Shown here: in pieces, positions 1-64,000 of the stretch
Layout: every line of letters starts with the position of its first letter
Numbering within the stretch: position 1 is the stretch's first letter
NCBI RefSeq assembly: GCF_003014555.1
Contig: NZ_PYGE01000003.1
Location: forward strand, 1 to 64,000
Length of the DNA stretch: 64,000 nt
Origin: Haloactinopolyspora alba
GTDB taxonomy: Bacteria; Actinomycetota; Actinomycetes; Jiangellales; Jiangellaceae
Direction: 5' to 3'
Notes under the pieces: generated by a model
Database searches by the model: none
Told to the model about the DNA's origin: nothing
What the model saw: only the letters and a program-made list of their open reading frames with translations
Made by a program: the position numbers and the translations under genes

Positions 1-7
1 GCAGGCA

Positions 8-17
8 GATCACGTTC
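8..17. repeat. Extra copy of the GATCACGTTC box
   Basis: This 10-base box is identical to the first 10 bases of the palindrome arm that starts 78 bases downstream. No inverted partner lies within the window. It may belong to a box cluster cut by the window edge. The rest of the first 143 bases holds no gene that I can support. Confidence 0.4.
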
Positions 18-85
18 GAGTCACCCGGTGATCACCCAGGGCCACCCCGTCGAGCAGCACCCGGCACACACAACCCTCCCAGAGA

Positions 86-123
86 GATCACGTTCCGCAT
101 GGAATTCCATGCGGAACGTGATC
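86..123 (-). terminator. Perfect 38-base palindrome past the amidohydrolase stop
   Basis: Two 19-base arms meet with no spacer. The left arm is GATCACGTTCCGCATGGAA and the right arm is its exact reverse complement. It begins about 20 bases past the stop codon of the leftward amidohydrolase gene, so a bidirectional rho-independent-like terminator without a T-run is the simplest reading. As DNA it could also extrude as a cruciform or bind a dimeric protein. Confidence 0.6.
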
Positions 124-143
124 ATTCCGGGGCCCGCGGCGGG

Positions 144-1223
144 TCAGCGCATGACGCGGCCGCGGAGGACGATCCGGGTCGGCTCCAGCAGCGTCCGGGG
201 GTCCACGCGCGGGTCGGCGGCGTAGACGCACAGGTCGGCCGCGGCGCCCTCGGTCAGGGTCCCGGTGCCGCCCAGCAGGTAGGCACGCGCCCGCCACGAC
301 GCGGCGGCGACGGCCTCGGCGGCCGGGATGCCTGCGGCCACGAACTCCAGCACCTCTCGGCCCAGCATGCCGTGCGCCAGCACGCCTCCGGCGTCCGTGC
401 CGGCGAACACCGGCACACCCGCGTCGAACGCGTTGCGCACGTTGTCGTACCGGCGCTCGTGCAACGCCCGCATGTGCTGCGCGTACGCGGGAAACTTGGC
501 CATGCCCTGGTCGGCGTACATCGGGAAGTTCGCGATGTTCACCAGCGTGGGAACCATGGAGACGCCGCGTTCGGCCATCCCGGCGATCAGGTCGTCGGAC
601 AGTCCGGTGCCGTGCTCGATGCCGTCGATGCCGGCACCCAGCAGGTCCGGCAGGGCCTCCTCGCCGAACACGTGCGCGGTCACCCGGGCACCGAGCTCGT
701 GGGCGCGTGTGATGGCCGCGTCCAGGGCCTCGCGCGGCCAGCACGGCCCCAGGTCGCCACGTTCGCGATCGATCCAGTCGCCGACCAGCTTGACCCAGCC
801 GTCGCCGCGCTTGGCCTCCTGCTCGACGTAGGCGACGAGCTCGTCCGGCTCGATCTCCCAGCCGTAGTTGCGGATGTAGCGGCGGGTCCTGGCGATGTGC
901 CGGCCGGCGCGGACGATACGCGGCAGGTCGTCGCGGTCGTCGACCCAGCGGGTGTCGGCCGCCGAACCGGCGTCACGCAACAGCAGGACGCCCGCGGCGC
1001 GGTCGGCCAGCGCCTGCTGCTCGGCCTCGTCGTCGGGCACCGCGCCGTTGGCGTCCAGGCCGACGTGACAGTGCAGGTCGACCAGCCCGGGCAGGACCCA
1101 GCCGGTGCCGACGGTGGTCGCGCCGGGCACCGGCTCGTACGTGACGTGGCCGTCGCGGATCCACAGGTCACGGTGTTCTTCATCCGGCAGGACGACCCCG
1201 CGGACGTGGATCGGCTCGTTCAC
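144..1223 (-). CDS. Metal-dependent amidohydrolase (imidazolonepropionase-like)
   Basis: A 359-residue TIM-barrel hydrolase of the amidohydrolase superfamily, which uses one or two metal ions to cleave C-N bonds. Visible metal-site residues are the H51-C-H53 pair after the LVDL strand, K145 in WVKLVG, H184 in VTAHVFG, H204 in GIEHG and D277 in GTDAGG. A short beta-sandwich built from both ends surrounds the barrel. The start is a GTG with only a weak AGAGGT upstream. The substrate cannot be told from sequence; imidazolonepropionase-like and prolidase-like members share this layout. No signal peptide is seen, so it is cytoplasmic. It lies downstream of ffh on the same strand, separated by the six-box repeat array, and is probably a separate transcription unit. 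Confidence 0.88.
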   Translation of the reverse strand: MNEPIHVRGVVLPDEEHRDLWIRDGHVTYEPVPGATTVGTGWVLPGLVDLHCHVGLDANGAVPDDEAEQQALADRAAGVLLLRDAGSAADTRWVDDRDDLPRIVRAGRHIARTRRYIRNYGWEIEPDELVAYVEQEAKRGDGWVKLVGDWIDRERGDLGPCWPREALDAAITRAHELGARVTAHVFGEEALPDLLGAGIDGIEHGTGLSDDLIAGMAERGVSMVPTLVNIANFPMYADQGMAKFPAYAQHMRALHERRYDNVRNAFDAGVPVFAGTDAGGVLAHGMLGREVLEFVAAGIPAAEAVAAASWRARAYLLGGTGTLTEGAAADLCVYAADPRVDPRTLLEPTRIVLRGRVMR

Positions 1224-1293
1224 CGGCGACCTCTGGCCCGGTGACGTCGGCCGCTGGTGGCGCCGAACGTGGCCCCGCAGGTGGCGCCGAAAG

Positions 1294-1458
1294 GATCAGG
1301 TGACGAACCGTCGCCCAATCCCGGCTCTTGGTCACCTGATCGTTCGGTAGCCACGTCGTGAGACGCGATCAGGTGACAAACGGCGCTCCATGGGCGCAGT
1401 TTCGTCACCTGATCCATCCGCGAAAGACGATCAGGTGACAAACCGGCGATCAGGTGAC
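1294..1458. repeat. Six-box GATCAGGTGAC array downstream of ffh
   Basis: Six exact copies of the 11-mer GATCAGGTGAC begin at 1294(+), 1331(-), 1367(+), 1404(-), 1429(+) and 1448(+). Start-to-start spacings are 37, 36, 37, 25 and 19. Neighbouring opposed copies form hairpins; the 1367/1404 and 1404/1429 pairs extend beyond the box with an AAAC/GTTT step. The array fills most of the gap between ffh and the amidohydrolase start and ends 16 bases from the ffh stop codon. A near-identical layout follows ftsY. Function is unknown: tandem 3' hairpins, a protein-binding array or a dispersed repeat are all possible. Confidence 0.9.
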
Positions 1459-1474
1459 GCACCGGCACTGGCGA

Positions 1475-3082
1475 TCAGCGCTTCTTCAGGAACTCGGCGA
1501 CGTCGTCGGGTAGCTCGAAGTCGCCACCGCCGGACTGGTCGCCGCCGAAGGCGGACGGTAGCTGCCCCTGCTGTGGCTCCTGGTTGCGCTTGTCCTCGGC
1601 GGCCGCGAGCTGCGCCGCGCGCTTGGCGGGGTTGCCCGACCGGGCGCCGCGCTTGCCCTTCTTGCTCTGCTTCGGCTGCTTGCCCTTGCTCTTCTTGCCG
1701 CCCGGAGCGGGCAGGCCGCCGGCGCCGGGAGCGCCGGGCATGCCGCCGCCGCCCGGCATTCCCGGCATGCCGCCGCCCTTCGCGGCCTGGCTCATCATGT
1801 CGCGTGCCATGAAGAACCGCTCGACCAGCTGGTTGATGTCGCTGACCTGGGTGCCCGACCCCTTGGCGATGCGCGCCCGCCGAGACCCGTTGATGATCTT
1901 CGGGTTCTCGCGCTCCGCCGGCGTCATCGAGTGGATGATGGCCTGGACGCGGTCGAGCTCACGCTCGTCGAACGAGTCCAGCGCCTCGCGCATCTGGCCC
2001 GCACCCGGGAGCATGCCGAGCAGGCTCTTGAGCGAGCCCATCTTCTTCACCGCCTGCATCTGCTGCAGGAAGTCGTCAAAGGTGAAGTCCTTGCCGCCCT
2101 TGCCCTGGAGCTTGCGGGCCATCTCTTCGGCCTGCGAGGCGTCGAACGCCTTCTCGGCCTGCTCGATCAGGGTGAGCATGTCGCCAAGGTCGAGGATGCG
2201 CGAAGCCATGCGTTCCGGGTGGAACACGTCGAAGTCGCTGAGCTTCTCGCCCGCGGAGGCGAACATCACCGGCCGCCCGGTGACCGACGCGACCGACAGC
2301 GCGGCGCCGCCCCGCGCGTCGCCGTCGAGCTTGGTCAGCACGACGCCGTCGAAGCCCACGCCCTCGACGAACGCGTTGGCGGTGCTGACGGCGTCCTGGC
2401 CGATCATCGCGTCGACGACGAACAGCGTCTCGTCCGGCGACACCGCGTCGCGGATGTCGGCGGCCTGGCGCATCATCTCCTCGTCGACGCCCAGCCGGCC
2501 GGCGGTGTCGACGATGACGACGTCGTGCAGCTGCTTCTTCGCCTGCTCGACACCGCTGCGCGCGACCCCCACCGGGTCGCCGACGCCGTTGCCCGGCTCC
2601 GGCGCCCACACCGGCACGCCGGCGCGTTCGCCGACGACCTGCAGCTGGGTGACGGCGTTGGGGCGCTGCAGGTCGGAGGCGACCAGCAGCGGCTGCTTGC
2701 CCTGGTCCTTCAGCCAGAGGGCGAGTTTGCCCGCGAGCGTCGTCTTACCGGCGCCCTGCAGCCCGGCGAGCATGATGACCGTCGGCGGCTGCTTCGCGAA
2801 CCGCAGCCGGCGCGTCTCGCCACCGAGGATCTGCACCAGCTCGTCGTTGACGATCTTGATGACCTGCTGGGCCGGGTTCAGGGCCTCGGAGACCTCGGCA
2901 CCGCGAGCACGCTCCTTGACGGCCGCGATGAAGTCCTTGACCACGGGAAGGGCGACGTCGGCCTCGAGCAGCGCGACGCGGATCTCGCGCGCCGTGGCGT
3001 CGATGTCGGCCTCGGACAAGCGCCCCTTGCCGCGGAGGTTCTTGAAGGTCGCCGTGAGGCGATCGGAGAGCGTGGCGAACAC
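1475..3082 (-). CDS. ffh: Signal recognition particle GTPase Ffh
   Basis: A 535-residue SRP54 protein that binds 4.5S RNA and signal peptides and docks with FtsY to deliver nascent membrane proteins. The N domain covers about residues 1-90. The G domain carries the P-loop GLQGAGKTT at 107-115, then DTAGR and TKLDGDARGG. A methionine-rich M domain follows, with glycine/methionine repeats such as GGGMPGMPGG near residue 430. The tail ends in a lysine-rich stretch and an acidic end, longer than in many Ffh proteins but common in actinobacteria. The start is GTG. The usual neighbour rpsP is absent here; an amidohydrolase lies downstream, and ftsY is 41 kb away. The 3' flank carries the six-box array. 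Confidence 0.98.
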   Translation of the reverse strand: MFATLSDRLTATFKNLRGKGRLSEADIDATAREIRVALLEADVALPVVKDFIAAVKERARGAEVSEALNPAQQVIKIVNDELVQILGGETRRLRFAKQPPTVIMLAGLQGAGKTTLAGKLALWLKDQGKQPLLVASDLQRPNAVTQLQVVGERAGVPVWAPEPGNGVGDPVGVARSGVEQAKKQLHDVVIVDTAGRLGVDEEMMRQAADIRDAVSPDETLFVVDAMIGQDAVSTANAFVEGVGFDGVVLTKLDGDARGGAALSVASVTGRPVMFASAGEKLSDFDVFHPERMASRILDLGDMLTLIEQAEKAFDASQAEEMARKLQGKGGKDFTFDDFLQQMQAVKKMGSLKSLLGMLPGAGQMREALDSFDERELDRVQAIIHSMTPAERENPKIINGSRRARIAKGSGTQVSDINQLVERFFMARDMMSQAAKGGGMPGMPGGGGMPGAPGAGGLPAPGGKKSKGKQPKQSKKGKRGARSGNPAKRAAQLAAAEDKRNQEPQQGQLPSAFGGDQSGGGDFELPDDVAEFLKKR

Positions 3083-3169
3083 GTCGCTGGGTCCTCAGGG
3101 TGTCGGCAGAACTCGGATGTCTCAGGCAAGGGTAACGCGACACCCCTGCGACCGGCCCAGCCGATGTGA

Positions 3170-4252
3170 TCACCGGATGGTCCCGCTGACCGACCACAGG
3201 TCGTACTCGAACAACGAGTCGCACGTGTCGCCGGAACAACTGTCGGTGAACACGGTCTCGAGCCTCGGCGGGTCCGGCAACCGGCCGGACCACGACCTGG
3301 TGATCCCCGCGTTGTGGTTGCGGTCGAGCCCGGTCAGCGCGTGGTCGATCACCGCCTCCTCACGCCACCGGCCACCGCCGTGGAAGACGCTGTGCGCGTC
3401 GATGCTCGCCACCTGGACGCTGGGGCCGATCCACCACGGATTGTCCCCCTCGGCCGGGTAGGGATGCTGTTCGCGCACGACGTAGAAGCGCCGCTCACGC
3501 GGGTGGAAGGCGACGTCGTAGCCGTTGAGCCAGTCCGGCGAGCCGTCGTGCCCGGTGAGGCCGTCGGTGCTGAGCCGGACCGGCTCGGACACCCGTATCC
3601 CTCCGGTGCGGCCGAGGTTCAGCACCCGCTGATAGGCCCGCGTCGACGTGTCGCCGCGCGTGTAGAACAGCACCACCCGGCCGCTGCCAGGCGTGAGGGT
3701 CACCGCGCTGGGCTGGCCGACGCCCCACTGATCGGTACGGTCGAACGTCACGACCGGCTCAGGGCGCTTCACCCACGGCCCTTCGGGACGGCGCGCGAAC
3801 GCGACGCCGATCTGGTTGTGCGCGCTGGCATCCAGATCGTTGCCCAGATAGAACATCGCGTACGGGTAGGTCTCGCCGTCGTGCCGGAAGCGTCCGCGGA
3901 CCACGCTCGGGTCGCAGACGTGGAAGCTGTCCCACGCCGGCGCCGGGCTCGCCTGCAGCACCGACTCGGACGACACGACCTCGCCGTCGACGATCTTCGT
4001 GGCGTAGATGTGGTCCTTGATCACCCGGTGCTCGTCGTTGTGGCAGCTCCAGATCCAGGTGGTGTCGCCGTCGCGGACCACCGACGGCGCGTAGCTGTAG
4101 AAGCCCTCGGGCGGGTCGTAGCGCACGCCGAGGGTGTCCGGGTCCCAGACCACCTCGGCCGACGCGGGTGCGGCCATGGTGCCGGCGAGCAGCGCCGCCG
4201 CACAGGCGGCGACGGCCGTGCGGACCGTGCGCCGCGGGAAGTCGCGTGTCAT
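3170..4252 (-). CDS. Secreted five-bladed propeller glycosidase-like protein
   Basis: A 360-residue exported protein. I chose the ATG whose first bases overlap the stop of the upstream gene (ATGA), because it gives a clean signal peptide (MTRDFPRRT, then a hydrophobic stretch ending in PASAEV); the longer frame adds an arginine-rich non-coding-like leader. Repeating blocks such as YAPSVVRDGD, CDPSVVRGRF and GHDGSPDWLNGYD resemble the five-bladed propeller of the GH43/GH62/GH117/GH130 clan, where acidic residues at blade tops act on sugars. I cannot assign a family or substrate. It is the last gene of the nucleoside/pentose operon and translationally coupled to the nucleoside-hydrolase-like gene, so it probably acts outside the cell on a related glycoside. 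Confidence 0.7.
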   Translation of the reverse strand: MTRDFPRRTVRTAVAACAAALLAGTMAAPASAEVVWDPDTLGVRYDPPEGFYSYAPSVVRDGDTTWIWSCHNDEHRVIKDHIYATKIVDGEVVSSESVLQASPAPAWDSFHVCDPSVVRGRFRHDGETYPYAMFYLGNDLDASAHNQIGVAFARRPEGPWVKRPEPVVTFDRTDQWGVGQPSAVTLTPGSGRVVLFYTRGDTSTRAYQRVLNLGRTGGIRVSEPVRLSTDGLTGHDGSPDWLNGYDVAFHPRERRFYVVREQHPYPAEGDNPWWIGPSVQVASIDAHSVFHGGGRWREEAVIDHALTGLDRNHNAGITRSWSGRLPDPPRLETVFTDSCSGDTCDSLFEYDLWSVSGTIR

Positions 4253-5355
4253 CTCGTCATCTCCCTGTCGTCGGTGCGGACGTCGCCGTGCCACGGTTCG
4301 GGTGGCCGGAAGGACTGGAACAGCGCCGGAGTCGCCTCGTTCATGGCCCGCTCGTACTCCGCCGGGTCGTCGCGGACGAACACGCTGGTGGGCGTCGGCT
4401 CGTCGGTCGGTTCGAAGGAGTACAGGCCGGACTCGTGCGGCCACGCCCGGCACGGCAGCTGCTCGTTGCGGATCTCCACGTCGCCGGGGCCGACGTCGTC
4501 ACCCCGGACGATCCGGTGCGTTCCGTCGGGGCGGCGCACGATCCGCCGGCCGGTGACGCTCACCCAGACGGCCGTCTCCCAGACGTCGTGGCTGCGCGCG
4601 TAGACGGGCTCCATGACCTCGTCCGGCAGGTCCTCGTCGAGGACGCGGAGGTAGTCCGGCCGGGTGAGCCGGCCCAGCGCGTAGCCGAGATAGCGGCGCA
4701 GCGCCGGGTGCATGCCCTCGATCCAGCGCATGTCGTGCAGCCGGTAGAAGGTGTTGTGCCGGTCGTGGGCGTAGCAGCTCTCCTCGGTCGCGCACGGGTA
4801 CAGCGCGATCGGCAGGTCGGTGCTCACCAGCCGGATCATCGCCTGCGGGTCCTGCAGGACGTTCCACTCGAGGTAGGTCGGCGTGCTGGTCCCGCCGCAC
4901 AGGTGCACCCGTGCCACCTTCGCGGCGACCAGCTCCGGCTCGCGGTTGTACGCCACCGCTATCGGGCGTGCCGAGCCGAACGAGAGCACGTGCACCTTCT
5001 CGTCGCTGCGCTGCAGGGTGTCGAGCAGCAGGTCGATGCCCGCCTGCTGGAAGGCCGGGACCTCGGTCATCGTGTCGTACGGCGTGCGCATCCGGGTGAA
5101 CGGCGACGTCGCGAACGGCACATTGTGCCCGTACACCGCGTTGAGCTGCGTGACCGGGACGATGCCGGGATCACGCGGGCCCGGATACCCGGGGACCCCG
5201 CCGTCGACGAGGTGCCGCTTCTCGTCGAGCGCGTCGAGGATCACCGCGCGCAGGTCGACCTCGTCGAGGCCGTATCCCATGATCAGGTCGACGTTGTCGC
5301 CCGGGTCCTCGGGCGGGTGGTACAGGTCGGTGACCGTGACGACGGGGACGCTCAC
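4249..5355 (-). CDS. Divergent nucleoside hydrolase-family protein
   Basis: A 368-residue protein related to inosine/uridine-preferring nucleoside hydrolases. Family features are the N-terminal acidic loop (VTDLYHPPEDPGDNVDL, residues 8-24), HVLSFGSARP, and EWNVLQDPQAM, which matches the family's N-x-DPEAA region. The classic DTDPGxDDA calcium loop is altered by an insertion, and the family's late Asp/His signature is not obvious, so metal binding or substrate may differ. It sits between ribokinase and the secreted propeller gene in a tightly packed operon. It may release a pentose from an unusual nucleoside or glycoside; that is inference. No signal peptide is seen. Confidence 0.75.
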   Translation of the reverse strand: MSVPVVTVTDLYHPPEDPGDNVDLIMGYGLDEVDLRAVILDALDEKRHLVDGGVPGYPGPRDPGIVPVTQLNAVYGHNVPFATSPFTRMRTPYDTMTEVPAFQQAGIDLLLDTLQRSDEKVHVLSFGSARPIAVAYNREPELVAAKVARVHLCGGTSTPTYLEWNVLQDPQAMIRLVSTDLPIALYPCATEESCYAHDRHNTFYRLHDMRWIEGMHPALRRYLGYALGRLTRPDYLRVLDEDLPDEVMEPVYARSHDVWETAVWVSVTGRRIVRRPDGTHRIVRGDDVGPGDVEIRNEQLPCRAWPHESGLYSFEPTDEPTPTSVFVRDDPAEYERAMNEATPALFQSFRPPEPWHGDVRTDDREMTR

Positions 5356-5367
5356 GATGCTCTCCCT

Positions 5368-6312
5368 TCAGCCGGTGCGGGCGCTGCGCGCCGCATCGGG
5401 GTAGGACGACTGGGCGCCACGGCGGGTGACGGTGGCCGACGACATCGCCACCGCCAGGTCGGCCGCCGCGGGCAGGTCGGCTCCGGACGTGAGGGCGGCG
5501 GCGAGGGCACCGACGAACGCGTCCCCGGCACCGGTGGTGTCGACGGCGTCCGCAGCAGTGGCCGGATGCCGGGTGACGGCGGTGCCCGCGGCCACGACGG
5601 CGCCGCCCGGACCGGACGTGACGACGACGCTGCGGCACCACCGGCACAGGCCCGCCGCCAGCGCTCCGGCACCGGCCGCGTCGCCGGTGGCCCCGTCGTC
5701 CGTGGCGTCGTCGGCGGTGACCTCGCGCGCGAGCGCTCGCGCCTCGTGCACGTTCACCACGAGTGGATCGGCTACCGCCAGCACGTCGCCGGGCACGACG
5801 GTGAACGGCGCCAGGTTGAGCACGAACCGCCGTCCCGACTCCGCGCACGACGCGGCGACCGCCTCGACCGTGTTCACCGGGATCTCGAGCTGGCACACGA
5901 CGACGGCGGCCGGCGAGTCCGCCAGGGCACTGCGCGCCCGGTCCGCGTCGACGGTGAGGTTGGCTCCGGGCGCCACCACGATGCTGTTGTCGCCGTCCGG
6001 CCCGACGGTGACGTAGGCCGCGCCGGACGGCACACCGTCGGCCACCCGCAGGCCATCGATGCCGATGCCGTGCTCACGCAACCCCTCCGTGATCCGCGAG
6101 CCGGCGTCGTCCGCGCCCACCGCGCCGACGAAGTCCACCCGGGCACCGAGCAGCGACGCCGCGACGGCCTGGTTCATCCCCTTGCCGCCGAGCCGGACGA
6201 TCGGGTCGCTGCCCAGCACGGTCTGCCCGGCCACCGGAACGGCCGGGACCGACGTGATGTGGTCGCGATTGGCCGAGCCCACGACGACCAGGCCGGTTCC
6301 ACCGGAACTCAT
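5368..6312 (-). CDS. rbsK: Ribokinase (PfkB-family sugar kinase)
   Basis: A 314-residue PfkB-fold kinase that phosphorylates ribose, or a similar pentose or nucleoside, at the 5-hydroxyl with ATP. The family signatures are clear: GGKGMNQA at 42-49 near the sugar site, and DTTGAGDAF at 258-266 with D264 as the catalytic base and the anion hole. Length is normal for ribokinase. It lies 6 bases from the permease gene and 12 from the nucleoside-hydrolase-like gene, inside one transcription unit. With nucleoside hydrolases at both ends of the locus, the likely role is to trap ribose freed from nucleosides. Relatives such as adenosine or inosine kinases cannot be excluded. Confidence 0.9.
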   Translation of the reverse strand: MSSGGTGLVVVGSANRDHITSVPAVPVAGQTVLGSDPIVRLGGKGMNQAVAASLLGARVDFVGAVGADDAGSRITEGLREHGIGIDGLRVADGVPSGAAYVTVGPDGDNSIVVAPGANLTVDADRARSALADSPAAVVVCQLEIPVNTVEAVAASCAESGRRFVLNLAPFTVVPGDVLAVADPLVVNVHEARALAREVTADDATDDGATGDAAGAGALAAGLCRWCRSVVVTSGPGGAVVAAGTAVTRHPATAADAVDTTGAGDAFVGALAAALTSGADLPAAADLAVAMSSATVTRRGAQSSYPDAARSARTG

Positions 6313-6318
6313 CGGCGA

Positions 6319-7164
6319 TCAGTCCTTGATCCCGGTCGCGGCGACCGAGTCGGTGAAGTGCCGCTGGAACGTCAGCAGCAACAGTCCGGGGATCAGCGTG
6401 AGCACGACCGACCCGGCGAAGATCTGGCCGAAGTTCACCTCGAGCTGCCCGCGCAGGTTGGCCAGCGCGATCGGGGCGAGGTGGTGTTCGGTGTCGCTGC
6501 CGATCAGCAGCGGCCACACGTACGACTGCCATTGCGACAGGAAGAGCATCAGCCCCGCTCCGACCAGTGCCGGCCGGCACAACGGCAGGTAGACCTGCCA
6601 GAGGATGCGCCACCACGCCAGCCCGTCGACCCGGGCGGCCTCGAGCAGTTCCCGCGGTATGCCGAGGAAGAACTGGCGCAGCACGAAGATCGCGAAGCCG
6701 TTGGCCAGCCCCGGGAGGATCAGCCCGACGTAGGTGTTCGCCAGCCCCCAGTCACGGAACTGCGCCGACATGGGGATCGCGATCGCGTCGAACGGGATGA
6801 GGAAGCTCAGCACGACCACGACGAAGAACGCCTCGCGGCCGGGGAACTGCAGCGCGCTCAGCGCGAACGCGGCGAACACGGACAGCACCAGCCCGAAGAC
6901 CACGGTGGCCGCGGCGACGAGCAGCGAGTTGCCGACGGCACGGACGAAGTAGCCGTCGAACAGCGCGACGTAGTTGCTGACGTCGCCGCCGAGCGGGACG
7001 AACGCCTCGAACGTGAACGGCGAGGTGTATCCGAACGCGGAGTTCCCGGGCCGGAACGAGCTGGCCACGACCCACAGCAGCGGGATCAGGAACAGGAGGG
7101 ACACCATGACCGCGCCCGCGGTGCGGACGACGACACCGGGCGTGCTTGGCATGCGGGTGCGCAC
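6319..7164 (-). CDS. ABC sugar importer permease, MalG type
   Basis: Inner-membrane permease of a CUT1 carbohydrate importer. It has six predicted membrane segments and the cytoplasmic EAA loop, seen here as ELLEAARVDGLAWWRILW. I chose the GTG with AAGGAG five bases upstream; a GTG two codons earlier overlaps the preceding stop codon and is also possible. It follows the MalF-type permease by overlap and precedes ribokinase. No ATPase gene lies in the operon, as in many actinobacterial CUT1 systems that share one MsiK-type ATPase. Confidence 0.92.
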   Translation of the reverse strand: MRTRMPSTPGVVVRTAGAVMVSLLFLIPLLWVVASSFRPGNSAFGYTSPFTFEAFVPLGGDVSNYVALFDGYFVRAVGNSLLVAAATVVFGLVLSVFAAFALSALQFPGREAFFVVVVLSFLIPFDAIAIPMSAQFRDWGLANTYVGLILPGLANGFAIFVLRQFFLGIPRELLEAARVDGLAWWRILWQVYLPLCRPALVGAGLMLFLSQWQSYVWPLLIGSDTEHHLAPIALANLRGQLEVNFGQIFAGSVVLTLIPGLLLLTFQRHFTDSVAATGIKD

Positions 7165-7166
7165 TC

Positions 7167-8117
7167 TCACTCCTTGGGTGCCAGCAGCTTGAACTGCACG
7201 GCCACGACGGCGAGCATCACGAGCATCAGCAGGACGACCTCCGTCTGCGCCAGACTCAGGTCACCGAGCCGGTAGGCCAGCTGGTAGATGTCGAACATGA
7301 TCAGGTTCGTCGACCCCTCCGGGCCGCCGTTGGTGAGGATCTGGATCGGCGCGAAGATCAGGAAGTTCCCCACTGTGTTGGCCACCAGGACGAACGCCAT
7401 CGGCCGGCGCAGCAGCGGGATCGTCACGTGCCGGAACTGCTGCAAGGGCGACGCGCCGTCGATCTGCGCGGCTTCGTAGTACACCCGCGGGATGTCCTTG
7501 AGTCCCGCGATGAGGAAGATCATCCAGTACCCGACGGCGACCCAGAGCACGGTGACCATCACGGCCGGCGGCGCCTGCGTCGTGGACGTCAGGAACGGCT
7601 GCTCGCCCAGGCCGACCATGCCGAGCAGGCCGTTGGCCAGGCCGTCGGGCTGGTAGACGACGCTCCAGATCACGCCCGACACGGACACCGGCACCGCCAC
7701 CGGCGCGAACACCAGTGCCCGCCACAGGCCCGCCGCCGGTAGTCGCTCGCTGAGCAGCAGCGCCACCCCGAGAGCGAGGATCACCGTGAGGGGGTTGAGG
7801 ACGAGGTTGAACACGACGGTGACGACGATCGTGTTGACGAAGCTCGGGTCGGAGAACAGGAAGCGGTAGTTCTCCAATCCGGCCCATCCGGACCCGCCGC
7901 CGAGACCGGACTCCTGGAAGCTCGCGACGACCGCGCTGGCCGCCGGCACCAGCCGCAGGAACACGATCGCCAGCAGCGCCGGCGCGAGGAAGGCCAGCGC
8001 GGTGAGCAGCTGGCCCGACCGGTTGGCCCTGCGGCGGGCGCCTCGGTGCGTGCTCCCGGCCACGGGGCCGGCGACCGGCTCGGACCGTCGCGCGAGCACG
8101 GTTCGCGGCGCGTTCAT
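7167..8117 (-). CDS. ABC sugar importer permease, MalF type
   Basis: A 316-residue permease that pairs with the MalG-type subunit. A basic N-terminus (about 35 residues) precedes the first membrane segment, and six segments follow. The EAA loop is YYEAAQIDGASPLQQF. It overlaps the binding-protein gene by ATGA at its start and the next permease at its end, so the three subunits are translationally coupled. It is probably repressed with the rest of the operon by the LacI protein encoded upstream. Confidence 0.93.
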   Translation of the reverse strand: MNAPRTVLARRSEPVAGPVAGSTHRGARRRANRSGQLLTALAFLAPALLAIVFLRLVPAASAVVASFQESGLGGGSGWAGLENYRFLFSDPSFVNTIVVTVVFNLVLNPLTVILALGVALLLSERLPAAGLWRALVFAPVAVPVSVSGVIWSVVYQPDGLANGLLGMVGLGEQPFLTSTTQAPPAVMVTVLWVAVGYWMIFLIAGLKDIPRVYYEAAQIDGASPLQQFRHVTIPLLRRPMAFVLVANTVGNFLIFAPIQILTNGGPEGSTNLIMFDIYQLAYRLGDLSLAQTEVVLLMLVMLAVVAVQFKLLAPKE

Positions 8118-9427
8118 CGCAGCCTGGAGAAGGCGGTGGCCAGCTCGTCCTCAGCCTTCGCCAGCCGGTCCTCGACGTCGGATCCGTTCCGGATGTCCTC
8201 GAAGACGTTCACCATCATCTCCTCGAACTGGATGTATCCCGGGCTCGGCGGACGGTGCACGGCGGTGTTCTCCAGCTCGTGCAGCATGAGGTCGCCGGCA
8301 CCGTCGGTCACGCCCGGGACGGACTCGTCGAGACGGGTGACGTACTTGTCGAAAGCGTTCGCGTTCGTCGGCGGGATCAGGATCTTCTCGATGGTCGCCA
8401 GGCTGCCCTCGGTGGTGAGCGCCGCCCAGCGGAGGAACTCCTTCGCCTGCTCGACGTTCTCGGAGTTCGGGTTGATGCCCCAGGACCAGGAGTCCGTGGG
8501 CGTGGTGGGCTCGCCCTCGGCGAAGTACGGATGCGGCGCGAGGCCGAAGGTCGCGCCCTCCTCCTTCCAGCCGGGGATCACCCACGGCCCGCCCACGTAG
8601 AACGCGGCCTTGCCCGCCGAGAACAGCGGGCCCATCTGGTCCGGCGCGATGCCCCGCGGCGCGATCCCCTGCTCGTGGATGTCCTGGTACCAGTTCATGG
8701 CGGTGATCCACGGGTCGTTGGTCAGGTTCGGCGTGAGCAGGTCGTCGCCTTCGAGCCCGGGGCCGCCGCCGAGCGACTCGGCCAGCGGCTGCAGCTGGTA
8801 GTACCGGTTGACCTGCTCGATCAGCAGTCCGTGCTCGGCGCCGGCCGCCTGTGCCTTCCGTGCGGCGTCGGTGACCTGTTTCCAGGTCCAGCGCTTCGCG
8901 GGGTCCTTCGTCGGCGGCTCGACACCGGCCTGGGCCAGCAGGTCCGGGTTGTAGTAGAGGTACTGCGACGACGTCCAGATGGGCAGCGACCACAGACTGC
9001 CGTCGACGATGTTCGGTTCCATCGCGGACGGGATGGTCGCGGCCTCGGCCTCGTCGCGGAGATCGCTGATCTCGAGCAGCTGGCCACGGGCGACGATGCC
9101 GGGGATCCGGGACGGGTCCGCGGTGTACACGTCGATGGACGTGTCGCCCTGGCCCAACCTCGACTGCAGGGTGCTCTGCAGCTGGTCGAACGGGACGTTG
9201 GTGGTCTCGATCCGCACGTTCGGGTGCTCGGCCTCGTACGCCTTCACCAGCGGGTCGAACGAGCCGGCCACCTCCGGATGGACGAACTGCAGCGTGACGG
9301 TCTCTCCGGAGCCTCCTTCGGCGTCCGTGCCGGCGCCACCGCATGCCGCGAGGGTGCACATCCCCGCGGTCACCGCGATCGCACCGAGCCTGCGCCCGAT
9401 CCGGCGGGTCGATCTCGGATTGCTCAT
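8114..9427 (-). CDS. ABC importer solute-binding lipoprotein (family 1)
   Basis: A 437-residue extracytoplasmic binding protein. The signal peptide ends in a lipobox, TLAAC, so it is anchored to the outer face of the membrane. The mature part has the two-lobe family 1 fold, with typical blocks VTLQFVHPEV, YEAEHPNVRIE, LPIWTSSQYLYYN and GGPWVIPGW. The start has AGGAGG five bases upstream. Its promoter carries two copies of the LacI-type operator. Context (ribokinase, nucleoside hydrolases) suggests a nucleoside, ribose-containing glycoside or pentose ligand, although classic ribose importers are of a different (CUT2) class. Confidence 0.93.
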   Translation of the reverse strand: MSNPRSTRRIGRRLGAIAVTAGMCTLAACGGAGTDAEGGSGETVTLQFVHPEVAGSFDPLVKAYEAEHPNVRIETTNVPFDQLQSTLQSRLGQGDTSIDVYTADPSRIPGIVARGQLLEISDLRDEAEAATIPSAMEPNIVDGSLWSLPIWTSSQYLYYNPDLLAQAGVEPPTKDPAKRWTWKQVTDAARKAQAAGAEHGLLIEQVNRYYQLQPLAESLGGGPGLEGDDLLTPNLTNDPWITAMNWYQDIHEQGIAPRGIAPDQMGPLFSAGKAAFYVGGPWVIPGWKEEGATFGLAPHPYFAEGEPTTPTDSWSWGINPNSENVEQAKEFLRWAALTTEGSLATIEKILIPPTNANAFDKYVTRLDESVPGVTDGAGDLMLHELENTAVHRPPSPGYIQFEEMMVNVFEDIRNGSDVEDRLAKAEDELATAFSRLR

Positions 9428-9440
9428 GCCATCCTCCTCA

Positions 9441-9462
9441 GCCGCCGCCTCCCTGCGGCGGC
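9441..9462 (-). promoter_or_regulatory. GC-rich hairpin just upstream of the binding-protein ribosome site
   Basis: Eight-base arms GCCGCCGC and GCGGCGGC enclose a six-base loop. On the leftward mRNA the hairpin ends two bases before the AGGAGG ribosome site. It could stabilise the mRNA end or modulate initiation. It could also be chance in GC-rich DNA. Confidence 0.4.
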
Positions 9463-9479
9463 GCGATCGCCGATGTCGC

Positions 9480-9527
9480 GCTACTCGAGTTGCGCGCTGT
9501 TCTACACGAGTTGACAGTGGTTGGCAA
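9480..9527 (-). promoter_or_regulatory. Promoter of the importer operon with two LacI-type operators
   Basis: On the minus strand, -35 TTGCCA (9527-9522) and -10 TAGAAC (9504-9499) are 17 bases apart. Operator 1, TCTACACGAGTTGA on the plus strand (9501-9514), overlaps the -10. Operator 2, GCTACTCGAGTTGC (9480-9493), lies just downstream. Their centres are 21 bases apart, two helical turns, so repressor dimers would sit on one face. Both follow a CG-centred palindrome of the form TCTACWCGWGTAGA, as expected for LacI-family proteins. Confidence 0.75.
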
Positions 9528-9578
9528 GACTCCGCCGCGCCCGTATCCGAGCGTGCGGCCGGGGCGGTCGGGCGGACA

Positions 9579-10529
9579 TCACAGGTGGTCCAGGACGTAC
9601 TGGTCGAACAGCTTCACGAACCCGGGCACGTCGACGTCGACCGCCACGTCGGCATTCGTGTGTTCCAGCGGACAACCCAGGACGTCGCGGTCCCACCAGA
9701 TGGCGCTGGCGCCCTGGGACGGCCCGCGGCCGGCGTCGATCTCCACCCGCGCCGGCCTGGTGGTCACGACCTCCGGCGCGAGCACCGTGGCCATGGTCAG
9801 CGTGTCGAACATCGGAATGCCGGCCTCGCCGCCACGTTCCAGGGCGTCCAGCCAGGGCGCGCACGACGCGCGCACGTAATCGGCCAGCGGGCCGTCCCCC
9901 GTACGCGTCAGCACGTCGCGGGTGAACCGGACGCGGTGACAGACCTCCAGTGTCACCAGCCTGATCGGCCAGTCCGCGGCGAACACCGCCGCCGCGGCCT
10001 CGGGATCGCACCAGAAGTTGAACTCGGCCGCGGGCGTGACGTTGCCGGGCTCACGGCCGGTGCCGCCCATGATCACCAGCCGCTCGACCGCGCCGGCGAT
10101 ACGGGGTTCCAGCAGCAGGGCCAGGGCCACGTTCGTCAGCGGCCCGATGGCGACCAGCGTCACCGGTTCCGGTGCGTCGAGCACGCTACGCACGATCAGT
10201 TCCGGCGCGCTCGCCGGAGCCGGCGGGTCGACGGGAGGCGCCAGCCGCGGCAGCTCGAGCTTGCGAGCCTGCCAGTCGGCCTGCTCGCTCCGGTACGGCA
10301 TCAGCGCGCGCGCCGGTCCCGCCGCGAGCGGCACGCCGGAACTGCCGTGCAGATCCAGCAGATGCCTGGCGTTGGCGTACGCCAGCTCCAGTGGGACGTT
10401 GCCGTTGACGACACTGATACCGGCGACGTCGACCGCCGGCGCGTTCAGCGCCATCAGGATCGCGAACGCGTCCTCGGGGTCTCCGCCCAGCACACCCATC
10501 GCCGGATCGGTGTCGATGACCACCCGCAT
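9579..10529 (-). CDS. Ribonucleoside hydrolase (IunH family)
   Basis: A 316-residue enzyme that hydrolyses the N-glycosidic bond of nucleosides to ribose and base. The N-terminal metal loop reads DTDPAMGVLGGDPEDA (6-21), the longer variant of the DxDxxxDD calcium site. Further family marks are GPLTNVALAL, the VIMGGTG strand, AEFNFWCDPEAA and MFDTLTMATVL. I chose the ATG with GGAGG seven bases upstream; a frame-open codon ten residues earlier would run almost into the operator. It has its own promoter and operator, and shares an intergenic region with the divergent LacI gene. With ribokinase in the neighbouring operon it completes a nucleoside salvage route. Confidence 0.93.
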   Translation of the reverse strand: MRVVIDTDPAMGVLGGDPEDAFAILMALNAPAVDVAGISVVNGNVPLELAYANARHLLDLHGSSGVPLAAGPARALMPYRSEQADWQARKLELPRLAPPVDPPAPASAPELIVRSVLDAPEPVTLVAIGPLTNVALALLLEPRIAGAVERLVIMGGTGREPGNVTPAAEFNFWCDPEAAAAVFAADWPIRLVTLEVCHRVRFTRDVLTRTGDGPLADYVRASCAPWLDALERGGEAGIPMFDTLTMATVLAPEVVTTRPARVEIDAGRGPSQGASAIWWDRDVLGCPLEHTNADVAVDVDVPGFVKLFDQYVLDHL

Positions 10530-10559
10530 GTGTCTTCCTCCGTCTGTCGGCCATCGCAT

Positions 10560-10588
10560 TGTCTACACGTGTTGAGCGGTCGACGCAA
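10560..10588 (-). promoter_or_regulatory. Nucleoside hydrolase promoter with LacI-type operator
   Basis: On the minus strand, -35 TTGCGT (10588-10583) and -10 TAGACA (10565-10560) are 17 bases apart. The operator TCTACACGTGTTGA (10562-10575, plus-strand reading) overlaps the -10 in the same register as at the importer promoter. It is one mismatch from a perfect CG-centred palindrome. Confidence 0.75.
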
Positions 10589-10676
10589 CCCACTCCGTCA
10601 CCGTGCGGACGGACTCCGCAGCTGAAACCTCGCTCGAGGGAACGGAGACCGTAGAATCTGGACCAGACGTCGTGAC

Positions 10677-10689
10677 TTACTCGTGTAGA
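10677..10689 (+). promoter_or_regulatory. LacI-type operator in front of the regulator gene
   Basis: TTACTCGTGTAGA is the reverse complement of the operator form found at the two catabolic promoters. It lies immediately before the AAGGAGG ribosome site of the LacI gene. A -10-like TAGAAT (10652-10657) upstream would place the operator in the early transcribed region, so autoregulation by roadblock is plausible. No good -35 is seen. Confidence 0.65.
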
Positions 10690-10705
10690 AGGAGGCGGGC
10701 CCTCG

Positions 10706-11755
10706 GTGGTGAACCGCAATGACGTGGCGCACCGCGCCGGCGTGTCGGTGGCTGTCGTGAGCTACGTGCTGAACGACGGGCCGCGCCCTGTCTCGGACAC
10801 CAGCCGGCAGAAGGTCCTGCGCGCCATCGAGGAACTCGACTACCGCCCCAACCGGGTGGCCAGCGCCCTCAGGTCACGCCGGACCTGGTCCATCGGCCTC
10901 GTCGTGCCGGACAACTCCAACCCGTTCTTCGCCCAGCTCGCGCACGCCATCGAGGACGACGCCTTCAGCCGCGGCTACTCCCTGCTGCTCGGCAACGCCT
11001 CCGGCGACCGCGCACGCGAGCAGAACTACCTCGAGACCTTCCAGGACCGACGCGTCGACGGCCTGATCGTCGTGTCCAACCGCCCCTCCGCCGAGCTCGC
11101 CCGCAACTACGACGCCGCCGTCCCCCTCGTCGTGGTCTCCGACCACTCCGTCGCCGGGCTCCCGTCGGTGTCCACCGTGAAGGCGGACAACTCCGGCGGT
11201 GCCCGCAACGCCACCGAGCACCTCGTGCGGCACGGGCATCGCCGCATCGCCTGTCTTCTCGGGCCGCGCGACAGTGCGCCGGCCATCGAGCGCCATGCCG
11301 GCTGGAAGCAGGCTCTCGGCGACGCCGGCCTCGACGCGGCCGCGGACCTCGTGCGGTGGACGACGTTCACCCGCAGCGCCGGGCACCTGTCCGCCGTCGA
11401 CCTCCTGTCCGGTGCGAACCCGCCCAGCGCGGTGTTCGCCGCCACCGACCACCAGGCCTTCGGCGTCCTGCGCGCCGCGGCCGATCTGGGGCTGCGCGTA
11501 CCCGACGACGTCGCCGTCATCGGCTTCGACGGCATCGCCGAGGCGGACTACAGCGTGCCGCGGCTGGCGACCGTCAAGCAGCCGGTGACCGACATCGCCG
11601 CGCGCGCGGTCGAACTGCTGCTGCGCGACCGGCGTGACACGGTCGGTGTCCACGAGGTCTTTCCGCTGACGCTGCTGGCGCGCGGATCGTGCGGCTGCCC
11701 GGATCCGCGGTCGACGTCGTCCGGGCAGACCGTCGCGGCCACCGCCGTCGGGTGA
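10706..11755 (+). CDS. LacI-family repressor of the nucleoside/pentose locus
   Basis: A 349-residue regulator. The N-terminal helix-turn-helix and hinge helix are clear: NRNDVAHRAGVSVAVVSYVL, then YRPNRVASALRSRRT. The C-terminal part is a periplasmic-binding-protein-like sensor with LVVPDNSNPFF, RRVDGLIVVS, ATDHQAFGVL and VIGFDGI. The start is the first of two consecutive GTG codons after AAGGAGG. The gene is divergent from the nucleoside hydrolase gene and next to the importer operon. Matching CG-centred operators lie at both promoters and before this gene, so it very probably represses all three units and is induced by a sugar or nucleoside. The extra C-terminal 20 residues look unstructured. 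Confidence 0.93.
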   Translation: MVNRNDVAHRAGVSVAVVSYVLNDGPRPVSDTSRQKVLRAIEELDYRPNRVASALRSRRTWSIGLVVPDNSNPFFAQLAHAIEDDAFSRGYSLLLGNASGDRAREQNYLETFQDRRVDGLIVVSNRPSAELARNYDAAVPLVVVSDHSVAGLPSVSTVKADNSGGARNATEHLVRHGHRRIACLLGPRDSAPAIERHAGWKQALGDAGLDAAADLVRWTTFTRSAGHLSAVDLLSGANPPSAVFAATDHQAFGVLRAAADLGLRVPDDVAVIGFDGIAEADYSVPRLATVKQPVTDIAARAVELLLRDRRDTVGVHEVFPLTLLARGSCGCPDPRSTSSGQTVAATAVG

Positions 11756-11886
11756 CCGTGAGAGGCCGGCATGCCCGACTCGCTCGCGTGGTCGGCCGCG
11801 CTGGAGTCGGTCGCCGAGACCGCGGACAGCTGACCCGATCGCCGCCGGAACCGTAACGAACCGGCGCATGCGGGTACGTGTCCGGC

Positions 11887-12789
11887 ATGACTGCGTGTCG
11901 GCCACCACTGCCCGGCTCATTCGTCCTCGTCACCGGCCTCGTCGCCGTAATGGTCACCGGGCTCGTCGCCTGCACCTCGGCGACGCCTGAGGACACACCG
12001 GAGAACGCGTCGGGCACGGCCGGGACACACGAGCCGGGCGCCACGACCTCCGGCACCGGCGCGACGGACCCGGCGGCGTCCAGGCGGGCGCGTCGCGCGC
12101 CGCCGCCGATGCTGCCGAACCTGCGGAGCCTGCCGGCCGAGGACGTCCAGATCCGGCCGGCCGACGAAGGCGGGCGTGAGCTGCGTTTCGCCGCCGCTTT
12201 GGCCAACGTCGGCACCGGCCCGCTGATCGCCGTGCCCGGCGACGGACCCGGCTGCCCGACCGGGCAACGCCGCACCAGCCAGGTCATCGCCGTCGACGCG
12301 AACCGCAACGGAACGTACGACCGGGGAACAGACCCGGGCGGCAAACGCGTCGAGGCCGGCTGCATGCTGGACCATCCGACGCACGACCACTGGCATTTCG
12401 ACGCCTCGGCCAGTTACGTCCTCACGCGACCGGGTGACGCCGAGCCGATCGCCGCGACCGACAAGGTGAGCTTCTGCCTGCGGGACAGCCGCCGGCTCGC
12501 TGGCGAGCGCTGGGCCGGCGCAACCGAGACGTACGGTGACTGCGACCGCGACAGCACCCAGGGGATCTCGGTCGGCTACGCGGACGTGTACGACGTCGAG
12601 ACCGACGGCCAGTCGCTGCCGCTGGCCGACGACCTGCCCGACGGCGTCTACTGCCTCACGTTGACCGCCGACCCGAACGGGCTGCTGCGCGAGACCAGGG
12701 AGGACGACAACGCCGCCGTCGCCGCCGTCCGGATCACGGGGACGCAGGCGGCCGACGCACCGTCGACCGCCTGCGCACCTGCGTCCTGA
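11887..12789 (+). CDS. Lysyl oxidase-like copper lipoprotein
   Basis: A 300-residue predicted lipoprotein. The signal segment ends at a lipobox LVAC with C29, followed by a Thr/Ala/Gly-rich linker to about residue 75. The remainder matches the lysyl oxidase catalytic domain: the copper site THDHWHF gives H166, H168 and H170. DKVSFCLRD supplies K193 and GISVGYADVY supplies Y231, the pair that would form the lysine tyrosylquinone cofactor. Paired cysteines (C197, C219, C256) also fit. These enzymes oxidise primary amines, classically peptidyl lysine, to aldehydes. The bacterial substrate is unknown; surface proteins or amines are candidates. A GTG three codons upstream is an alternative start. 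It stands alone, convergent with the ABC exporter genes. Confidence 0.85.
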   Translation: MTACRPPLPGSFVLVTGLVAVMVTGLVACTSATPEDTPENASGTAGTHEPGATTSGTGATDPAASRRARRAPPPMLPNLRSLPAEDVQIRPADEGGRELRFAAALANVGTGPLIAVPGDGPGCPTGQRRTSQVIAVDANRNGTYDRGTDPGGKRVEAGCMLDHPTHDHWHFDASASYVLTRPGDAEPIAATDKVSFCLRDSRRLAGERWAGATETYGDCDRDSTQGISVGYADVYDVETDGQSLPLADDLPDGVYCLTLTADPNGLLRETREDDNAAVAAVRITGTQAADAPSTACAPAS

Positions 12790-12795
12790 CTGCGG

Positions 12796-13632
12796 TCAGG
12801 CGTCCCGCCGGGAGAACAGGACCCCGGCCACCAGCAGGAGCAGCGCCGTCTCGCCGCTGAAGACCGCGAACCCGACCCACGGATCGAGCAGGTCCGGGTT
12901 GAACGACTCGACCACCGCGATCGAGCCGCCCGCGTTGCCCGGCATCAGCTTCGTCAGCCACTCCCCCAGCGCTCCCGGCACCAGGCCGACCAGGTTGCCG
13001 AGGACGAAGATCAACGCGATGCCTACGGTGACGGCTCCGGCCGTGTGCCGCATCAGCATGCCCAGACCGAGTCCGAACAACCCCAGCACGGCGAGGAACA
13101 GGCCACCGCCGAACAGCGTCCGGAGCACACCGGGGTCGTCGAGCGCCAGCCCGACACCTTCCTGTCCGAGGAAGAAGTTCCCGGTCAGGAAGCTCGCGAC
13201 CGAGGTAGCCGTGCCGAGCACCAGCAGCAACCCGCCCAGTGCGAACGCCTTTGCCAGCAGAACCGACCAGCGCCGTGGTGACGCAGCGAGCGTCGTGCGG
13301 ATCATCCCGCTGGAGTACTCCGCGGACGCGACGATCACGCCGAGCACCAGCGCAGCGATCTGGCCGAACATCAGCCCCCAGGTGGCGAACGCACCGGGAG
13401 ACTCGTCGGTGCCGCCTGCCGCCAGGTCACCGGCGACACCCCAGCAGATCAGCCCGGTGAGGCCGACACTGACGACGAACAGCAGGGACAACGTCCAGGT
13501 CGTGGAACGTACGGTACGGATCTTCGTCCACTCGGCGTCCAGGATCCGGCCGAACGAGGCCCGCGGAGTTCTCTGTCGGTCCGGCGCGCTCCGCGCCGGT
13601 ACCCGCTGCTCCTCGGTGGCGGTGATGGTCAT
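12796..13632 (-). CDS. ABC-2 type exporter permease
   Basis: About 278 residues with six predicted membrane segments after a 45-residue basic cytoplasmic N-terminus. The block ILDAEWTKIRTVRSTTW before the first segment is typical of ABC-2 permeases paired with BcrA/NatA-type ATPases, and SAEYSSGMIRTTL marks the cytoplasmic loop. I chose the ATG with GGAG ten bases upstream; a GTG three codons earlier overlaps the ATPase stop codon. It forms an exporter with the ATPase encoded just upstream. The cargo is unknown. Confidence 0.88.
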   Translation of the reverse strand: MTITATEEQRVPARSAPDRQRTPRASFGRILDAEWTKIRTVRSTTWTLSLLFVVSVGLTGLICWGVAGDLAAGGTDESPGAFATWGLMFGQIAALVLGVIVASAEYSSGMIRTTLAASPRRWSVLLAKAFALGGLLLVLGTATSVASFLTGNFFLGQEGVGLALDDPGVLRTLFGGGLFLAVLGLFGLGLGMLMRHTAGAVTVGIALIFVLGNLVGLVPGALGEWLTKLMPGNAGGSIAVVESFNPDLLDPWVGFAVFSGETALLLLVAGVLFSRRDA

Positions 13633-13637
13633 GGTGG

Positions 13638-14606
13638 TCACACTCCGGCGGGGGTCAGGTGGGTCTGGTCGGCAGCGCTGTCGGGTGCGTGGGCCGCGCC
13701 GGGCACGCCGGCGTGGTACTCGACGCTGTCCTCGGTCAGGCGCATGAAGGCGTCTTCCAGCGACGCCTGCACACCGCCCAGTTCGTGCAGGTACAGGCCG
13801 TGCGCTCCGGCGATGTCACCGATGGCTTCCGCGGTGGCGCCGTACACGGCCATCGCGCCGTCGTCGGCCCGTTCGACCCGCCAGCCCTGGCCGGTCATCC
13901 GCTCGGCGAGCTCACCCGCCTGCGGCGAGCGGACCCGGACGTAGCCGGCCGAGTTGCGCGCGATGAAGTCGTTCATGTCGGTGTCGGCGAGGATCCGGCC
14001 CTTGCCGACGACGAGCAGGTGATCGGCGGTCAGCGCCATCTCCGACATCAGGTGGCTGGAGACGAACACCGTGCGGCCCTCGGCCGCCAGGCTGCGGATC
14101 AGCGTGCGGATCCACCGGATGCCCTCGGGGTCGAGCCCGTTGACCGGCTCGTCGAACAGCAGCACCCCCGGGTCTCCGAGCAGCGCGGCTGCGATGCCGA
14201 GCCGCTGGCCCATGCCGAGGGAGAACCCTCCGGAGCGTTTGCTGGCCACGTCGGTCAGCCCGACCAGGTCGATCACCTCGTCGACGCGGCGGCGCGCGAT
14301 CCCGTTGCTCTTGGCCATCCAGAGCAGGTGGTTGTAGGCGGTACGGCCGCCGTGGATCGCCTTCGCCTCGAGCAGGGCGCCGACCTCGTGCAGCGGCGCG
14401 GGCAGGTCGCGGTAGGCACGGCCGTTCACGGTGACGGACCCGGCCGACGGGCGGTCCAGGCCCATCACCATCCGCATCGTCGTGGACTTCCCGGCGCCGT
14501 TCGGCCCGAGGAACCCAGTGACCGTGCCCGGCTCGACGGTGAAGTCGATCGCGTCGACGGCGGTCTTGTCCCCGTAACGTTTGGTGAGTCGTTCTGCCGT
14601 GATCAT
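13638..14606 (-). CDS. ABC exporter ATPase, BcrA/NatA type
   Basis: A 322-residue ATPase with Walker A GPNGAGKST, an unusual signature SLGMGQR in place of LSGGQ, Walker B VLLFDEP and the switch histidine in FVSSHL. The C-terminal 90 residues are a regulatory extension common to this group. The ATG has GAGGAA five bases upstream; the upstream frame is arginine-rich and not coding-like. It is coupled to the permease gene. Upstream lie three 11-base-spaced TCAGGG repeats, suggesting control by an OmpR/PhoB-type regulator. Confidence 0.92.
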   Translation of the reverse strand: MITAERLTKRYGDKTAVDAIDFTVEPGTVTGFLGPNGAGKSTTMRMVMGLDRPSAGSVTVNGRAYRDLPAPLHEVGALLEAKAIHGGRTAYNHLLWMAKSNGIARRRVDEVIDLVGLTDVASKRSGGFSLGMGQRLGIAAALLGDPGVLLFDEPVNGLDPEGIRWIRTLIRSLAAEGRTVFVSSHLMSEMALTADHLLVVGKGRILADTDMNDFIARNSAGYVRVRSPQAGELAERMTGQGWRVERADDGAMAVYGATAEAIGDIAGAHGLYLHELGGVQASLEDAFMRLTEDSVEYHAGVPGAAHAPDSAADQTHLTPAGV

Positions 14607-14701
14607 GGACGTTCCTCGCGTCTCTGGTCGATGTCCGCGACCGGGCCTCCCGGTGCGTTCGATGACCACGCTACGACGCGTTGACCTGGAACGATACGGC
14701 T

Positions 14702-14730
14702 TTCAGGGTGGGTTCAGGGGCGGCTCAGGG
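14702..14730 (-). promoter_or_regulatory. Three 11-base direct repeats of TCAGGG
   Basis: TTCAGGG, TTCAGGG and CTCAGGG begin at 14702, 14713 and 14724, exactly 11 bases apart. Such spacing is the usual footprint of OmpR/PhoB-family response regulators. The repeats sit about 95-125 bases before the ABC ATPase start and 26 bases past the GDPD stop. No such regulator gene is nearby; the only response regulator in the window is NarL-type. Confidence 0.5.
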
Positions 14731-14756
14731 TCATCTCGGGGCCACCCCGGACCCGG

Positions 14757-15665
14757 TCAGCGCAGGGTCAGCGACTGCGGGTAGTCGGTGATGATCCCGT
14801 CGACGCCCAGATCGCGGACCGTCCGCAGCCGGCCGGGCTCGTCGACGGTCCAGACGTTGATCTCCATCCCCAGCTCGTGCACCCGCTCGACCAGGTCGGT
14901 GTCGGTCACCGTCCACTGCGGGTTGACCTGGTCGGCCCAGGTGCTCAGCTCGGTGAGCTCGGCTTCGGTCGGACGCTCGGCGTCCAGCACGCCCACCGGG
15001 ACGTCCGGGAGCGCGTCGTGGAACTCGCGCGCGTCGCCGGGCGCGAACGACTGGACGGCCAACTGCTCGCGTTCGAGGGCACCGTCGACGTAGTCCGGGA
15101 TCGACCTCAGCTCGGTGGCCAGCTGTGTCGGCAGGCCGGTGTTCTGATAGTGCCCGCACGGGCTGATCTCGGCCAGCAGGCCGGTGTGCCTGCCGAGCCG
15201 GCGGATCACCTCCCGGACGGTGATGATCGGCTCGCCGGCGAAGCGCTCGTCGAACCACGACCCGGAGTCGAGGGTGCGCAACTCCGCCAGGGTGAACTCC
15301 GAGATCCGGTACGAGGAGCGGCCGGGGAAGCGCTCTTCCACGTCGGTCGTGCGCTCCATGGTGCAGTCGTGGAAGTTCACCAGTCGCCCGTCCCGCGTCC
15401 GCTGCACGTCGATCTCGACGAAGTCGGCACGCTGGCGCACCGCGGCGGTGACGGCGGCGGCGCTGTTCTCCGGAGCGACACCGGACGAGCCCCGGTGTGC
15501 GATGACGTCGACGCCGTCGGGTCCCGCGTCGGCCGGTGCCGCCGGTGCCGCAACGCCCGGCCGGGGCTGCGAGGGTGCTTCGGCGGGCACGACGGACGCC
15601 GCGACGGCGGCGGCAGGGGCGGTCATCAGCAGGGCGGCCGTGCGCACGGTACGGGCGAGTCTCAT
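14757..15665 (-). CDS. Secreted glycerophosphodiester phosphodiesterase
   Basis: A 302-residue GDPD that hydrolyses glycerophosphodiesters to glycerol 3-phosphate and an alcohol. I chose the ATG with GGAGGT five bases upstream; it gives a signal peptide (MRLARTVRTAALL to an AAVAAS site). Catalytic blocks are IAHRGSSGVAPENS, with the catalytic histidine and arginine, VEIDVQRTRDG and the second histidine in VNFHD. The C-terminus has the typical INVWTVDEP and GIITDYP. It acts outside the membrane, probably on phospholipid head groups or teichoic acid fragments. A second GDPD gene with two domains lies 22 kb downstream. Confidence 0.92.
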   Translation of the reverse strand: MRLARTVRTAALLMTAPAAAVAASVVPAEAPSQPRPGVAAPAAPADAGPDGVDVIAHRGSSGVAPENSAAAVTAAVRQRADFVEIDVQRTRDGRLVNFHDCTMERTTDVEERFPGRSSYRISEFTLAELRTLDSGSWFDERFAGEPIITVREVIRRLGRHTGLLAEISPCGHYQNTGLPTQLATELRSIPDYVDGALEREQLAVQSFAPGDAREFHDALPDVPVGVLDAERPTEAELTELSTWADQVNPQWTVTDTDLVERVHELGMEINVWTVDEPGRLRTVRDLGVDGIITDYPQSLTLR

Positions 15666-15757
15666 GACGAACCTCCGATTCACGGGTGCGAGTGCACAGA
15701 CTCACCCACGGACGTGACGCGGAGTCGGCATCGAGTCGACGCCCCGGTGGACACCTT

Positions 15758-18700
15758 TCACCGGATCCGCACCCGGTGCACACCTCCGTTCACGGTCCCG
15801 GCGAACAGCCACCGCCCGTCCGGGCCGGCCTGCAGCGAGACGACGTCCAGGTTCTGCAGACCACCGGAGACGTTCACCCAGCTACGCCCGCCGTCCGTGC
15901 TTCGCAGGACACCGCGGCCGCCCTTGACCAGGCCGTTCGCGGCGTACGATCCGGTCGCCGCGTACCAGACGTCGCGGTCGCGGGGCGACACCTCGAGATC
16001 GGTGACCCGCATCGGCAGCGAACCGCTGTCGGCCGTCTCGAACGTCTCACCGCCGTCCGTGCTCACCCGGATCCGCGCTCCGGCGGCGACGACGCGCGAA
16101 CCGGACACCTCCACCGCCGTGACCTGGCCGTCGGCGACCTTGTGCACCGTGTGCCCGAAGTCGTCGCTGCGGTAGAGCCCGGACTCGCTGCCCAGCCAGA
16201 GCCGGCCGGGCTCGGTCGGCTCTGCGGCGACGGCGGTGAAGCCCTGCGGGTGGTAGAGCTTGCGCCACGTCGCGCCGCCGTCGCGGGTCACGTACAGCCC
16301 GGCGCCGAGGAGGCTCCAGAACGGCACCACCACCCGGTCCGGGTCCGCCGGCGCGACCGCGATGTCGTGCGGCACCTCTGTCGTGCGTCCGCGCACGTCC
16401 CACGTCTGTCCGCCGTCGGTGCTGCGGTAGACCCAGAAGTGGGACAGCGCGTCCTTGCGCACCTTCCACACCGTGGAGGGATCGTGCTGGGACACCGCGA
16501 GCTGCCCGACCCTCGTCCCGGTGTGCGACTCGGCCCCGGACAGGCCCCATTCGGCGACGTCCGGCTCCAGTTTGGGCCGCGACGGCAGTTCGGTGTCGTA
16601 CACGTCCGAGTCGGTCCCGGCCAGCAGCGTCGGCGTGCCGTCGCGCTCGACGACCTCGAGGTCGTACGGCGTGGTGCCCTGCACGCCGATCCGCCGTGGG
16701 TCGGAACCGTCGGTGCCGGTCCGGAACAGCCCCGCGCCCGGCGACGACCACAGCAGGCCGTCGCCCCACGCGGTGACGTCGTTCTCGACCGCTCCGGTCA
16801 CGGGCTCCGGGACGGTGCTCCACGAGCGGGCGTGGTCCCGGCCGACGTGCTGGTGCTCACGGTAGGTCGTCACGACGACGTCGGCGCCGCTCATCACGAT
16901 GTCCATGGCGCCGCCGCCGGGCACGTCGTAGAGCTGCCGCCACGTCGCACCGCCGTCACGCGTACCCACGACGGTGTCGTCGCCGGTCAGCACCGCCACC
17001 AGCCGCGCGTCGGCGACGAGCCCGTCGACGCTGCCGTCGCCCGCGTCGTACACCTGCTCCGTCGCCGTCGGCTCCCCGGAGACCAGCCCGCGCACGGCGA
17101 GCACGCCGTCGCGATGCGCGAGGAACACGTCGTCACCACCGACGGCCGCGCCGGCGAGCTCGCTGCCCGCGGCGTTGGGGTACGACGACCAGGTGTCGCC
17201 GCCGTCGCGGCTGACCAGCAGCGACTCCGCGGTCACCGCGATCAGCACCTCGGTGTCCGGGTCGCTGAGCAGTTCGATGACGTGCACGTCCGGCAGGTCG
17301 AGCGTCTTCCACGTGTCGCCGCCGTCGTGGGTGCGCAGCACCCGGCCGGTGTAGGTGGGGTCGAGAAGGACGTCGAAGAACCCGCCGGTGGAGCCGTTGA
17401 CGGCGTACCACATGGTGCCGGGGTCGTCGGCGTCCACCACGATCTCGCCGGTTCCGCCTGCGACCGGCAGCCGGGTGTGCTGCGTCCAGGTGGCGCCGCG
17501 GTCGTCGGTGGTCCACGGTCCGGCCTCCAGGTACTGGGTGACCGCCGCGGCGTCGGGATCGGCCGGTGTGGTGGCGATGCGGCCCGATGCGCCGTTCGGC
17601 CCGATCGGCTGCCACCGTACCGGGCTGTTCGACGGTCCCGGGGGGTCGGCGACCTCGAACGAGCCGCTGCCGCGCAGGCCCAGCCCGTCCGCCGTGGTCG
17701 CGGCGGCGTCCACCGTGTAGGCGCCGGCGTGCCGGCCGGTCAGCTCGGCGCGGTACCAGTCGCCGTGATCGTGCTCGGCGGTGACCTCGTAGCCACGGCC
17801 CTTCGGCGGCGTCACCGTCAACGTCGGCGGCTCGGCCAGCGGCACCGGGCTCCACACGAACGCCTCCGACGCGCCGTCGCTCGGATCGGGTGAGGTCCGC
17901 ACCACCAGCGGCCGCGCCGCCAGGAGGTACGGCACCCGCAGCCGCGTGCCGTCGTCGCCCACCCGGCCGACCACCCAGCCGGACAGGTCGGCTTCGCGCG
18001 TCGGCGTCGCGGCGGACACGGACACCCGCACCTCGGCCTGGCCGCCCGCAGGGATGCGGACAGTGGCGGGCTCGACCGTCGCCGTGCCGGCACTGCCCGG
18101 GGCCGCCCGGGTGTCCAGCGCCACATCGGCGGGCTCGTCGCCGTGGTTGCGCAGCACGACGGTGCCGCTGCCCCGTACCCGCGGACCGGACAGGTCAGCC
18201 AGCCCCATCGACACCGACGCGGGATCGGCCACGACGTCCGCGGACGCCGCCGCGGCCACGTCGAGCCGCCCGGCCCCGGCCGTCGCCGGCCCCACGCCTT
18301 CGACGGCCTTCGCCGACCCGACCAGGCGCGAGCCCACGTCGGCGACGGTGGCCTCCGGATGCAACTGCCGCACCAAGGCGGCCGCGCCGGCGACGTGTGG
18401 ACCGGCCATGCTGGTACCGGACAGCCGGTACACGCCCGGCTCCCACTGCGCCAGCGGCCACGTCGAGCGGATCTCGACTCCGGGAGCGACCAGGTCCGGC
18501 TTCAGCTCGTACTCGTCCGTCGGGCCCCGCGAGCTGAACCCGGCGATCCGGTCGGTGACATCCTCACCCGAGACCGCGATGCGCACGGTGCCGTCGGCGA
18601 GGTCTCGGCTGAGCCGGCTCCACTGGGTGGCTCGCAGGCCCATCACCACGATCCGGTCCATCCGGAAGCTGTCGCCGGACTCGGCGCCACGCAACGGCAC

Positions 18701-20128
18701 GTCGACGGTCCCGGGCTCGGTGCCGTCCGACAGCACGGGCTCGCGGCTGCCGGCGCCCGCGACGACCGGGCCGCTCGAGCCGCCGCTGTAGGCCAGCAGC
18801 GCGATGGCTCCGCGCTCCTCGGCCAACCGTGCCTGGTCGATCAGCGCCGGGCTGACGTTCGCCATGCCCCTCGGTACACGTGCGCGGTAGGCGACGACCT
18901 TCCCGGTCACGTCGCCGACGCGGTCGTAGTCCTCGGCCGTGCCGTCGCCGACGTCCACCAGCTCGCCGGTCAGCGTCTGCTCCGGAGGGGAGGCGGAGTA
19001 CGGCGCGCGGAACGCCTGGATCGGCTCCTCGCGCGGCTCGACCATCCGCGCCGACGGCACGCTGAGTCCGCTGGCCGACGCGCCCACGGCCACGACGCCG
19101 TCGGCGATCGCGGGGCTGGTCACGGTGTGCGCGCCGGGGCCGGCGTTGCCGGCAGCGGCCACCACGACCACACCCGCCTCGGTCGCGGCGGTGGCGGCGA
19201 GACCGATCGGGTCGGTGCCGTCTCCGGGGCTACCCAGGCTCAGGTTGACGACGTCGGCGCGGTGCGGGTTCGCCGGATCCACGGCATCCTCGAGCCCGGC
19301 GATCACGTCCGACTCGTAACCCCCGCCGCCGGCGTCCAGGACCTTGTACGCGGTGAGCCGTGCGTCCGGTGCCACGCCGGTGACGTCACCGTCGCCGGCG
19401 ATGATGCCCGCGACGTGAGTGCCGTGCCCGTTGTCGTCCATCGGGTCGGCGTCGCCGTTGACGTAGTCGTGCCCGGCCACGACCTTGTTCCCGGGGCCGA
19501 AGGCGCCGCCCAGCGACGGGTTCGTGTAGTCGATGCCCGAGTCCAGGACGGCCACCGTCGTGCCGGCACCACGCGCGGGCGTGCCGTCGGCGTCGGCACG
19601 CTGCCACACCTCCGGCGCGCCCACCAGCGGCACGCTGACGTCGGTGGCGCTGCGGACCCGTCCGTCGGGCACGACGTCGGCCACGCCGGGCAGCGCCTCC
19701 AGCCGCCGCACGTCCGCCTCGGCGACGGTCATCGCGACGGCGTCGACGAGGTCGGTGAACTCGTGCCGGGTCCGGGCCCGCACGCCCGCGTCCGCGGCGG
19801 CGGCGAGCAGCTCACGGTGGGCGGCGCGCAGCTCGGCACGGTGCGCGGACACCTCGGCGGCCAGGTCGCGCGCCGCGGCGTGCGTCAGACCGCCCGGCCC
19901 GTCGGCCATCGCGTCGGCACCGGCCGCACCGAGGGCCGGCTCGCCGTCCATCACCACGATGACGCGGCGCTGCTCCGGTTCGTCCTGGGCGTGTGATGCG
20001 GGCGGAGTCCCGGACGCCGCCGGTGACAGGCCCGCCGCCACCAGCGCGACCACGGCGCTCGCGCCCAGTCCGAACCGCAGGCGTCGTGAGCGGCGCGCGA
20101 CTCCGGCGGACGTGGTGTCTCGATGCAT
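15758..20128 (-). CDS. Secreted subtilisin-like protease with C-terminal Asp-box propeller
   Basis: A 1456-residue exported S8 peptidase. A signal peptide (about 1-40) and an inhibitor-like propeptide (about 53-160) precede the catalytic domain. The triad is D196 in AVLDSGID, H235 in NGHGTHVAG and S573 in GTSMAGPHVA, with oxyanion N328 in AAAGNAGPG. A PA-type insertion occupies about 385-520 between N328 and the serine. Beta-sandwich domains follow to about 860. The last 600 residues hold about ten Asp-box units, such as SRDGGDTWSS, TRDGGATWRQ, STDGGQTWDV and STDGGRSWVN, as in sialidase or VPS10-type propellers. The fusion suggests targeting to a glycan or protein surface. A TrmB/LuxR-type regulator gene is divergent. 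Confidence 0.93.
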   Translation of the reverse strand: MHRDTTSAGVARRSRRLRFGLGASAVVALVAAGLSPAASGTPPASHAQDEPEQRRVIVVMDGEPALGAAGADAMADGPGGLTHAAARDLAAEVSAHRAELRAAHRELLAAAADAGVRARTRHEFTDLVDAVAMTVAEADVRRLEALPGVADVVPDGRVRSATDVSVPLVGAPEVWQRADADGTPARGAGTTVAVLDSGIDYTNPSLGGAFGPGNKVVAGHDYVNGDADPMDDNGHGTHVAGIIAGDGDVTGVAPDARLTAYKVLDAGGGGYESDVIAGLEDAVDPANPHRADVVNLSLGSPGDGTDPIGLAATAATEAGVVVVAAAGNAGPGAHTVTSPAIADGVVAVGASASGLSVPSARMVEPREEPIQAFRAPYSASPPEQTLTGELVDVGDGTAEDYDRVGDVTGKVVAYRARVPRGMANVSPALIDQARLAEERGAIALLAYSGGSSGPVVAGAGSREPVLSDGTEPGTVDVPLRGAESGDSFRMDRIVVMGLRATQWSRLSRDLADGTVRIAVSGEDVTDRIAGFSSRGPTDEYELKPDLVAPGVEIRSTWPLAQWEPGVYRLSGTSMAGPHVAGAAALVRQLHPEATVADVGSRLVGSAKAVEGVGPATAGAGRLDVAAAASADVVADPASVSMGLADLSGPRVRGSGTVVLRNHGDEPADVALDTRAAPGSAGTATVEPATVRIPAGGQAEVRVSVSAATPTREADLSGWVVGRVGDDGTRLRVPYLLAARPLVVRTSPDPSDGASEAFVWSPVPLAEPPTLTVTPPKGRGYEVTAEHDHGDWYRAELTGRHAGAYTVDAAATTADGLGLRGSGSFEVADPPGPSNSPVRWQPIGPNGASGRIATTPADPDAAAVTQYLEAGPWTTDDRGATWTQHTRLPVAGGTGEIVVDADDPGTMWYAVNGSTGGFFDVLLDPTYTGRVLRTHDGGDTWKTLDLPDVHVIELLSDPDTEVLIAVTAESLLVSRDGGDTWSSYPNAAGSELAGAAVGGDDVFLAHRDGVLAVRGLVSGEPTATEQVYDAGDGSVDGLVADARLVAVLTGDDTVVGTRDGGATWRQLYDVPGGGAMDIVMSGADVVVTTYREHQHVGRDHARSWSTVPEPVTGAVENDVTAWGDGLLWSSPGAGLFRTGTDGSDPRRIGVQGTTPYDLEVVERDGTPTLLAGTDSDVYDTELPSRPKLEPDVAEWGLSGAESHTGTRVGQLAVSQHDPSTVWKVRKDALSHFWVYRSTDGGQTWDVRGRTTEVPHDIAVAPADPDRVVVPFWSLLGAGLYVTRDGGATWRKLYHPQGFTAVAAEPTEPGRLWLGSESGLYRSDDFGHTVHKVADGQVTAVEVSGSRVVAAGARIRVSTDGGETFETADSGSLPMRVTDLEVSPRDRDVWYAATGSYAANGLVKGGRGVLRSTDGGRSWVNVSGGLQNLDVVSLQAGPDGRWLFAGTVNGGVHRVRIR

Positions 20129-20146
20129 GGTGCTCCCGTACGTCGG

Positions 20147-20193
20147 ACCACGGTCAGGGCGTTCCGTGGTGATTAGACCAATTCGTACTGGTC
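20147..20193. promoter_or_regulatory. Two adjacent inverted repeats between protease and regulator
   Basis: ACCACGG (20147-20153) and CCGTGGT (20164-20170) enclose 10 bases. Six bases further on, GACCA (20176-20180) and TGGTC (20189-20193) enclose 8. Both lie in the divergent region near the protease start. They are candidate sites for the adjacent regulator. The arms are short, so chance is possible. Confidence 0.4.
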
Positions 20194-20263
20194 GCGATCA
20201 TGACACCGCAACGGATCTTCCGGCCGCTTGCGGCCATTGGCACCGTGCGGCCACACTCCGCTC

Positions 20264-21283
20264 GTGACCGGACACGAGCGTGACCTCGACACCGACGACG
20301 GCGCGGCCGGGACCGAACCCGGTGCCGCGACGGACGGTCCGCTGACTCTCGCGCCGGTCGGCGTCTCGTCCTTCGACGAACAGGTCTACCGCGCGCTGCT
20401 CACCCGCACGGACGCGACACCCGCCGGTCTCGCCGAGCAGCTCGGCCAGCCGGAGGCGCGGGTGGATCGTGCGTTCGGCCGGCTGCGCGAACACGGGCTC
20501 GTCACCCGGATGGCCGGACGGCGCCGCCGCTACACCGCCGTCGACCCGGAGTCGGCGGTCGAAGCGATGGTCCGTGACCGCAGCAGCGAACTCGACCGGG
20601 TCCGCGGTTCGGCCCTGGCGCTGTCGTCGATGTTCCACGCCGTGCGCCGCCGCGCCGGTGGCGGCGGCACCGTCGAGATGCTGAACGGCCCCGAGGAGCT
20701 CGGGCGCTGGTTCGTCCGCCTGCAGCACCAGGTCCGCGACGAGATGCTGGTCCTGGACCGTCCGCCGTACGCCCTCGCCGCGACGAACCCGGTCGAGCCG
20801 GTCAGCCTCGGCCACGGCGTGCGGTGGCGGGCGATCTACGCGCCGGAGGCGCTCGAGGTGGCCGGCGCGCTCGACGAGGTGCAGGCACTGGCCGCCCGGG
20901 GTGAGCAGGGACGCGTGCTGCCCGGCCTGCCGCTCAAGCTCGCGATCGCCGACCGTCGCATCGCCGTGCTCCCCCTCGACCTGGACGTCGAGCACGCCCA
21001 GGCGGCCGTGGTCCGCGAGTCCACGCTGCTGACCGCGCTGCTCGAGCTGTTCGAGCTGTACTGGCGGCAGGCGCAGCCGATCGGGGTCGAGGCCGGGACC
21101 CGTACCGACGACCGGCAGCTGGCACAGCTGCTGGCCACAGGGCTGACCGACAGCGCCATCGCGCGCCAGCTCGGGCTGTCCACGCGCACCATGCGGCGGC
21201 GCACCCGGGCGCTGTACGACGAGCTTCAGGCCACCAACCGGTTCCAGGCCGGCGTCCAGGCGGCCCGGCGCGGCTGGCTGTGA
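20264..21283 (+). CDS. TrmB/LuxR-type two-HTH transcriptional regulator
   Basis: A 339-residue regulator. The N-terminal winged helix (about 30-90, FDEQVYRALLTRTDATPAGL and RLREHGLVTR) resembles TrmB domains. A central sensor-like part of about 180 residues follows, and a C-terminal LuxR-type helix-turn-helix: LATGLTDSAIARQLGLSTRT. The start is the GTG twelve codons into the open frame. Similar proteins in Streptomyces lie beside subtilase genes, and this one is divergent from the large S8 protease gene, so it probably controls it. No phosphorylation domain is seen; the signal is unknown. Confidence 0.85.
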   Translation: MTGHERDLDTDDGAAGTEPGAATDGPLTLAPVGVSSFDEQVYRALLTRTDATPAGLAEQLGQPEARVDRAFGRLREHGLVTRMAGRRRRYTAVDPESAVEAMVRDRSSELDRVRGSALALSSMFHAVRRRAGGGGTVEMLNGPEELGRWFVRLQHQVRDEMLVLDRPPYALAATNPVEPVSLGHGVRWRAIYAPEALEVAGALDEVQALAARGEQGRVLPGLPLKLAIADRRIAVLPLDLDVEHAQAAVVRESTLLTALLELFELYWRQAQPIGVEAGTRTDDRQLAQLLATGLTDSAIARQLGLSTRTMRRRTRALYDELQATNRFQAGVQAARRGWL

Positions 21284-21375
21284 GCCCCTCGCCCCACCCG
21301 GTCCCCCGACCGGGGGAACCGGCTCCACCACCACGGGGACGCCGGCCCGGGTAGCGCCGCGAGAGAGTCGGCCCC

Positions 21376-22392
21376 ATGACCGCGCACCGCTACGCCACGA
21401 CATCACCCCGATCCAGCCCGCCGGCGCCGGGCCGCCGGCCCAACCGGTTCGCGGTCGCCGCCGTCGCGGTGATCACCGGCTACGCCCTCGTGCGGACCTC
21501 GTGGCAGCTCAACGGCGCACCGGGCAACCTGTCGCCGATCGGCGGCGACCTGGTGGGCATCACCGGCTGGGGCGCGGTCGTTCTGTGCGCCGCGGCCGCG
21601 GTGCTGGCGGCCGCGCTGGCGCCGGGCCGCTCCACCGGCGCCGCGGGCCGTCTGCTGCGGCCCGCGGCGGTGCTCGCGAGCCTGGCGATGGTCACGGCCG
21701 GTGCGATGGCGCTGCTCGACGTCGTCGGCGCGGCGTTACCGGGGCTGGGGCTGGAGTTCTACCCCGTCGGCGCGCTGTCCCGCGCCGCCTGTGTCGGCGG
21801 TGGGGTGCTGTTGCTGCTGGCCGTGCGGGCGGACCTGCGGGCGGGGCACGCGCTGTGCTCCGCCTGCGGACGGCTGTGGCGGTTCACCGCCGCGCTCGAC
21901 CACACGCCGGCCTGGGCACGGATCGCGGCGTACGTGTCCTTGGCGGGGTGCCTGACCCGGGTCGTGGCCCAGCTCGCCGTCGGCATGGACAAGTCGCCGC
22001 TGGAGTCGGGCGCGTCAGTCCTGGTGTTCGAGGCCGGGTTCCTGCTGGCAGGCACGGTGCTGCCGTTGGCGCAGGCCCACCGGTGGGGGCGGGTGTGGCC
22101 ACGGTGGGTGCCGGCGCTGGGCGGACGGCCCGTTCCGCGGCGGCTGGTCCTGTGGCCCGGCGTCGGGGTCGCCGCCGGGATCACCGTGTACTTCGGGTTC
22201 GTACAGGTCCAGATGGTGCTGGAGCGGCTCGCGGGGCGGAACCCGTTCCCACCGGGGGACGGTGTGGCGCTGCCGGAGGCGTTCTTCTGGGTGGCCGTTC
22301 CCGCGTATCTGACCTGGGGCGTCGGCCTGGGTGTCGCGGCACTCGGATACCACCGGCGGACCAAACGACGCTGCCCGGTCTGCGCGAGGTGA
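21376..22392 (+). CDS. Multi-pass membrane protein with two CxxC motifs
   Basis: A 338-residue integral membrane protein with about eight hydrophobic segments after a 25-residue Pro/Arg-rich N-terminus. Two cytosolic-looking CxxC pairs stand out: CSACGR near residue 160, and CPVCAR as the last six residues. They could together bind zinc or form a redox pair. I recognise no enzyme family. It follows the protease regulator by 92 bases on the same strand and is convergent with the AlkB-like gene, 22 bases away. A link to the protease system is possible but unproven. Confidence 0.75.
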   Translation: MTAHRYATTSPRSSPPAPGRRPNRFAVAAVAVITGYALVRTSWQLNGAPGNLSPIGGDLVGITGWGAVVLCAAAAVLAAALAPGRSTGAAGRLLRPAAVLASLAMVTAGAMALLDVVGAALPGLGLEFYPVGALSRAACVGGGVLLLLAVRADLRAGHALCSACGRLWRFTAALDHTPAWARIAAYVSLAGCLTRVVAQLAVGMDKSPLESGASVLVFEAGFLLAGTVLPLAQAHRWGRVWPRWVPALGGRPVPRRLVLWPGVGVAAGITVYFGFVQVQMVLERLAGRNPFPPGDGVALPEAFFWVAVPAYLTWGVGLGVAALGYHRRTKRRCPVCAR

Positions 22393-22414
22393 AGCGCCGC
22401 CGGAGGAACGACCG

Positions 22415-23047
22415 TCAGCGCACTCCGGTCGGGCGGAACTGCACGCTGATGCGCGGGCCGACCGGCTTGGCCGTCTTCGGCACCGCGTGCTCCCACGTGC
22501 GCTGGCACGACCCGCCCATGACGAGCAGGTCGCCGTGCCCTCCGGAGAACCGGACCGTCTCACCGCCGCCGCGCGGACGCAGCAGCAACGTACGCGGCTC
22601 GCCGACGGAGAGGATCGCCACCATGGTGTCCTGGTGCCGGCCGCGCCCGATGCGATCGCCGTGCCAGGCCACACTGTCGCGGCCGTCGCGATAGAAGCAC
22701 AGCCCGGCGGTGGTGAACGCCTCGCCCAGTTCCGCGCGGTAGTGCTCGGTCAACGCGTGTTTGGCTGTGTCGAGCAGCGGGTCCGGCAACGGTTCGCCGG
22801 CGTCGTAGAAGCGGACCAGCCGCGGCACGTCGACGATGCGCTCGTACATCTCGCGCCGCTCGGCCCGCCACGGCACGCCGGCCGCCAGGCGTTCGAACAG
22901 CGCGTCCGACCCGGTGACCCAGCCGCGGCGGAGGTCGACCCACGCACCCGCGCCCAGCTCGGTGCGCTCGACGGCTTCGCCGAGCGCACCGATGCCCGCC
23001 GGCTCGGGCGATTGGTCGAGCAAGGACGCCTGAAATGCCACGGACAT
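22415..23047 (-). CDS. AlkB-like 2-oxoglutarate/Fe(II) dioxygenase
   Basis: A 210-residue AlkB homologue. These enzymes remove methyl lesions from DNA or RNA by oxidation. The iron site is H129-x-D131 in WHGDR and H187 in WEHAVPK; the 2-oxoglutarate salt bridge is R199 in the PRISVQFR strand, with R205 next. SVGEPRTLLLRPRGGG is the usual AlkB core. Length and motif order fit a bacterial AlkB, but no Ada or AlkA gene is near. It lies alone between a convergent membrane-protein gene and NDH-2 on the same strand. Confidence 0.92.
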   Translation of the reverse strand: MSVAFQASLLDQSPEPAGIGALGEAVERTELGAGAWVDLRRGWVTGSDALFERLAAGVPWRAERREMYERIVDVPRLVRFYDAGEPLPDPLLDTAKHALTEHYRAELGEAFTTAGLCFYRDGRDSVAWHGDRIGRGRHQDTMVAILSVGEPRTLLLRPRGGGETVRFSGGHGDLLVMGGSCQRTWEHAVPKTAKPVGPRISVQFRPTGVR

Positions 23048-23157
23048 GCCCCGAACCTACCGCATCTTCGAACTGACGTTCTACCGTCGGTCTCGGGGAC
23101 GGGCGCGGACGCGAGCTCAGGGCGCGGAATCCGCGGAGCAGTGCTCGAACGGCCGCG

Positions 23158-24480
23158 TCAGCGGTGTGCGACGTCGACGAATTCCTCTCGCGGCTCGTGC
23201 AGCTCGCCCAGCGCGACGATCTCGCGCGGGAACGGCACCGCCAGGGACCAGTCGGCGAGGATCCGCGCCTTCCGGTTGACCGTCGGCATGGTCGACAGGT
23301 GGTACAGGCGGTGCAGCAGCCACGCCGGAAAGCCGCGCACCCGGACGCCGTAGATCTCGGCCACGCCGTCGTGCAGTCCGAGAGCGGCGACCGCCCCGGC
23401 GTACACGTGCCGGAAGTTCCGCACCGGCCTCCCCCGCAACTGCGCCACCACGTTGTCCGCCAGGACCTTCGCCTGCCGCACCGCGTGCTGGGCCGTCGGC
23501 GGGCACACGGCGCCGGGCTCGTCGGCGGTCAGGTCCGGCACGGCGGCGCAGTCGCCGGCGCCGAACACCCGGGGGAACCCCTCGACCTGCAGCGTCGCCT
23601 CGCATTGCGCCCGACCGCGCTCGTCCAGCGGCAGGTCCGAGCTCGCGAGCAGCGGATGCGGCGACACCCCGGCGGTCCAGACGATCGTGGCGGCGTCGAA
23701 GTGCGTCCCGTCGTCGAGGACGACCGAGCCGTCCTCCATCGACGAGACGGTCGTCCCCAGCCGGACCTCGATGCCACGCTCGCGCAGCTCGCGCGTCGCG
23801 TAGGCGGCCAACGAGTCGCCGACCTCGGGCATGATGCGGTCCATCGCCTCGACCAGCACCCACCGCATGTCGGACATGTCGACGGAGCCGTAGAACCGCC
23901 GCGCCGCGAACCGGGCCATCTCCTCCAGCCCGCCCAACGCCTCCACGCCGGCGTAGCCGGCCCCGACGAAGACGAACGTCAGCGCCCGGCGGCGCAGCGC
24001 CGGGTCGAGCGTGCTTGCCGCCAGGTCCAGCTGCGCCAGCACGTGGTTGCGCAGGTAGATGGCCTCCTCCACGGTGGTGAACCCGACGCCCTGCTCCCGC
24101 AGGCCGGGCACCGGCAACGTCCTGGTCACCGAGCCGGGCGCTACCACCAGGACGTCGTAGCTCAACTCCTCGACGTGCCCGTCGCCGACGGTCACCCGGA
24201 CCGTGCGCCGCGTCGCGTCGATGGCCGTCGCCGTCGCGGTCAGCACCCGGCAGCGGGACAGCAGCTGGCGCAACGGGGCCACCACGTGCCGCGGCTCGAC
24301 CGAACCGGCGGCCGCGTCCGGCAGCAGCGGCTGGTAGGTCATGTACGGACGCGGGTCGACGACGGTCACCGACGCCTCACCGCGCCGGAGCTTCGCCTGC
24401 AGGCGGCGCGCGGCGTACATGCCGGCGTAGCCCGCGCCGATGATCACGACCCGTTGGCGGCCCTCGGCCGTGGCAGTCAT
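23158..24480 (-). CDS. ndh: Type II NADH dehydrogenase
   Basis: A 440-residue single-subunit NADH:quinone oxidoreductase. The FAD-binding Rossmann motif GAGYAGMYAARRL lies near residue 16 and the NADH-binding motif GAGYAGVEA in the middle. The FAD contact VFGAGDCAA is followed by the quinone-site region PPTAQHAVRQ. The C-terminal amphipathic stretch (GFPAWLLHRLYHLSTMP) would hold it on the membrane surface. It feeds electrons to menaquinone without pumping protons. It is divergent from the DrrA-like gene; nothing in the context suggests a special role. Confidence 0.94.
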   Translation of the reverse strand: MTATAEGRQRVVIIGAGYAGMYAARRLQAKLRRGEASVTVVDPRPYMTYQPLLPDAAAGSVEPRHVVAPLRQLLSRCRVLTATATAIDATRRTVRVTVGDGHVEELSYDVLVVAPGSVTRTLPVPGLREQGVGFTTVEEAIYLRNHVLAQLDLAASTLDPALRRRALTFVFVGAGYAGVEALGGLEEMARFAARRFYGSVDMSDMRWVLVEAMDRIMPEVGDSLAAYATRELRERGIEVRLGTTVSSMEDGSVVLDDGTHFDAATIVWTAGVSPHPLLASSDLPLDERGRAQCEATLQVEGFPRVFGAGDCAAVPDLTADEPGAVCPPTAQHAVRQAKVLADNVVAQLRGRPVRNFRHVYAGAVAALGLHDGVAEIYGVRVRGFPAWLLHRLYHLSTMPTVNRKARILADWSLAVPFPREIVALGELHEPREEFVDVAHR

Positions 24481-24635
24481 CGTCCTCCTCGGGCAGTCGG
24501 TGCTGAGCCGTCGGTTCGACCGGTACCCGCGCGCGGCGGAGCGAAACGACGCCGCGCCGCACCCCGCAGCTATGCTGCGTGCCCTGACAGCCGGCTGTGC
24601 GCGGTCTGCCAGGTCCGTGCAGCACGCTCGGCGCC

Positions 24636-25601
24636 ATGGACGACTACGCGTTCCGGGCCACCGGCCTGGTCAAACGGTTCGGCAAGACGACGGCTCTCGA
24701 CGGGATCGACCTCGCCGCGGAGCCGGGCACCGTGCTCGCGGTGCTCGGGCCCAACGGCGCGGGCAAGACGACCGCCGTCCGCGTCCTCGCCACCCTCCTG
24801 CGCCCGGACGACGGGACGGCGACGGTCGCCGGCTTCGACGTCGTCGACCAGGCCGACGAGGTGCGGCGGCGGATCGGCCTCACCGGCCAGTACGCCTCCG
24901 TCGACGAGGACCTGACCGGCGCGGAGAACCTGACCCTGTTCGGCAGGCTCCTGGACCTGCGCGCGAGCGAGGCGAAGGCCCGGGCGAAGCGGCTGCTCGA
25001 GCAGTTCGAGCTCAGCGACGCCGCCGGGCGACGCGTCTCCACCTACTCCGGCGGCATGCGCCGCCGCCTCGACCTGGCCGCGAGCCTGATCGCCCGGCCG
25101 GGTGTCGTGTTCCTCGACGAGCCGACCACCGGCCTCGACCCGGGCAAGCGCGAGGAGGTGTGGCAGATGATCCGCTCGATGACGCACGACGGCGGAACGG
25201 TCCTGCTCACCACCCAGTACCTGGAGGAGGCCGACGCGCTCGCCGACGACATCACCGTCATCGACCACGGGCGGCTGATCGCGCACGGCACCCCGCCGGA
25301 GCTCAAACAGGTGGTCGGCGGGCAGACGGTCGCCGTCCGGCCGGCGGACGCCCGGCACCTCGACCAGGTCGCGACGATCCTCAGCGCGGCCACCGGCCGC
25401 ACGCCCGACACCGCCGCCCGCGACGTGCTGACCGTTCCCGTCGACGGGGACGCCACGTTCACCGCGATCGTGCGGCGCCTCGAACAGGAGCAGATCGCCG
25501 TCACGGAGCTGTCGCTGCGCCTGCCCAGCCTGGACGAGGTCTTCTTCGCGCTCACCGGCCGGCACACCGACGGCGACCACCAGCAGGAGGCAGCAGCATG
25601 A
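24636..25601 (+). CDS. Drug-exporter ATPase, DrrA type
   Basis: A 321-residue ATPase with Walker A GPNGAGKTT, signature YSGGMRRRLDLA, Walker B VVFLDEPTTGLDP and the switch motif LLTTQYLEEAD, the TQYL form being typical of DrrA/daunorubicin-resistance ATPases. The C-terminal 90 residues match the DrrA regulatory region, with LPSLDEVFFALTG. The ATG chosen skips 13 non-conserved residues of open frame. It overlaps the permease gene by ATGA. The drug or natural product exported is unknown, and no biosynthetic cluster is visible. Confidence 0.93.
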   Translation: MDDYAFRATGLVKRFGKTTALDGIDLAAEPGTVLAVLGPNGAGKTTAVRVLATLLRPDDGTATVAGFDVVDQADEVRRRIGLTGQYASVDEDLTGAENLTLFGRLLDLRASEAKARAKRLLEQFELSDAAGRRVSTYSGGMRRRLDLAASLIARPGVVFLDEPTTGLDPGKREEVWQMIRSMTHDGGTVLLTTQYLEEADALADDITVIDHGRLIAHGTPPELKQVVGGQTVAVRPADARHLDQVATILSAATGRTPDTAARDVLTVPVDGDATFTAIVRRLEQEQIAVTELSLRLPSLDEVFFALTGRHTDGDHQQEAAA

Positions 25602-26425
25602 CCGAGACCCTCACCACCGGCCGGACCGGGCCCGAGGCCACCTCGCGGCGGCGGCCGTACCCGCTGGCCCGGCACAGCCTGGCACTGGCCGGGCGGAGCC
25701 TGACGAAGGTGCGCCGCAATCCGGGCCTGTTCATGGACGCGCTGCTGCTGCCGGTCATCTTCCTGCTGCTGTTCGTCTACCTGTTCGGCGGCGCGGTGGC
25801 CGGCTCGACGCAGGAGTACCTGCAGTACGTGTTCCCCGGCGTGCTGATGATGACGGCGATCCTCGCCGGCATGACCTCCACCGGTCTCACCATCAACCTC
25901 GACATCAAGAAGGGCGTCTTCGACCGGTTCCGGAGCATGCCCATCGGGCGGTCCGCGCCGCTGATCGGCTCGGTGCTCGGTGACGCGATCCGTTACGTCG
26001 TCGCGGTGGGCACGCTGTTCGCGTTCGGTTACCTGCTGGGCTTCAGGGTCGAGACCGACCTGCCGTCGGCGCTCGCCGCCGCCGGGCTGGCCATCCTGTT
26101 CGGCTTCAGCATCAGCTGGATCAACGTGCTGATCGGTGTGCTGGTCAAGGAGGAGACAGCGGTCACCACCGTCGCGTTCCTGGGCATCTTCCCGCTCGCG
26201 TTCGGCACGAACATGGTCGCGCCCACGGAGACGCTGCCCGGCTGGCTACAGGCGTGGGTCGACGTCAACCCGGTGACGCACGCGGTGGAGGCGACGAAGG
26301 GACTGCTGCTGGGCGGCGCAGACACTGCCGTGGCGGACGCGGTGACGGCGACGCTGTTGTGGTCGGCGGCGTTCGTGGTGGTGTTCGTGCCGCTGTCGGT
26401 GCAGGTCTACCGCCGGCGCGCCTGA
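25598..26425 (+). CDS. Drug-exporter permease, DrrB type
   Basis: A 275-residue ABC-2 permease with six membrane segments. Family marks are RNPGLFMDALLLPVIF before the first segment, FPGVLMMTAI, and GVFDRFRSMPIGRSA in the cytoplasmic loop. It is coupled to the DrrA-type ATPase gene. Its last 19 bases overlap the 3' end of the convergent BTAD regulator gene, so the two mRNAs would be complementary there. Confidence 0.93.
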   Translation: MTETLTTGRTGPEATSRRRPYPLARHSLALAGRSLTKVRRNPGLFMDALLLPVIFLLLFVYLFGGAVAGSTQEYLQYVFPGVLMMTAILAGMTSTGLTINLDIKKGVFDRFRSMPIGRSAPLIGSVLGDAIRYVVAVGTLFAFGYLLGFRVETDLPSALAAAGLAILFGFSISWINVLIGVLVKEETAVTTVAFLGIFPLAFGTNMVAPTETLPGWLQAWVDVNPVTHAVEATKGLLLGGADTAVADAVTATLLWSAAFVVVFVPLSVQVYRRRA

Positions 26426-29400
26426 CGCGTGAGCAGGTCGAGCGCGGCATCGCGATCGGCCCGGCGTCCCCGTCCGTAGGCGGTCTGGAGCTCCGGCTCG
26501 CCGAGGTCCGTGCGCAGCCGGTGCTTCACCTCCACGACGTCGGGATTGAGGACGTCGTCGGTGCCGCGCAGCAGATGAGCGGCACCGAGGACCTCGGCGC
26601 CGGTGACCGGCTCGCCGGTCTCGACGAGCAGGCGGGCGAGCGCGACACCGACGACGGCGACCAGCGGCATGTCGCGGATCTCGAGCGCACTGTCGAGAGC
26701 CGTCGCCACCCGGTCGCGGGACCGGTCGTGCTCGCCCTCGGCGAGGTCGAGGTGGGCGACGGCCGACAGCAGCATCGAGTCGAACAGCGCGTCGTCGGCA
26801 GCCCGTGTCCCCTCGAACCCGGCCTGGTACTGCCGCCGTGCCTCGGCGAGGTCGCCGTCGTGCCGGGCCAGGTCGCCGAGGACGATCCTGGACAGCGTGA
26901 TGTAGCGCGCCGGTATGCCCGCCGACGGCGACACCAGCTCGCTCAGTTCGACGCGCGCCAGTTCGACCTGTCCGGTGAACGCGTGCAGTTGAGCGAGCCA
27001 CGTGCGCTGTTCGACGGCGGCGTCGCCGGGGTCGAGCTCACAGCGCAACCGGATCGACTCCTCCAGGGCCTCGCCCGCCCGGGCATCGCCGAACATCGTC
27101 ATGGTCATCGCCAGGATGGTGAGCGAGGTCGTGAGCCCCCAGCGCTCGCCGCACTCGCGGAACTCGGCCGCTGCGACGTCGAGATCACGGCACATCGCCT
27201 CCATGTCACCGTCGGCTCCGACGGCCATCGCCCGGATCAGCAGCAGCATCGCGCCCGCCCACGGCTCCGCACCGGTTCGGGCCCGGTCCACCTCGGCGAG
27301 CGCCGCCGCCGTGTCGCCGGCGAAGATCTCGATCAGCGGTAGCGCCAGCAGGTGCGCCGGATGTGCGGCGTCACCGTCGTCGTCGCCGGTGCCCTGCCCG
27401 GTCCGCAGCGCGGCCACGGCCGCACGCGCTTCGGCATGCACACTCTGCGACACGTCGGCCACGGCGCCGGTGTGCACGGCGTTGAACAGGTAGAAGACGG
27501 TCGCGGTCAGCCGGGCCCCGGCCGGCGCGTCGCCGTCGTCCTCCGCCAGCACCCGGCGCAGCCGCGACACCGCGTCGCCGTAGTCGAACTGGATGGTCCA
27601 GAACAATCCGAGCGCCGCGCCGAGCCGAACCGCAGTCGCCGAGTCGCCGGCGTCCGCCGCGGACTGCAGTGCGGCGTGCAACGTCTCACGCTCGTCGCGC
27701 AGCCGGGCCGCCCACGACACCTGTCCCGGCCCGCGCAGCTGCGGCTCGGCGCGCTCGGCCAGGTCGAGCGCGTAGGCGCGGTGCGCCGCACGCGCGTCGT
27801 CGAGCTCGCCGGACTCGACCAGGCGGCGCAGCGCGTACTCGCGGATGGTCTCCAGCATCCGGTACCGGGGCCGCGGCCCGTCGAGCGCCTGCAGCAGCGA
27901 CTTGTCGACGAGACCGGCGAGCACGTCGATGGTCCCCTCCGTCGCGCCGACGCGCTCGGCGGCCTCGAGCGAGATGGTGGCGGGCAGCACGGCGAGCCGC
28001 GCCGCGAACCGCCGCTCGGCGTCGTCGAGCAGATCCCAGCTCCACGCGACGACGTCGTGCAGCGTGCGATGCCGTGCGGGTGCGGTGCGGCTGCCCCGGT
28101 TGAGCAGGTCGAACCGCTCCCCCAGCCGGCAGCGCAGGTCGTCGAGCGGCAGTGACCGCAGCCGCGCCGCCGCGAGCTCGAGCGCGAGCGGAAGCCCGTC
28201 GAGGCGGCGGCAGATGTCCACGACGGCCTCGACGGTGTGCTCGTCGACGGTGAAGCCCGGGCGCACGGCCGCGGCTCGGCCCGCGAACAGCTGTACCGCC
28301 GGTGACGCGGCGGCCTCGCGCACGGACGCGTCCTGCTCGGGCGGTTCGAGCGGCCGCACGTCGAACAGCGACTCACCCGCGACGCCCAGGCGTTCGCGGC
28401 TGGTCGCGAGGATGCGCAGCCCCGCGCAGCGGCCGAGGAGGGTGTCGGCCAGCCGGGCCGCCGCGTCGACGACGTGCTCACAGTTGTCGAGCACGATGAC
28501 GGTGTCGTGCAGCGACAGCGAGTCGACCAGGCGGCTCGTCGCGTCCTCGTGCGTCTCGGCGCGGGTGCGCACGCTCACCTCGCGCAGGCCGAGCGTGTCG
28601 ACGACCGCGGCCGGAACGTCGGCCGGGTCGGTCAGCGCGGCCAACTCGACCAGCCAGACCCCGCCGGGCACGGCGTCGGTCAATGCCGCTCCGACCGCCG
28701 TGGCGAGTCGCGTCTTCCCGGCGCCACCGGGGCCGACCAGAGTGACGAGCCGGTCGTCGGCCAGCCGCTCGCCGACCGCGGCCTCGTCGTCCGCGCGCCC
28801 GATCAGCGTCGTCAGGCCGGCACGCAGGTTTCCGCGCCGCTGCGGCGCGGAAACGGGGGCGTCGTCGCGCAGCGCGGCCAGGTGCGCGTCGCTGAGCTCC
28901 CGGCCCGGATCCGCGCCGAACTCGTCCGCGAGGCGGCTACGCACGTCCTCGAACGCGGCGAGGGCCTCGGCGCGGCGGCCCCCGGCGGCCAGGGCCCGCA
29001 CCCGCCTGGCATGCGAGCGCTCCCGCCACGGATGCGCGGCCAGGACCTCGTCCAGCCGAACCAGGACACCGGCGGTGTCGCCGCCCGAGGCCAGTTCGGC
29101 GTCGGCGAGGTCCTCGACCGCCGCGACCCGCAGCTCGTCCAGCCGGGCCGCGGCCGGTTCGGCGAACGGCAGCGCGGCGGCGTCGGCCAGCGGCGCCCCG
29201 CGCCACAGACCCAGCGCCTCGTGAAGCGGTTTGGCGGCGGCACCGGACTCGCCAGCGGCCAGCAACCGGTGGCCCTCGCGGGCGAGCCGTTCGAACCGGA
29301 GCACGTCGACGTCGTCCGGCTCGATGTCGAGGCGGTACCCGCCGGGCTCGGTCCCGATGCCGGCGGCCGGCGCGAGCACCTGCCGCAGCCGCGCGATCAG

Positions 29401-29592
29401 CGACTGCAGCGCGTTGTCCGGATCGGCAGGACGCGCCTCCGGCCACAGCGCGTCGATCAGCGAGTCGGCCGGGACGACGCGGCCCGCGTCGAGAGACAGC
29501 CGCGTCAGCAGCATCCGCAGCCGCGCGCCGCCGACCGCGACGGCCTCGTCACCGTCGGCGACGACGAGCGGGCCCAGGATGCTCACGCGCAT
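26407..29592 (-). CDS. AfsR-like regulator: BTAD domain, NB-ARC ATPase and TPR-like tail
   Basis: A 1061-residue multi-domain activator. An OmpR-type winged helix (about 1-90, with LLTRLSLDAGRVVPADSLID) leads into a BTAD domain (about 95-245). Next is a STAND-type NTPase with P-loop GPGGAGKT at 287-294, Walker B VIVLDNCEHV and sensor LATSRERLG. The C-terminal half is alpha-helical repeats of TPR type. Such proteins switch on secondary metabolism or export genes when ATP and a ligand are bound. It converges on the DrrAB-type genes and is divergent from the DHA2 exporter; control of either is plausible. Confidence 0.92.
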   Translation of the reverse strand: MRVSILGPLVVADGDEAVAVGGARLRMLLTRLSLDAGRVVPADSLIDALWPEARPADPDNALQSLIARLRQVLAPAAGIGTEPGGYRLDIEPDDVDVLRFERLAREGHRLLAAGESGAAAKPLHEALGLWRGAPLADAAALPFAEPAAARLDELRVAAVEDLADAELASGGDTAGVLVRLDEVLAAHPWRERSHARRVRALAAGGRRAEALAAFEDVRSRLADEFGADPGRELSDAHLAALRDDAPVSAPQRRGNLRAGLTTLIGRADDEAAVGERLADDRLVTLVGPGGAGKTRLATAVGAALTDAVPGGVWLVELAALTDPADVPAAVVDTLGLREVSVRTRAETHEDATSRLVDSLSLHDTVIVLDNCEHVVDAAARLADTLLGRCAGLRILATSRERLGVAGESLFDVRPLEPPEQDASVREAAASPAVQLFAGRAAAVRPGFTVDEHTVEAVVDICRRLDGLPLALELAAARLRSLPLDDLRCRLGERFDLLNRGSRTAPARHRTLHDVVAWSWDLLDDAERRFAARLAVLPATISLEAAERVGATEGTIDVLAGLVDKSLLQALDGPRPRYRMLETIREYALRRLVESGELDDARAAHRAYALDLAERAEPQLRGPGQVSWAARLRDERETLHAALQSAADAGDSATAVRLGAALGLFWTIQFDYGDAVSRLRRVLAEDDGDAPAGARLTATVFYLFNAVHTGAVADVSQSVHAEARAAVAALRTGQGTGDDDGDAAHPAHLLALPLIEIFAGDTAAALAEVDRARTGAEPWAGAMLLLIRAMAVGADGDMEAMCRDLDVAAAEFRECGERWGLTTSLTILAMTMTMFGDARAGEALEESIRLRCELDPGDAAVEQRTWLAQLHAFTGQVELARVELSELVSPSAGIPARYITLSRIVLGDLARHDGDLAEARRQYQAGFEGTRAADDALFDSMLLSAVAHLDLAEGEHDRSRDRVATALDSALEIRDMPLVAVVGVALARLLVETGEPVTGAEVLGAAHLLRGTDDVLNPDVVEVKHRLRTDLGEPELQTAYGRGRRADRDAALDLLTRQARRR

Positions 29593-29665
29593 GTGCCCAC
29601 CTTGTCACGCTCGCCGATCCCGGCCGCTTCCGGCGTGACGGAGACCACCCGCCTCCGGGGTTCAT

Positions 29666-29717
29666 TTACGAGACTCCTCCGTCTAGATTTGTTTAACGGA
29701 ACCAGCGAGTCTCGTAA
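29666..29717 (+). promoter_or_regulatory. Exporter promoter region with 11-base inverted repeat
   Basis: TTACGAGACTC (29666-29676) and its exact reverse complement GAGTCTCGTAA (29707-29717) flank a -10-like TAGATT (29684-29689); a weak -35, TTCATT, lies 17 bases upstream of that. The left box would fall in the promoter spacer and the right box near +20. This is the expected place for a TetR operator, and the TetR gene is the second gene of this unit. Confidence 0.65.
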
Positions 29718-29736
29718 TTCGACCCCGGAGCGGCCC

Positions 29737-31389
29737 ATGTCCACACCACCCGTCACCGCCCCCGGCACCGGGCTGTCCGACCGTGCCTACCGGCGCCGCT
29801 GGGCCACGCTCGGTGTGCTCTCCCTCAGCCTCGTGCTCATCGGCATGGACACCACCGTCCTGAACACGGCCCTCCCGACCATGCAGCGCGACCTGTCCGC
29901 GTCGGCCAGCGAACTGCAGTGGATCATCGACGCGTACACGCTGGCCTTCGCCGGGCTACTGCTCACCGCCGGCGCATGGGGCGACAAGTACGGCCGCAAG
30001 GTCGCCCTCGTCCTCGGGCTGATCGTCTTCGGCGGCGCGTCGGTGTGGGGCGCCACCGCCGACACCGCCGGGTCCGTCATCGCCGCGCGCGCCGTGATGG
30101 GCGCCGGCGGCGCGTTGATCATGCCGAGTACGCTGTCGATCCTCATCGACGTCTTCCGCGACCCGGCCGAGCGCAAACGCGCCATCGGCGTCTGGTCGGC
30201 GATGGCCGGCATCGGCATCGCCGGCGGCCCGGCGCTGGGCGGCTGGCTGCTCGAGCACTTCTGGTGGGGCTCGGCGCTCATGATCAACGTCCCGATCGTG
30301 GGCGTGACGCTGGGCCTCGGACTCTGGCTGGTGCCGGAGTCGCGGGACCGGCGCAGCCCGCGCCTCGACCTGGTGGGCGCCGGGCTGTCCGTCGTGGGCC
30401 TGGTCACTCTCGTGTGGTCGCTCATCGAGGCGCCCGAGCGCGGGTGGACCGACGCGGTACCGCTGGGTGGCATGGCGCTCGCCGCCGTCGTGCTGGTCGC
30501 CTTCGTGCTGTGGGAGCGCCGGCACCCGGCGCCGATGCTGCCGATCGAGCTCTTCCGGAACCGCCGGTTCAGCATTCCCGCGCTGTCGATCACGCTCGTC
30601 TTCTTCGCGATGATGGCCGCGGCGTTCTTCCTGTCCGTCTACCTGCAGACGGTCCTCGGCTACACGCCGCTCGAGGCGGGCCTGCGGATCCTGCCACTGG
30701 CCGTCGGCCTGATCGTCGGCGGGCCGACGGCGATGGCCGTGGCGCAGCGCGTGGGCGAGCGCTGGCCGACGGTGCTGGGACTGGTGCTGCTCGCCGTGTC
30801 GTTCTGGATCTACGCGGGCACCACGGTCGACAGCGCGTACGCACCGCGCGGGCTCGGCGCGACCATGCTCCTGGGGTTCGGGATGGCCTTCGCGATGGGC
30901 CCGGCGACCGAGTCGGTCATGGGGTCGGTCCCGCGCGCCAAGGCCGGCGTCGGCTCCGCGGTCAACGACGCGGTCCGCCAGGTCGGCGGCGCGCTCGGCA
31001 TCGCCGTACTGATCTCGGTGCTGAACTCCGTCTACTCCGCCGAGATCGACGACAGCGCCGTGAACCTGCCCGGCGCCGCGGCCCACGCCGCCCAGGACAG
31101 CATCCAGGGCGCCTACGCCGTCGCCCAGGACCTGCCCGAGGCGCCGGCGGGCCGGCTCGTCGCTGCGGCGGACTCGGCGTTCGTCGAGGCCATGACGGTG
31201 ACCGTGGTGGTCGCCGCGGTGGTCGTGCTGGCCGGAGCGCTGCTCGCGCTGGTGGCGATGCCCGACCGCGGCAAGGTGCCGGACGCCGACGCCGACGCCG
31301 ACGACGGCGACGCGGCCGACGGCGACGAGCCCGGCGCGATCGCGGCCGCCGACGGCGACGCCGGGCGCAACGGCGGCCCGATGCGCTAG
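29737..31389 (+). CDS. DHA2-family multidrug exporter (EmrB/QacA type)
   Basis: A 550-residue MFS protein with 14 predicted membrane segments. Motif A-like GAWGDKYGRKVAL lies between segments 2 and 3, and the DHA2 start motif LDTTVLNTALP appears here as GMDTTVLNTALPTM. The C-terminal tail is rich in Asp and Ala (a DADADADDGD run) and is probably disordered. The ATG has GGAG six bases upstream and follows a promoter with an inverted-repeat operator. The TetR gene follows 12 bases downstream. The pair is a typical self-regulated drug-efflux unit driven by the proton gradient. Confidence 0.94.
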   Translation: MSTPPVTAPGTGLSDRAYRRRWATLGVLSLSLVLIGMDTTVLNTALPTMQRDLSASASELQWIIDAYTLAFAGLLLTAGAWGDKYGRKVALVLGLIVFGGASVWGATADTAGSVIAARAVMGAGGALIMPSTLSILIDVFRDPAERKRAIGVWSAMAGIGIAGGPALGGWLLEHFWWGSALMINVPIVGVTLGLGLWLVPESRDRRSPRLDLVGAGLSVVGLVTLVWSLIEAPERGWTDAVPLGGMALAAVVLVAFVLWERRHPAPMLPIELFRNRRFSIPALSITLVFFAMMAAAFFLSVYLQTVLGYTPLEAGLRILPLAVGLIVGGPTAMAVAQRVGERWPTVLGLVLLAVSFWIYAGTTVDSAYAPRGLGATMLLGFGMAFAMGPATESVMGSVPRAKAGVGSAVNDAVRQVGGALGIAVLISVLNSVYSAEIDDSAVNLPGAAAHAAQDSIQGAYAVAQDLPEAPAGRLVAAADSAFVEAMTVTVVVAAVVVLAGALLALVAMPDRGKVPDADADADDGDAADGDEPGAIAAADGDAGRNGGPMR

Positions 31390-31401
31390 CGTGCGTGCGA
31401 C

Positions 31402-32010
31402 GTGAGCACCTCCGAACCGCCCGCCGACGACGATGAGCCGCGCCGCGGCCGTCCCCGTGACCCGGACGCCGGCCAGCGCATCCTCGACGCCGCCGTGCAG
31501 GTACTCCTCGAACGCGGCGCGCAGGCGATGACGGTCGACGCCGTCGCCGAGCGGGCCGGCGTGGGCAAGGCGACCGTGTACCGACGATGGGCCAGCAAGG
31601 ACGACCTCGCCTACGCCGCCGTGGCGGCGCTGTTCGACCAGGAGGTGCACGTCCCCGACACCGGGTCACTGCTCGGCGACATCACCGAGGTCTTCCGCGA
31701 CCTGTTGCAACTGACCACCCGCCCCGACGGCGCGGCGTTCTTCCGCACCGCGGCCGTCGAGGCGGGACGGGACTCGCGCATCGCCGAGCTCTACCGGGTC
31801 ACGCTGGCCAACCGGCTCATGACCAGCAACGTCATCTTCGACCGCGCAGTCGAGCGCGGCGAGCTCGACCCGGACGTCGACCGGCAGATGCTCTTCGACT
31901 GGCCGGCCGGGATCCTGCTGCTGCGGATCCTGACCGCGACACCGCTGCCGCGGCCCGAGGACGCGGAGGAGATGGCCCGGCTGACCCTCTACGGCTTCGC
32001 CCGCCGGTGA
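31402..32010 (+). CDS. TetR-family repressor
   Basis: A 202-residue regulator. The N-terminal helix-turn-helix spans about 25-70: RILDAAVQVLLERGA, then VAERAGVGKATVYRRWASKD. The C-terminal ligand domain resembles the TetR_C_11/AcrR-type groups. It starts at GTG without a clear ribosome site and probably relies on translation from the exporter gene 12 bases upstream. Its likely target is the 11-base inverted repeat at the shared promoter. The stop codon lies one base from that of the convergent LLM gene. Confidence 0.92.
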   Translation: MSTSEPPADDDEPRRGRPRDPDAGQRILDAAVQVLLERGAQAMTVDAVAERAGVGKATVYRRWASKDDLAYAAVAALFDQEVHVPDTGSLLGDITEVFRDLLQLTTRPDGAAFFRTAAVEAGRDSRIAELYRVTLANRLMTSNVIFDRAVERGELDPDVDRQMLFDWPAGILLLRILTATPLPRPEDAEEMARLTLYGFARR

Positions 32011-32011
32011 T

Positions 32012-32851
32012 CTACCCGATCTCGCGCAGCCGCGGCAGCAGCGCGGCCGCCTGTTCGGCCTGTTCCTCGATGGCCTTCGCCCGCACGATCAGGATCACGT
32101 CGTCGACCCCGGCGCGGGCGTACTGCTCGACGACCGGGACGACGTCGTCGACCGCTCCGTCGAGGGGAAGCTGCACGGTACGCCTGATCTCGGCGGGGTC
32201 GCGTCCGACGTCGGCGCAGTGACCGTCGAGCACGCCGGACAACTCCGCGAACTCCTCCGGCCCTCCCCCGCCGAGGGCGTTCCAGACGTCGGCGTACTGC
32301 GCGGCTATCCGCAGGGTTCGCTTGCGGCCGTTGCCGCCGATCCAGATCGGCGGGTACGGCTGCTGCAGCGGTTTCGGCTCCGCGACCGCGTCCTCGATCC
32401 GGTAGTGCTGCCCGGCGAAGGTGGTCCGCGGCGACGTCCACAGCGAGCGGATGATCCGACACGCCTCGTCGAGCCGGTCGAGGCGCTGGCCGGCCGTCCC
32501 GAACTCCAGGTCGAACATGGTGTGCTCGTACTCGGCCCAGGCCCCGCCGATGCCGAACTCCAGGCGGCCGCCCGACAGGTGGTCGACGGTCGTCGCGATC
32601 TTCGCCAGCACGCCCGGATGGCGATAGGTGTTGCCGGTGACCATGCACCCGATACGGGTGCGCGTGGTCGTCTCGGCCATCGCGGCCAGCAGCGTCCACG
32701 CGTCGAAGATGTCGCCCGTGACGTCGTCGCCGAGCGTCGCGAAGTGGTCCATGTTCCAGCAGTGGTCGAAGCCCGCCTCGTCGGCGATGCGCCAGACGGC
32801 GCGGTACTCGTCGATGGTGGCCCGTTGGCTCAGCTTGAGTCCGTATCGCAT
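32012..32851 (-). CDS. LLM-class F420-dependent oxidoreductase
   Basis: A 279-residue luciferase-like TIM-barrel protein. Family blocks are GFDHCWNMDHF near residue 28, GCMVTGNTYRHP, the DHLSGGRLEFGIGGAW loop, and WIGGNGRKRTLRIAAQYAD. In actinobacteria this subgroup usually uses coenzyme F420 rather than FMN. The reduced substrate is unknown. AGGAAAG lies five bases before the ATG. It is convergent with the TetR gene with one base between stops, and divergent from the polysaccharide lyase gene. Confidence 0.9.
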   Translation of the reverse strand: MRYGLKLSQRATIDEYRAVWRIADEAGFDHCWNMDHFATLGDDVTGDIFDAWTLLAAMAETTTRTRIGCMVTGNTYRHPGVLAKIATTVDHLSGGRLEFGIGGAWAEYEHTMFDLEFGTAGQRLDRLDEACRIIRSLWTSPRTTFAGQHYRIEDAVAEPKPLQQPYPPIWIGGNGRKRTLRIAAQYADVWNALGGGGPEEFAELSGVLDGHCADVGRDPAEIRRTVQLPLDGAVDDVVPVVEQYARAGVDDVILIVRAKAIEEQAEQAAALLPRLREIG

Positions 32852-32876
32852 GGCTCTTTCCTACACCTTGTGAACC

Positions 32877-32936
32877 CTCGTGATGGGGGCGTGGCTACTG
32901 GTGCCATCACCCCAGCAGCCACGCCCCCATCACGAG
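32877..32936. repeat. 20-base-arm inverted repeat in a divergent promoter region
   Basis: CTCGTGATGGGGGCGTGGCT and its exact reverse complement enclose 20 bases; the loop adds a further partial CTGG/CCAG pairing. It lies between two genes that start away from each other, so it cannot end either one. It could be an operator, a cruciform, a 5'-leader hairpin of the leftward gene, or a repeat remnant. Confidence 0.7.
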
Positions 32937-32939
32937 AAA

Positions 32940-32961
32940 GGCAAGCTGGTAAACGCTTGCC
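32940..32961 (+). promoter_or_regulatory. LacI-type operator upstream of the polysaccharide lyase
   Basis: GGCAAGC and GCTTGCC are 8 bases apart and surround TGGTAAACGCTTGCC, close to the CG-centred consensus of LacI/CcpA-type operators. A -10-like TATAGA lies at about 33000. No LacI gene is adjacent, and the locus regulator at 10.7 kb binds a different motif, so any regulator is encoded elsewhere. Confidence 0.5.
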
Positions 32962-33025
32962 GACGCCGGGGACGTCTGTTTGACTCCCCGTGTTCCGGTA
33001 TAGACCTCTTTGAGGGGAGTCACCC

Positions 33026-35572
33026 GTGGAACTCAGCCGCCGCCGCCTGCTGTCCCTGCTCTCCGCTGCCGGTGTGCTGCCGGTCGTCGCTCCCCGGCTG
33101 GCCGGCGCCGCCCCCGCCGCCGACACGTCCCGCCTACTCACCAACACCGTCGCCATGCTCGCCGGGACCGCGCAGTCCAACGCCCGCCCGGAGGTCGCCG
33201 GCAGGCTCGCCGCGATCGACCGCACCGCGCGGAACCGGCTCGAGCGGATGGACGCCGCCGGCGACGGCGAACTGTTCTCCGGCGAGCCGCTGGGCCCCAG
33301 CAGCTCCAACCTCGCCGCCTCGTTCCGCTACCTGTACCAGATCGCGCTGGCCACCCGGACGTCCGGCGGCACCGCGTCGGACCTGGACGGCAACGTCGAC
33401 GTCCAGCGCCGCGTCCTCGACGCCCTGGTCCGGCTGCACGAGAACTACTACGGCGACCAGTCCCAGGGCTACTACGGCAACTGGTACCACTGGGAGATCG
33501 GCATCTCCACCGAGGTCACCCGGACACTGGTGCTGCTGTCCGAGCAGGTGCGGCAGTACCGCCCGGAACTGGTGGCGACCTACGTCACCTCCATGGACGC
33601 GTACCTGCGCAACGGCACCGACGGCGACGTGGACCTCGACTCGCGCTTCCACACCGGCGCGAATCTCGCCGACATCACCACCAACCGGATCCTGCAGGGC
33701 GCCCTGCTCGGCGACGACGCCCGCATCGACAAGGCGATCCGGGACCAGCTCACCGTCTTCGCCACCATCGACCCGTACAACCTGAAGCACGGCGTCACCG
33801 ACGGCTACTACGCCGACGGGTCGTTCATCCAGCACCACTCGGTCGCCTACACCGGCTCGTACGGCAAGGCGCTGCTCAGCCGCGTGGTCCAGACGATGAA
33901 GATCCTCGACGGCAGCGGCTTCGCCGACGGCGACGCGCTCGTGCCGGTCGTGCAGGGATGGGTCGCGGACGGGTTCGCCCCGCTGATCTTCGAGGGCTGG
34001 ATGATGGAGATCGTCAAGGGCCGCGCGGTCTCCAGGACGCGGACCGGCTACGCCGACGTGGCCGTCGTGCTCGAGGCGGTCGTCGACCTGGCGTCATACG
34101 CCGGCGGTACCGACGCCGCGGCGCTGAAGAGCTACGTGAAGTTCATCCGCGCGACGTCGCGGGCGTCGCTCGACCCGGCGAGGTTCGACTCGCCGGTCAG
34201 CATCGCACGCTACGCCGACATCATCGACGACGACACCGTCGAGCCCGCCGACCTCAACCCGTCCGCGCGCAGCGTCGCCTTCAACGCCATGGACAAGAAC
34301 GTGCACCGCCGCCCCGGCTACGCGTTCGCGCTGTCGCGCAGCTCGGACCGGATCAGCAAGTACGAGTACATGCTGGGCGAGAACCTGATGCCGTGGTTCC
34401 AGGGCGACGGCGCGCACTACCTGTACCTCTCGGGCGCGGACCAGACCGAGGCGTTCGGCGTCGACTACTACACGACGGTCTCGCCGTACGGGCTCGCCGG
34501 CGTCACCGCTCCGGTCGAGCAACGCCGGACCATCCCGGAGCTGTACGGAACCCAGCACTACGACAACCCGGACCACCCGCTGGAGTTCACGCCCGCGTCG
34601 GAGTCGCAGAACACCTACGTGTACTTCCCGCGCGGCACGAACCGCCTCTCCGGCGGCGCCACCCTGGACGCGTACGGCGTCGCCGCGCTGGTGCAGTCCG
34701 ACGACGTCGCCTATGCGCACAAGCAGCAGGGCATCCTGCCGGACGACTTCGTCGTGTACCGCAACGCGACGGCGACGAAGTCGTGGTTCATGCTCGACGA
34801 CGAGATCGTCGTGCTGGCCGCCGGTGTCGGCGATCCGGCGGGACGGGCCGTCACCACGACCGTGGACGCGCGCATCGCACTGCCGTCCGACGAGCTCGCG
34901 GTCACGGGTGCGCGGCGCGACGGCGGCGCATGGACGGGCACCGGCGAGGGACACCTCCGGTGGCTGCGCTTCGCCAACGACACGCAGGGCACCGCCGTCG
35001 GCTACACGTTCCTCGACGACGTCTCCGCGCGGGTGACGCTCGACGAGGTCACCCGCAGCCGCCGCGTCGTGCGCGAGTCGAACCCGGACACCGACGTCAC
35101 CCGGAACGTCTTCGGCATCACGGTCGACCACGCGGCCGGCGCCGCGCCGTCCGCACTGGCCTACGCCCTGGTTCCCGGCGCCTCGGCCCGGCTGCTGGAG
35201 TCCTACGCCGACGGCCGGCTCGGGGTCGTCGCGAACCGGCCGGAGATCCAGGCGGTGAAGCACACCGGCCTGGGCCTGGTCGCGGCCAACGTGTTCGCGG
35301 CCGGGCGGCACGAGGCGGCGGGGGTGAGCGTCGACGGTCCCGCGTCGGTCATCGTGCGCACCCGCGCGGACCGGGTGCGCACCGTCGCCGTGTCCGACCC
35401 GACCATGGACCGCGACACCGTCTCGGTGCTGCTGCGCGGCCGGCCGATGACGGCGATCTCACCGGGCCGGCACGTCCACGTCGATCGGGTCGCGGGCGGC
35501 ACTCTGCTGGAGTTCGACACACACCAGGCCTATGGCCGCAGCTTCGAGATCACCCTCCGCCACGACGGCTGA
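33026..35572 (+). CDS. Secreted polysaccharide lyase family 8
   Basis: An 848-residue lyase with a Tat-like signal (SRRRLLSLLS, cleavage near AGAAPA). PL8 enzymes cleave hyaluronate, chondroitin or xanthan by beta-elimination. The alpha/alpha toroid carries the aromatic patch GNWYHWEIGIS (151-161), TGANLAD (N213 region) and DGSFIQHHSVAYTGSYG, giving H270 and Y279 nine residues apart as in hyaluronate lyase. The C-terminal half is the beta-sandwich, with NAMDKNVHRR and YTFLDD. The start is GTG after GAGGGGAG. No unsaturated-uronate hydrolase or transporter gene is next to it, so the substrate is open. A LacI-type operator lies upstream. Confidence 0.9.
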   Translation: MELSRRRLLSLLSAAGVLPVVAPRLAGAAPAADTSRLLTNTVAMLAGTAQSNARPEVAGRLAAIDRTARNRLERMDAAGDGELFSGEPLGPSSSNLAASFRYLYQIALATRTSGGTASDLDGNVDVQRRVLDALVRLHENYYGDQSQGYYGNWYHWEIGISTEVTRTLVLLSEQVRQYRPELVATYVTSMDAYLRNGTDGDVDLDSRFHTGANLADITTNRILQGALLGDDARIDKAIRDQLTVFATIDPYNLKHGVTDGYYADGSFIQHHSVAYTGSYGKALLSRVVQTMKILDGSGFADGDALVPVVQGWVADGFAPLIFEGWMMEIVKGRAVSRTRTGYADVAVVLEAVVDLASYAGGTDAAALKSYVKFIRATSRASLDPARFDSPVSIARYADIIDDDTVEPADLNPSARSVAFNAMDKNVHRRPGYAFALSRSSDRISKYEYMLGENLMPWFQGDGAHYLYLSGADQTEAFGVDYYTTVSPYGLAGVTAPVEQRRTIPELYGTQHYDNPDHPLEFTPASESQNTYVYFPRGTNRLSGGATLDAYGVAALVQSDDVAYAHKQQGILPDDFVVYRNATATKSWFMLDDEIVVLAAGVGDPAGRAVTTTVDARIALPSDELAVTGARRDGGAWTGTGEGHLRWLRFANDTQGTAVGYTFLDDVSARVTLDEVTRSRRVVRESNPDTDVTRNVFGITVDHAAGAAPSALAYALVPGASARLLESYADGRLGVVANRPEIQAVKHTGLGLVAANVFAAGRHEAAGVSVDGPASVIVRTRADRVRTVAVSDPTMDRDTVSVLLRGRPMTAISPGRHVHVDRVAGGTLLEFDTHQAYGRSFEITLRHDG

Positions 35573-35609
35573 GGGCGTGTCCGACGAGTCCGGGGAATAG
35601 GTTGAGTCC

Positions 35610-36335
35610 ATGGGACCGCAGCCGGCAGCCGTGCACCACTCGTCCTCGACCTGGCAGCAGCCGTACCCGCCGTTCGCGTCCGCCGAGCGCGAGGTGCTGG
35701 TGGCCGACGTCGCCGGGCGCATCCTGGCCCTCGGCACCGGCCGGCTGCTGGTCGGCGTCGACGGCTTCACGGCGTCGGGCAAGACCAGCTTCGGGCACGA
35801 ACTGGCCGCGCGGATCAGTGCCGTGGGGCGTCCGGTGCTGCGCGCGACCCTGGACGACTTCAAGCGGCCATGGGGCGAACGGCATCTGTACGACCGCGAG
35901 TCGGGCGAGGGCTACTACCGCAACGCCTACGACTACGACGCCGTCAAGCGGCTCCTGCTCGAGCCCTGCCGCTCACCGGACGCACCATCGTGCGCGCTGT
36001 GCAGCATCGACCCGCTCACGCAGCAGGAGCACTCGGCGTCCACCACGCCGGTCGCCTCGGATGCCGTGCTGATCGTGGACGGCGTGTTCGCGTTCCGTCC
36101 GGAGATCGACGGGTACTGGGACTTCCGCATCTGGCTGGACACGGATGCGGAGCTGTCCGTGCAGCGGGGCGCCGAGCGCGACCAGGACTGGGCCGCGTCC
36201 GAGGCGGAGGCGCTGCACCGCGACCGCTATCGAGTGGCGGAGGGCATCTATCTGGAGGAGGTCCGGCCGCTGGCGATGGTGGACATCGTCATCGACAACG
36301 CGGCGTTCGCCGCCCCGCGCATCATCGTGCCCTGA
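35610..36335 (+). CDS. Uridine kinase-like P-loop phosphotransferase
   Basis: A 241-residue kinase of the uridine kinase/phosphoribulokinase family. The P-loop GFTASGKT is at 52-59, followed by the TLDDFKRPW strand, the HLYDRESGEGYYRNAYDYDAV region typical of this group, and VLIVDGVFAF as Walker B. DWRIWLD-like WDFRIWLDTDAE and a lid with ERDQDW follow. The natural substrate is unclear: uridine, cytidine or another small alcohol. It lies 37 bases after the lyase and 20 before the hydrolase gene on the same strand, perhaps as an operon with the latter. Confidence 0.85.
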   Translation: MGPQPAAVHHSSSTWQQPYPPFASAEREVLVADVAGRILALGTGRLLVGVDGFTASGKTSFGHELAARISAVGRPVLRATLDDFKRPWGERHLYDRESGEGYYRNAYDYDAVKRLLLEPCRSPDAPSCALCSIDPLTQQEHSASTTPVASDAVLIVDGVFAFRPEIDGYWDFRIWLDTDAELSVQRGAERDQDWAASEAEALHRDRYRVAEGIYLEEVRPLAMVDIVIDNAAFAAPRIIVP

Positions 36336-36355
36336 TCAGGTGGAGGAGGTCGGAG

Positions 36356-37171
36356 ATGCCGGACTGGCAGCTGTCACGCACGTTCGACTCCCCGCAGGGA
36401 GCGATCCGGTGGGACCGCTTCGGCTCCGGAACCCCGATCGTCCTGCTGCACGGCACGCCGAACTGGTCGTTCCTGTGGCGCAACGTCGTGCCGACGTTGT
36501 CCGCGCAGCACACGGTGTACGTGTTCGACTGGCCGGGCTTCGGCTGGTCGGACAGGTTCGCCGGCCAGAACATCTCCTGGGACGAGCAGGCCCGCCGGCT
36601 GCCCGAGCTGTTCACCCACTGGGGCCTCCACGCGCCCACGGTCGTGGCCTTCGATTTCGCGCCCGTCTTCGCGCTGCGCGCGCACTTCTTCGAAGGGCTG
36701 GAGATCGGCGCTCTCGTGCTGGCCGACGCGGCAGTGATCCCGCCGTTCGTCAGCGACTTCTCGCGGCTCGCGCGCGAGAACATCGCGACGATGCGGCTGC
36801 TGCCCACCCACATCGCGGAGGCCGCGATCGCCGCGCACCTGCGCCGGACCACGTACCACCCGATGCCGCCCGACGTCCTGGACGGCTACCTCGCGCCGTG
36901 GCGTGGCGACGACGGCGTGGCCGCCTACTGGCGTGCCGTCGCCCGGTACGACGAGGACCTGGCCGCGCCGCTGGTGCCCCGGCTCGGACAGCTCACCATG
37001 CCGGTGCGGCTGCTGTGGGGAGCCGCCGACGCGTGGCTCCCCCTGGACAAGGCGCACCAGCTGGCCGCGGCGATCCCCGGGGCGTCGCTGCGGCTCATCC
37101 CCGAGGCCGGGCACTTCTCCCCGGAGGACGCGCCGGACGCGTTCGCCCGCGAGGTCCTCGCCTTCCCGTGA
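36356..37171 (+). CDS. Haloalkane dehalogenase-like alpha/beta hydrolase
   Basis: A 271-residue alpha/beta-fold enzyme. HGTPNWSFLWRNV (32-44) holds the oxyanion region and Trp halide-site pattern of haloalkane dehalogenases. The nucleophile elbow reads VVAFDFAPVF, with D100 in place of the usual serine, as in dehalogenases, but the flanking glycines are missing. D225 (GAADAWLP) and H253 (EAGHFSPEDAP) complete a likely triad. The ATG has AGGAGGT five bases upstream. The missing elbow glycines make activity uncertain. A 19-base-arm inverted repeat overlaps its stop codon. Confidence 0.85.
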   Translation: MPDWQLSRTFDSPQGAIRWDRFGSGTPIVLLHGTPNWSFLWRNVVPTLSAQHTVYVFDWPGFGWSDRFAGQNISWDEQARRLPELFTHWGLHAPTVVAFDFAPVFALRAHFFEGLEIGALVLADAAVIPPFVSDFSRLARENIATMRLLPTHIAEAAIAAHLRRTTYHPMPPDVLDGYLAPWRGDDGVAAYWRAVARYDEDLAAPLVPRLGQLTMPVRLLWGAADAWLPLDKAHQLAAAIPGASLRLIPEAGHFSPEDAPDAFAREVLAFP

Positions 37172-37223
37172 TCATCAACGATCGTCCGTGTCATGGGCAC
37201 TGAGGATCGTTGATGATCACGGG
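37165..37223. terminator. Bidirectional terminator-like hairpin, TGATCATCAAC family
   Basis: CCCGTGATCATCAACGATC (37165-37183) and its exact reverse complement (37205-37223) enclose 21 bases. It overlaps the TGA stop of the rightward hydrolase and ends 12 bases before the stop codon of the convergent GDPD gene, so it can end both mRNAs. There is no T-run. The inner TGATCATCAAC is shared with the hairpin at 45.8 kb. Confidence 0.75.
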
Positions 37224-37235
37224 ACGAGGGCGAAC

Positions 37236-39308
37236 TCAGCGCAGGCCGTTGCGCTTGGCCACCCGCGCCAGCGTGTCCGGGTCGTCGGTGATGATGCCGT
37301 CGACACCGAGGTCGATCAGCCGCTGCATCGTGGCCTGGTCGTTCACCGTGTAGGGCACCACGTCGAGGTTCATCCGGTGCAGCTCGTCGATGCCCGGGCC
37401 GTGGTAGTAGTCCGGGCTCTCCCGCAGGTACCAGTCGTCGGATTCGACCTCACCCTGGTCCGGGTCGTGCACCTGCCAGTTCGCCGACACCGTCGACGCG
37501 CCGGCGATCCGGGCCATCCGGGCGATGTCCTGATGCCGCCACCAGTCGATCCCGGCCGTCCACGGGCTCGTCACGCTCGGGTCGCCGTACACCGCCTGCA
37601 GCGAGCATCCGTCGGCGACCGTCCGGCACTCCTCCGGCCCGTACTGCCAGATCAGCGCCACCGTCTCGATGCGCGGGTCGAGCTTGCGCGCCTCGACGAT
37701 CGTGCGCCAGTCGAACGACTGGATGGTGGCGCGTTCACGCATGCCGGCGTCCCGGATCGCCGTGACGAGCTTCGCCGTGAACTCGCGGTACGGCGCCGTG
37801 TCGTCGACCGTCGGGTCGATCTTCGTCTCGATGTTCAGCCGGACGTCGTCGCGGCCGCTCGCCTTCACCAGCTCGAACACCTCGTCCAGGGTCGGGATCC
37901 GCGCACCGGGCACGGCCACCTGGTCGGGGAAGGCCGGCAGTGTCTTCGATCCGCAGTCGATGGTCTTGATCTGCTCGAGCGTCAGCTCGTGGACGAGGTC
38001 GCCGACGTACGGGAACTCGGGGTCGCCGGGCGTGACCGGCGACGTGTCCACGCAGTGCGAGCCGTTGACCGCCCGGTCGTGGCTGACGACCAGCACGCCG
38101 TCCTCGGTCACCCCGGTGTCCAGCTCCAGCGTGGACACGTCCTCGTTGGCCAGCGCGTACTCGAACGCCGGGAGCGTGTTCTCCGGTCGCATCGCGCGGG
38201 CGCCGCGGTGGCCCTGGACGTCGAACGGCGACGCGTACGCCTCGGGCAGGCGCATGCCGCGCTCGTCCATCAACGCCCGCAGCCGGTCCGGGTAGTCGGT
38301 GATGATGCCGTCCACGCCGTCGTCGATCAGCTTGCTCATGGTGGCGGTGTCGTTGACCGTCCACGGGACGACGTCGATGCCGTTGCGGTGTGCGTGCTCG
38401 ACCATCTCCGCGGTCACGTACGGCACGTAGTCCGGGTCGCCGACGGAGCCGCCGAACCCGTGCACCGGCGAGAACACGTCCGCACCGAACGACTCGACGG
38501 CGGCGATCGGGTCGTCGCCGAAGTCGTCGATGTCGATGCCGCCCAGCCACGGAGACGCACCCGGCTGGTCGATCTGCAGGAAGTCGTGGTTCGTCAGGGC
38601 CACCAGCTCCAACTCGGGGGCGACCTCGCGCATGAGCATGAGCGCGCCCCAGTCGAAGCTCTGGATCGTCACCCGCTTCTCGAAACCGGCCTCGCGGATC
38701 GCCGCCGCGGTGACGTTCACGAACTCCTCGCGCGGCGCGGTCTCCTCCGGCGCACCGGCCTCGACCTTCGTCTCGATGTTCAGCCGGACGTCGCCGGCGC
38801 CGTAGCGCTGCACCAGGTCGAAGACCTCACCCAGCAGCGGCATCGTCGAACCCGGGACGGGCTCCTGGTCGGGGTAGTTCGGCAGCGTCTGCGAACCGCA
38901 GTCCAGGGTACGCACCTGCGCCAGGGTGAGGTCCTTGATGTAGTTGCCCTGCGCGTACGGGAACTGCGGGTCGCCGGGGGTCACCGGCTCGGTGTCGGTG
39001 CACTTGTCCGGGTCGATCCGCCGGTCGTGGGTGACGACGGCGTACCCGTCCTTGGTGATCTGGACGTCGAGCTCGAGCGTCGACACGCCGAGCTGCAGTG
39101 CGTTGCCGAACGCCGCCAGCGTGCTCTCCGGCCGCAGCCCGATGCCGCCGCGGTGCGCCTGCAGGTCGAACGCACGGCCGGCGCCCGATCGGTCCGGGTG
39201 GTCCGGGCGGTCGGGCGGGGCAGCTGCGGACGGCAGGCCCGCGGCCACCGTCGCCAGCAGCGCCGTCGCCGTGACCGCCACGCCGGCGGTTCTACGCCAA
39301 GTGGACAT
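37236..39308 (-). CDS. Secreted glycerophosphodiesterase with two tandem GDPD domains
   Basis: A 690-residue exported protein. The ATG with GGAAGGA eight bases upstream yields a signal peptide (MSTWRRTAGVAVTATALL). Domain 1 (about 46-335) starts QAHRGGIGLRPEST and domain 2 (about 350-690) starts QGHRGARAMRPENT. Each has its own LELDVQITKDG or LELDTGVTEDG, a THDR or SHDR histidine, RLNIETK and GIITDYP or GIITDDP. Both sets of catalytic residues look intact. The repeated blocks (VTPGDPQFPY and VTPGDPEFPY, LDCGSQTLP and IDCGSKTLP) point to an in-gene duplication. It probably processes phospholipid or teichoic-acid diesters outside the cell. Confidence 0.93.
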   Translation of the reverse strand: MSTWRRTAGVAVTATALLATVAAGLPSAAAPPDRPDHPDRSGAGRAFDLQAHRGGIGLRPESTLAAFGNALQLGVSTLELDVQITKDGYAVVTHDRRIDPDKCTDTEPVTPGDPQFPYAQGNYIKDLTLAQVRTLDCGSQTLPNYPDQEPVPGSTMPLLGEVFDLVQRYGAGDVRLNIETKVEAGAPEETAPREEFVNVTAAAIREAGFEKRVTIQSFDWGALMLMREVAPELELVALTNHDFLQIDQPGASPWLGGIDIDDFGDDPIAAVESFGADVFSPVHGFGGSVGDPDYVPYVTAEMVEHAHRNGIDVVPWTVNDTATMSKLIDDGVDGIITDYPDRLRALMDERGMRLPEAYASPFDVQGHRGARAMRPENTLPAFEYALANEDVSTLELDTGVTEDGVLVVSHDRAVNGSHCVDTSPVTPGDPEFPYVGDLVHELTLEQIKTIDCGSKTLPAFPDQVAVPGARIPTLDEVFELVKASGRDDVRLNIETKIDPTVDDTAPYREFTAKLVTAIRDAGMRERATIQSFDWRTIVEARKLDPRIETVALIWQYGPEECRTVADGCSLQAVYGDPSVTSPWTAGIDWWRHQDIARMARIAGASTVSANWQVHDPDQGEVESDDWYLRESPDYYHGPGIDELHRMNLDVVPYTVNDQATMQRLIDLGVDGIITDDPDTLARVAKRNGLR

Positions 39309-39498
39309 GCACACGTTCCTTCCGTGATCGAGGGAACGCCGGTCCCGCACGGACCGCCGACCCTGACACCATTTGCCCCCGTATGGTTCCGGACGCCGAG
39401 GGGCGCCACCACCCGTCGCACGCGGCCGGAAAGCGAACCCGAGCCGACCATTCGATGACCGGACGGCTGCGTGAGCCCGAGCCGGCCGCCGGGCGGCG

Positions 39499-40194
39499 CT
39501 ACGGCCGTACCAGCCCGGTCTGGTAGGCGACGACCACGAGCTGCGCCCGGTCGCGCGCGTCCAGCTTGGTCAGGGCGTGCCCGACGTGGGTCTTCACGGT
39601 GGCCGGGCTGAGGAAGAGCTCGGCGCCGATCTCGGCGTTGCTGAGCCCGCGACCCACCAGCGTCAGCACCTCCCGCTCGCGCTGGGTCAGCTCGGCGAGC
39701 CGGTGACCGGCAGCGTGCTCGACCGCTCGGCCGGCGGTGAACTGGGCGATCAGCCGCCGGGTGATCTTCGGCGCCAGCAGCGCCTCGCCGGCGGCGACCA
39801 CCCGGATGGCCTGCAGCAGCTCGGCCGGGCCGGCATCCTTGAGCAGGAACCCGCTCGCCCCCGCATCGAGCGCGTCGAACACGTACGCCTCGGTGTCGTA
39901 CGTGGTCAGGATCAGCACCCGGACCTCCTCCAGCCCGGCGGTGGCGGCGATGCGCCGGGTGGCGTCGATGCCGTCCAGGCCGGGCATGCGGATGTCCATG
40001 AGCACGACGTCGGGACGCAGGGAGCGGGCGTGGTCGACGGCCTCGGAACCGGTGGTGGCCTCGCCCACGACGACGATGTCGTCCTCGACGTCGATCAGCA
40101 CCTTGAAACCGGCGCGCACGAGCAGCTCGTCGTCGGCGAGCAGCACCCTGACCGGCTGTCCGTCCTGCCGGGACGTGGCGTCGTCCGCGGTCAT
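39499..40194 (-). CDS. NarL/LuxR-family response regulator
   Basis: A 231-residue regulator. The receiver domain has the acidic pair D21-D22, the phosphoacceptor D67 in VVLMDIRMPG, the threonine in LILTTYDT and the lysine in FLLKDAG. The C-terminal LuxR helix-turn-helix reads LTQREREVLTLVGRGLSNAEI. Its ATG overlaps the stop of the histidine kinase gene (ATGA), so the pair is coupled. The divergent MMPL exporter gene is a likely target, with a two-part palindrome between them. Confidence 0.95.
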   Translation of the reverse strand: MTADDATSRQDGQPVRVLLADDELLVRAGFKVLIDVEDDIVVVGEATTGSEAVDHARSLRPDVVLMDIRMPGLDGIDATRRIAATAGLEEVRVLILTTYDTEAYVFDALDAGASGFLLKDAGPAELLQAIRVVAAGEALLAPKITRRLIAQFTAGRAVEHAAGHRLAELTQREREVLTLVGRGLSNAEIGAELFLSPATVKTHVGHALTKLDARDRAQLVVVAYQTGLVRP

Positions 40195-41441
40195 GCCGGC
40201 ACCACCCCGACCGGTTGCAACGGCAGGCGCGCCCGTACCTCGAAGCCGCCGTCGGGCCGGGCCCCGGCGGCCAGGTCGCCACCGAGCAGCTCGCAGCGCT
40301 CGCGCATGCCGACGATGCCGCGCCCGGAGCCGGCCCGTTCCGCCGCCAGGTCGTCGCCGCGGCCCCGGTCGTCGCCGCGGTCCCGGTCGTCGCCGCGGCC
40401 CCGGCCGTCGTCGGTCACCCGGATGTCGAGGTCCGTCGGACCGTACCGGAGCGACACGCGCACCCGGGTGGGGCCGGCGTGGCGCACCGTGTTGGTGATC
40501 GACTCCTGCAGGATGCGGTAGGCCGCGCGGTCGACGGCGCTCGGCAGCTCCTGCGCCGGCGAGCCCACCGCGAGCTCCACGTCCAGCCCCGCGTCGCGTG
40601 CCATGGTGACGATCTCGTCGAGCTGGGCCAGGCTCGGGCCCGGCGCGCCCTCGTGGTCGTCGGCGCTGCGCAGCACGCCGAGGATGGCGCGCATCTCGCG
40701 CAGCGCCTGCGCGCTCGTCTGCTCGATGGTGACCAGGGTCTCGCGGGCCCGCTCCGGACGCTTGTCCAGCACGTGGGCGGTGACGCCCGCCTGCACGTTG
40801 ATGATGGCCACGGCATGGGCGACGGTGTCGTGCACCTCACGCGCGATCCGCAGCCGCTCCGCGTCCACCCGTCGGCGGACCTCCTCCTCGCGGGTGCGCT
40901 CGGCCCGCTCGGCGCGCTCCTGTGCGTCAGCGACGATCACCCGTCTGGACCGCACCGACTCGCCGAGCGCCGCCGCCACGACGCACAGTCCGATGCGGAA
41001 GAACACCCACCCGATGGCGACCCTCGGCTCGACGTCGGCGGCCTCCACCAGCCACCCGGCGGCGAACACCGCGATGCCGGCGCCGCTCAGCAGCAGCGAG
41101 CGGCGCCCGTCACCGTAGGCCGTGACCGTGTACAGGGCGACGAACAGCGCGATCCACGCGGGCCCGTCGGGGAATCCGGCCGCGAAGTACACCAGGCTGA
41201 TGACGCCGTTGACGACGAACACCGCGACCGGGTGGCGGCGGCGCACGACCAGCGACAGTCCGCCGACGATCAGCAGCGAGTAGCCGAGATAACCGACGTC
41301 GGCCAGGGTCCGCTCGACCAGGCCCGGCTCGGCGTTCGAAGCGGTCTGCCGGGTGCCTATGACCTGCATGACCGTGACGAAGGCCGCGAGCAGCACGTCC
41401 TGCGCCCACGGCCGCAGCCGGACGTACTCGGCGAGACCCAT
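40191..41441 (-). CDS. NarL-type sensor histidine kinase
   Basis: A 416-residue membrane kinase (HisKA_3 type). I chose the ATG giving MGLAEYVRLRPW; the longer open frame is arginine-rich and overlaps the palindrome region. Five or six membrane segments fill residues 12-160, with no large external domain, so it may sense the membrane. The phosphorylated histidine is H204 in AREVHDTVAHA. The ATPase domain has the N box ILQESITNTVRHA and the G1 box VTDDGRG. Directly after G1 an 18-base minisatellite encodes repeated RGDDRx units, lengthening the ATP lid before GSGRGIVGM. It shares a transcript with the regulator gene. Confidence 0.93.
   Translation of the reverse strand: MGLAEYVRLRPWAQDVLLAAFVTVMQVIGTRQTASNAEPGLVERTLADVGYLGYSLLIVGGLSLVVRRRHPVAVFVVNGVISLVYFAAGFPDGPAWIALFVALYTVTAYGDGRRSLLLSGAGIAVFAAGWLVEAADVEPRVAIGWVFFRIGLCVVAAALGESVRSRRVIVADAQERAERAERTREEEVRRRVDAERLRIAREVHDTVAHAVAIINVQAGVTAHVLDKRPERARETLVTIEQTSAQALREMRAILGVLRSADDHEGAPGPSLAQLDEIVTMARDAGLDVELAVGSPAQELPSAVDRAAYRILQESITNTVRHAGPTRVRVSLRYGPTDLDIRVTDDGRGRGDDRDRGDDRGRGDDLAAERAGSGRGIVGMRERCELLGGDLAAGARPDGGFEVRARLPLQPVGVVPA
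40349..40402. repeat. 18-base minisatellite inside the kinase gene
   Basis: Three consecutive 18-base units of the form GGTCGTCGCCGCGGYCCC, differing only at one base, then a partial fourth unit. In frame they encode the RGDDR-type repeats of the ATP lid. Copy number could change by slippage without breaking the frame. Confidence 0.85.
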
Positions 41442-41496
41442 CCGCAGATCGTAGCGACGCCCGGCGCCACGCGGATCCACCTGACGGCGTAGCCGG

Positions 41497-41550
41497 GGTA
41501 CTCCGATCCGCTCAGTTCCGGCGGCACGCGGCTGAGCGGATGTGCGTACC
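41497..41550. promoter_or_regulatory. Two-part palindrome between kinase and MMPL exporter genes
   Basis: From outside in: GGTAC, 4 bases, ATCCGCTCAG, 16 bases, CTGAGCGGAT, 4 bases, GTACC. Inner 10-base and outer 5-base arms are exact and the 4-base gaps match, giving one symmetric 54-base element. It lies in a divergent region and so is a likely operator for the adjacent response regulator or another dimeric protein. Confidence 0.7.
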
Positions 41551-41689
41551 GGCCGGCGCCCGCCGGCTGAAGACCGTCCCGCCCCGGACGGGACACGATC
41601 GCAGCCATGACCGAACGACTCCGGACCACCGACCTGCCGGCACGACCGTGCCGGCGTACTGCGTCCCAGACCACGCCAGGGAGAGGCTG

Positions 41690-50438: not shown

Positions 50439-50909
50439 CTACCGCTCCAGGTAGGCCGCGAGGTTCGCGAGCGAGGATGCGAGCCCGGCGGCGTGGTCCT
50501 CCGCGGAGACACCGGCAGGAACGTCCTCGGCGCGGATGTCGACGAGGCTGCCGCCCGCGACCGGGGTGACCTCCCAGGTCATGGTCATCGTTCCCGTGAA
50601 GGCCGGGTCGTCGGAGACGAAGTCGACCGCCTGCACGACCCGTACACCCGGAACCAGGTCGACGACACGCGCCTCGACGATGTCGGAGTCCGCGGTGGCC
50701 TTGCCGGGAGCGGAGGCGGCGTCGGCGTAGGTGAGGACGAGCCGGTAGCCGCCTCCGGGGCGCAGGTCGAAGCGCTCGAAGCGCCCGGTCATCCCCGCCG
50801 GCGGAAGCCATGCCGTCAACGCGTCCGGATCGACGAGCGCCGCGTACGCGCGGCCGGACGGTGCGGCGATCGTCCTGGAAGCGGAGTCCGTTCGTCCCAC
50901 GGCCACCAC
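50439..50909 (-). CDS. SRPBCC (AHSA1-type) domain protein
   Basis: A 156-residue protein with the helix-grip START-like fold. Typical blocks are ASRTIAAPSGRAYAALVDPD, ALTAWLPPAGMTGRF, GGGYRLVLTY and DFVSDDPAFTGTMTMTWEV. Members bind hydrophobic ligands or assist chaperones; the ligand here is unknown. The start is GTG after GAGG. It lies downstream of the MFS gene on the same strand and may be co-transcribed. Confidence 0.88.
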   Translation of the reverse strand: MVAVGRTDSASRTIAAPSGRAYAALVDPDALTAWLPPAGMTGRFERFDLRPGGGYRLVLTYADAASAPGKATADSDIVEARVVDLVPGVRVVQAVDFVSDDPAFTGTMTMTWEVTPVAGGSLVDIRAEDVPAGVSAEDHAAGLASSLANLAAYLER

Positions 50910-50965
50910 CCTAGCCTCGTGACACGCGTGCTCCGACGATGCCGTGTCCTCCCATACCCGTGATC

Positions 50966-52213
50966 TCAATGCGCAGTCGTGCGGGCGCGGGCGGCGCGGA
51001 CGGCCACCGGCAGCGAGGCCAGCACCACGGCCGCGGTCACCACGAACGCGGCGGTGAAGTCCGAGAGCGCAGCCACGACGCCGACGCCCACCGAGCCGAT
51101 GCCGAAACCGCCGTCGTAAGCGACGTTCCACACCGTGCTCGCCTTGCCGTAGCCGCGTGGTCCGGTGCGGTGGAACATCGTGATCAGCGTGTCGCTCTGC
51201 ACCGCGCCGAACCCCAGGCCGAGCAGGCCGGCGCCGGCCAGCACCGACGGCGTCACCGCCGTCCCCGCCGCAGCGGCGGCCAGCAGGGCCATGCCGGCCG
51301 TTCCCGCCACGACCCCGGGGATCACCGTGACCGGGCGGCGCATCCGGTCGGAGAGCACCCCCGCCGCGGAGCGGCCCACGATGGATGCCAGCCCGTACGA
51401 GAACAGCGCACCGGACACCGCTGTGGCGTGCGGAACGGCCACGGCCAGGAACGTCACCACGCCGCCGGCCGCCAGGGCGGTCGTGACCAGCGCCACCGCC
51501 GGCAGCAGGAGCGCCGCCACCGGCACGCCCGGGCCGCCGGCCCCGCCTTCGTCCTCGGCACGGCCGTCGCCCTCCCACCGCGGCTCGTCCGCGGACCGGC
51601 GCCGGTGACCGTGCCGGACGGGGTCGATGTGCGGCATCACCGCCGCAGCAGCCGTGCCGGCCGCGGCCACCACCGCGGCCACCACGAACACCGTGCGATG
51701 CCCGACGTGCTCGGCCAGCCACACGCCCGCGGGCAGCCCGGCCACGTTCGGCACGCCGACCGCCAGGCCGTACAGCGCCGACCCGCGGCCGCGTTCGCCC
51801 ACCGGCAGCAGCATCGCGATCAGGGCGCTGCCCACCACGGTGAGCAGCCCGAACCCCACACCACGCAGCCCCGACACGGCGACCACCGGCCACAGCCGCG
51901 CCGAGAGCGCGAACGCGGCGCTCGACACCGCCATGAACACACCGCCGGCCACCAGCAGGGCGCGCGGGCCCAACCGTGCGAGCAGCGCCGGCACCGCCAG
52001 CTGTGTCAGGACGGTGGTCAGCATGAACACGCCGGTCGTGGATCCGGCGCCGGTGGTTCCGGCACCGCCGGACTCCGCCCACAACGGCACGACCGGCAGC
52101 AGCACGGAGTAGCTGGCGAACGTGCCGAGGGTGGCGATCAGCAGCAGGGTGAACGCACCCCGTCCGGCCGCGACGGGCACACGCCGGCCGTCGCCGTCAG
52201 CTGGAGTGGACAC
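50966..52213 (-). CDS. MFS transporter
   Basis: A 415-residue major facilitator with 12 predicted membrane segments and a charged central loop of about 40 residues (HGHRRRSADEPRWEGDGRAE). Loop motifs PALLARLGPRALL and GRSAAGVLSDRMRR are motif A-like. The substrate is unknown. The start follows the smc stop by three bases on the same strand, so it probably shares the smc transcript. This is where the conserved smc-ftsY link is interrupted. Confidence 0.9.
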   Translation of the reverse strand: MSTPADGDGRRVPVAAGRGAFTLLLIATLGTFASYSVLLPVVPLWAESGGAGTTGAGSTTGVFMLTTVLTQLAVPALLARLGPRALLVAGGVFMAVSSAAFALSARLWPVVAVSGLRGVGFGLLTVVGSALIAMLLPVGERGRGSALYGLAVGVPNVAGLPAGVWLAEHVGHRTVFVVAAVVAAAGTAAAAVMPHIDPVRHGHRRRSADEPRWEGDGRAEDEGGAGGPGVPVAALLLPAVALVTTALAAGGVVTFLAVAVPHATAVSGALFSYGLASIVGRSAAGVLSDRMRRPVTVIPGVVAGTAGMALLAAAAAGTAVTPSVLAGAGLLGLGFGAVQSDTLITMFHRTGPRGYGKASTVWNVAYDGGFGIGSVGVGVVAALSDFTAAFVVTAAVVLASLPVAVRAARARTTAH

Positions 52214-52216
52214 CGC

Positions 52217-55200
52217 TCAGGCTGGTTCGGACTCGCGGATGCGCTGGCTGATGACGGCCGTCACGCCGTCGCCGCGCATCGACGTGCCGTACAGCGCGTC
52301 GGCGATCTCCATGGTGCGCTTCTGGTGGGTGATGACGACGAGCTGGCTCTGCTCGCGCAGCTCCTCGTAGATGTCGAGCAACCGGCCCAGGTTGGTGTCG
52401 TCCAGTGCCGCCTCGACCTCGTCGAGAATGTAGAACGGACTGGGCCGCGCCTTGAACAGCGCGACAAGAAAAGCGACGGCGACGAGAGATCGCTCGCCGC
52501 CGGACAGCAGTGACAGCCGCTTGACCTTCTTCCCCGGCGGCCGGGCCTCGACGTCGATGCCGGACGCCAGCATGTCGTCCGGATCGGTGAGCACGAGACG
52601 GCCCTCTCCGCCGGGGAACAGCCGGCCGAAGACCGCGGCGAACTCACGCGCGGTGTCCTCGAACGCCTCGGAGAACACCTGCTGAACCCGGTCGTCGACC
52701 TCTTTCACGATGTCCAGCAGGTCACGGCGGGTGTTCCGGAGATCCTCGAGCTGCTCGCTGAGGAAGGAGTGCCGCTCTTCGAGCGCCGCGTACTCCTCCA
52801 GCGCCAGCGGGTTGACCTTGCCCAGCTTCGCCAGGTCGCGTTCGGCGGCCTTCATCCGTTTCTGCTGCTGCTCGCGGACGTACGGCACCGGCTCGCGTTC
52901 CTCGCCGTCGTCGCCGGGCGGGACCGGGACCGGCAGGTGCGGCCCGTACTCGTCGACGAGTGTCGACGCTTCGACACCGTGCTCCTCGACCGCCTTGGTC
53001 TCCAGCGACTCCACCCGCAGCCGGTGTTCGGCCCGGGCGAGCTCGTCGCGGTGCACGGTGGAGTTGACCTCGTCCAGTTCCGCGCTCAGTGCCCGGACCC
53101 GTTCGCGTTCCGCACTCAACGCCGCCTCACGTTCGGCACGGACCTGCTCGGCCTCCGCCCGCTCGGCGTCGGCGAGCTGCAGCGAGCGCTCGACATGCTC
53201 GAGCAGCGACTGCGCCCCGCGCTCGACCGCCGTGGCCACCGCGGCCTGTTCGGCCCGCCTCCGGGCGGCGACGGCCGCCTGCTCGCGCGCCGCGCGTTCT
53301 TCGCGTGCGGCCCGCTCGAGGCTCTCCGCCCGGCCGGTCAGCGCGCGGGCGCGTTCCTCGCCGGTGCGCAACGACAGCCGCGCCTCCGTCTCGGCCTGCC
53401 TGGCCTGCCGGGCCGCCTCGAGCAACCGGTCGCGCTCGTCGGTGGACGGTTCCTCCTCCTCGTCGCCGGACTCCTCGGCGGCGGCGACCCGCTCCTCCAT
53501 CTCCGCCAGCGCCGCCTGGTCGCGGTCGCGCGCCTGCTCGGCCTCGGTCACCGCCGTGGCCAGCCGTTCGGCCTCCTCGCCGGCGGTGCGTGCCGTGCTG
53601 CCCAGCCGGGCGAGCTGCTCGGCGACGGCCGACATCTCGGCGTCGGACTCGTGCAGCTTGCTCAGCGCGGCGGCCTCGACCGCGGCGGCTTCCTCACGCC
53701 GCTGTTCGGCTGCCGCGAGCTGCCGGCCGAGCTCCTCGGACTGTCGCGTCGCGGCTGCCAGCTGGTCGGCGGCCTCGTCCACGGCGGCCTGCGCCTCGAG
53801 CAGGCTCGGCGCGTTGGCCGAGCCGCCGTAGCCGCGGTAGCGCCCGATCAGGTCGCCGTCGCGGGTGACCGCCTCGAGCTCGGGGATCTCGGCGACCAGC
53901 GCACGCGCGGCAGGAAGGTCGTCGACGGCGGCCACGCCGCGCAGCAGCCGGGTCAGTGCCGGACGGACGTCGGCCGGCGCATCGACCAGGTCGATGACGT
54001 AGCGCAGGCCCGACGGCAGCGCGGGCCACGACGCACGGTCGTCGGGCTGATGACTGGCCGGCCCGCCGACCATCAGCCCGGCACGGCCGAGATCGTCGTC
54101 GTGCAGGAGCCGCAGCGCCGCGACGGCGTCGTCGACCGACGACACCACGACCGCGTCCGAGGCCGGGCCCAGCGCCGTGGCGACGGCGGCCTCCCAGCCG
54201 GCCTGTACGGTCAGCAGCGCCGCCACGGAGCCGTGCACCCCGGACAGGCGGTCGGACGCGGCCAGCAGCGACTCCGCGCCGTCGCGCCGGGCCAGTCCCA
54301 TCTCGAGCGCCTCGTGCCGCGCGGCCAGCGCCGCGCGCTCGCGCTCGGCGGCGCGCTCGGTGTCCTTGAGCCGGCCGAGCTCCTCCTCTGCCGCGGTCAG
54401 CTCGGCCGCGGCCCGCTCGTGCTCGGCGTCCAGGCCCTCCTCGCCCACGGACAACCCGGCGATGGTGGTCTCGAGCGCGGTGAACTCGTGCTCTGCCGCG
54501 GTCGCCCGTTCGGCCGCCGCCGTGCGCTGCTCGGTCAACCGCGACAGCTCGGCCTCGGCGTCGCGCACGCGGCGGCGCAACCCTTCGAGCTGGCCGGACA
54601 GCCGGGCCAGCCCGGCGCGCCGGTCGGCCGACGCACGCGTGAGTGCGGCCAGGCGGCGCTCCTCGGCCTCGGCCGCCTCCTCGGCCTCGGACCGGCGCTG
54701 CATCGCGTCGTCGAGGACCGAACGAGCCTCTTCGGTCTGCTCCTCGAGCTCGGCCTCCTGCTCTCGGATCGCCGCGGCTTCCTGCTCGAGCTCGTCCGGG
54801 TCGCGGCCGGACGAGCCGGACTCCACCGGCGCCGACAGGTGCCGGCCGCGCTCGGTCGCCAGCGACGCCGTCCCGCGGATGCGTTCACGCAGGCCGGACA
54901 GCCCGTACCAGGCGTCCTGGGCCCGCGACAGCCGCGGCGTGGCCTCTTTGACCTCGGCCTCCAGCCGCGACTCCGCGGCGCGCGCGCGCTCGACACTGCG
55001 GGTCAGCTCGGCCTGCCGTGCCTTGAGGGCCTTCTCGTCGGCGACCTCCTGCTCGAGCGCGGCCTGAGCCTGCACGAGGTCGTCGGCCAGCAGACGCAGC
55101 CGGGAGTCGCGCAGGTCGGACTGGATGACCGCGGCCCTGCGCGCCAGCTCGGCCTGCTTGCCCAGCGGACCCAGCTGGCGTCGCAGCTCGGCGGTGAGGT

Positions 55201-55777
55201 CCTCGACCCGGGTGAGGTTCGCCTGCATCGCCTCGAGCTTGCGCAGCGCCTTCTCTTTGCGCTTGCGATGTTTGAGGACGCCCGCGGCCTCCTCGATGAA
55301 TCCGCGGCGTTCCTCCGGCGTCGCGGCCAGCACCTGGTCCAGCTGGCCCTGCCCGACGATCACGTGCATCTCGCGGCCGATGCCGGAGTCGGACAGCAAC
55401 TCCTGCACGTCCAGCAGCCGGCAGTTCTGGCCGTTGATGGCGTACTCGGAGCCGCCGCTGCGGAACATCGTCCGCGAGATGGTGACCTCGGCGTACTCGA
55501 TCGGCAGCGCGCCGTCGGCGTTGTCGATGGTCAGCTCGACCTCGGCGCGGCCGAGCGCGGCGCGGCCGGTGGTGCCGGCGAAGATGACGTCCTCCATCTT
55601 GCCGCCGCGCAGGCTCTTCGCGCCCTGCTCGCCCATCACCCAGGCGAGGGCGTCGACGACGTTGGACTTGCCGGAACCGTTGGGCCCGACGACGCACGTG
55701 ATGCCGGGCTCGAGACGCATCGTCGTCGACGACGCGAAGGACTTGAATCCCCGTAACGTCAAGCTCTTCAGGTGCAC
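52217..55777 (-). CDS. smc: Chromosome segregation ATPase SMC
   Basis: A 1186-residue SMC protein, the core of the bacterial condensin. The head carries Walker A GPNGSGKSN at 31-39 and GQGQLDQVLAATPEERRGFI. Two long coiled-coil arms rich in Ala, Glu and Arg flank the hinge at about 500-650 (GSVAALLTVQAGWEAAVATA). The C-terminal head has the signature LLSGGERSLVAVAF and Walker B FYILDEVEAALDD. The GTG start has AGGAGAG seven bases upstream; the ten codons before it are not conserved. It works with ScpA and ScpB, which are not encoded here. Confidence 0.98.
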   Translation of the reverse strand: MHLKSLTLRGFKSFASSTTMRLEPGITCVVGPNGSGKSNVVDALAWVMGEQGAKSLRGGKMEDVIFAGTTGRAALGRAEVELTIDNADGALPIEYAEVTISRTMFRSGGSEYAINGQNCRLLDVQELLSDSGIGREMHVIVGQGQLDQVLAATPEERRGFIEEAAGVLKHRKRKEKALRKLEAMQANLTRVEDLTAELRRQLGPLGKQAELARRAAVIQSDLRDSRLRLLADDLVQAQAALEQEVADEKALKARQAELTRSVERARAAESRLEAEVKEATPRLSRAQDAWYGLSGLRERIRGTASLATERGRHLSAPVESGSSGRDPDELEQEAAAIREQEAELEEQTEEARSVLDDAMQRRSEAEEAAEAEERRLAALTRASADRRAGLARLSGQLEGLRRRVRDAEAELSRLTEQRTAAAERATAAEHEFTALETTIAGLSVGEEGLDAEHERAAAELTAAEEELGRLKDTERAAERERAALAARHEALEMGLARRDGAESLLAASDRLSGVHGSVAALLTVQAGWEAAVATALGPASDAVVVSSVDDAVAALRLLHDDDLGRAGLMVGGPASHQPDDRASWPALPSGLRYVIDLVDAPADVRPALTRLLRGVAAVDDLPAARALVAEIPELEAVTRDGDLIGRYRGYGGSANAPSLLEAQAAVDEAADQLAAATRQSEELGRQLAAAEQRREEAAAVEAAALSKLHESDAEMSAVAEQLARLGSTARTAGEEAERLATAVTEAEQARDRDQAALAEMEERVAAAEESGDEEEEPSTDERDRLLEAARQARQAETEARLSLRTGEERARALTGRAESLERAAREERAAREQAAVAARRRAEQAAVATAVERGAQSLLEHVERSLQLADAERAEAEQVRAEREAALSAERERVRALSAELDEVNSTVHRDELARAEHRLRVESLETKAVEEHGVEASTLVDEYGPHLPVPVPPGDDGEEREPVPYVREQQQKRMKAAERDLAKLGKVNPLALEEYAALEERHSFLSEQLEDLRNTRRDLLDIVKEVDDRVQQVFSEAFEDTAREFAAVFGRLFPGGEGRLVLTDPDDMLASGIDVEARPPGKKVKRLSLLSGGERSLVAVAFLVALFKARPSPFYILDEVEAALDDTNLGRLLDIYEELREQSQLVVITHQKRTMEIADALYGTSMRGDGVTAVISQRIRESEPA

Positions 55778-55913
55778 TGACCGACTCTCCTCGCCGCGTC
55801 CCCACACGGCTGCACGGACCTCACGCGCCGTACGGCGGCGAGGTTGCCGGCCAGCTTACCCCTCGGACCGCACGACGCCGGGGATATCCGAACGGTGTGA
55901 CCCGGGCTCGACG

Positions 55914-56114
55914 TCAGGTCAGCGCGGGCTCGGGGACGGTCGTGTCGTCCAGCAGGCGGCTGTGCTCGACAGCGGCCTCGGCGAGATGGTCGTTCTCCGC
56001 CTGCAGCCGCAGCACCTGCGCTTCGAGGTCGGTCACTCGCCTACGGAGGCGCTGTACCTCCGTTGCGAGCCGCGGGTCAGCAGCACCGACGTACCCCAGT
56101 AGCGCCTTCGCCAT
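55914..56114 (-). CDS. Small coiled-coil protein, MAKALLGYVG type
   Basis: A 66-residue protein. The N-terminus MAKALLGYVGAADPRLATEV precedes a single leucine-rich coiled coil (RRVTDLEAQVLRLQAENDHL) and an acidic tail. GGAGGG lies eight bases before the ATG; the longer frame upstream is cysteine-rich and not coding-like. I believe similar short proteins occur in other actinobacteria, but the function is unknown to me. Its place between mutM and smc may suggest a chromosome or division role; that is inference. Confidence 0.7.
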   Translation of the reverse strand: MAKALLGYVGAADPRLATEVQRLRRRVTDLEAQVLRLQAENDHLAEAAVEHSRLLDDTTVPEPALT

Positions 56115-56262
56115 GGTAGAAGCCCTCCACACAGGCCTTGGAATCAACATGTCGCAATCAGTGATCGCCGCGGCGGGCCGGTCTGGAACAGAACAGACGC
56201 ACAGGCCGCAGCAATACGTCAAGCATCCCACCCGGGGTAGCTTCCGGTCAACTTGTTCGGGA

Positions 56263-56285
56263 GTTTCGCCATCCCTCGTCGAAAC
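56263..56285 (-). terminator. Short hairpin after mutM
   Basis: GTTTCG and CGAAAC enclose 11 bases, beginning 14 bases past the mutM stop. The arms are short and there is no T-run, so it is a weak terminator candidate. Confidence 0.35.
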
Positions 56286-56298
56286 CTGCGCGAAACCG

Positions 56299-57159
56299 TC
56301 ACCAACGGGCGCGACGCGGACGCGGCTGACAATGCGGGCACGTGTACGACGAACGGTTCATGAACGGGTCCCGGCGCACCGGCGCCGCGCACCGCCGACA
56401 CGGCTCGCCCGCGCGGCCGTAGACGTGCAGCGCCCGGTCGAAGTAGCCGCTTTCGCCGTTGACGTCGACGTACAGGCTGTCGAAAGACGTGCCACCCTGA
56501 GCCAGCGCGGCGGCCATGACCTCGCGCAGCGACTGCAGCAACCGGTCGACGTCGGCACGGCGCAGCGTCTCGGTGGGACGCGCGTAGTGCAGCCGTGCCA
56601 GCCACAACGCCTCGTCGGCGTAGATGTTGCCCACGCCCGACACCATGCTCTGGTCGAGCAGCGCGCGTTTGACGCCGGTACGGCGCCGCGCCAGCCGCGC
56701 GGCGAAGCCGTCGTCGTCGAACGCCTCGTCCATCGGGTCGGGCGCGATGTGTGCGATGGGCTCCGGCACGCCGTCCGGTCCGGCCGGCGCCACCGCGAAC
56801 CCGCCGAACGTGCGCTGGTCGACGAAACGCAGCTCCGGATCGCCGTCGGTGAAGGCGAACCGCACCCGCAGGTGCCGCTCGTCCGGAGCCGCCGCCGGCT
56901 GGACCAGCAGCTGCCCGCTCATGCCGAGGTGGCCGACAACGGCGTGCCGGTGGTCGTCCAGGGGCAGCCAGAGGTACTTTCCACGACGGTGCACCCCGAG
57001 CACGGCCTTCTTTGCCAGCAGGTCGGCGAAGTCTCGCGCTCCGGCAGCGTGCCGGCGCACCGCCCGCGGATGCGCCACCTCCACCCGGGCGATCACCCGG
57101 CCGGACACGTGCTCGGCGACTCCGCGCCGGACGACTTCGACCTCGGGCAGTTCGGGCAC
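56299..57159 (-). CDS. mutM: Formamidopyrimidine-DNA glycosylase
   Basis: A 286-residue Fpg/MutM that excises oxidised purines such as 8-oxoguanine. It starts at GTG, giving the obligatory [12 protein letters not shown] after the initiator, with the N-terminal proline nucleophile and catalytic glutamate. K56-region [14 protein letters not shown], the H2TH segment [13 protein letters not shown] and the zinc finger CRRCAAP to CPHC are intact. The finger is followed by a short basic tail. It lies seven bases after rnc in the conserved cluster order. Confidence 0.96.
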
Positions 57160-57166
57160 GGGGTGG

Positions 57167-57910
57167 CTACCGCTGGTGACCCGAGCGGTCGGACTCGCCG
57201 GGCTCGTCCGGCTCGCGCACACCGTCGCTGAGGGCCTTCCAGGCCAGCTCCGCGGCCTGCGCCTCGGCCTCCTTCTTGCTGCGGCCGGCGCCACGCCCGC
57301 GCACCTCACCGCCGACGATCACCTCGGCGGTGAACGTCTTCGCGTGGTCCGGGCCGTCCTCGGTGATGTGGTACTCCGGCACCCCGAGCGACTGCTGCGA
57401 GGTGAGCTCCTGCAGCGACGTCTTCCAGTCGAGCCCGGCGCCGAGCAGCGCGGACGCCTCGATCAGGCCGTCGACCAGGCGGTGCACCAGTGCGGACGTC
57501 TCGCCCAGGCCGCGGTCGACGTAGACGGCGCCGATGAGCGCCTCGACCGTGTCGGCGAGGATCGACGACTTGTCGCGTCCGCCGGTGGCCTCCTCACCGC
57601 GGCCGAGCAGCACGAACTGTCCGAGCTCGAGCTCGCGGGCCACCGATGCCAGCGCGCGCATGTTCACGACCGCGGCACGGAGCTTGGCGAGCTGACCCTC
57701 GGACAGGTCCGGATGCATGCGATAGAGCGCATCGGTGACGACGAGCCCCAGCACGGCGTCACCGAGGAACTCCAGCCGCTCGTTGGTGGGCAGCCCACCG
57801 TGCTCGTAGGCGTACGAGCGGTGGGTCAGCGCAAGTTGCAGCAGCTCGGCGTCGACGGACAGGCCGAGGCGCCCCTCCAGTACGGACAGGGCTGGGGATT
57901 CGGCCGTCAA
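57167..57910 (-). CDS. rnc: Ribonuclease III
   Basis: A 247-residue RNase III that cuts double-stranded RNA, including rRNA precursors. The catalytic signature [12 protein letters not shown] lies at 43-54. The second acidic site is in [14 protein letters not shown]. The C-terminal dsRNA-binding domain holds [11 protein letters not shown] and [17 protein letters not shown] charged tail of about 15 residues ends it. It follows rpmF by 26 bases, and mutM follows it closely. Confidence 0.97.
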
Positions 57911-57936
57911 CGTCTACGTCCTACACGAGCATCCGC

Positions 57937-58140
57937 TCAGGCGTCGCCGACCTGTCGGCCGTTGTACTCCCGGAACAGTGCCGTCCCCTGGGAGTCCTCG
58001 ACGACGTGCGCCCGGTGGGCGACCACCCAGGTGGTACGGCCGTTCTGGGTCCGCTTCTGGACCTGCGGCAGCTTGGCCTTCCACTGCGAACGGCGGTGGC
58101 GGGTGTTGCTGCGGGACATCTTCCGCTTGGGGACGGCCAC
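57937..58140 (-). CDS. rpmF: Ribosomal protein bL32
   Basis: A 67-residue L32. The start [20 protein letters not shown] is diagnostic. Zinc-binding cysteines are absent, so this is the C-minus form. It starts two bases after the yceD stop, the common pairing across bacteria. Confidence 0.97.
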
Positions 58141-58142
58141 GG

Positions 58143-58745
58143 CTAGCTCTCTTCCGTCGGGCCGGCCCTCGTGGAGCCGGACTCGGTCGTGTCATCGGTG
58201 AACAGCCCTGCCAGGGCCGCCCACCGTGGGTCGGTCGTCTCGTGTACGTGGTCCGGATGGTCGGCCAGCCGTACTCCGCACTGGGAGCACAGACCGGGAC
58301 AGTCCGGACGACAGACCGGTGATTGCGGCAGCGCGAGCACCACCGCGTCTCGGACCGGCTGTTCGAGGTCGATCAGCTCGCCCTCGACACGCAACTCCTT
58401 GTCTTCGGCCTCGACGTCGGGGTCGTCGGCCCGCTCCGGATACACGAACAGCTCCTGGACGTCCGCGACGACCTCGCCGTCGACGGAGTCCAGGCACCGC
58501 ACGCACTCCGCGTCGAACGGCGCACGAACCGTACCCGATACGAGCACACCCTCCATGACCGCTTCGAGCCGGAGTTCGAACTCGAGATCGGTCCCTTCGG
58601 GCACCCAGACCACGCCGCCGAGCCCCAGATCGGACGGCGCAGGCAGCGAGAGCGTCTTGCGCTGAGCCGAACCGGGCCGGCGTCCGAGCTCGTGCGTGTC
58701 GAGCACGAACGGTGCGCGCGGGTCGAGCGTGCTCAGGATGACCAA
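58143..58745 (-). CDS. YceD/DUF177 rRNA-accumulation protein
   Basis: A 200-residue DUF177 protein. E. coli YceD affects 23S rRNA accumulation. Marks are [10 protein letters not shown] near residue 80, and the cysteine cluster [13 protein letters not shown], probably a zinc knuckle. The best start is a TTG, since no ATG or GTG lies further upstream in frame before noncoding DNA. It begins the yceD-rpmF-rnc-mutM unit. Confidence 0.93.
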
Positions 58746-58802
58746 CTCTCGTCGTGCTGCGGGCGTGCCGATCGGGCCTCGACGTGAGGCCGACGCCCAA
58801 GA

Positions 58803-58832
58803 GTACTAGATCGCTCAGGTCGACCCCAAACC
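58803..58832 (-). promoter_or_regulatory. Candidate promoter of yceD-rpmF-rnc-mutM
   Basis: On the minus strand, TAGTAC (58808-58803) is -10-like; -35-like GGTTTG (58832-58827) lies 18 bases upstream, with TTGGGG at 15 as an alternative. It lies between the DivIVA-like stop and the yceD start. Confidence 0.4.
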
Positions 58833-58848
58833 GGCGCCGGCGGCGCCG
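58832..58848 (-). terminator. GC-rich hairpin after the DivIVA-like gene
   Basis: CGGCGCC and GGCGCCG enclose three bases, 10 bases past the stop codon. It has no T-run, but position and 7-base GC stem fit an actinobacterial terminator. Confidence 0.5.
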
Positions 58849-58858
58849 AGCGGCTCGT

Positions 58859-59467
58859 CTACGGGGCGTGCTTCGTCTCCGCCACGGTGACCTCTTCCGA
58901 GGCGCCGGCAGCGTCGCCGTCGTCGGCCAGGGCGCCGTCGCCGACGACGACATCGGCACCGCCGGCATCGGCGCGTTCGTCGAGCTCGTGCCCGTTCCGC
59001 CGGTGCGCGAGCTCGTCGAACGGCGTGGGGTGCTGCAGCTGCTCGCGACCGTCGCGGACCGTCTCGACAATGCGCTGCGCGGCCACCTCGAGCCGGGCGA
59101 GCTTGGCGTCGACGTAGTCGTCGGCGTCGTCCCGGATCGCCTGCGCCTGGTCGTGGGCCACCCGCAGGATCTCGTCGGCCTCGATCCGCGCCGCCTGCGT
59201 CACGCTGTGGTCGTCGACCAGCCGGGCATGCTCGTCGCGGGCCTCGCCCACGACCTTCTCGGCGTTGCCGCGCGCCTCGACGAGCAGTGCTTCACGCTGC
59301 CCGAGGACGGCCTCGGCGGCGCGCAGGTTCTCGGGCAGGCACTCGCGGACCTCGTCGAGCAGCACCAGCAGCTGCTGCTTGTTGACCATCGCGGTCGAGG
59401 ACATCGGCATGGTCCGCGCCGAGTCGACCATCGCGACGATTTCGGTGATCTTTTCGTGAACCTCCAT
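58859..59467 (-). CDS. DivIVA-like / cell-division initiation coiled-coil protein
   Basis: A 202-residue coiled-coil protein. The stretch from about 30 to 150 is Ala/Glu/Arg-rich heptads (LRAAEAVLGQREALLVEARG, KVVGEARDEHARLV), resembling DivIVA tails and ATP synthase subunit b. The C-terminal 50 residues are acidic and disordered. Streptomyces has a similar gene at this place in the cluster, annotated as a cell division initiation protein. Partners are unknown. Confidence 0.8.
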   Translation of the reverse strand: MEVHEKITEIVAMVDSARTMPMSSTAMVNKQQLLVLLDEVRECLPENLRAAEAVLGQREALLVEARGNAEKVVGEARDEHARLVDDHSVTQAARIEADEILRVAHDQAQAIRDDADDYVDAKLARLEVAAQRIVETVRDGREQLQHPTPFDELAHRRNGHELDERADAGGADVVVGDGALADDGDAAGASEEVTVAETKHAP

Positions 59468-59496
59468 GATCCTCCCCCTGGAGTGGTGTCACCCGA

Positions 59497-59976
59497 TCAC
59501 TGCGGCCCGAGCCGGTCGCGTAGCCGGTGCAACGCGGCCTCGGGCACGAGCCCGGCGATGTCTCCCCCGTAGGACGCCACCTCTTTGATCAGGCTGGACG
59601 ACAGGAACGAGTAGTCGGGGATGGTGGCGACGAACAGTGTCTCCAAACTGGTGAGACGGTGATTCATCTGTGCCATCTGTAGTTCATAGTCGAAGTCGGT
59701 CACCACGCGCAGCCCTTTCACTACGGCGGGGATGTCCCGTTCCCGCGCGAAGTCGACCAACAGGCCGCCGAAGCTCTCGATCCGGATGTTCGGGACGTCG
59801 GCGCAGGCCTCCCGCAGCATCGTCATCCGCTCGTCCAGGTCGAACAGCCCCTTCTTGGACACGTTCACCAGGACCGCGACCACGACCTCGTCGAACATCT
59901 GGGCCGCGCGCTCGATGACGTCGACGTGGCCGTTGTGGACCGGGTCGAAGGAACCGGGACAGACACAGCGCCGCAC
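59497..59976 (-). CDS. coaD: Phosphopantetheine adenylyltransferase
   Basis: A 159-residue enzyme of coenzyme A synthesis that joins 4'-phosphopantetheine and AMP from ATP. The nucleotide motif [15 protein letters not shown] carries the HxGH-type site; the second site is [15 protein letters not shown]. The GTG start has AGGAGA upstream; the longer frame is not conserved. It lies between rsmD and the DivIVA-like gene. Confidence 0.97.
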
Positions 59977-60010
59977 GTGGTTCTCCTTACGACCGATCCC
60001 TACCGGCCAC

Positions 60011-60598
60011 TCAACTCCCGCCATCGGCGGGAAAGCTCGTCTCGGAGCGGTGACCGTACCAGAGTGTGGTCTCGCCGTATCGGCGTTCCCGGTCCCCGAT
60101 CAGGCCGTCGGGCCACTGCGGTCGCGGGCTCCGCCGGTCCCGCTCGACCACCACTATCGCACCCGGGGCCAGCCAGCCGTTCACCAGCGCGGTCAGCATC
60201 GTGCGCAACTCGGGCTCACCGAGCGTGTACGGCGGGTCGGCGAGCACGACGTCGTAGGGTCGCCCGGGCGGCGTGGCCAGCGCACGCTCCGTCTTCGCGT
60301 GCACCACCTCCGCGCCGGGCAGCCCGAGCCGCTCGACGTTCGCGGAGATGACCCGCGCCGCCCTGGCGTCCGACTCGACCAGGCGCACGTGCGCCGCCCC
60401 GCGCGACAACGCCTCCAGCCCGAGCGCCCCGCTGCCGGCGTACAGGTCGAGGACCCGCGACCCGTCGAGACCACCGGAGGCCGACGACAGCGCGGAGAAC
60501 AGCGCCTCGCGCACCCGGTCCGAGGTCGGCCGGGTGCGGTGTCCGGGCGGCACCGCCAGCCGCCGGCCCCGCGCCGCGCCGGCGACGATCCGCGTCAT
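60011..60598 (-). CDS. rsmD: 16S rRNA (guanine966-N2)-methyltransferase RsmD
   Basis: A 195-residue methyltransferase. [20 protein letters not shown] precedes the SAM site [19 protein letters not shown]; the catalytic motif is VVLADPPY. The ATG overlaps the hydrolase stop codon (ATGA) and has GGGGGAG four bases upstream. Length is normal for the family. Confidence 0.96.
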
Positions 60599-61434
60599 GC
60601 TGCTCCCCCGCCGTCGGCCCTCGACATCGCGGACGGCAGCCACTCACGGAGCAGCGCGACGAAGTCTGCGGGCCGCTCCATCGACGGCAGGTGAGCGGTG
60701 TCGGGCCAATCGACGCGCCGCGCGCCGGGGACGGCGTCGACCACACGGCCCGCGGCGTCGTGGATCGCCACGAGGTCGAGTTCCCCCACGAGGACCAGGG
60801 TCGGCACGGTGACGTGTGTGAGCCGCTCGAGCGCGGGCGGTTCGATCTCGTCCTCCTGCACGTCGTCCCACTCGGCCGTGTTTTCGAACGCCAGCCGCTG
60901 CATCCGGCGGACCTGCTCGCACAACGTCGGATGAACGTCGTCCGCGTTCCGGCCGGGGCCGACGGCCCAGGTGGCCACGTTCGCCTCGACGGCGCCCTCC
61001 AGGTCGCCGCGGGCCAGCGCGGCGTCCTCCGCTTCGGCGAACTCACGCAGGTCCGGCGTGACGTCGGCGATGAGCGTGCCGCCCGGCGCACTGAGCAGCA
61101 GGGACTCCACCAGCTCCGGCCGGACCAGCGCCGTCTCGACGGCGACTCCGGCGCCGACGGAGGCTCCGATCAGGTGACAGCGCTCGACACCGAGCACGGC
61201 GAGTGTGTCGATCACGTCCCCGACCGGCGACAACGCTGCCTGCGGTCGTCGCGTCGACGCGCCGAAACCACGCAGGTCCAGCCGGACGGTGTCGTGTTCG
61301 GCGGTGAGGGAGGGCCAGACGGAATCCCACATCCGGCGGTCGGCGACACCGGCGTGGATCAGCACGACCGGCAGGTCGCCGGGTGGTCCGGCTCGGTCGT
61401 AGGCGACCCCGGAAGGTGTGTAGGACGTCGGCAC
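60595..61434 (-). CDS. Alpha/beta hydrolase inserted between recG and rsmD
   Basis: A 279-residue serine hydrolase of the PcaD/EstB-like alpha/beta fold. The oxyanion region is LIHAGVADRRMWDSVW, the nucleophile S92 lies in LIGASVGAG, the acid in GELDLVAIHD and the histidine in DTAHLPSMERP. The start is GTG with AAGGAG four bases upstream; the longer open frame through the intergenic hairpin is not coding-like. It is coupled to rsmD. The substrate is unknown; these proteins often hydrolyse esters or lactones. Confidence 0.88.
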   Translation of the reverse strand: MPTSYTPSGVAYDRAGPPGDLPVVLIHAGVADRRMWDSVWPSLTAEHDTVRLDLRGFGASTRRPQAALSPVGDVIDTLAVLGVERCHLIGASVGAGVAVETALVRPELVESLLLSAPGGTLIADVTPDLREFAEAEDAALARGDLEGAVEANVATWAVGPGRNADDVHPTLCEQVRRMQRLAFENTAEWDDVQEDEIEPPALERLTHVTVPTLVLVGELDLVAIHDAAGRVVDAVPGARRVDWPDTAHLPSMERPADFVALLREWLPSAMSRADGGGAA

Positions 61435-61561
61435 GAGACTCCTTCGGCACGTAGAGATGTGTCCTGCCAACGCAAGCACCCGAGCGTGACGATGCCAACC
61501 GAGTTTCGGGCGCGGCGGGCTGGTCCGGTGTGGCGCTTCCACAGCAGACGGTCTTCGTTTT

Positions 61562-61607
61562 GAGTGGCGACACAGCTGGCAACTGTTGCCCGCTGTGTCA
61601 CCCACTC
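61562..61607. repeat. Long near-perfect hairpin between recG and the hydrolase
   Basis: Nested arms: GAGTGG with CCACTC, GACACAGC with GCTGTGTC, and GGCAAC with GTTGCC around a single base. Only single- or two-base bulges interrupt about 20 pairs. It lies 54 bases past the recG stop. It is a likely recG terminator or repeat element, with arms unrelated to the GATCA group. The rest of this 227-base gap shows nothing I can name. Confidence 0.65.
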
Positions 61608-61661
61608 GAAATGCGGCCACGATCCTGTCCGTCGCGCTCCGAGCCGTCCGCACCTCACGGC

Positions 61662-63845
61662 TCACGCCTTGTCGATGTACTCGGCCTGCTGCTCCTCGAC
61701 CACGGCGTCGACGGCCTTGCGCAGCGCCGGGTGCTCGGTGAGGTCGCGGTCGCCGGCGACGACGACGGTGGCGTCGTCGCGGGCGTGCCTGATGACCTCC
61801 TCGTCGCGGATCACCTTGAGCATCTTCAGGCTGGACCTCCGGCCGGACTGCGCGGCGCCGAGGACGTCGCCCTCGCGGCGCTGCTCGAGGTCGACGCGGG
61901 ACAGTTCGAAACCGTTGCGCGTGGCGGCGACGGCGTTTAGGCGCTCGCGCGCCGGCGAACCGGGCGGCGCGTCGGTGACCAGCAGGCACACACCGGGAAC
62001 GTCACCGCGACCGATGCGCCCGCGCAGCTGGTGCAGCTGCGACACCCCGAACCGGTCGGCGTCGGTGATGACCATCATCGACGCCGTGGGCACGTCGATA
62101 CCGACCTCGACGACGGTGGTGGCGACCAGGACCGGCGCCGTGCCCTGGACGAAGCCGGCCATCGCGGCGTCCTTGGCCTCGGGCGTGAGCCGGCCGTGCA
62201 GCACCTCGACGCCGATACCCTGCAGCGGGCCGGCGCGCAGTGTCTCGGCCAGCTCGAGCACCGCGGTCGGGCGCCGCTCGCCGGAGCCGTCCGGGTCGGC
62301 AGGCTCGGCGGCAGTGTGGTCAGCTTCGTCGCCGATGCGCGGGCAGACCACGTAAACACGATGCCCGGCTTCGGCCTCCTCCCGGACCCGCTGCCACGCG
62401 CGGTCGAGGAAGTGCGGCTTCTCGTCGACCGGCACGACGTGCGTCGACACCTCGGCACGGCCGCCCGGGACGTCGGACAACGTGGAGATCTCGAGGTCGC
62501 CGAAGACTGTCATGGCGACCGTGCGCGGGATCGGTGTCGCGGTCATGACGAGCACGTGCGGGCGGGTGCCGTCGCGGCTCTTCGCCGCCAGCGCCGAACG
62601 CTGCTCGACGCCGAAACGGTGCTGCTCGTCCACGACCACCAGCCCGAGATCGAAGAACTGGACCTGTTCCTCCAGCAGTGCGTGGGTGCCGACGACGATG
62701 CCCGCGTCGCCCACGCCGATGTCGAGCAACGCCTCGCGGCGGGCGGCGGCGGGCATGGACCCGGTGACCAGCGCCACCCGGGTGCCGACCTCGGAGCCGC
62801 CGAGCATGCCGCGCTGGGCCAGCGGCCCCAGCATCGCGGTGAGCGACCGGTAGTGCTGCTGCGCCAGGACCTCGGTGGGCGCCAGCAACGCGGCCTGCCC
62901 ACCGGAGTCGACGACGGCGGCCATGGCGCGCAGCGCGACGACCGTCTTTCCGGCGCCGACCTCGCCCTGGAGCAGACGGTGCATCGGGTGCGGGGTGTCG
63001 AGCTCCGAGGCGATCTCGTCGCCCAGCCGCCGCTGCCCCTCGGTCAGCGTGAACGGCAGCGTCGCGTCGAGAGTCTCGAGCAGGCCGCCGGGCACCGCGG
63101 CGCGGCGCATCGCCGGCAGCGCCGCCGTGGACAGCCGGCGCCGGGCGAGCTCGGTCTGCAGGACGAACGCCTCCTCGTAGCGCAGCCGGTGCTGCGCCTG
63201 CCAGGCGAGCTCGATGCGGCGCGGTCGGTGCACCGCGTGCAGCGCCTCGGCCAGCCCGGGCAGCTCACGCTGGCGCAGGATCTGGGCCGGCACCGGGTCC
63301 GGCGGGTCACCGAGCTGGTCGAGCACCAGCTGCACGCATTTCGCGATGCGCCACGACGGCAGCTTCTCGCTGGCCGGGTACACCGGGATGATCTCGTCCG
63401 CGTACTCTTCGGCGGCCTCGCGGACGTCCTGCACGTGGTCCCCGAACAGCTGGTAGTCGGGGTGCGCGAGCTGGCGCCGGCCGCGGTAGGTGCCGACCTT
63501 GCCGGCGAACAGCCCCATGCGCCCGGGAACGAGCTCGCGCTCGCGCCACGCCTGATTGAAGAAGGTGAGCGTCAGCTCGCCGGTGCCGTCGGTGACGATG
63601 GCCTCGACGATGGAGCCGCGCCGGTTGCGCATCGACCGCCTGGACACCTCTTGAACCCGGACGACGACGGTGACGTGCTCGTCCTCGCGCAGCGCGCTCA
63701 GGTCGGTGAGCTCACCGCGCTGCACGTAGCGTCGCGGGTAGTGCCGCAGCAGGTCGCCAACGGTGCGCAGGTCCAGCGCCTTCGCCAGTGCCTTGGCGGT
63801 CTTGTCGCCGAGCACCGCGCGCAGGCCCGTGTCGAAACCGGTCAT
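61662..63845 (-). CDS. recG: ATP-dependent DNA helicase RecG
   Basis: A 727-residue branch-migration helicase that remodels stalled forks. The N-terminal wedge/OB part includes RYVQRGELTDLSAL. Helicase motifs are Walker A GEVGAGKT, TEVLAQQHY, the box DEQHRFG, VMTATPIPRT, VVEVGIDVP and QLRGRIGRG. I chose the ATG with GGAG seven bases upstream; its A is the last base of the preceding stop (TGATG). A GTG one codon earlier is possible. The C-terminal helical hook is present. Confidence 0.97.
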   Translation of the reverse strand: MTGFDTGLRAVLGDKTAKALAKALDLRTVGDLLRHYPRRYVQRGELTDLSALREDEHVTVVVRVQEVSRRSMRNRRGSIVEAIVTDGTGELTLTFFNQAWRERELVPGRMGLFAGKVGTYRGRRQLAHPDYQLFGDHVQDVREAAEEYADEIIPVYPASEKLPSWRIAKCVQLVLDQLGDPPDPVPAQILRQRELPGLAEALHAVHRPRRIELAWQAQHRLRYEEAFVLQTELARRRLSTAALPAMRRAAVPGGLLETLDATLPFTLTEGQRRLGDEIASELDTPHPMHRLLQGEVGAGKTVVALRAMAAVVDSGGQAALLAPTEVLAQQHYRSLTAMLGPLAQRGMLGGSEVGTRVALVTGSMPAAARREALLDIGVGDAGIVVGTHALLEEQVQFFDLGLVVVDEQHRFGVEQRSALAAKSRDGTRPHVLVMTATPIPRTVAMTVFGDLEISTLSDVPGGRAEVSTHVVPVDEKPHFLDRAWQRVREEAEAGHRVYVVCPRIGDEADHTAAEPADPDGSGERRPTAVLELAETLRAGPLQGIGVEVLHGRLTPEAKDAAMAGFVQGTAPVLVATTVVEVGIDVPTASMMVITDADRFGVSQLHQLRGRIGRGDVPGVCLLVTDAPPGSPARERLNAVAATRNGFELSRVDLEQRREGDVLGAAQSGRRSSLKMLKVIRDEEVIRHARDDATVVVAGDRDLTEHPALRKAVDAVVEEQQAEYIDKA

Positions 63846-64000
63846 CACTCGACTCCGAGCAACAGGGGATATCGGGGCTGCCCGCCGTCGTACACCACGG
63901 TGTCGACCTCGGGGTGTGCCTTCCGGACGGCCGTCTCGACGCCGGCGGCGAGATCGTCGGCGGCGTCCGCGCCGGTGACGACCGTCACCAACTCGCCTCC
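63845..64000 (-). CDS. DAK2-domain protein (FakA/YloV-like), 3' end only
   Basis: Only the last 51 codons lie in the window. They end in KAHPEVDTVVYDGGQPRYPL, then LLGVE and the stop, the typical end of the DAK2/DegV-associated (FakA-like) family, a fatty-acid-kinase-type protein. GELVTVVTGADA near the visible start also fits. It overlaps recG by one base, the usual actinobacterial order. Confidence 0.85.
   Translation of the reverse strand, partial: GGELVTVVTGADAADDLAAGVETAVRKAHPEVDTVVYDGGQPRYPLLLGVE

Follow-up and report, generated by a model that had tools for sequence, protein, structure and literature searches.

The six-box array located behind the ffh gene belongs to a dispersed repeat family with about fifty copies in the genome, which is confined to a single family of soil bacteria. 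This repeat occurs in high copy number, has a fixed architecture and a position at gene ends, displays recent copying as well as insertion polymorphism, and carries boxes that are under strong purifying selection in place. The best overall explanation, and in our judgment a probable one, is a mobile BIME-like element whose boxes would be bound cooperatively by a sequence-specific DNA-binding protein at the ends of genes.

The window, the stretch of 64,000 nucleotides that was analysed, contains two of these arrays, whose components and neighbouring genes are as follows.

144..1223, minus strand: amidohydrolase gene, downstream of array 1
1294..1458, plus strand: array 1, six exact boxes in the order + - + - + +, behind ffh
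1294..1304, plus strand: array 1, box 1
1331..1341, minus strand: array 1, box 2
1342..1366, plus strand: array 1, spacer 2, degenerate copy of the family consensus GTTTCGTGTCCRCATGnTGGAGAT
1367..1377, plus strand: array 1, box 3
1404..1414, minus strand: array 1, box 4
1429..1439, plus strand: array 1, box 5 (tail)
1448..1458, plus strand: array 1, box 6 (tail, 19 bp after box 5)
1475..3082, minus strand: ffh (SRP54), with array 1 at its 3' end
41795..43960, plus strand: MMPL-like transporter gene (labelled by eye), convergent with ftsY
43978..44138, plus strand: array 2, six boxes in the order + - + - + +, between the convergent putative transporter gene and ftsY
43978..43988, plus strand: array 2, box 1
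44015..44025, minus strand: array 2, box 2
44050..44060, plus strand: array 2, box 3
44087..44097, minus strand: array 2, box 4, GATCAGGTGCC, one mismatch
44109..44119, plus strand: array 2, box 5, GATCAGGTGCC, one mismatch, change identical to that in box 4
44128..44138, plus strand: array 2, box 6
44164..45402, minus strand: ftsY, with array 2 at its 3' end

The positions, strands and spacings that a preliminary description had given for both arrays are accurate; the box starts lie 37, 36, 37, 25 and 19 bp apart in array 1 and 37, 35, 37, 22 and 19 bp apart in array 2. All six boxes behind ffh are exact, while boxes 4 and 5 behind ftsY each deviate at one position. The spacers were said not to match each other, and most of them indeed do not; the exception is spacer 2, between boxes 2 and 3, for which the family as a whole has a consensus (GTTTCGTGTCCACATGnTGGAGAT; window 1342-1366 and other arrays) that is degenerate in both window arrays. 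This consensus contains TGTCCACA, a sequence that we take to be close to the actinobacterial DnaA box TTGTCCACA; the R at an A position argues against such an assignment. Array 1 lies 16 bp from the end of ffh, between this gene and the co-directional amidohydrolase gene, and array 2 lies 25 bp from the end of ftsY, between this gene and the convergent, probable MMPL-like transporter gene (a putative name). The window contains 14 matches to the box with at most one mismatch, as compared with a mean of 1.33 and a maximum of four in shuffles, and 11 exact boxes per 64 kb were found when base composition predicts 0.014.

The genome from which the window stems (Jiangellaceae, 5.5 Mb) carries 258 exact GATCAGGTGAC boxes versus 1.2 expected from base composition, and a reversed-sequence control pattern had no match in it. 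From this genome we collected 45 arrays that together hold 217 of the 258 exact boxes; the set was gathered region by region, so that a few arrays in other parts of the contigs fall outside of it. Most of the 45 arrays follow the plan + 37 - 35/36 + 37/38 or 48/49 - 25 + 19 +, in either orientation. Distances from a plus to a minus box are 37-38 in 157 cases and fall into a second class of 48-49 in eight, with none at 40-47; those from a minus to a plus box are 25 in 50 cases and 34-36 in 87, with a single value in between. Within a class, the box distances vary by only about 1 bp, and between alternative classes they differ by 10-11 bp, which corresponds to one helical turn. The arrays of Phytoactinopolyspora have the identical layout and also the long spacing class. 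As the arrays share descent, this conservation of spacing is partly inherited. The boxes are 11 bp in length, the spacers that separate them are 24-27 bp and diverged, and nothing is conserved beyond the outer boxes in the arrays of the window's genome.

These arrays are found at the ends of genes. Among the 45 arrays, 22 lie in convergent, 19 in tandem and four in divergent gene junctions; in a comparison of array-bearing with array-free gaps, convergent junctions are enriched (odds ratio 7.6, p = 1e-8) and divergent junctions are depleted (p = 5e-4). The 3' end of a gene is adjacent to 41 of the 45 arrays, the nearest stop codon lies at a median distance of 24 bp, and several gene calls terminate on a TGA within a box. 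The genes were called with a codon model trained on the window's genome, and single cases among these home-made calls may be wrong.

The strongest contrast within the arrays is that between boxes and spacers. In five intact orthologous array pairs from Jiangella species, one of 286 box sites and 107 of 471 spacer sites had changed; approximately 11-18% of the flanking sites differed in four of the five pairs. These loci had been selected through at least one exact box pair, and with an ascertainment correction that drops two boxes per comparison, the numbers are 1/176 for the boxes versus 107/471 for the spacers (p = 3e-15). Box order and distance had been proposed to be kept while the remainder drifted, and this notion holds. 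Recently made copies in J. muralis differ at 2 of 572 box sites and 56 of 969 spacer sites, with spacer 2 conserved nearly as well as the boxes; because a test restricted to singletons was not significant in these copies (p = 0.07), we base the claim of selection on the orthologous arrays. Within 254 canonical boxes of the window's genome, 50 of the 58 mismatches fall on the last two bases, and the core of the box is therefore GATCAGGTG. Arrays with unrelated spacers have this core in common, across genera as well, which points to a trans-acting reader and not to local pairing. Something in the cell probably reads the boxes.

Each box, with its core GATCAGGTG, would serve as the binding site for one sequence-specific host DNA-binding protein. 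The boxes are helically phased and alternate in orientation, and molecules of this protein may occupy them cooperatively, so that a nucleoprotein complex would assemble where the gene ends. If the BIMEs of E. coli are taken as a guide, this complex would most likely absorb supercoils or hinder read-through from one gene into its neighbour. The underlying unit can be pictured as a dispersed, non-autonomous mobile repeat, specific to the Jiangellaceae, that settles at the 3' ends of genes and that appears to have travelled at least once inside an element with terminal inverted repeats. Among the ideas put forward in the preliminary description, we infer that a shared DNA-binding protein is the best supported. 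Several relatives, including one genome of the same genus, have no arrays; this speaks against the box-binding model, and any function of the arrays must therefore be dispensable. We would advance only tentatively the further-reaching view that the mobile repeat has been domesticated. In this view, its phased arrays would form a genome-wide set of binding places at gene ends for an uncharacterised actinobacterial DNA-architectural protein, whose sites would be gained or lost between sister species along with the spread or loss of the element.

An action at the RNA level, in which the transcribed arrays form box-box stems that act as bidirectional transcription terminators or stall 3' exonucleases, is unlikely, although several features fit it. 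The boxes are inverted and lie at 3' ends, in many cases in convergent junctions, as would befit such an element, and the transcript of the array folds far more stably than shuffled sequences (z = -5.4), an outcome that the inverted boxes guarantee. The best sign for RNA pairing is that boxes 4 and 5 behind ftsY changed jointly; these two boxes moreover continue into a longer inverted repeat, as expected of an RNA hairpin. However, selection on stems would preserve complementarity within an array and not one sequence across arrays and genera, and the spacing classes are about one turn of DNA apart. Neither window array contains an intrinsic terminator (GC stem, short loop, T-run), an Rfam search with the ffh array yielded no match up to E = 1, and no base-pair covariation was seen within or between the spacers beside the boxes, in tests of limited power with 23-66 sequences each. 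Extended hairpins were also considered and rejected, with spacer pairing no higher than in shuffles.

The repeat is mobile. J. muralis contains a group of near-identical array copies, which shows recent copying; some of these copies reside within a shared element with the inverted ends GGGTGT...ACACCC, and others share the array only. Such terminal inverted repeats are present in this J. muralis subset and absent from the arrays of the window's genome. At an ABC-transporter-like gene junction, an array-bearing insert of about 190 bp is found in J. muralis and in genome G015; at the same junction in G007, G009, G017 and G018 the insert is absent and the two genes almost touch each other. A GTCACG-like sequence flanks the insert on both sides and may, judged from the sequence, represent a target duplication. 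G017 and G018 (loci L359 and L360) are the closest to J. muralis at this locus (95-97% on one flank), yet lack the array there; G017 is almost array-free genome-wide, and the more distant G015 carries the array. We read the absence from G017 and G018 as loss or as replacement by recombination.

The distribution of the family is narrow and uneven. Of the 118 genomes searched, nine contain exact box pairs; these nine include the genome of the window and all come from one family. The named records with box pairs are from Jiangella and Phytoactinopolyspora, in addition to one lone hairpin in Gordonia desulfuricans (L113:1469-1515), whose two arms each carry the exact box and whose loop is unrelated. 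With a looser pattern, 237 pairs were found in one Phytoactinopolyspora genome, and none or one in the same-genus genome and in several Jiangella. In the 237-pair genome the box is mostly GATCAGATGCAC, and the arrays are arranged in inverted pairs with their tails outward, bounding short composites. Collectively, Jiangella, Phytoactinopolyspora and the genus of the window share this dispersed repeat family, in numbers that range from zero to more than 200 box pairs per genome. Two box patterns searched in IMG/VR for a viral origin gave no match, and we found no description of the box family in the open-access literature.

These copy-number differences, the J. muralis burst, the Phytoactinopolyspora composites bounded by inverted paired arrays and the insertion polymorphism would all be expected of a purely selfish element, whose boxes would be recognised by the enzyme that mobilises it and would play no role for the host. 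We nevertheless hold this reading to be improbable: the boxes are conserved at fixed orthologous loci where the spacers have diverged by 23%, so that mobility alone is insufficient, and no gene for such an enzyme was seen to accompany the arrays. The Y1/RAYT transposase (PF01797) is missing from all 21 genomes searched, with control genomes positive, and an origin from a RAYT/REP system was therefore dropped. A DUF559-like gene (labelled by eye; no Pfam or NCBIfam match) lies beside pcrA between two inverted arrays in the window's genome (L147:4836-6295) and in the Phytoactinopolyspora genome G008 (L287:3130-4595), in opposite directions, as if inverted between the arrays. As a candidate mobilising nuclease it was rejected, since J. 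anatolica also has it close to pcrA but with just a single array, and it is therefore a chromosomal neighbour.

The suggestion of an SRP-specific 3' element that coordinates ffh and ftsY, which bear the same array (Phytoactinopolyspora G008 has a variant array behind ftsY, the only one at the ftsY loci of relatives), is practically untenable: dozens of equal arrays stand at unrelated genes of the window's genome, a finding that the preliminary description itself had named as speaking against such a role; the array is absent from ffh in all relatives examined, the same-genus genome included (ten relatives from the family); and none lies behind ftsY in the Jiangella examined or in the same-genus genome. 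The 88 proteins encoded next to arrays fall into 166 Pfam families, none of them present in more than three proteins, and SRP54 occurs twice, in ffh and ftsY themselves, which are best explained as two ordinary insertion sites. The null explanation, a dispersed repeat that landed twice, was thus right and yet incomplete, given the strong purifying selection that acts on the boxes in place. Near ftsY of Phytoactinopolyspora G006 (L216:1058-1108), a single near-perfect hairpin that begins with GATCAGATGACCGGCAC is present and no array.

For the REP sequences, an extragenic location with a bias for 3' ends and convergent genes, alternating orientation, mosaic modules, copy-number differences and repeat-supplied stop codons have been described (PMC3733652, PMC2817692). 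The arrays resemble REPs and BIMEs in being extragenic and mostly 3' of genes (41/45 beside a gene 3' end), in the regular spacing and alternating orientation of their units, in their mosaic modules and large copy-number differences, and in boxes that sometimes supply the stop codon of the flanking gene. In contrast to the conserved stem-loops of 20-40 bp that constitute REPs, they consist of frozen 11-bp boxes and diverged 24-27 bp spacers; no GTAG/CGTC tag is present in the consensus beside the boxes, where conservation concerns the boxes and partly spacer 2, and none of the genomes of the family that were searched contains a Y1/RAYT gene. Actinobacteria are missing from the phyla listed in the GTAG/CGTC survey. 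Thus, the arrays would work like a BIME and are not filed as one, because neither the tagged stem-loop unit nor the Y1 transposase was found. They are short, non-coding and polymorphic for insertion, as are MITEs and other non-autonomous elements with terminal inverted repeats, and both the J. muralis subset with its inverted ends and the Phytoactinopolyspora composites may add to this likeness; unlike MITEs, the arrays are mostly solo, and the sequence outside of the boxes is unconserved. Multi-site transposon ends of the Tn7 and Mu type contain several oriented protein-binding boxes at fixed spacing. The arrays share this arrangement with their several oriented, putatively protein-binding boxes and, in Phytoactinopolyspora, occur as inverted pairs; they differ in that there is usually one array, that no transposase was found alongside, and that boxes at old loci have stayed conserved where they are.

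The usual yardstick for dispersed bacterial repeats is their copy number only. In the present family, a locus that carries the element in one species can be set against its empty counterpart in another, and boxes can be set against spacers, which opens the old question of whether such repeats do anything for the host to a direct test; the frozen box also represents a ready-made bait for the putative binding protein. A word of caution concerns dispersed families in general: where two of their copies lie next to partner genes, they can mimic coordinated regulation.

A second repeat is present in the window. Just downstream of the amidohydrolase stop codon, positions 86-123 form a perfect 38-bp palindrome, GATCACGTTCCGCATGGAATTCCATGCGGAACGTGATC, whose core GCATGGAATTCCATGC is found in 33 copies in the window's genome and in none of 59 relatives. 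We regard this palindrome as a second, species-specific dispersed repeat; its other copies run on into ...CATGCGTCACCACCC.
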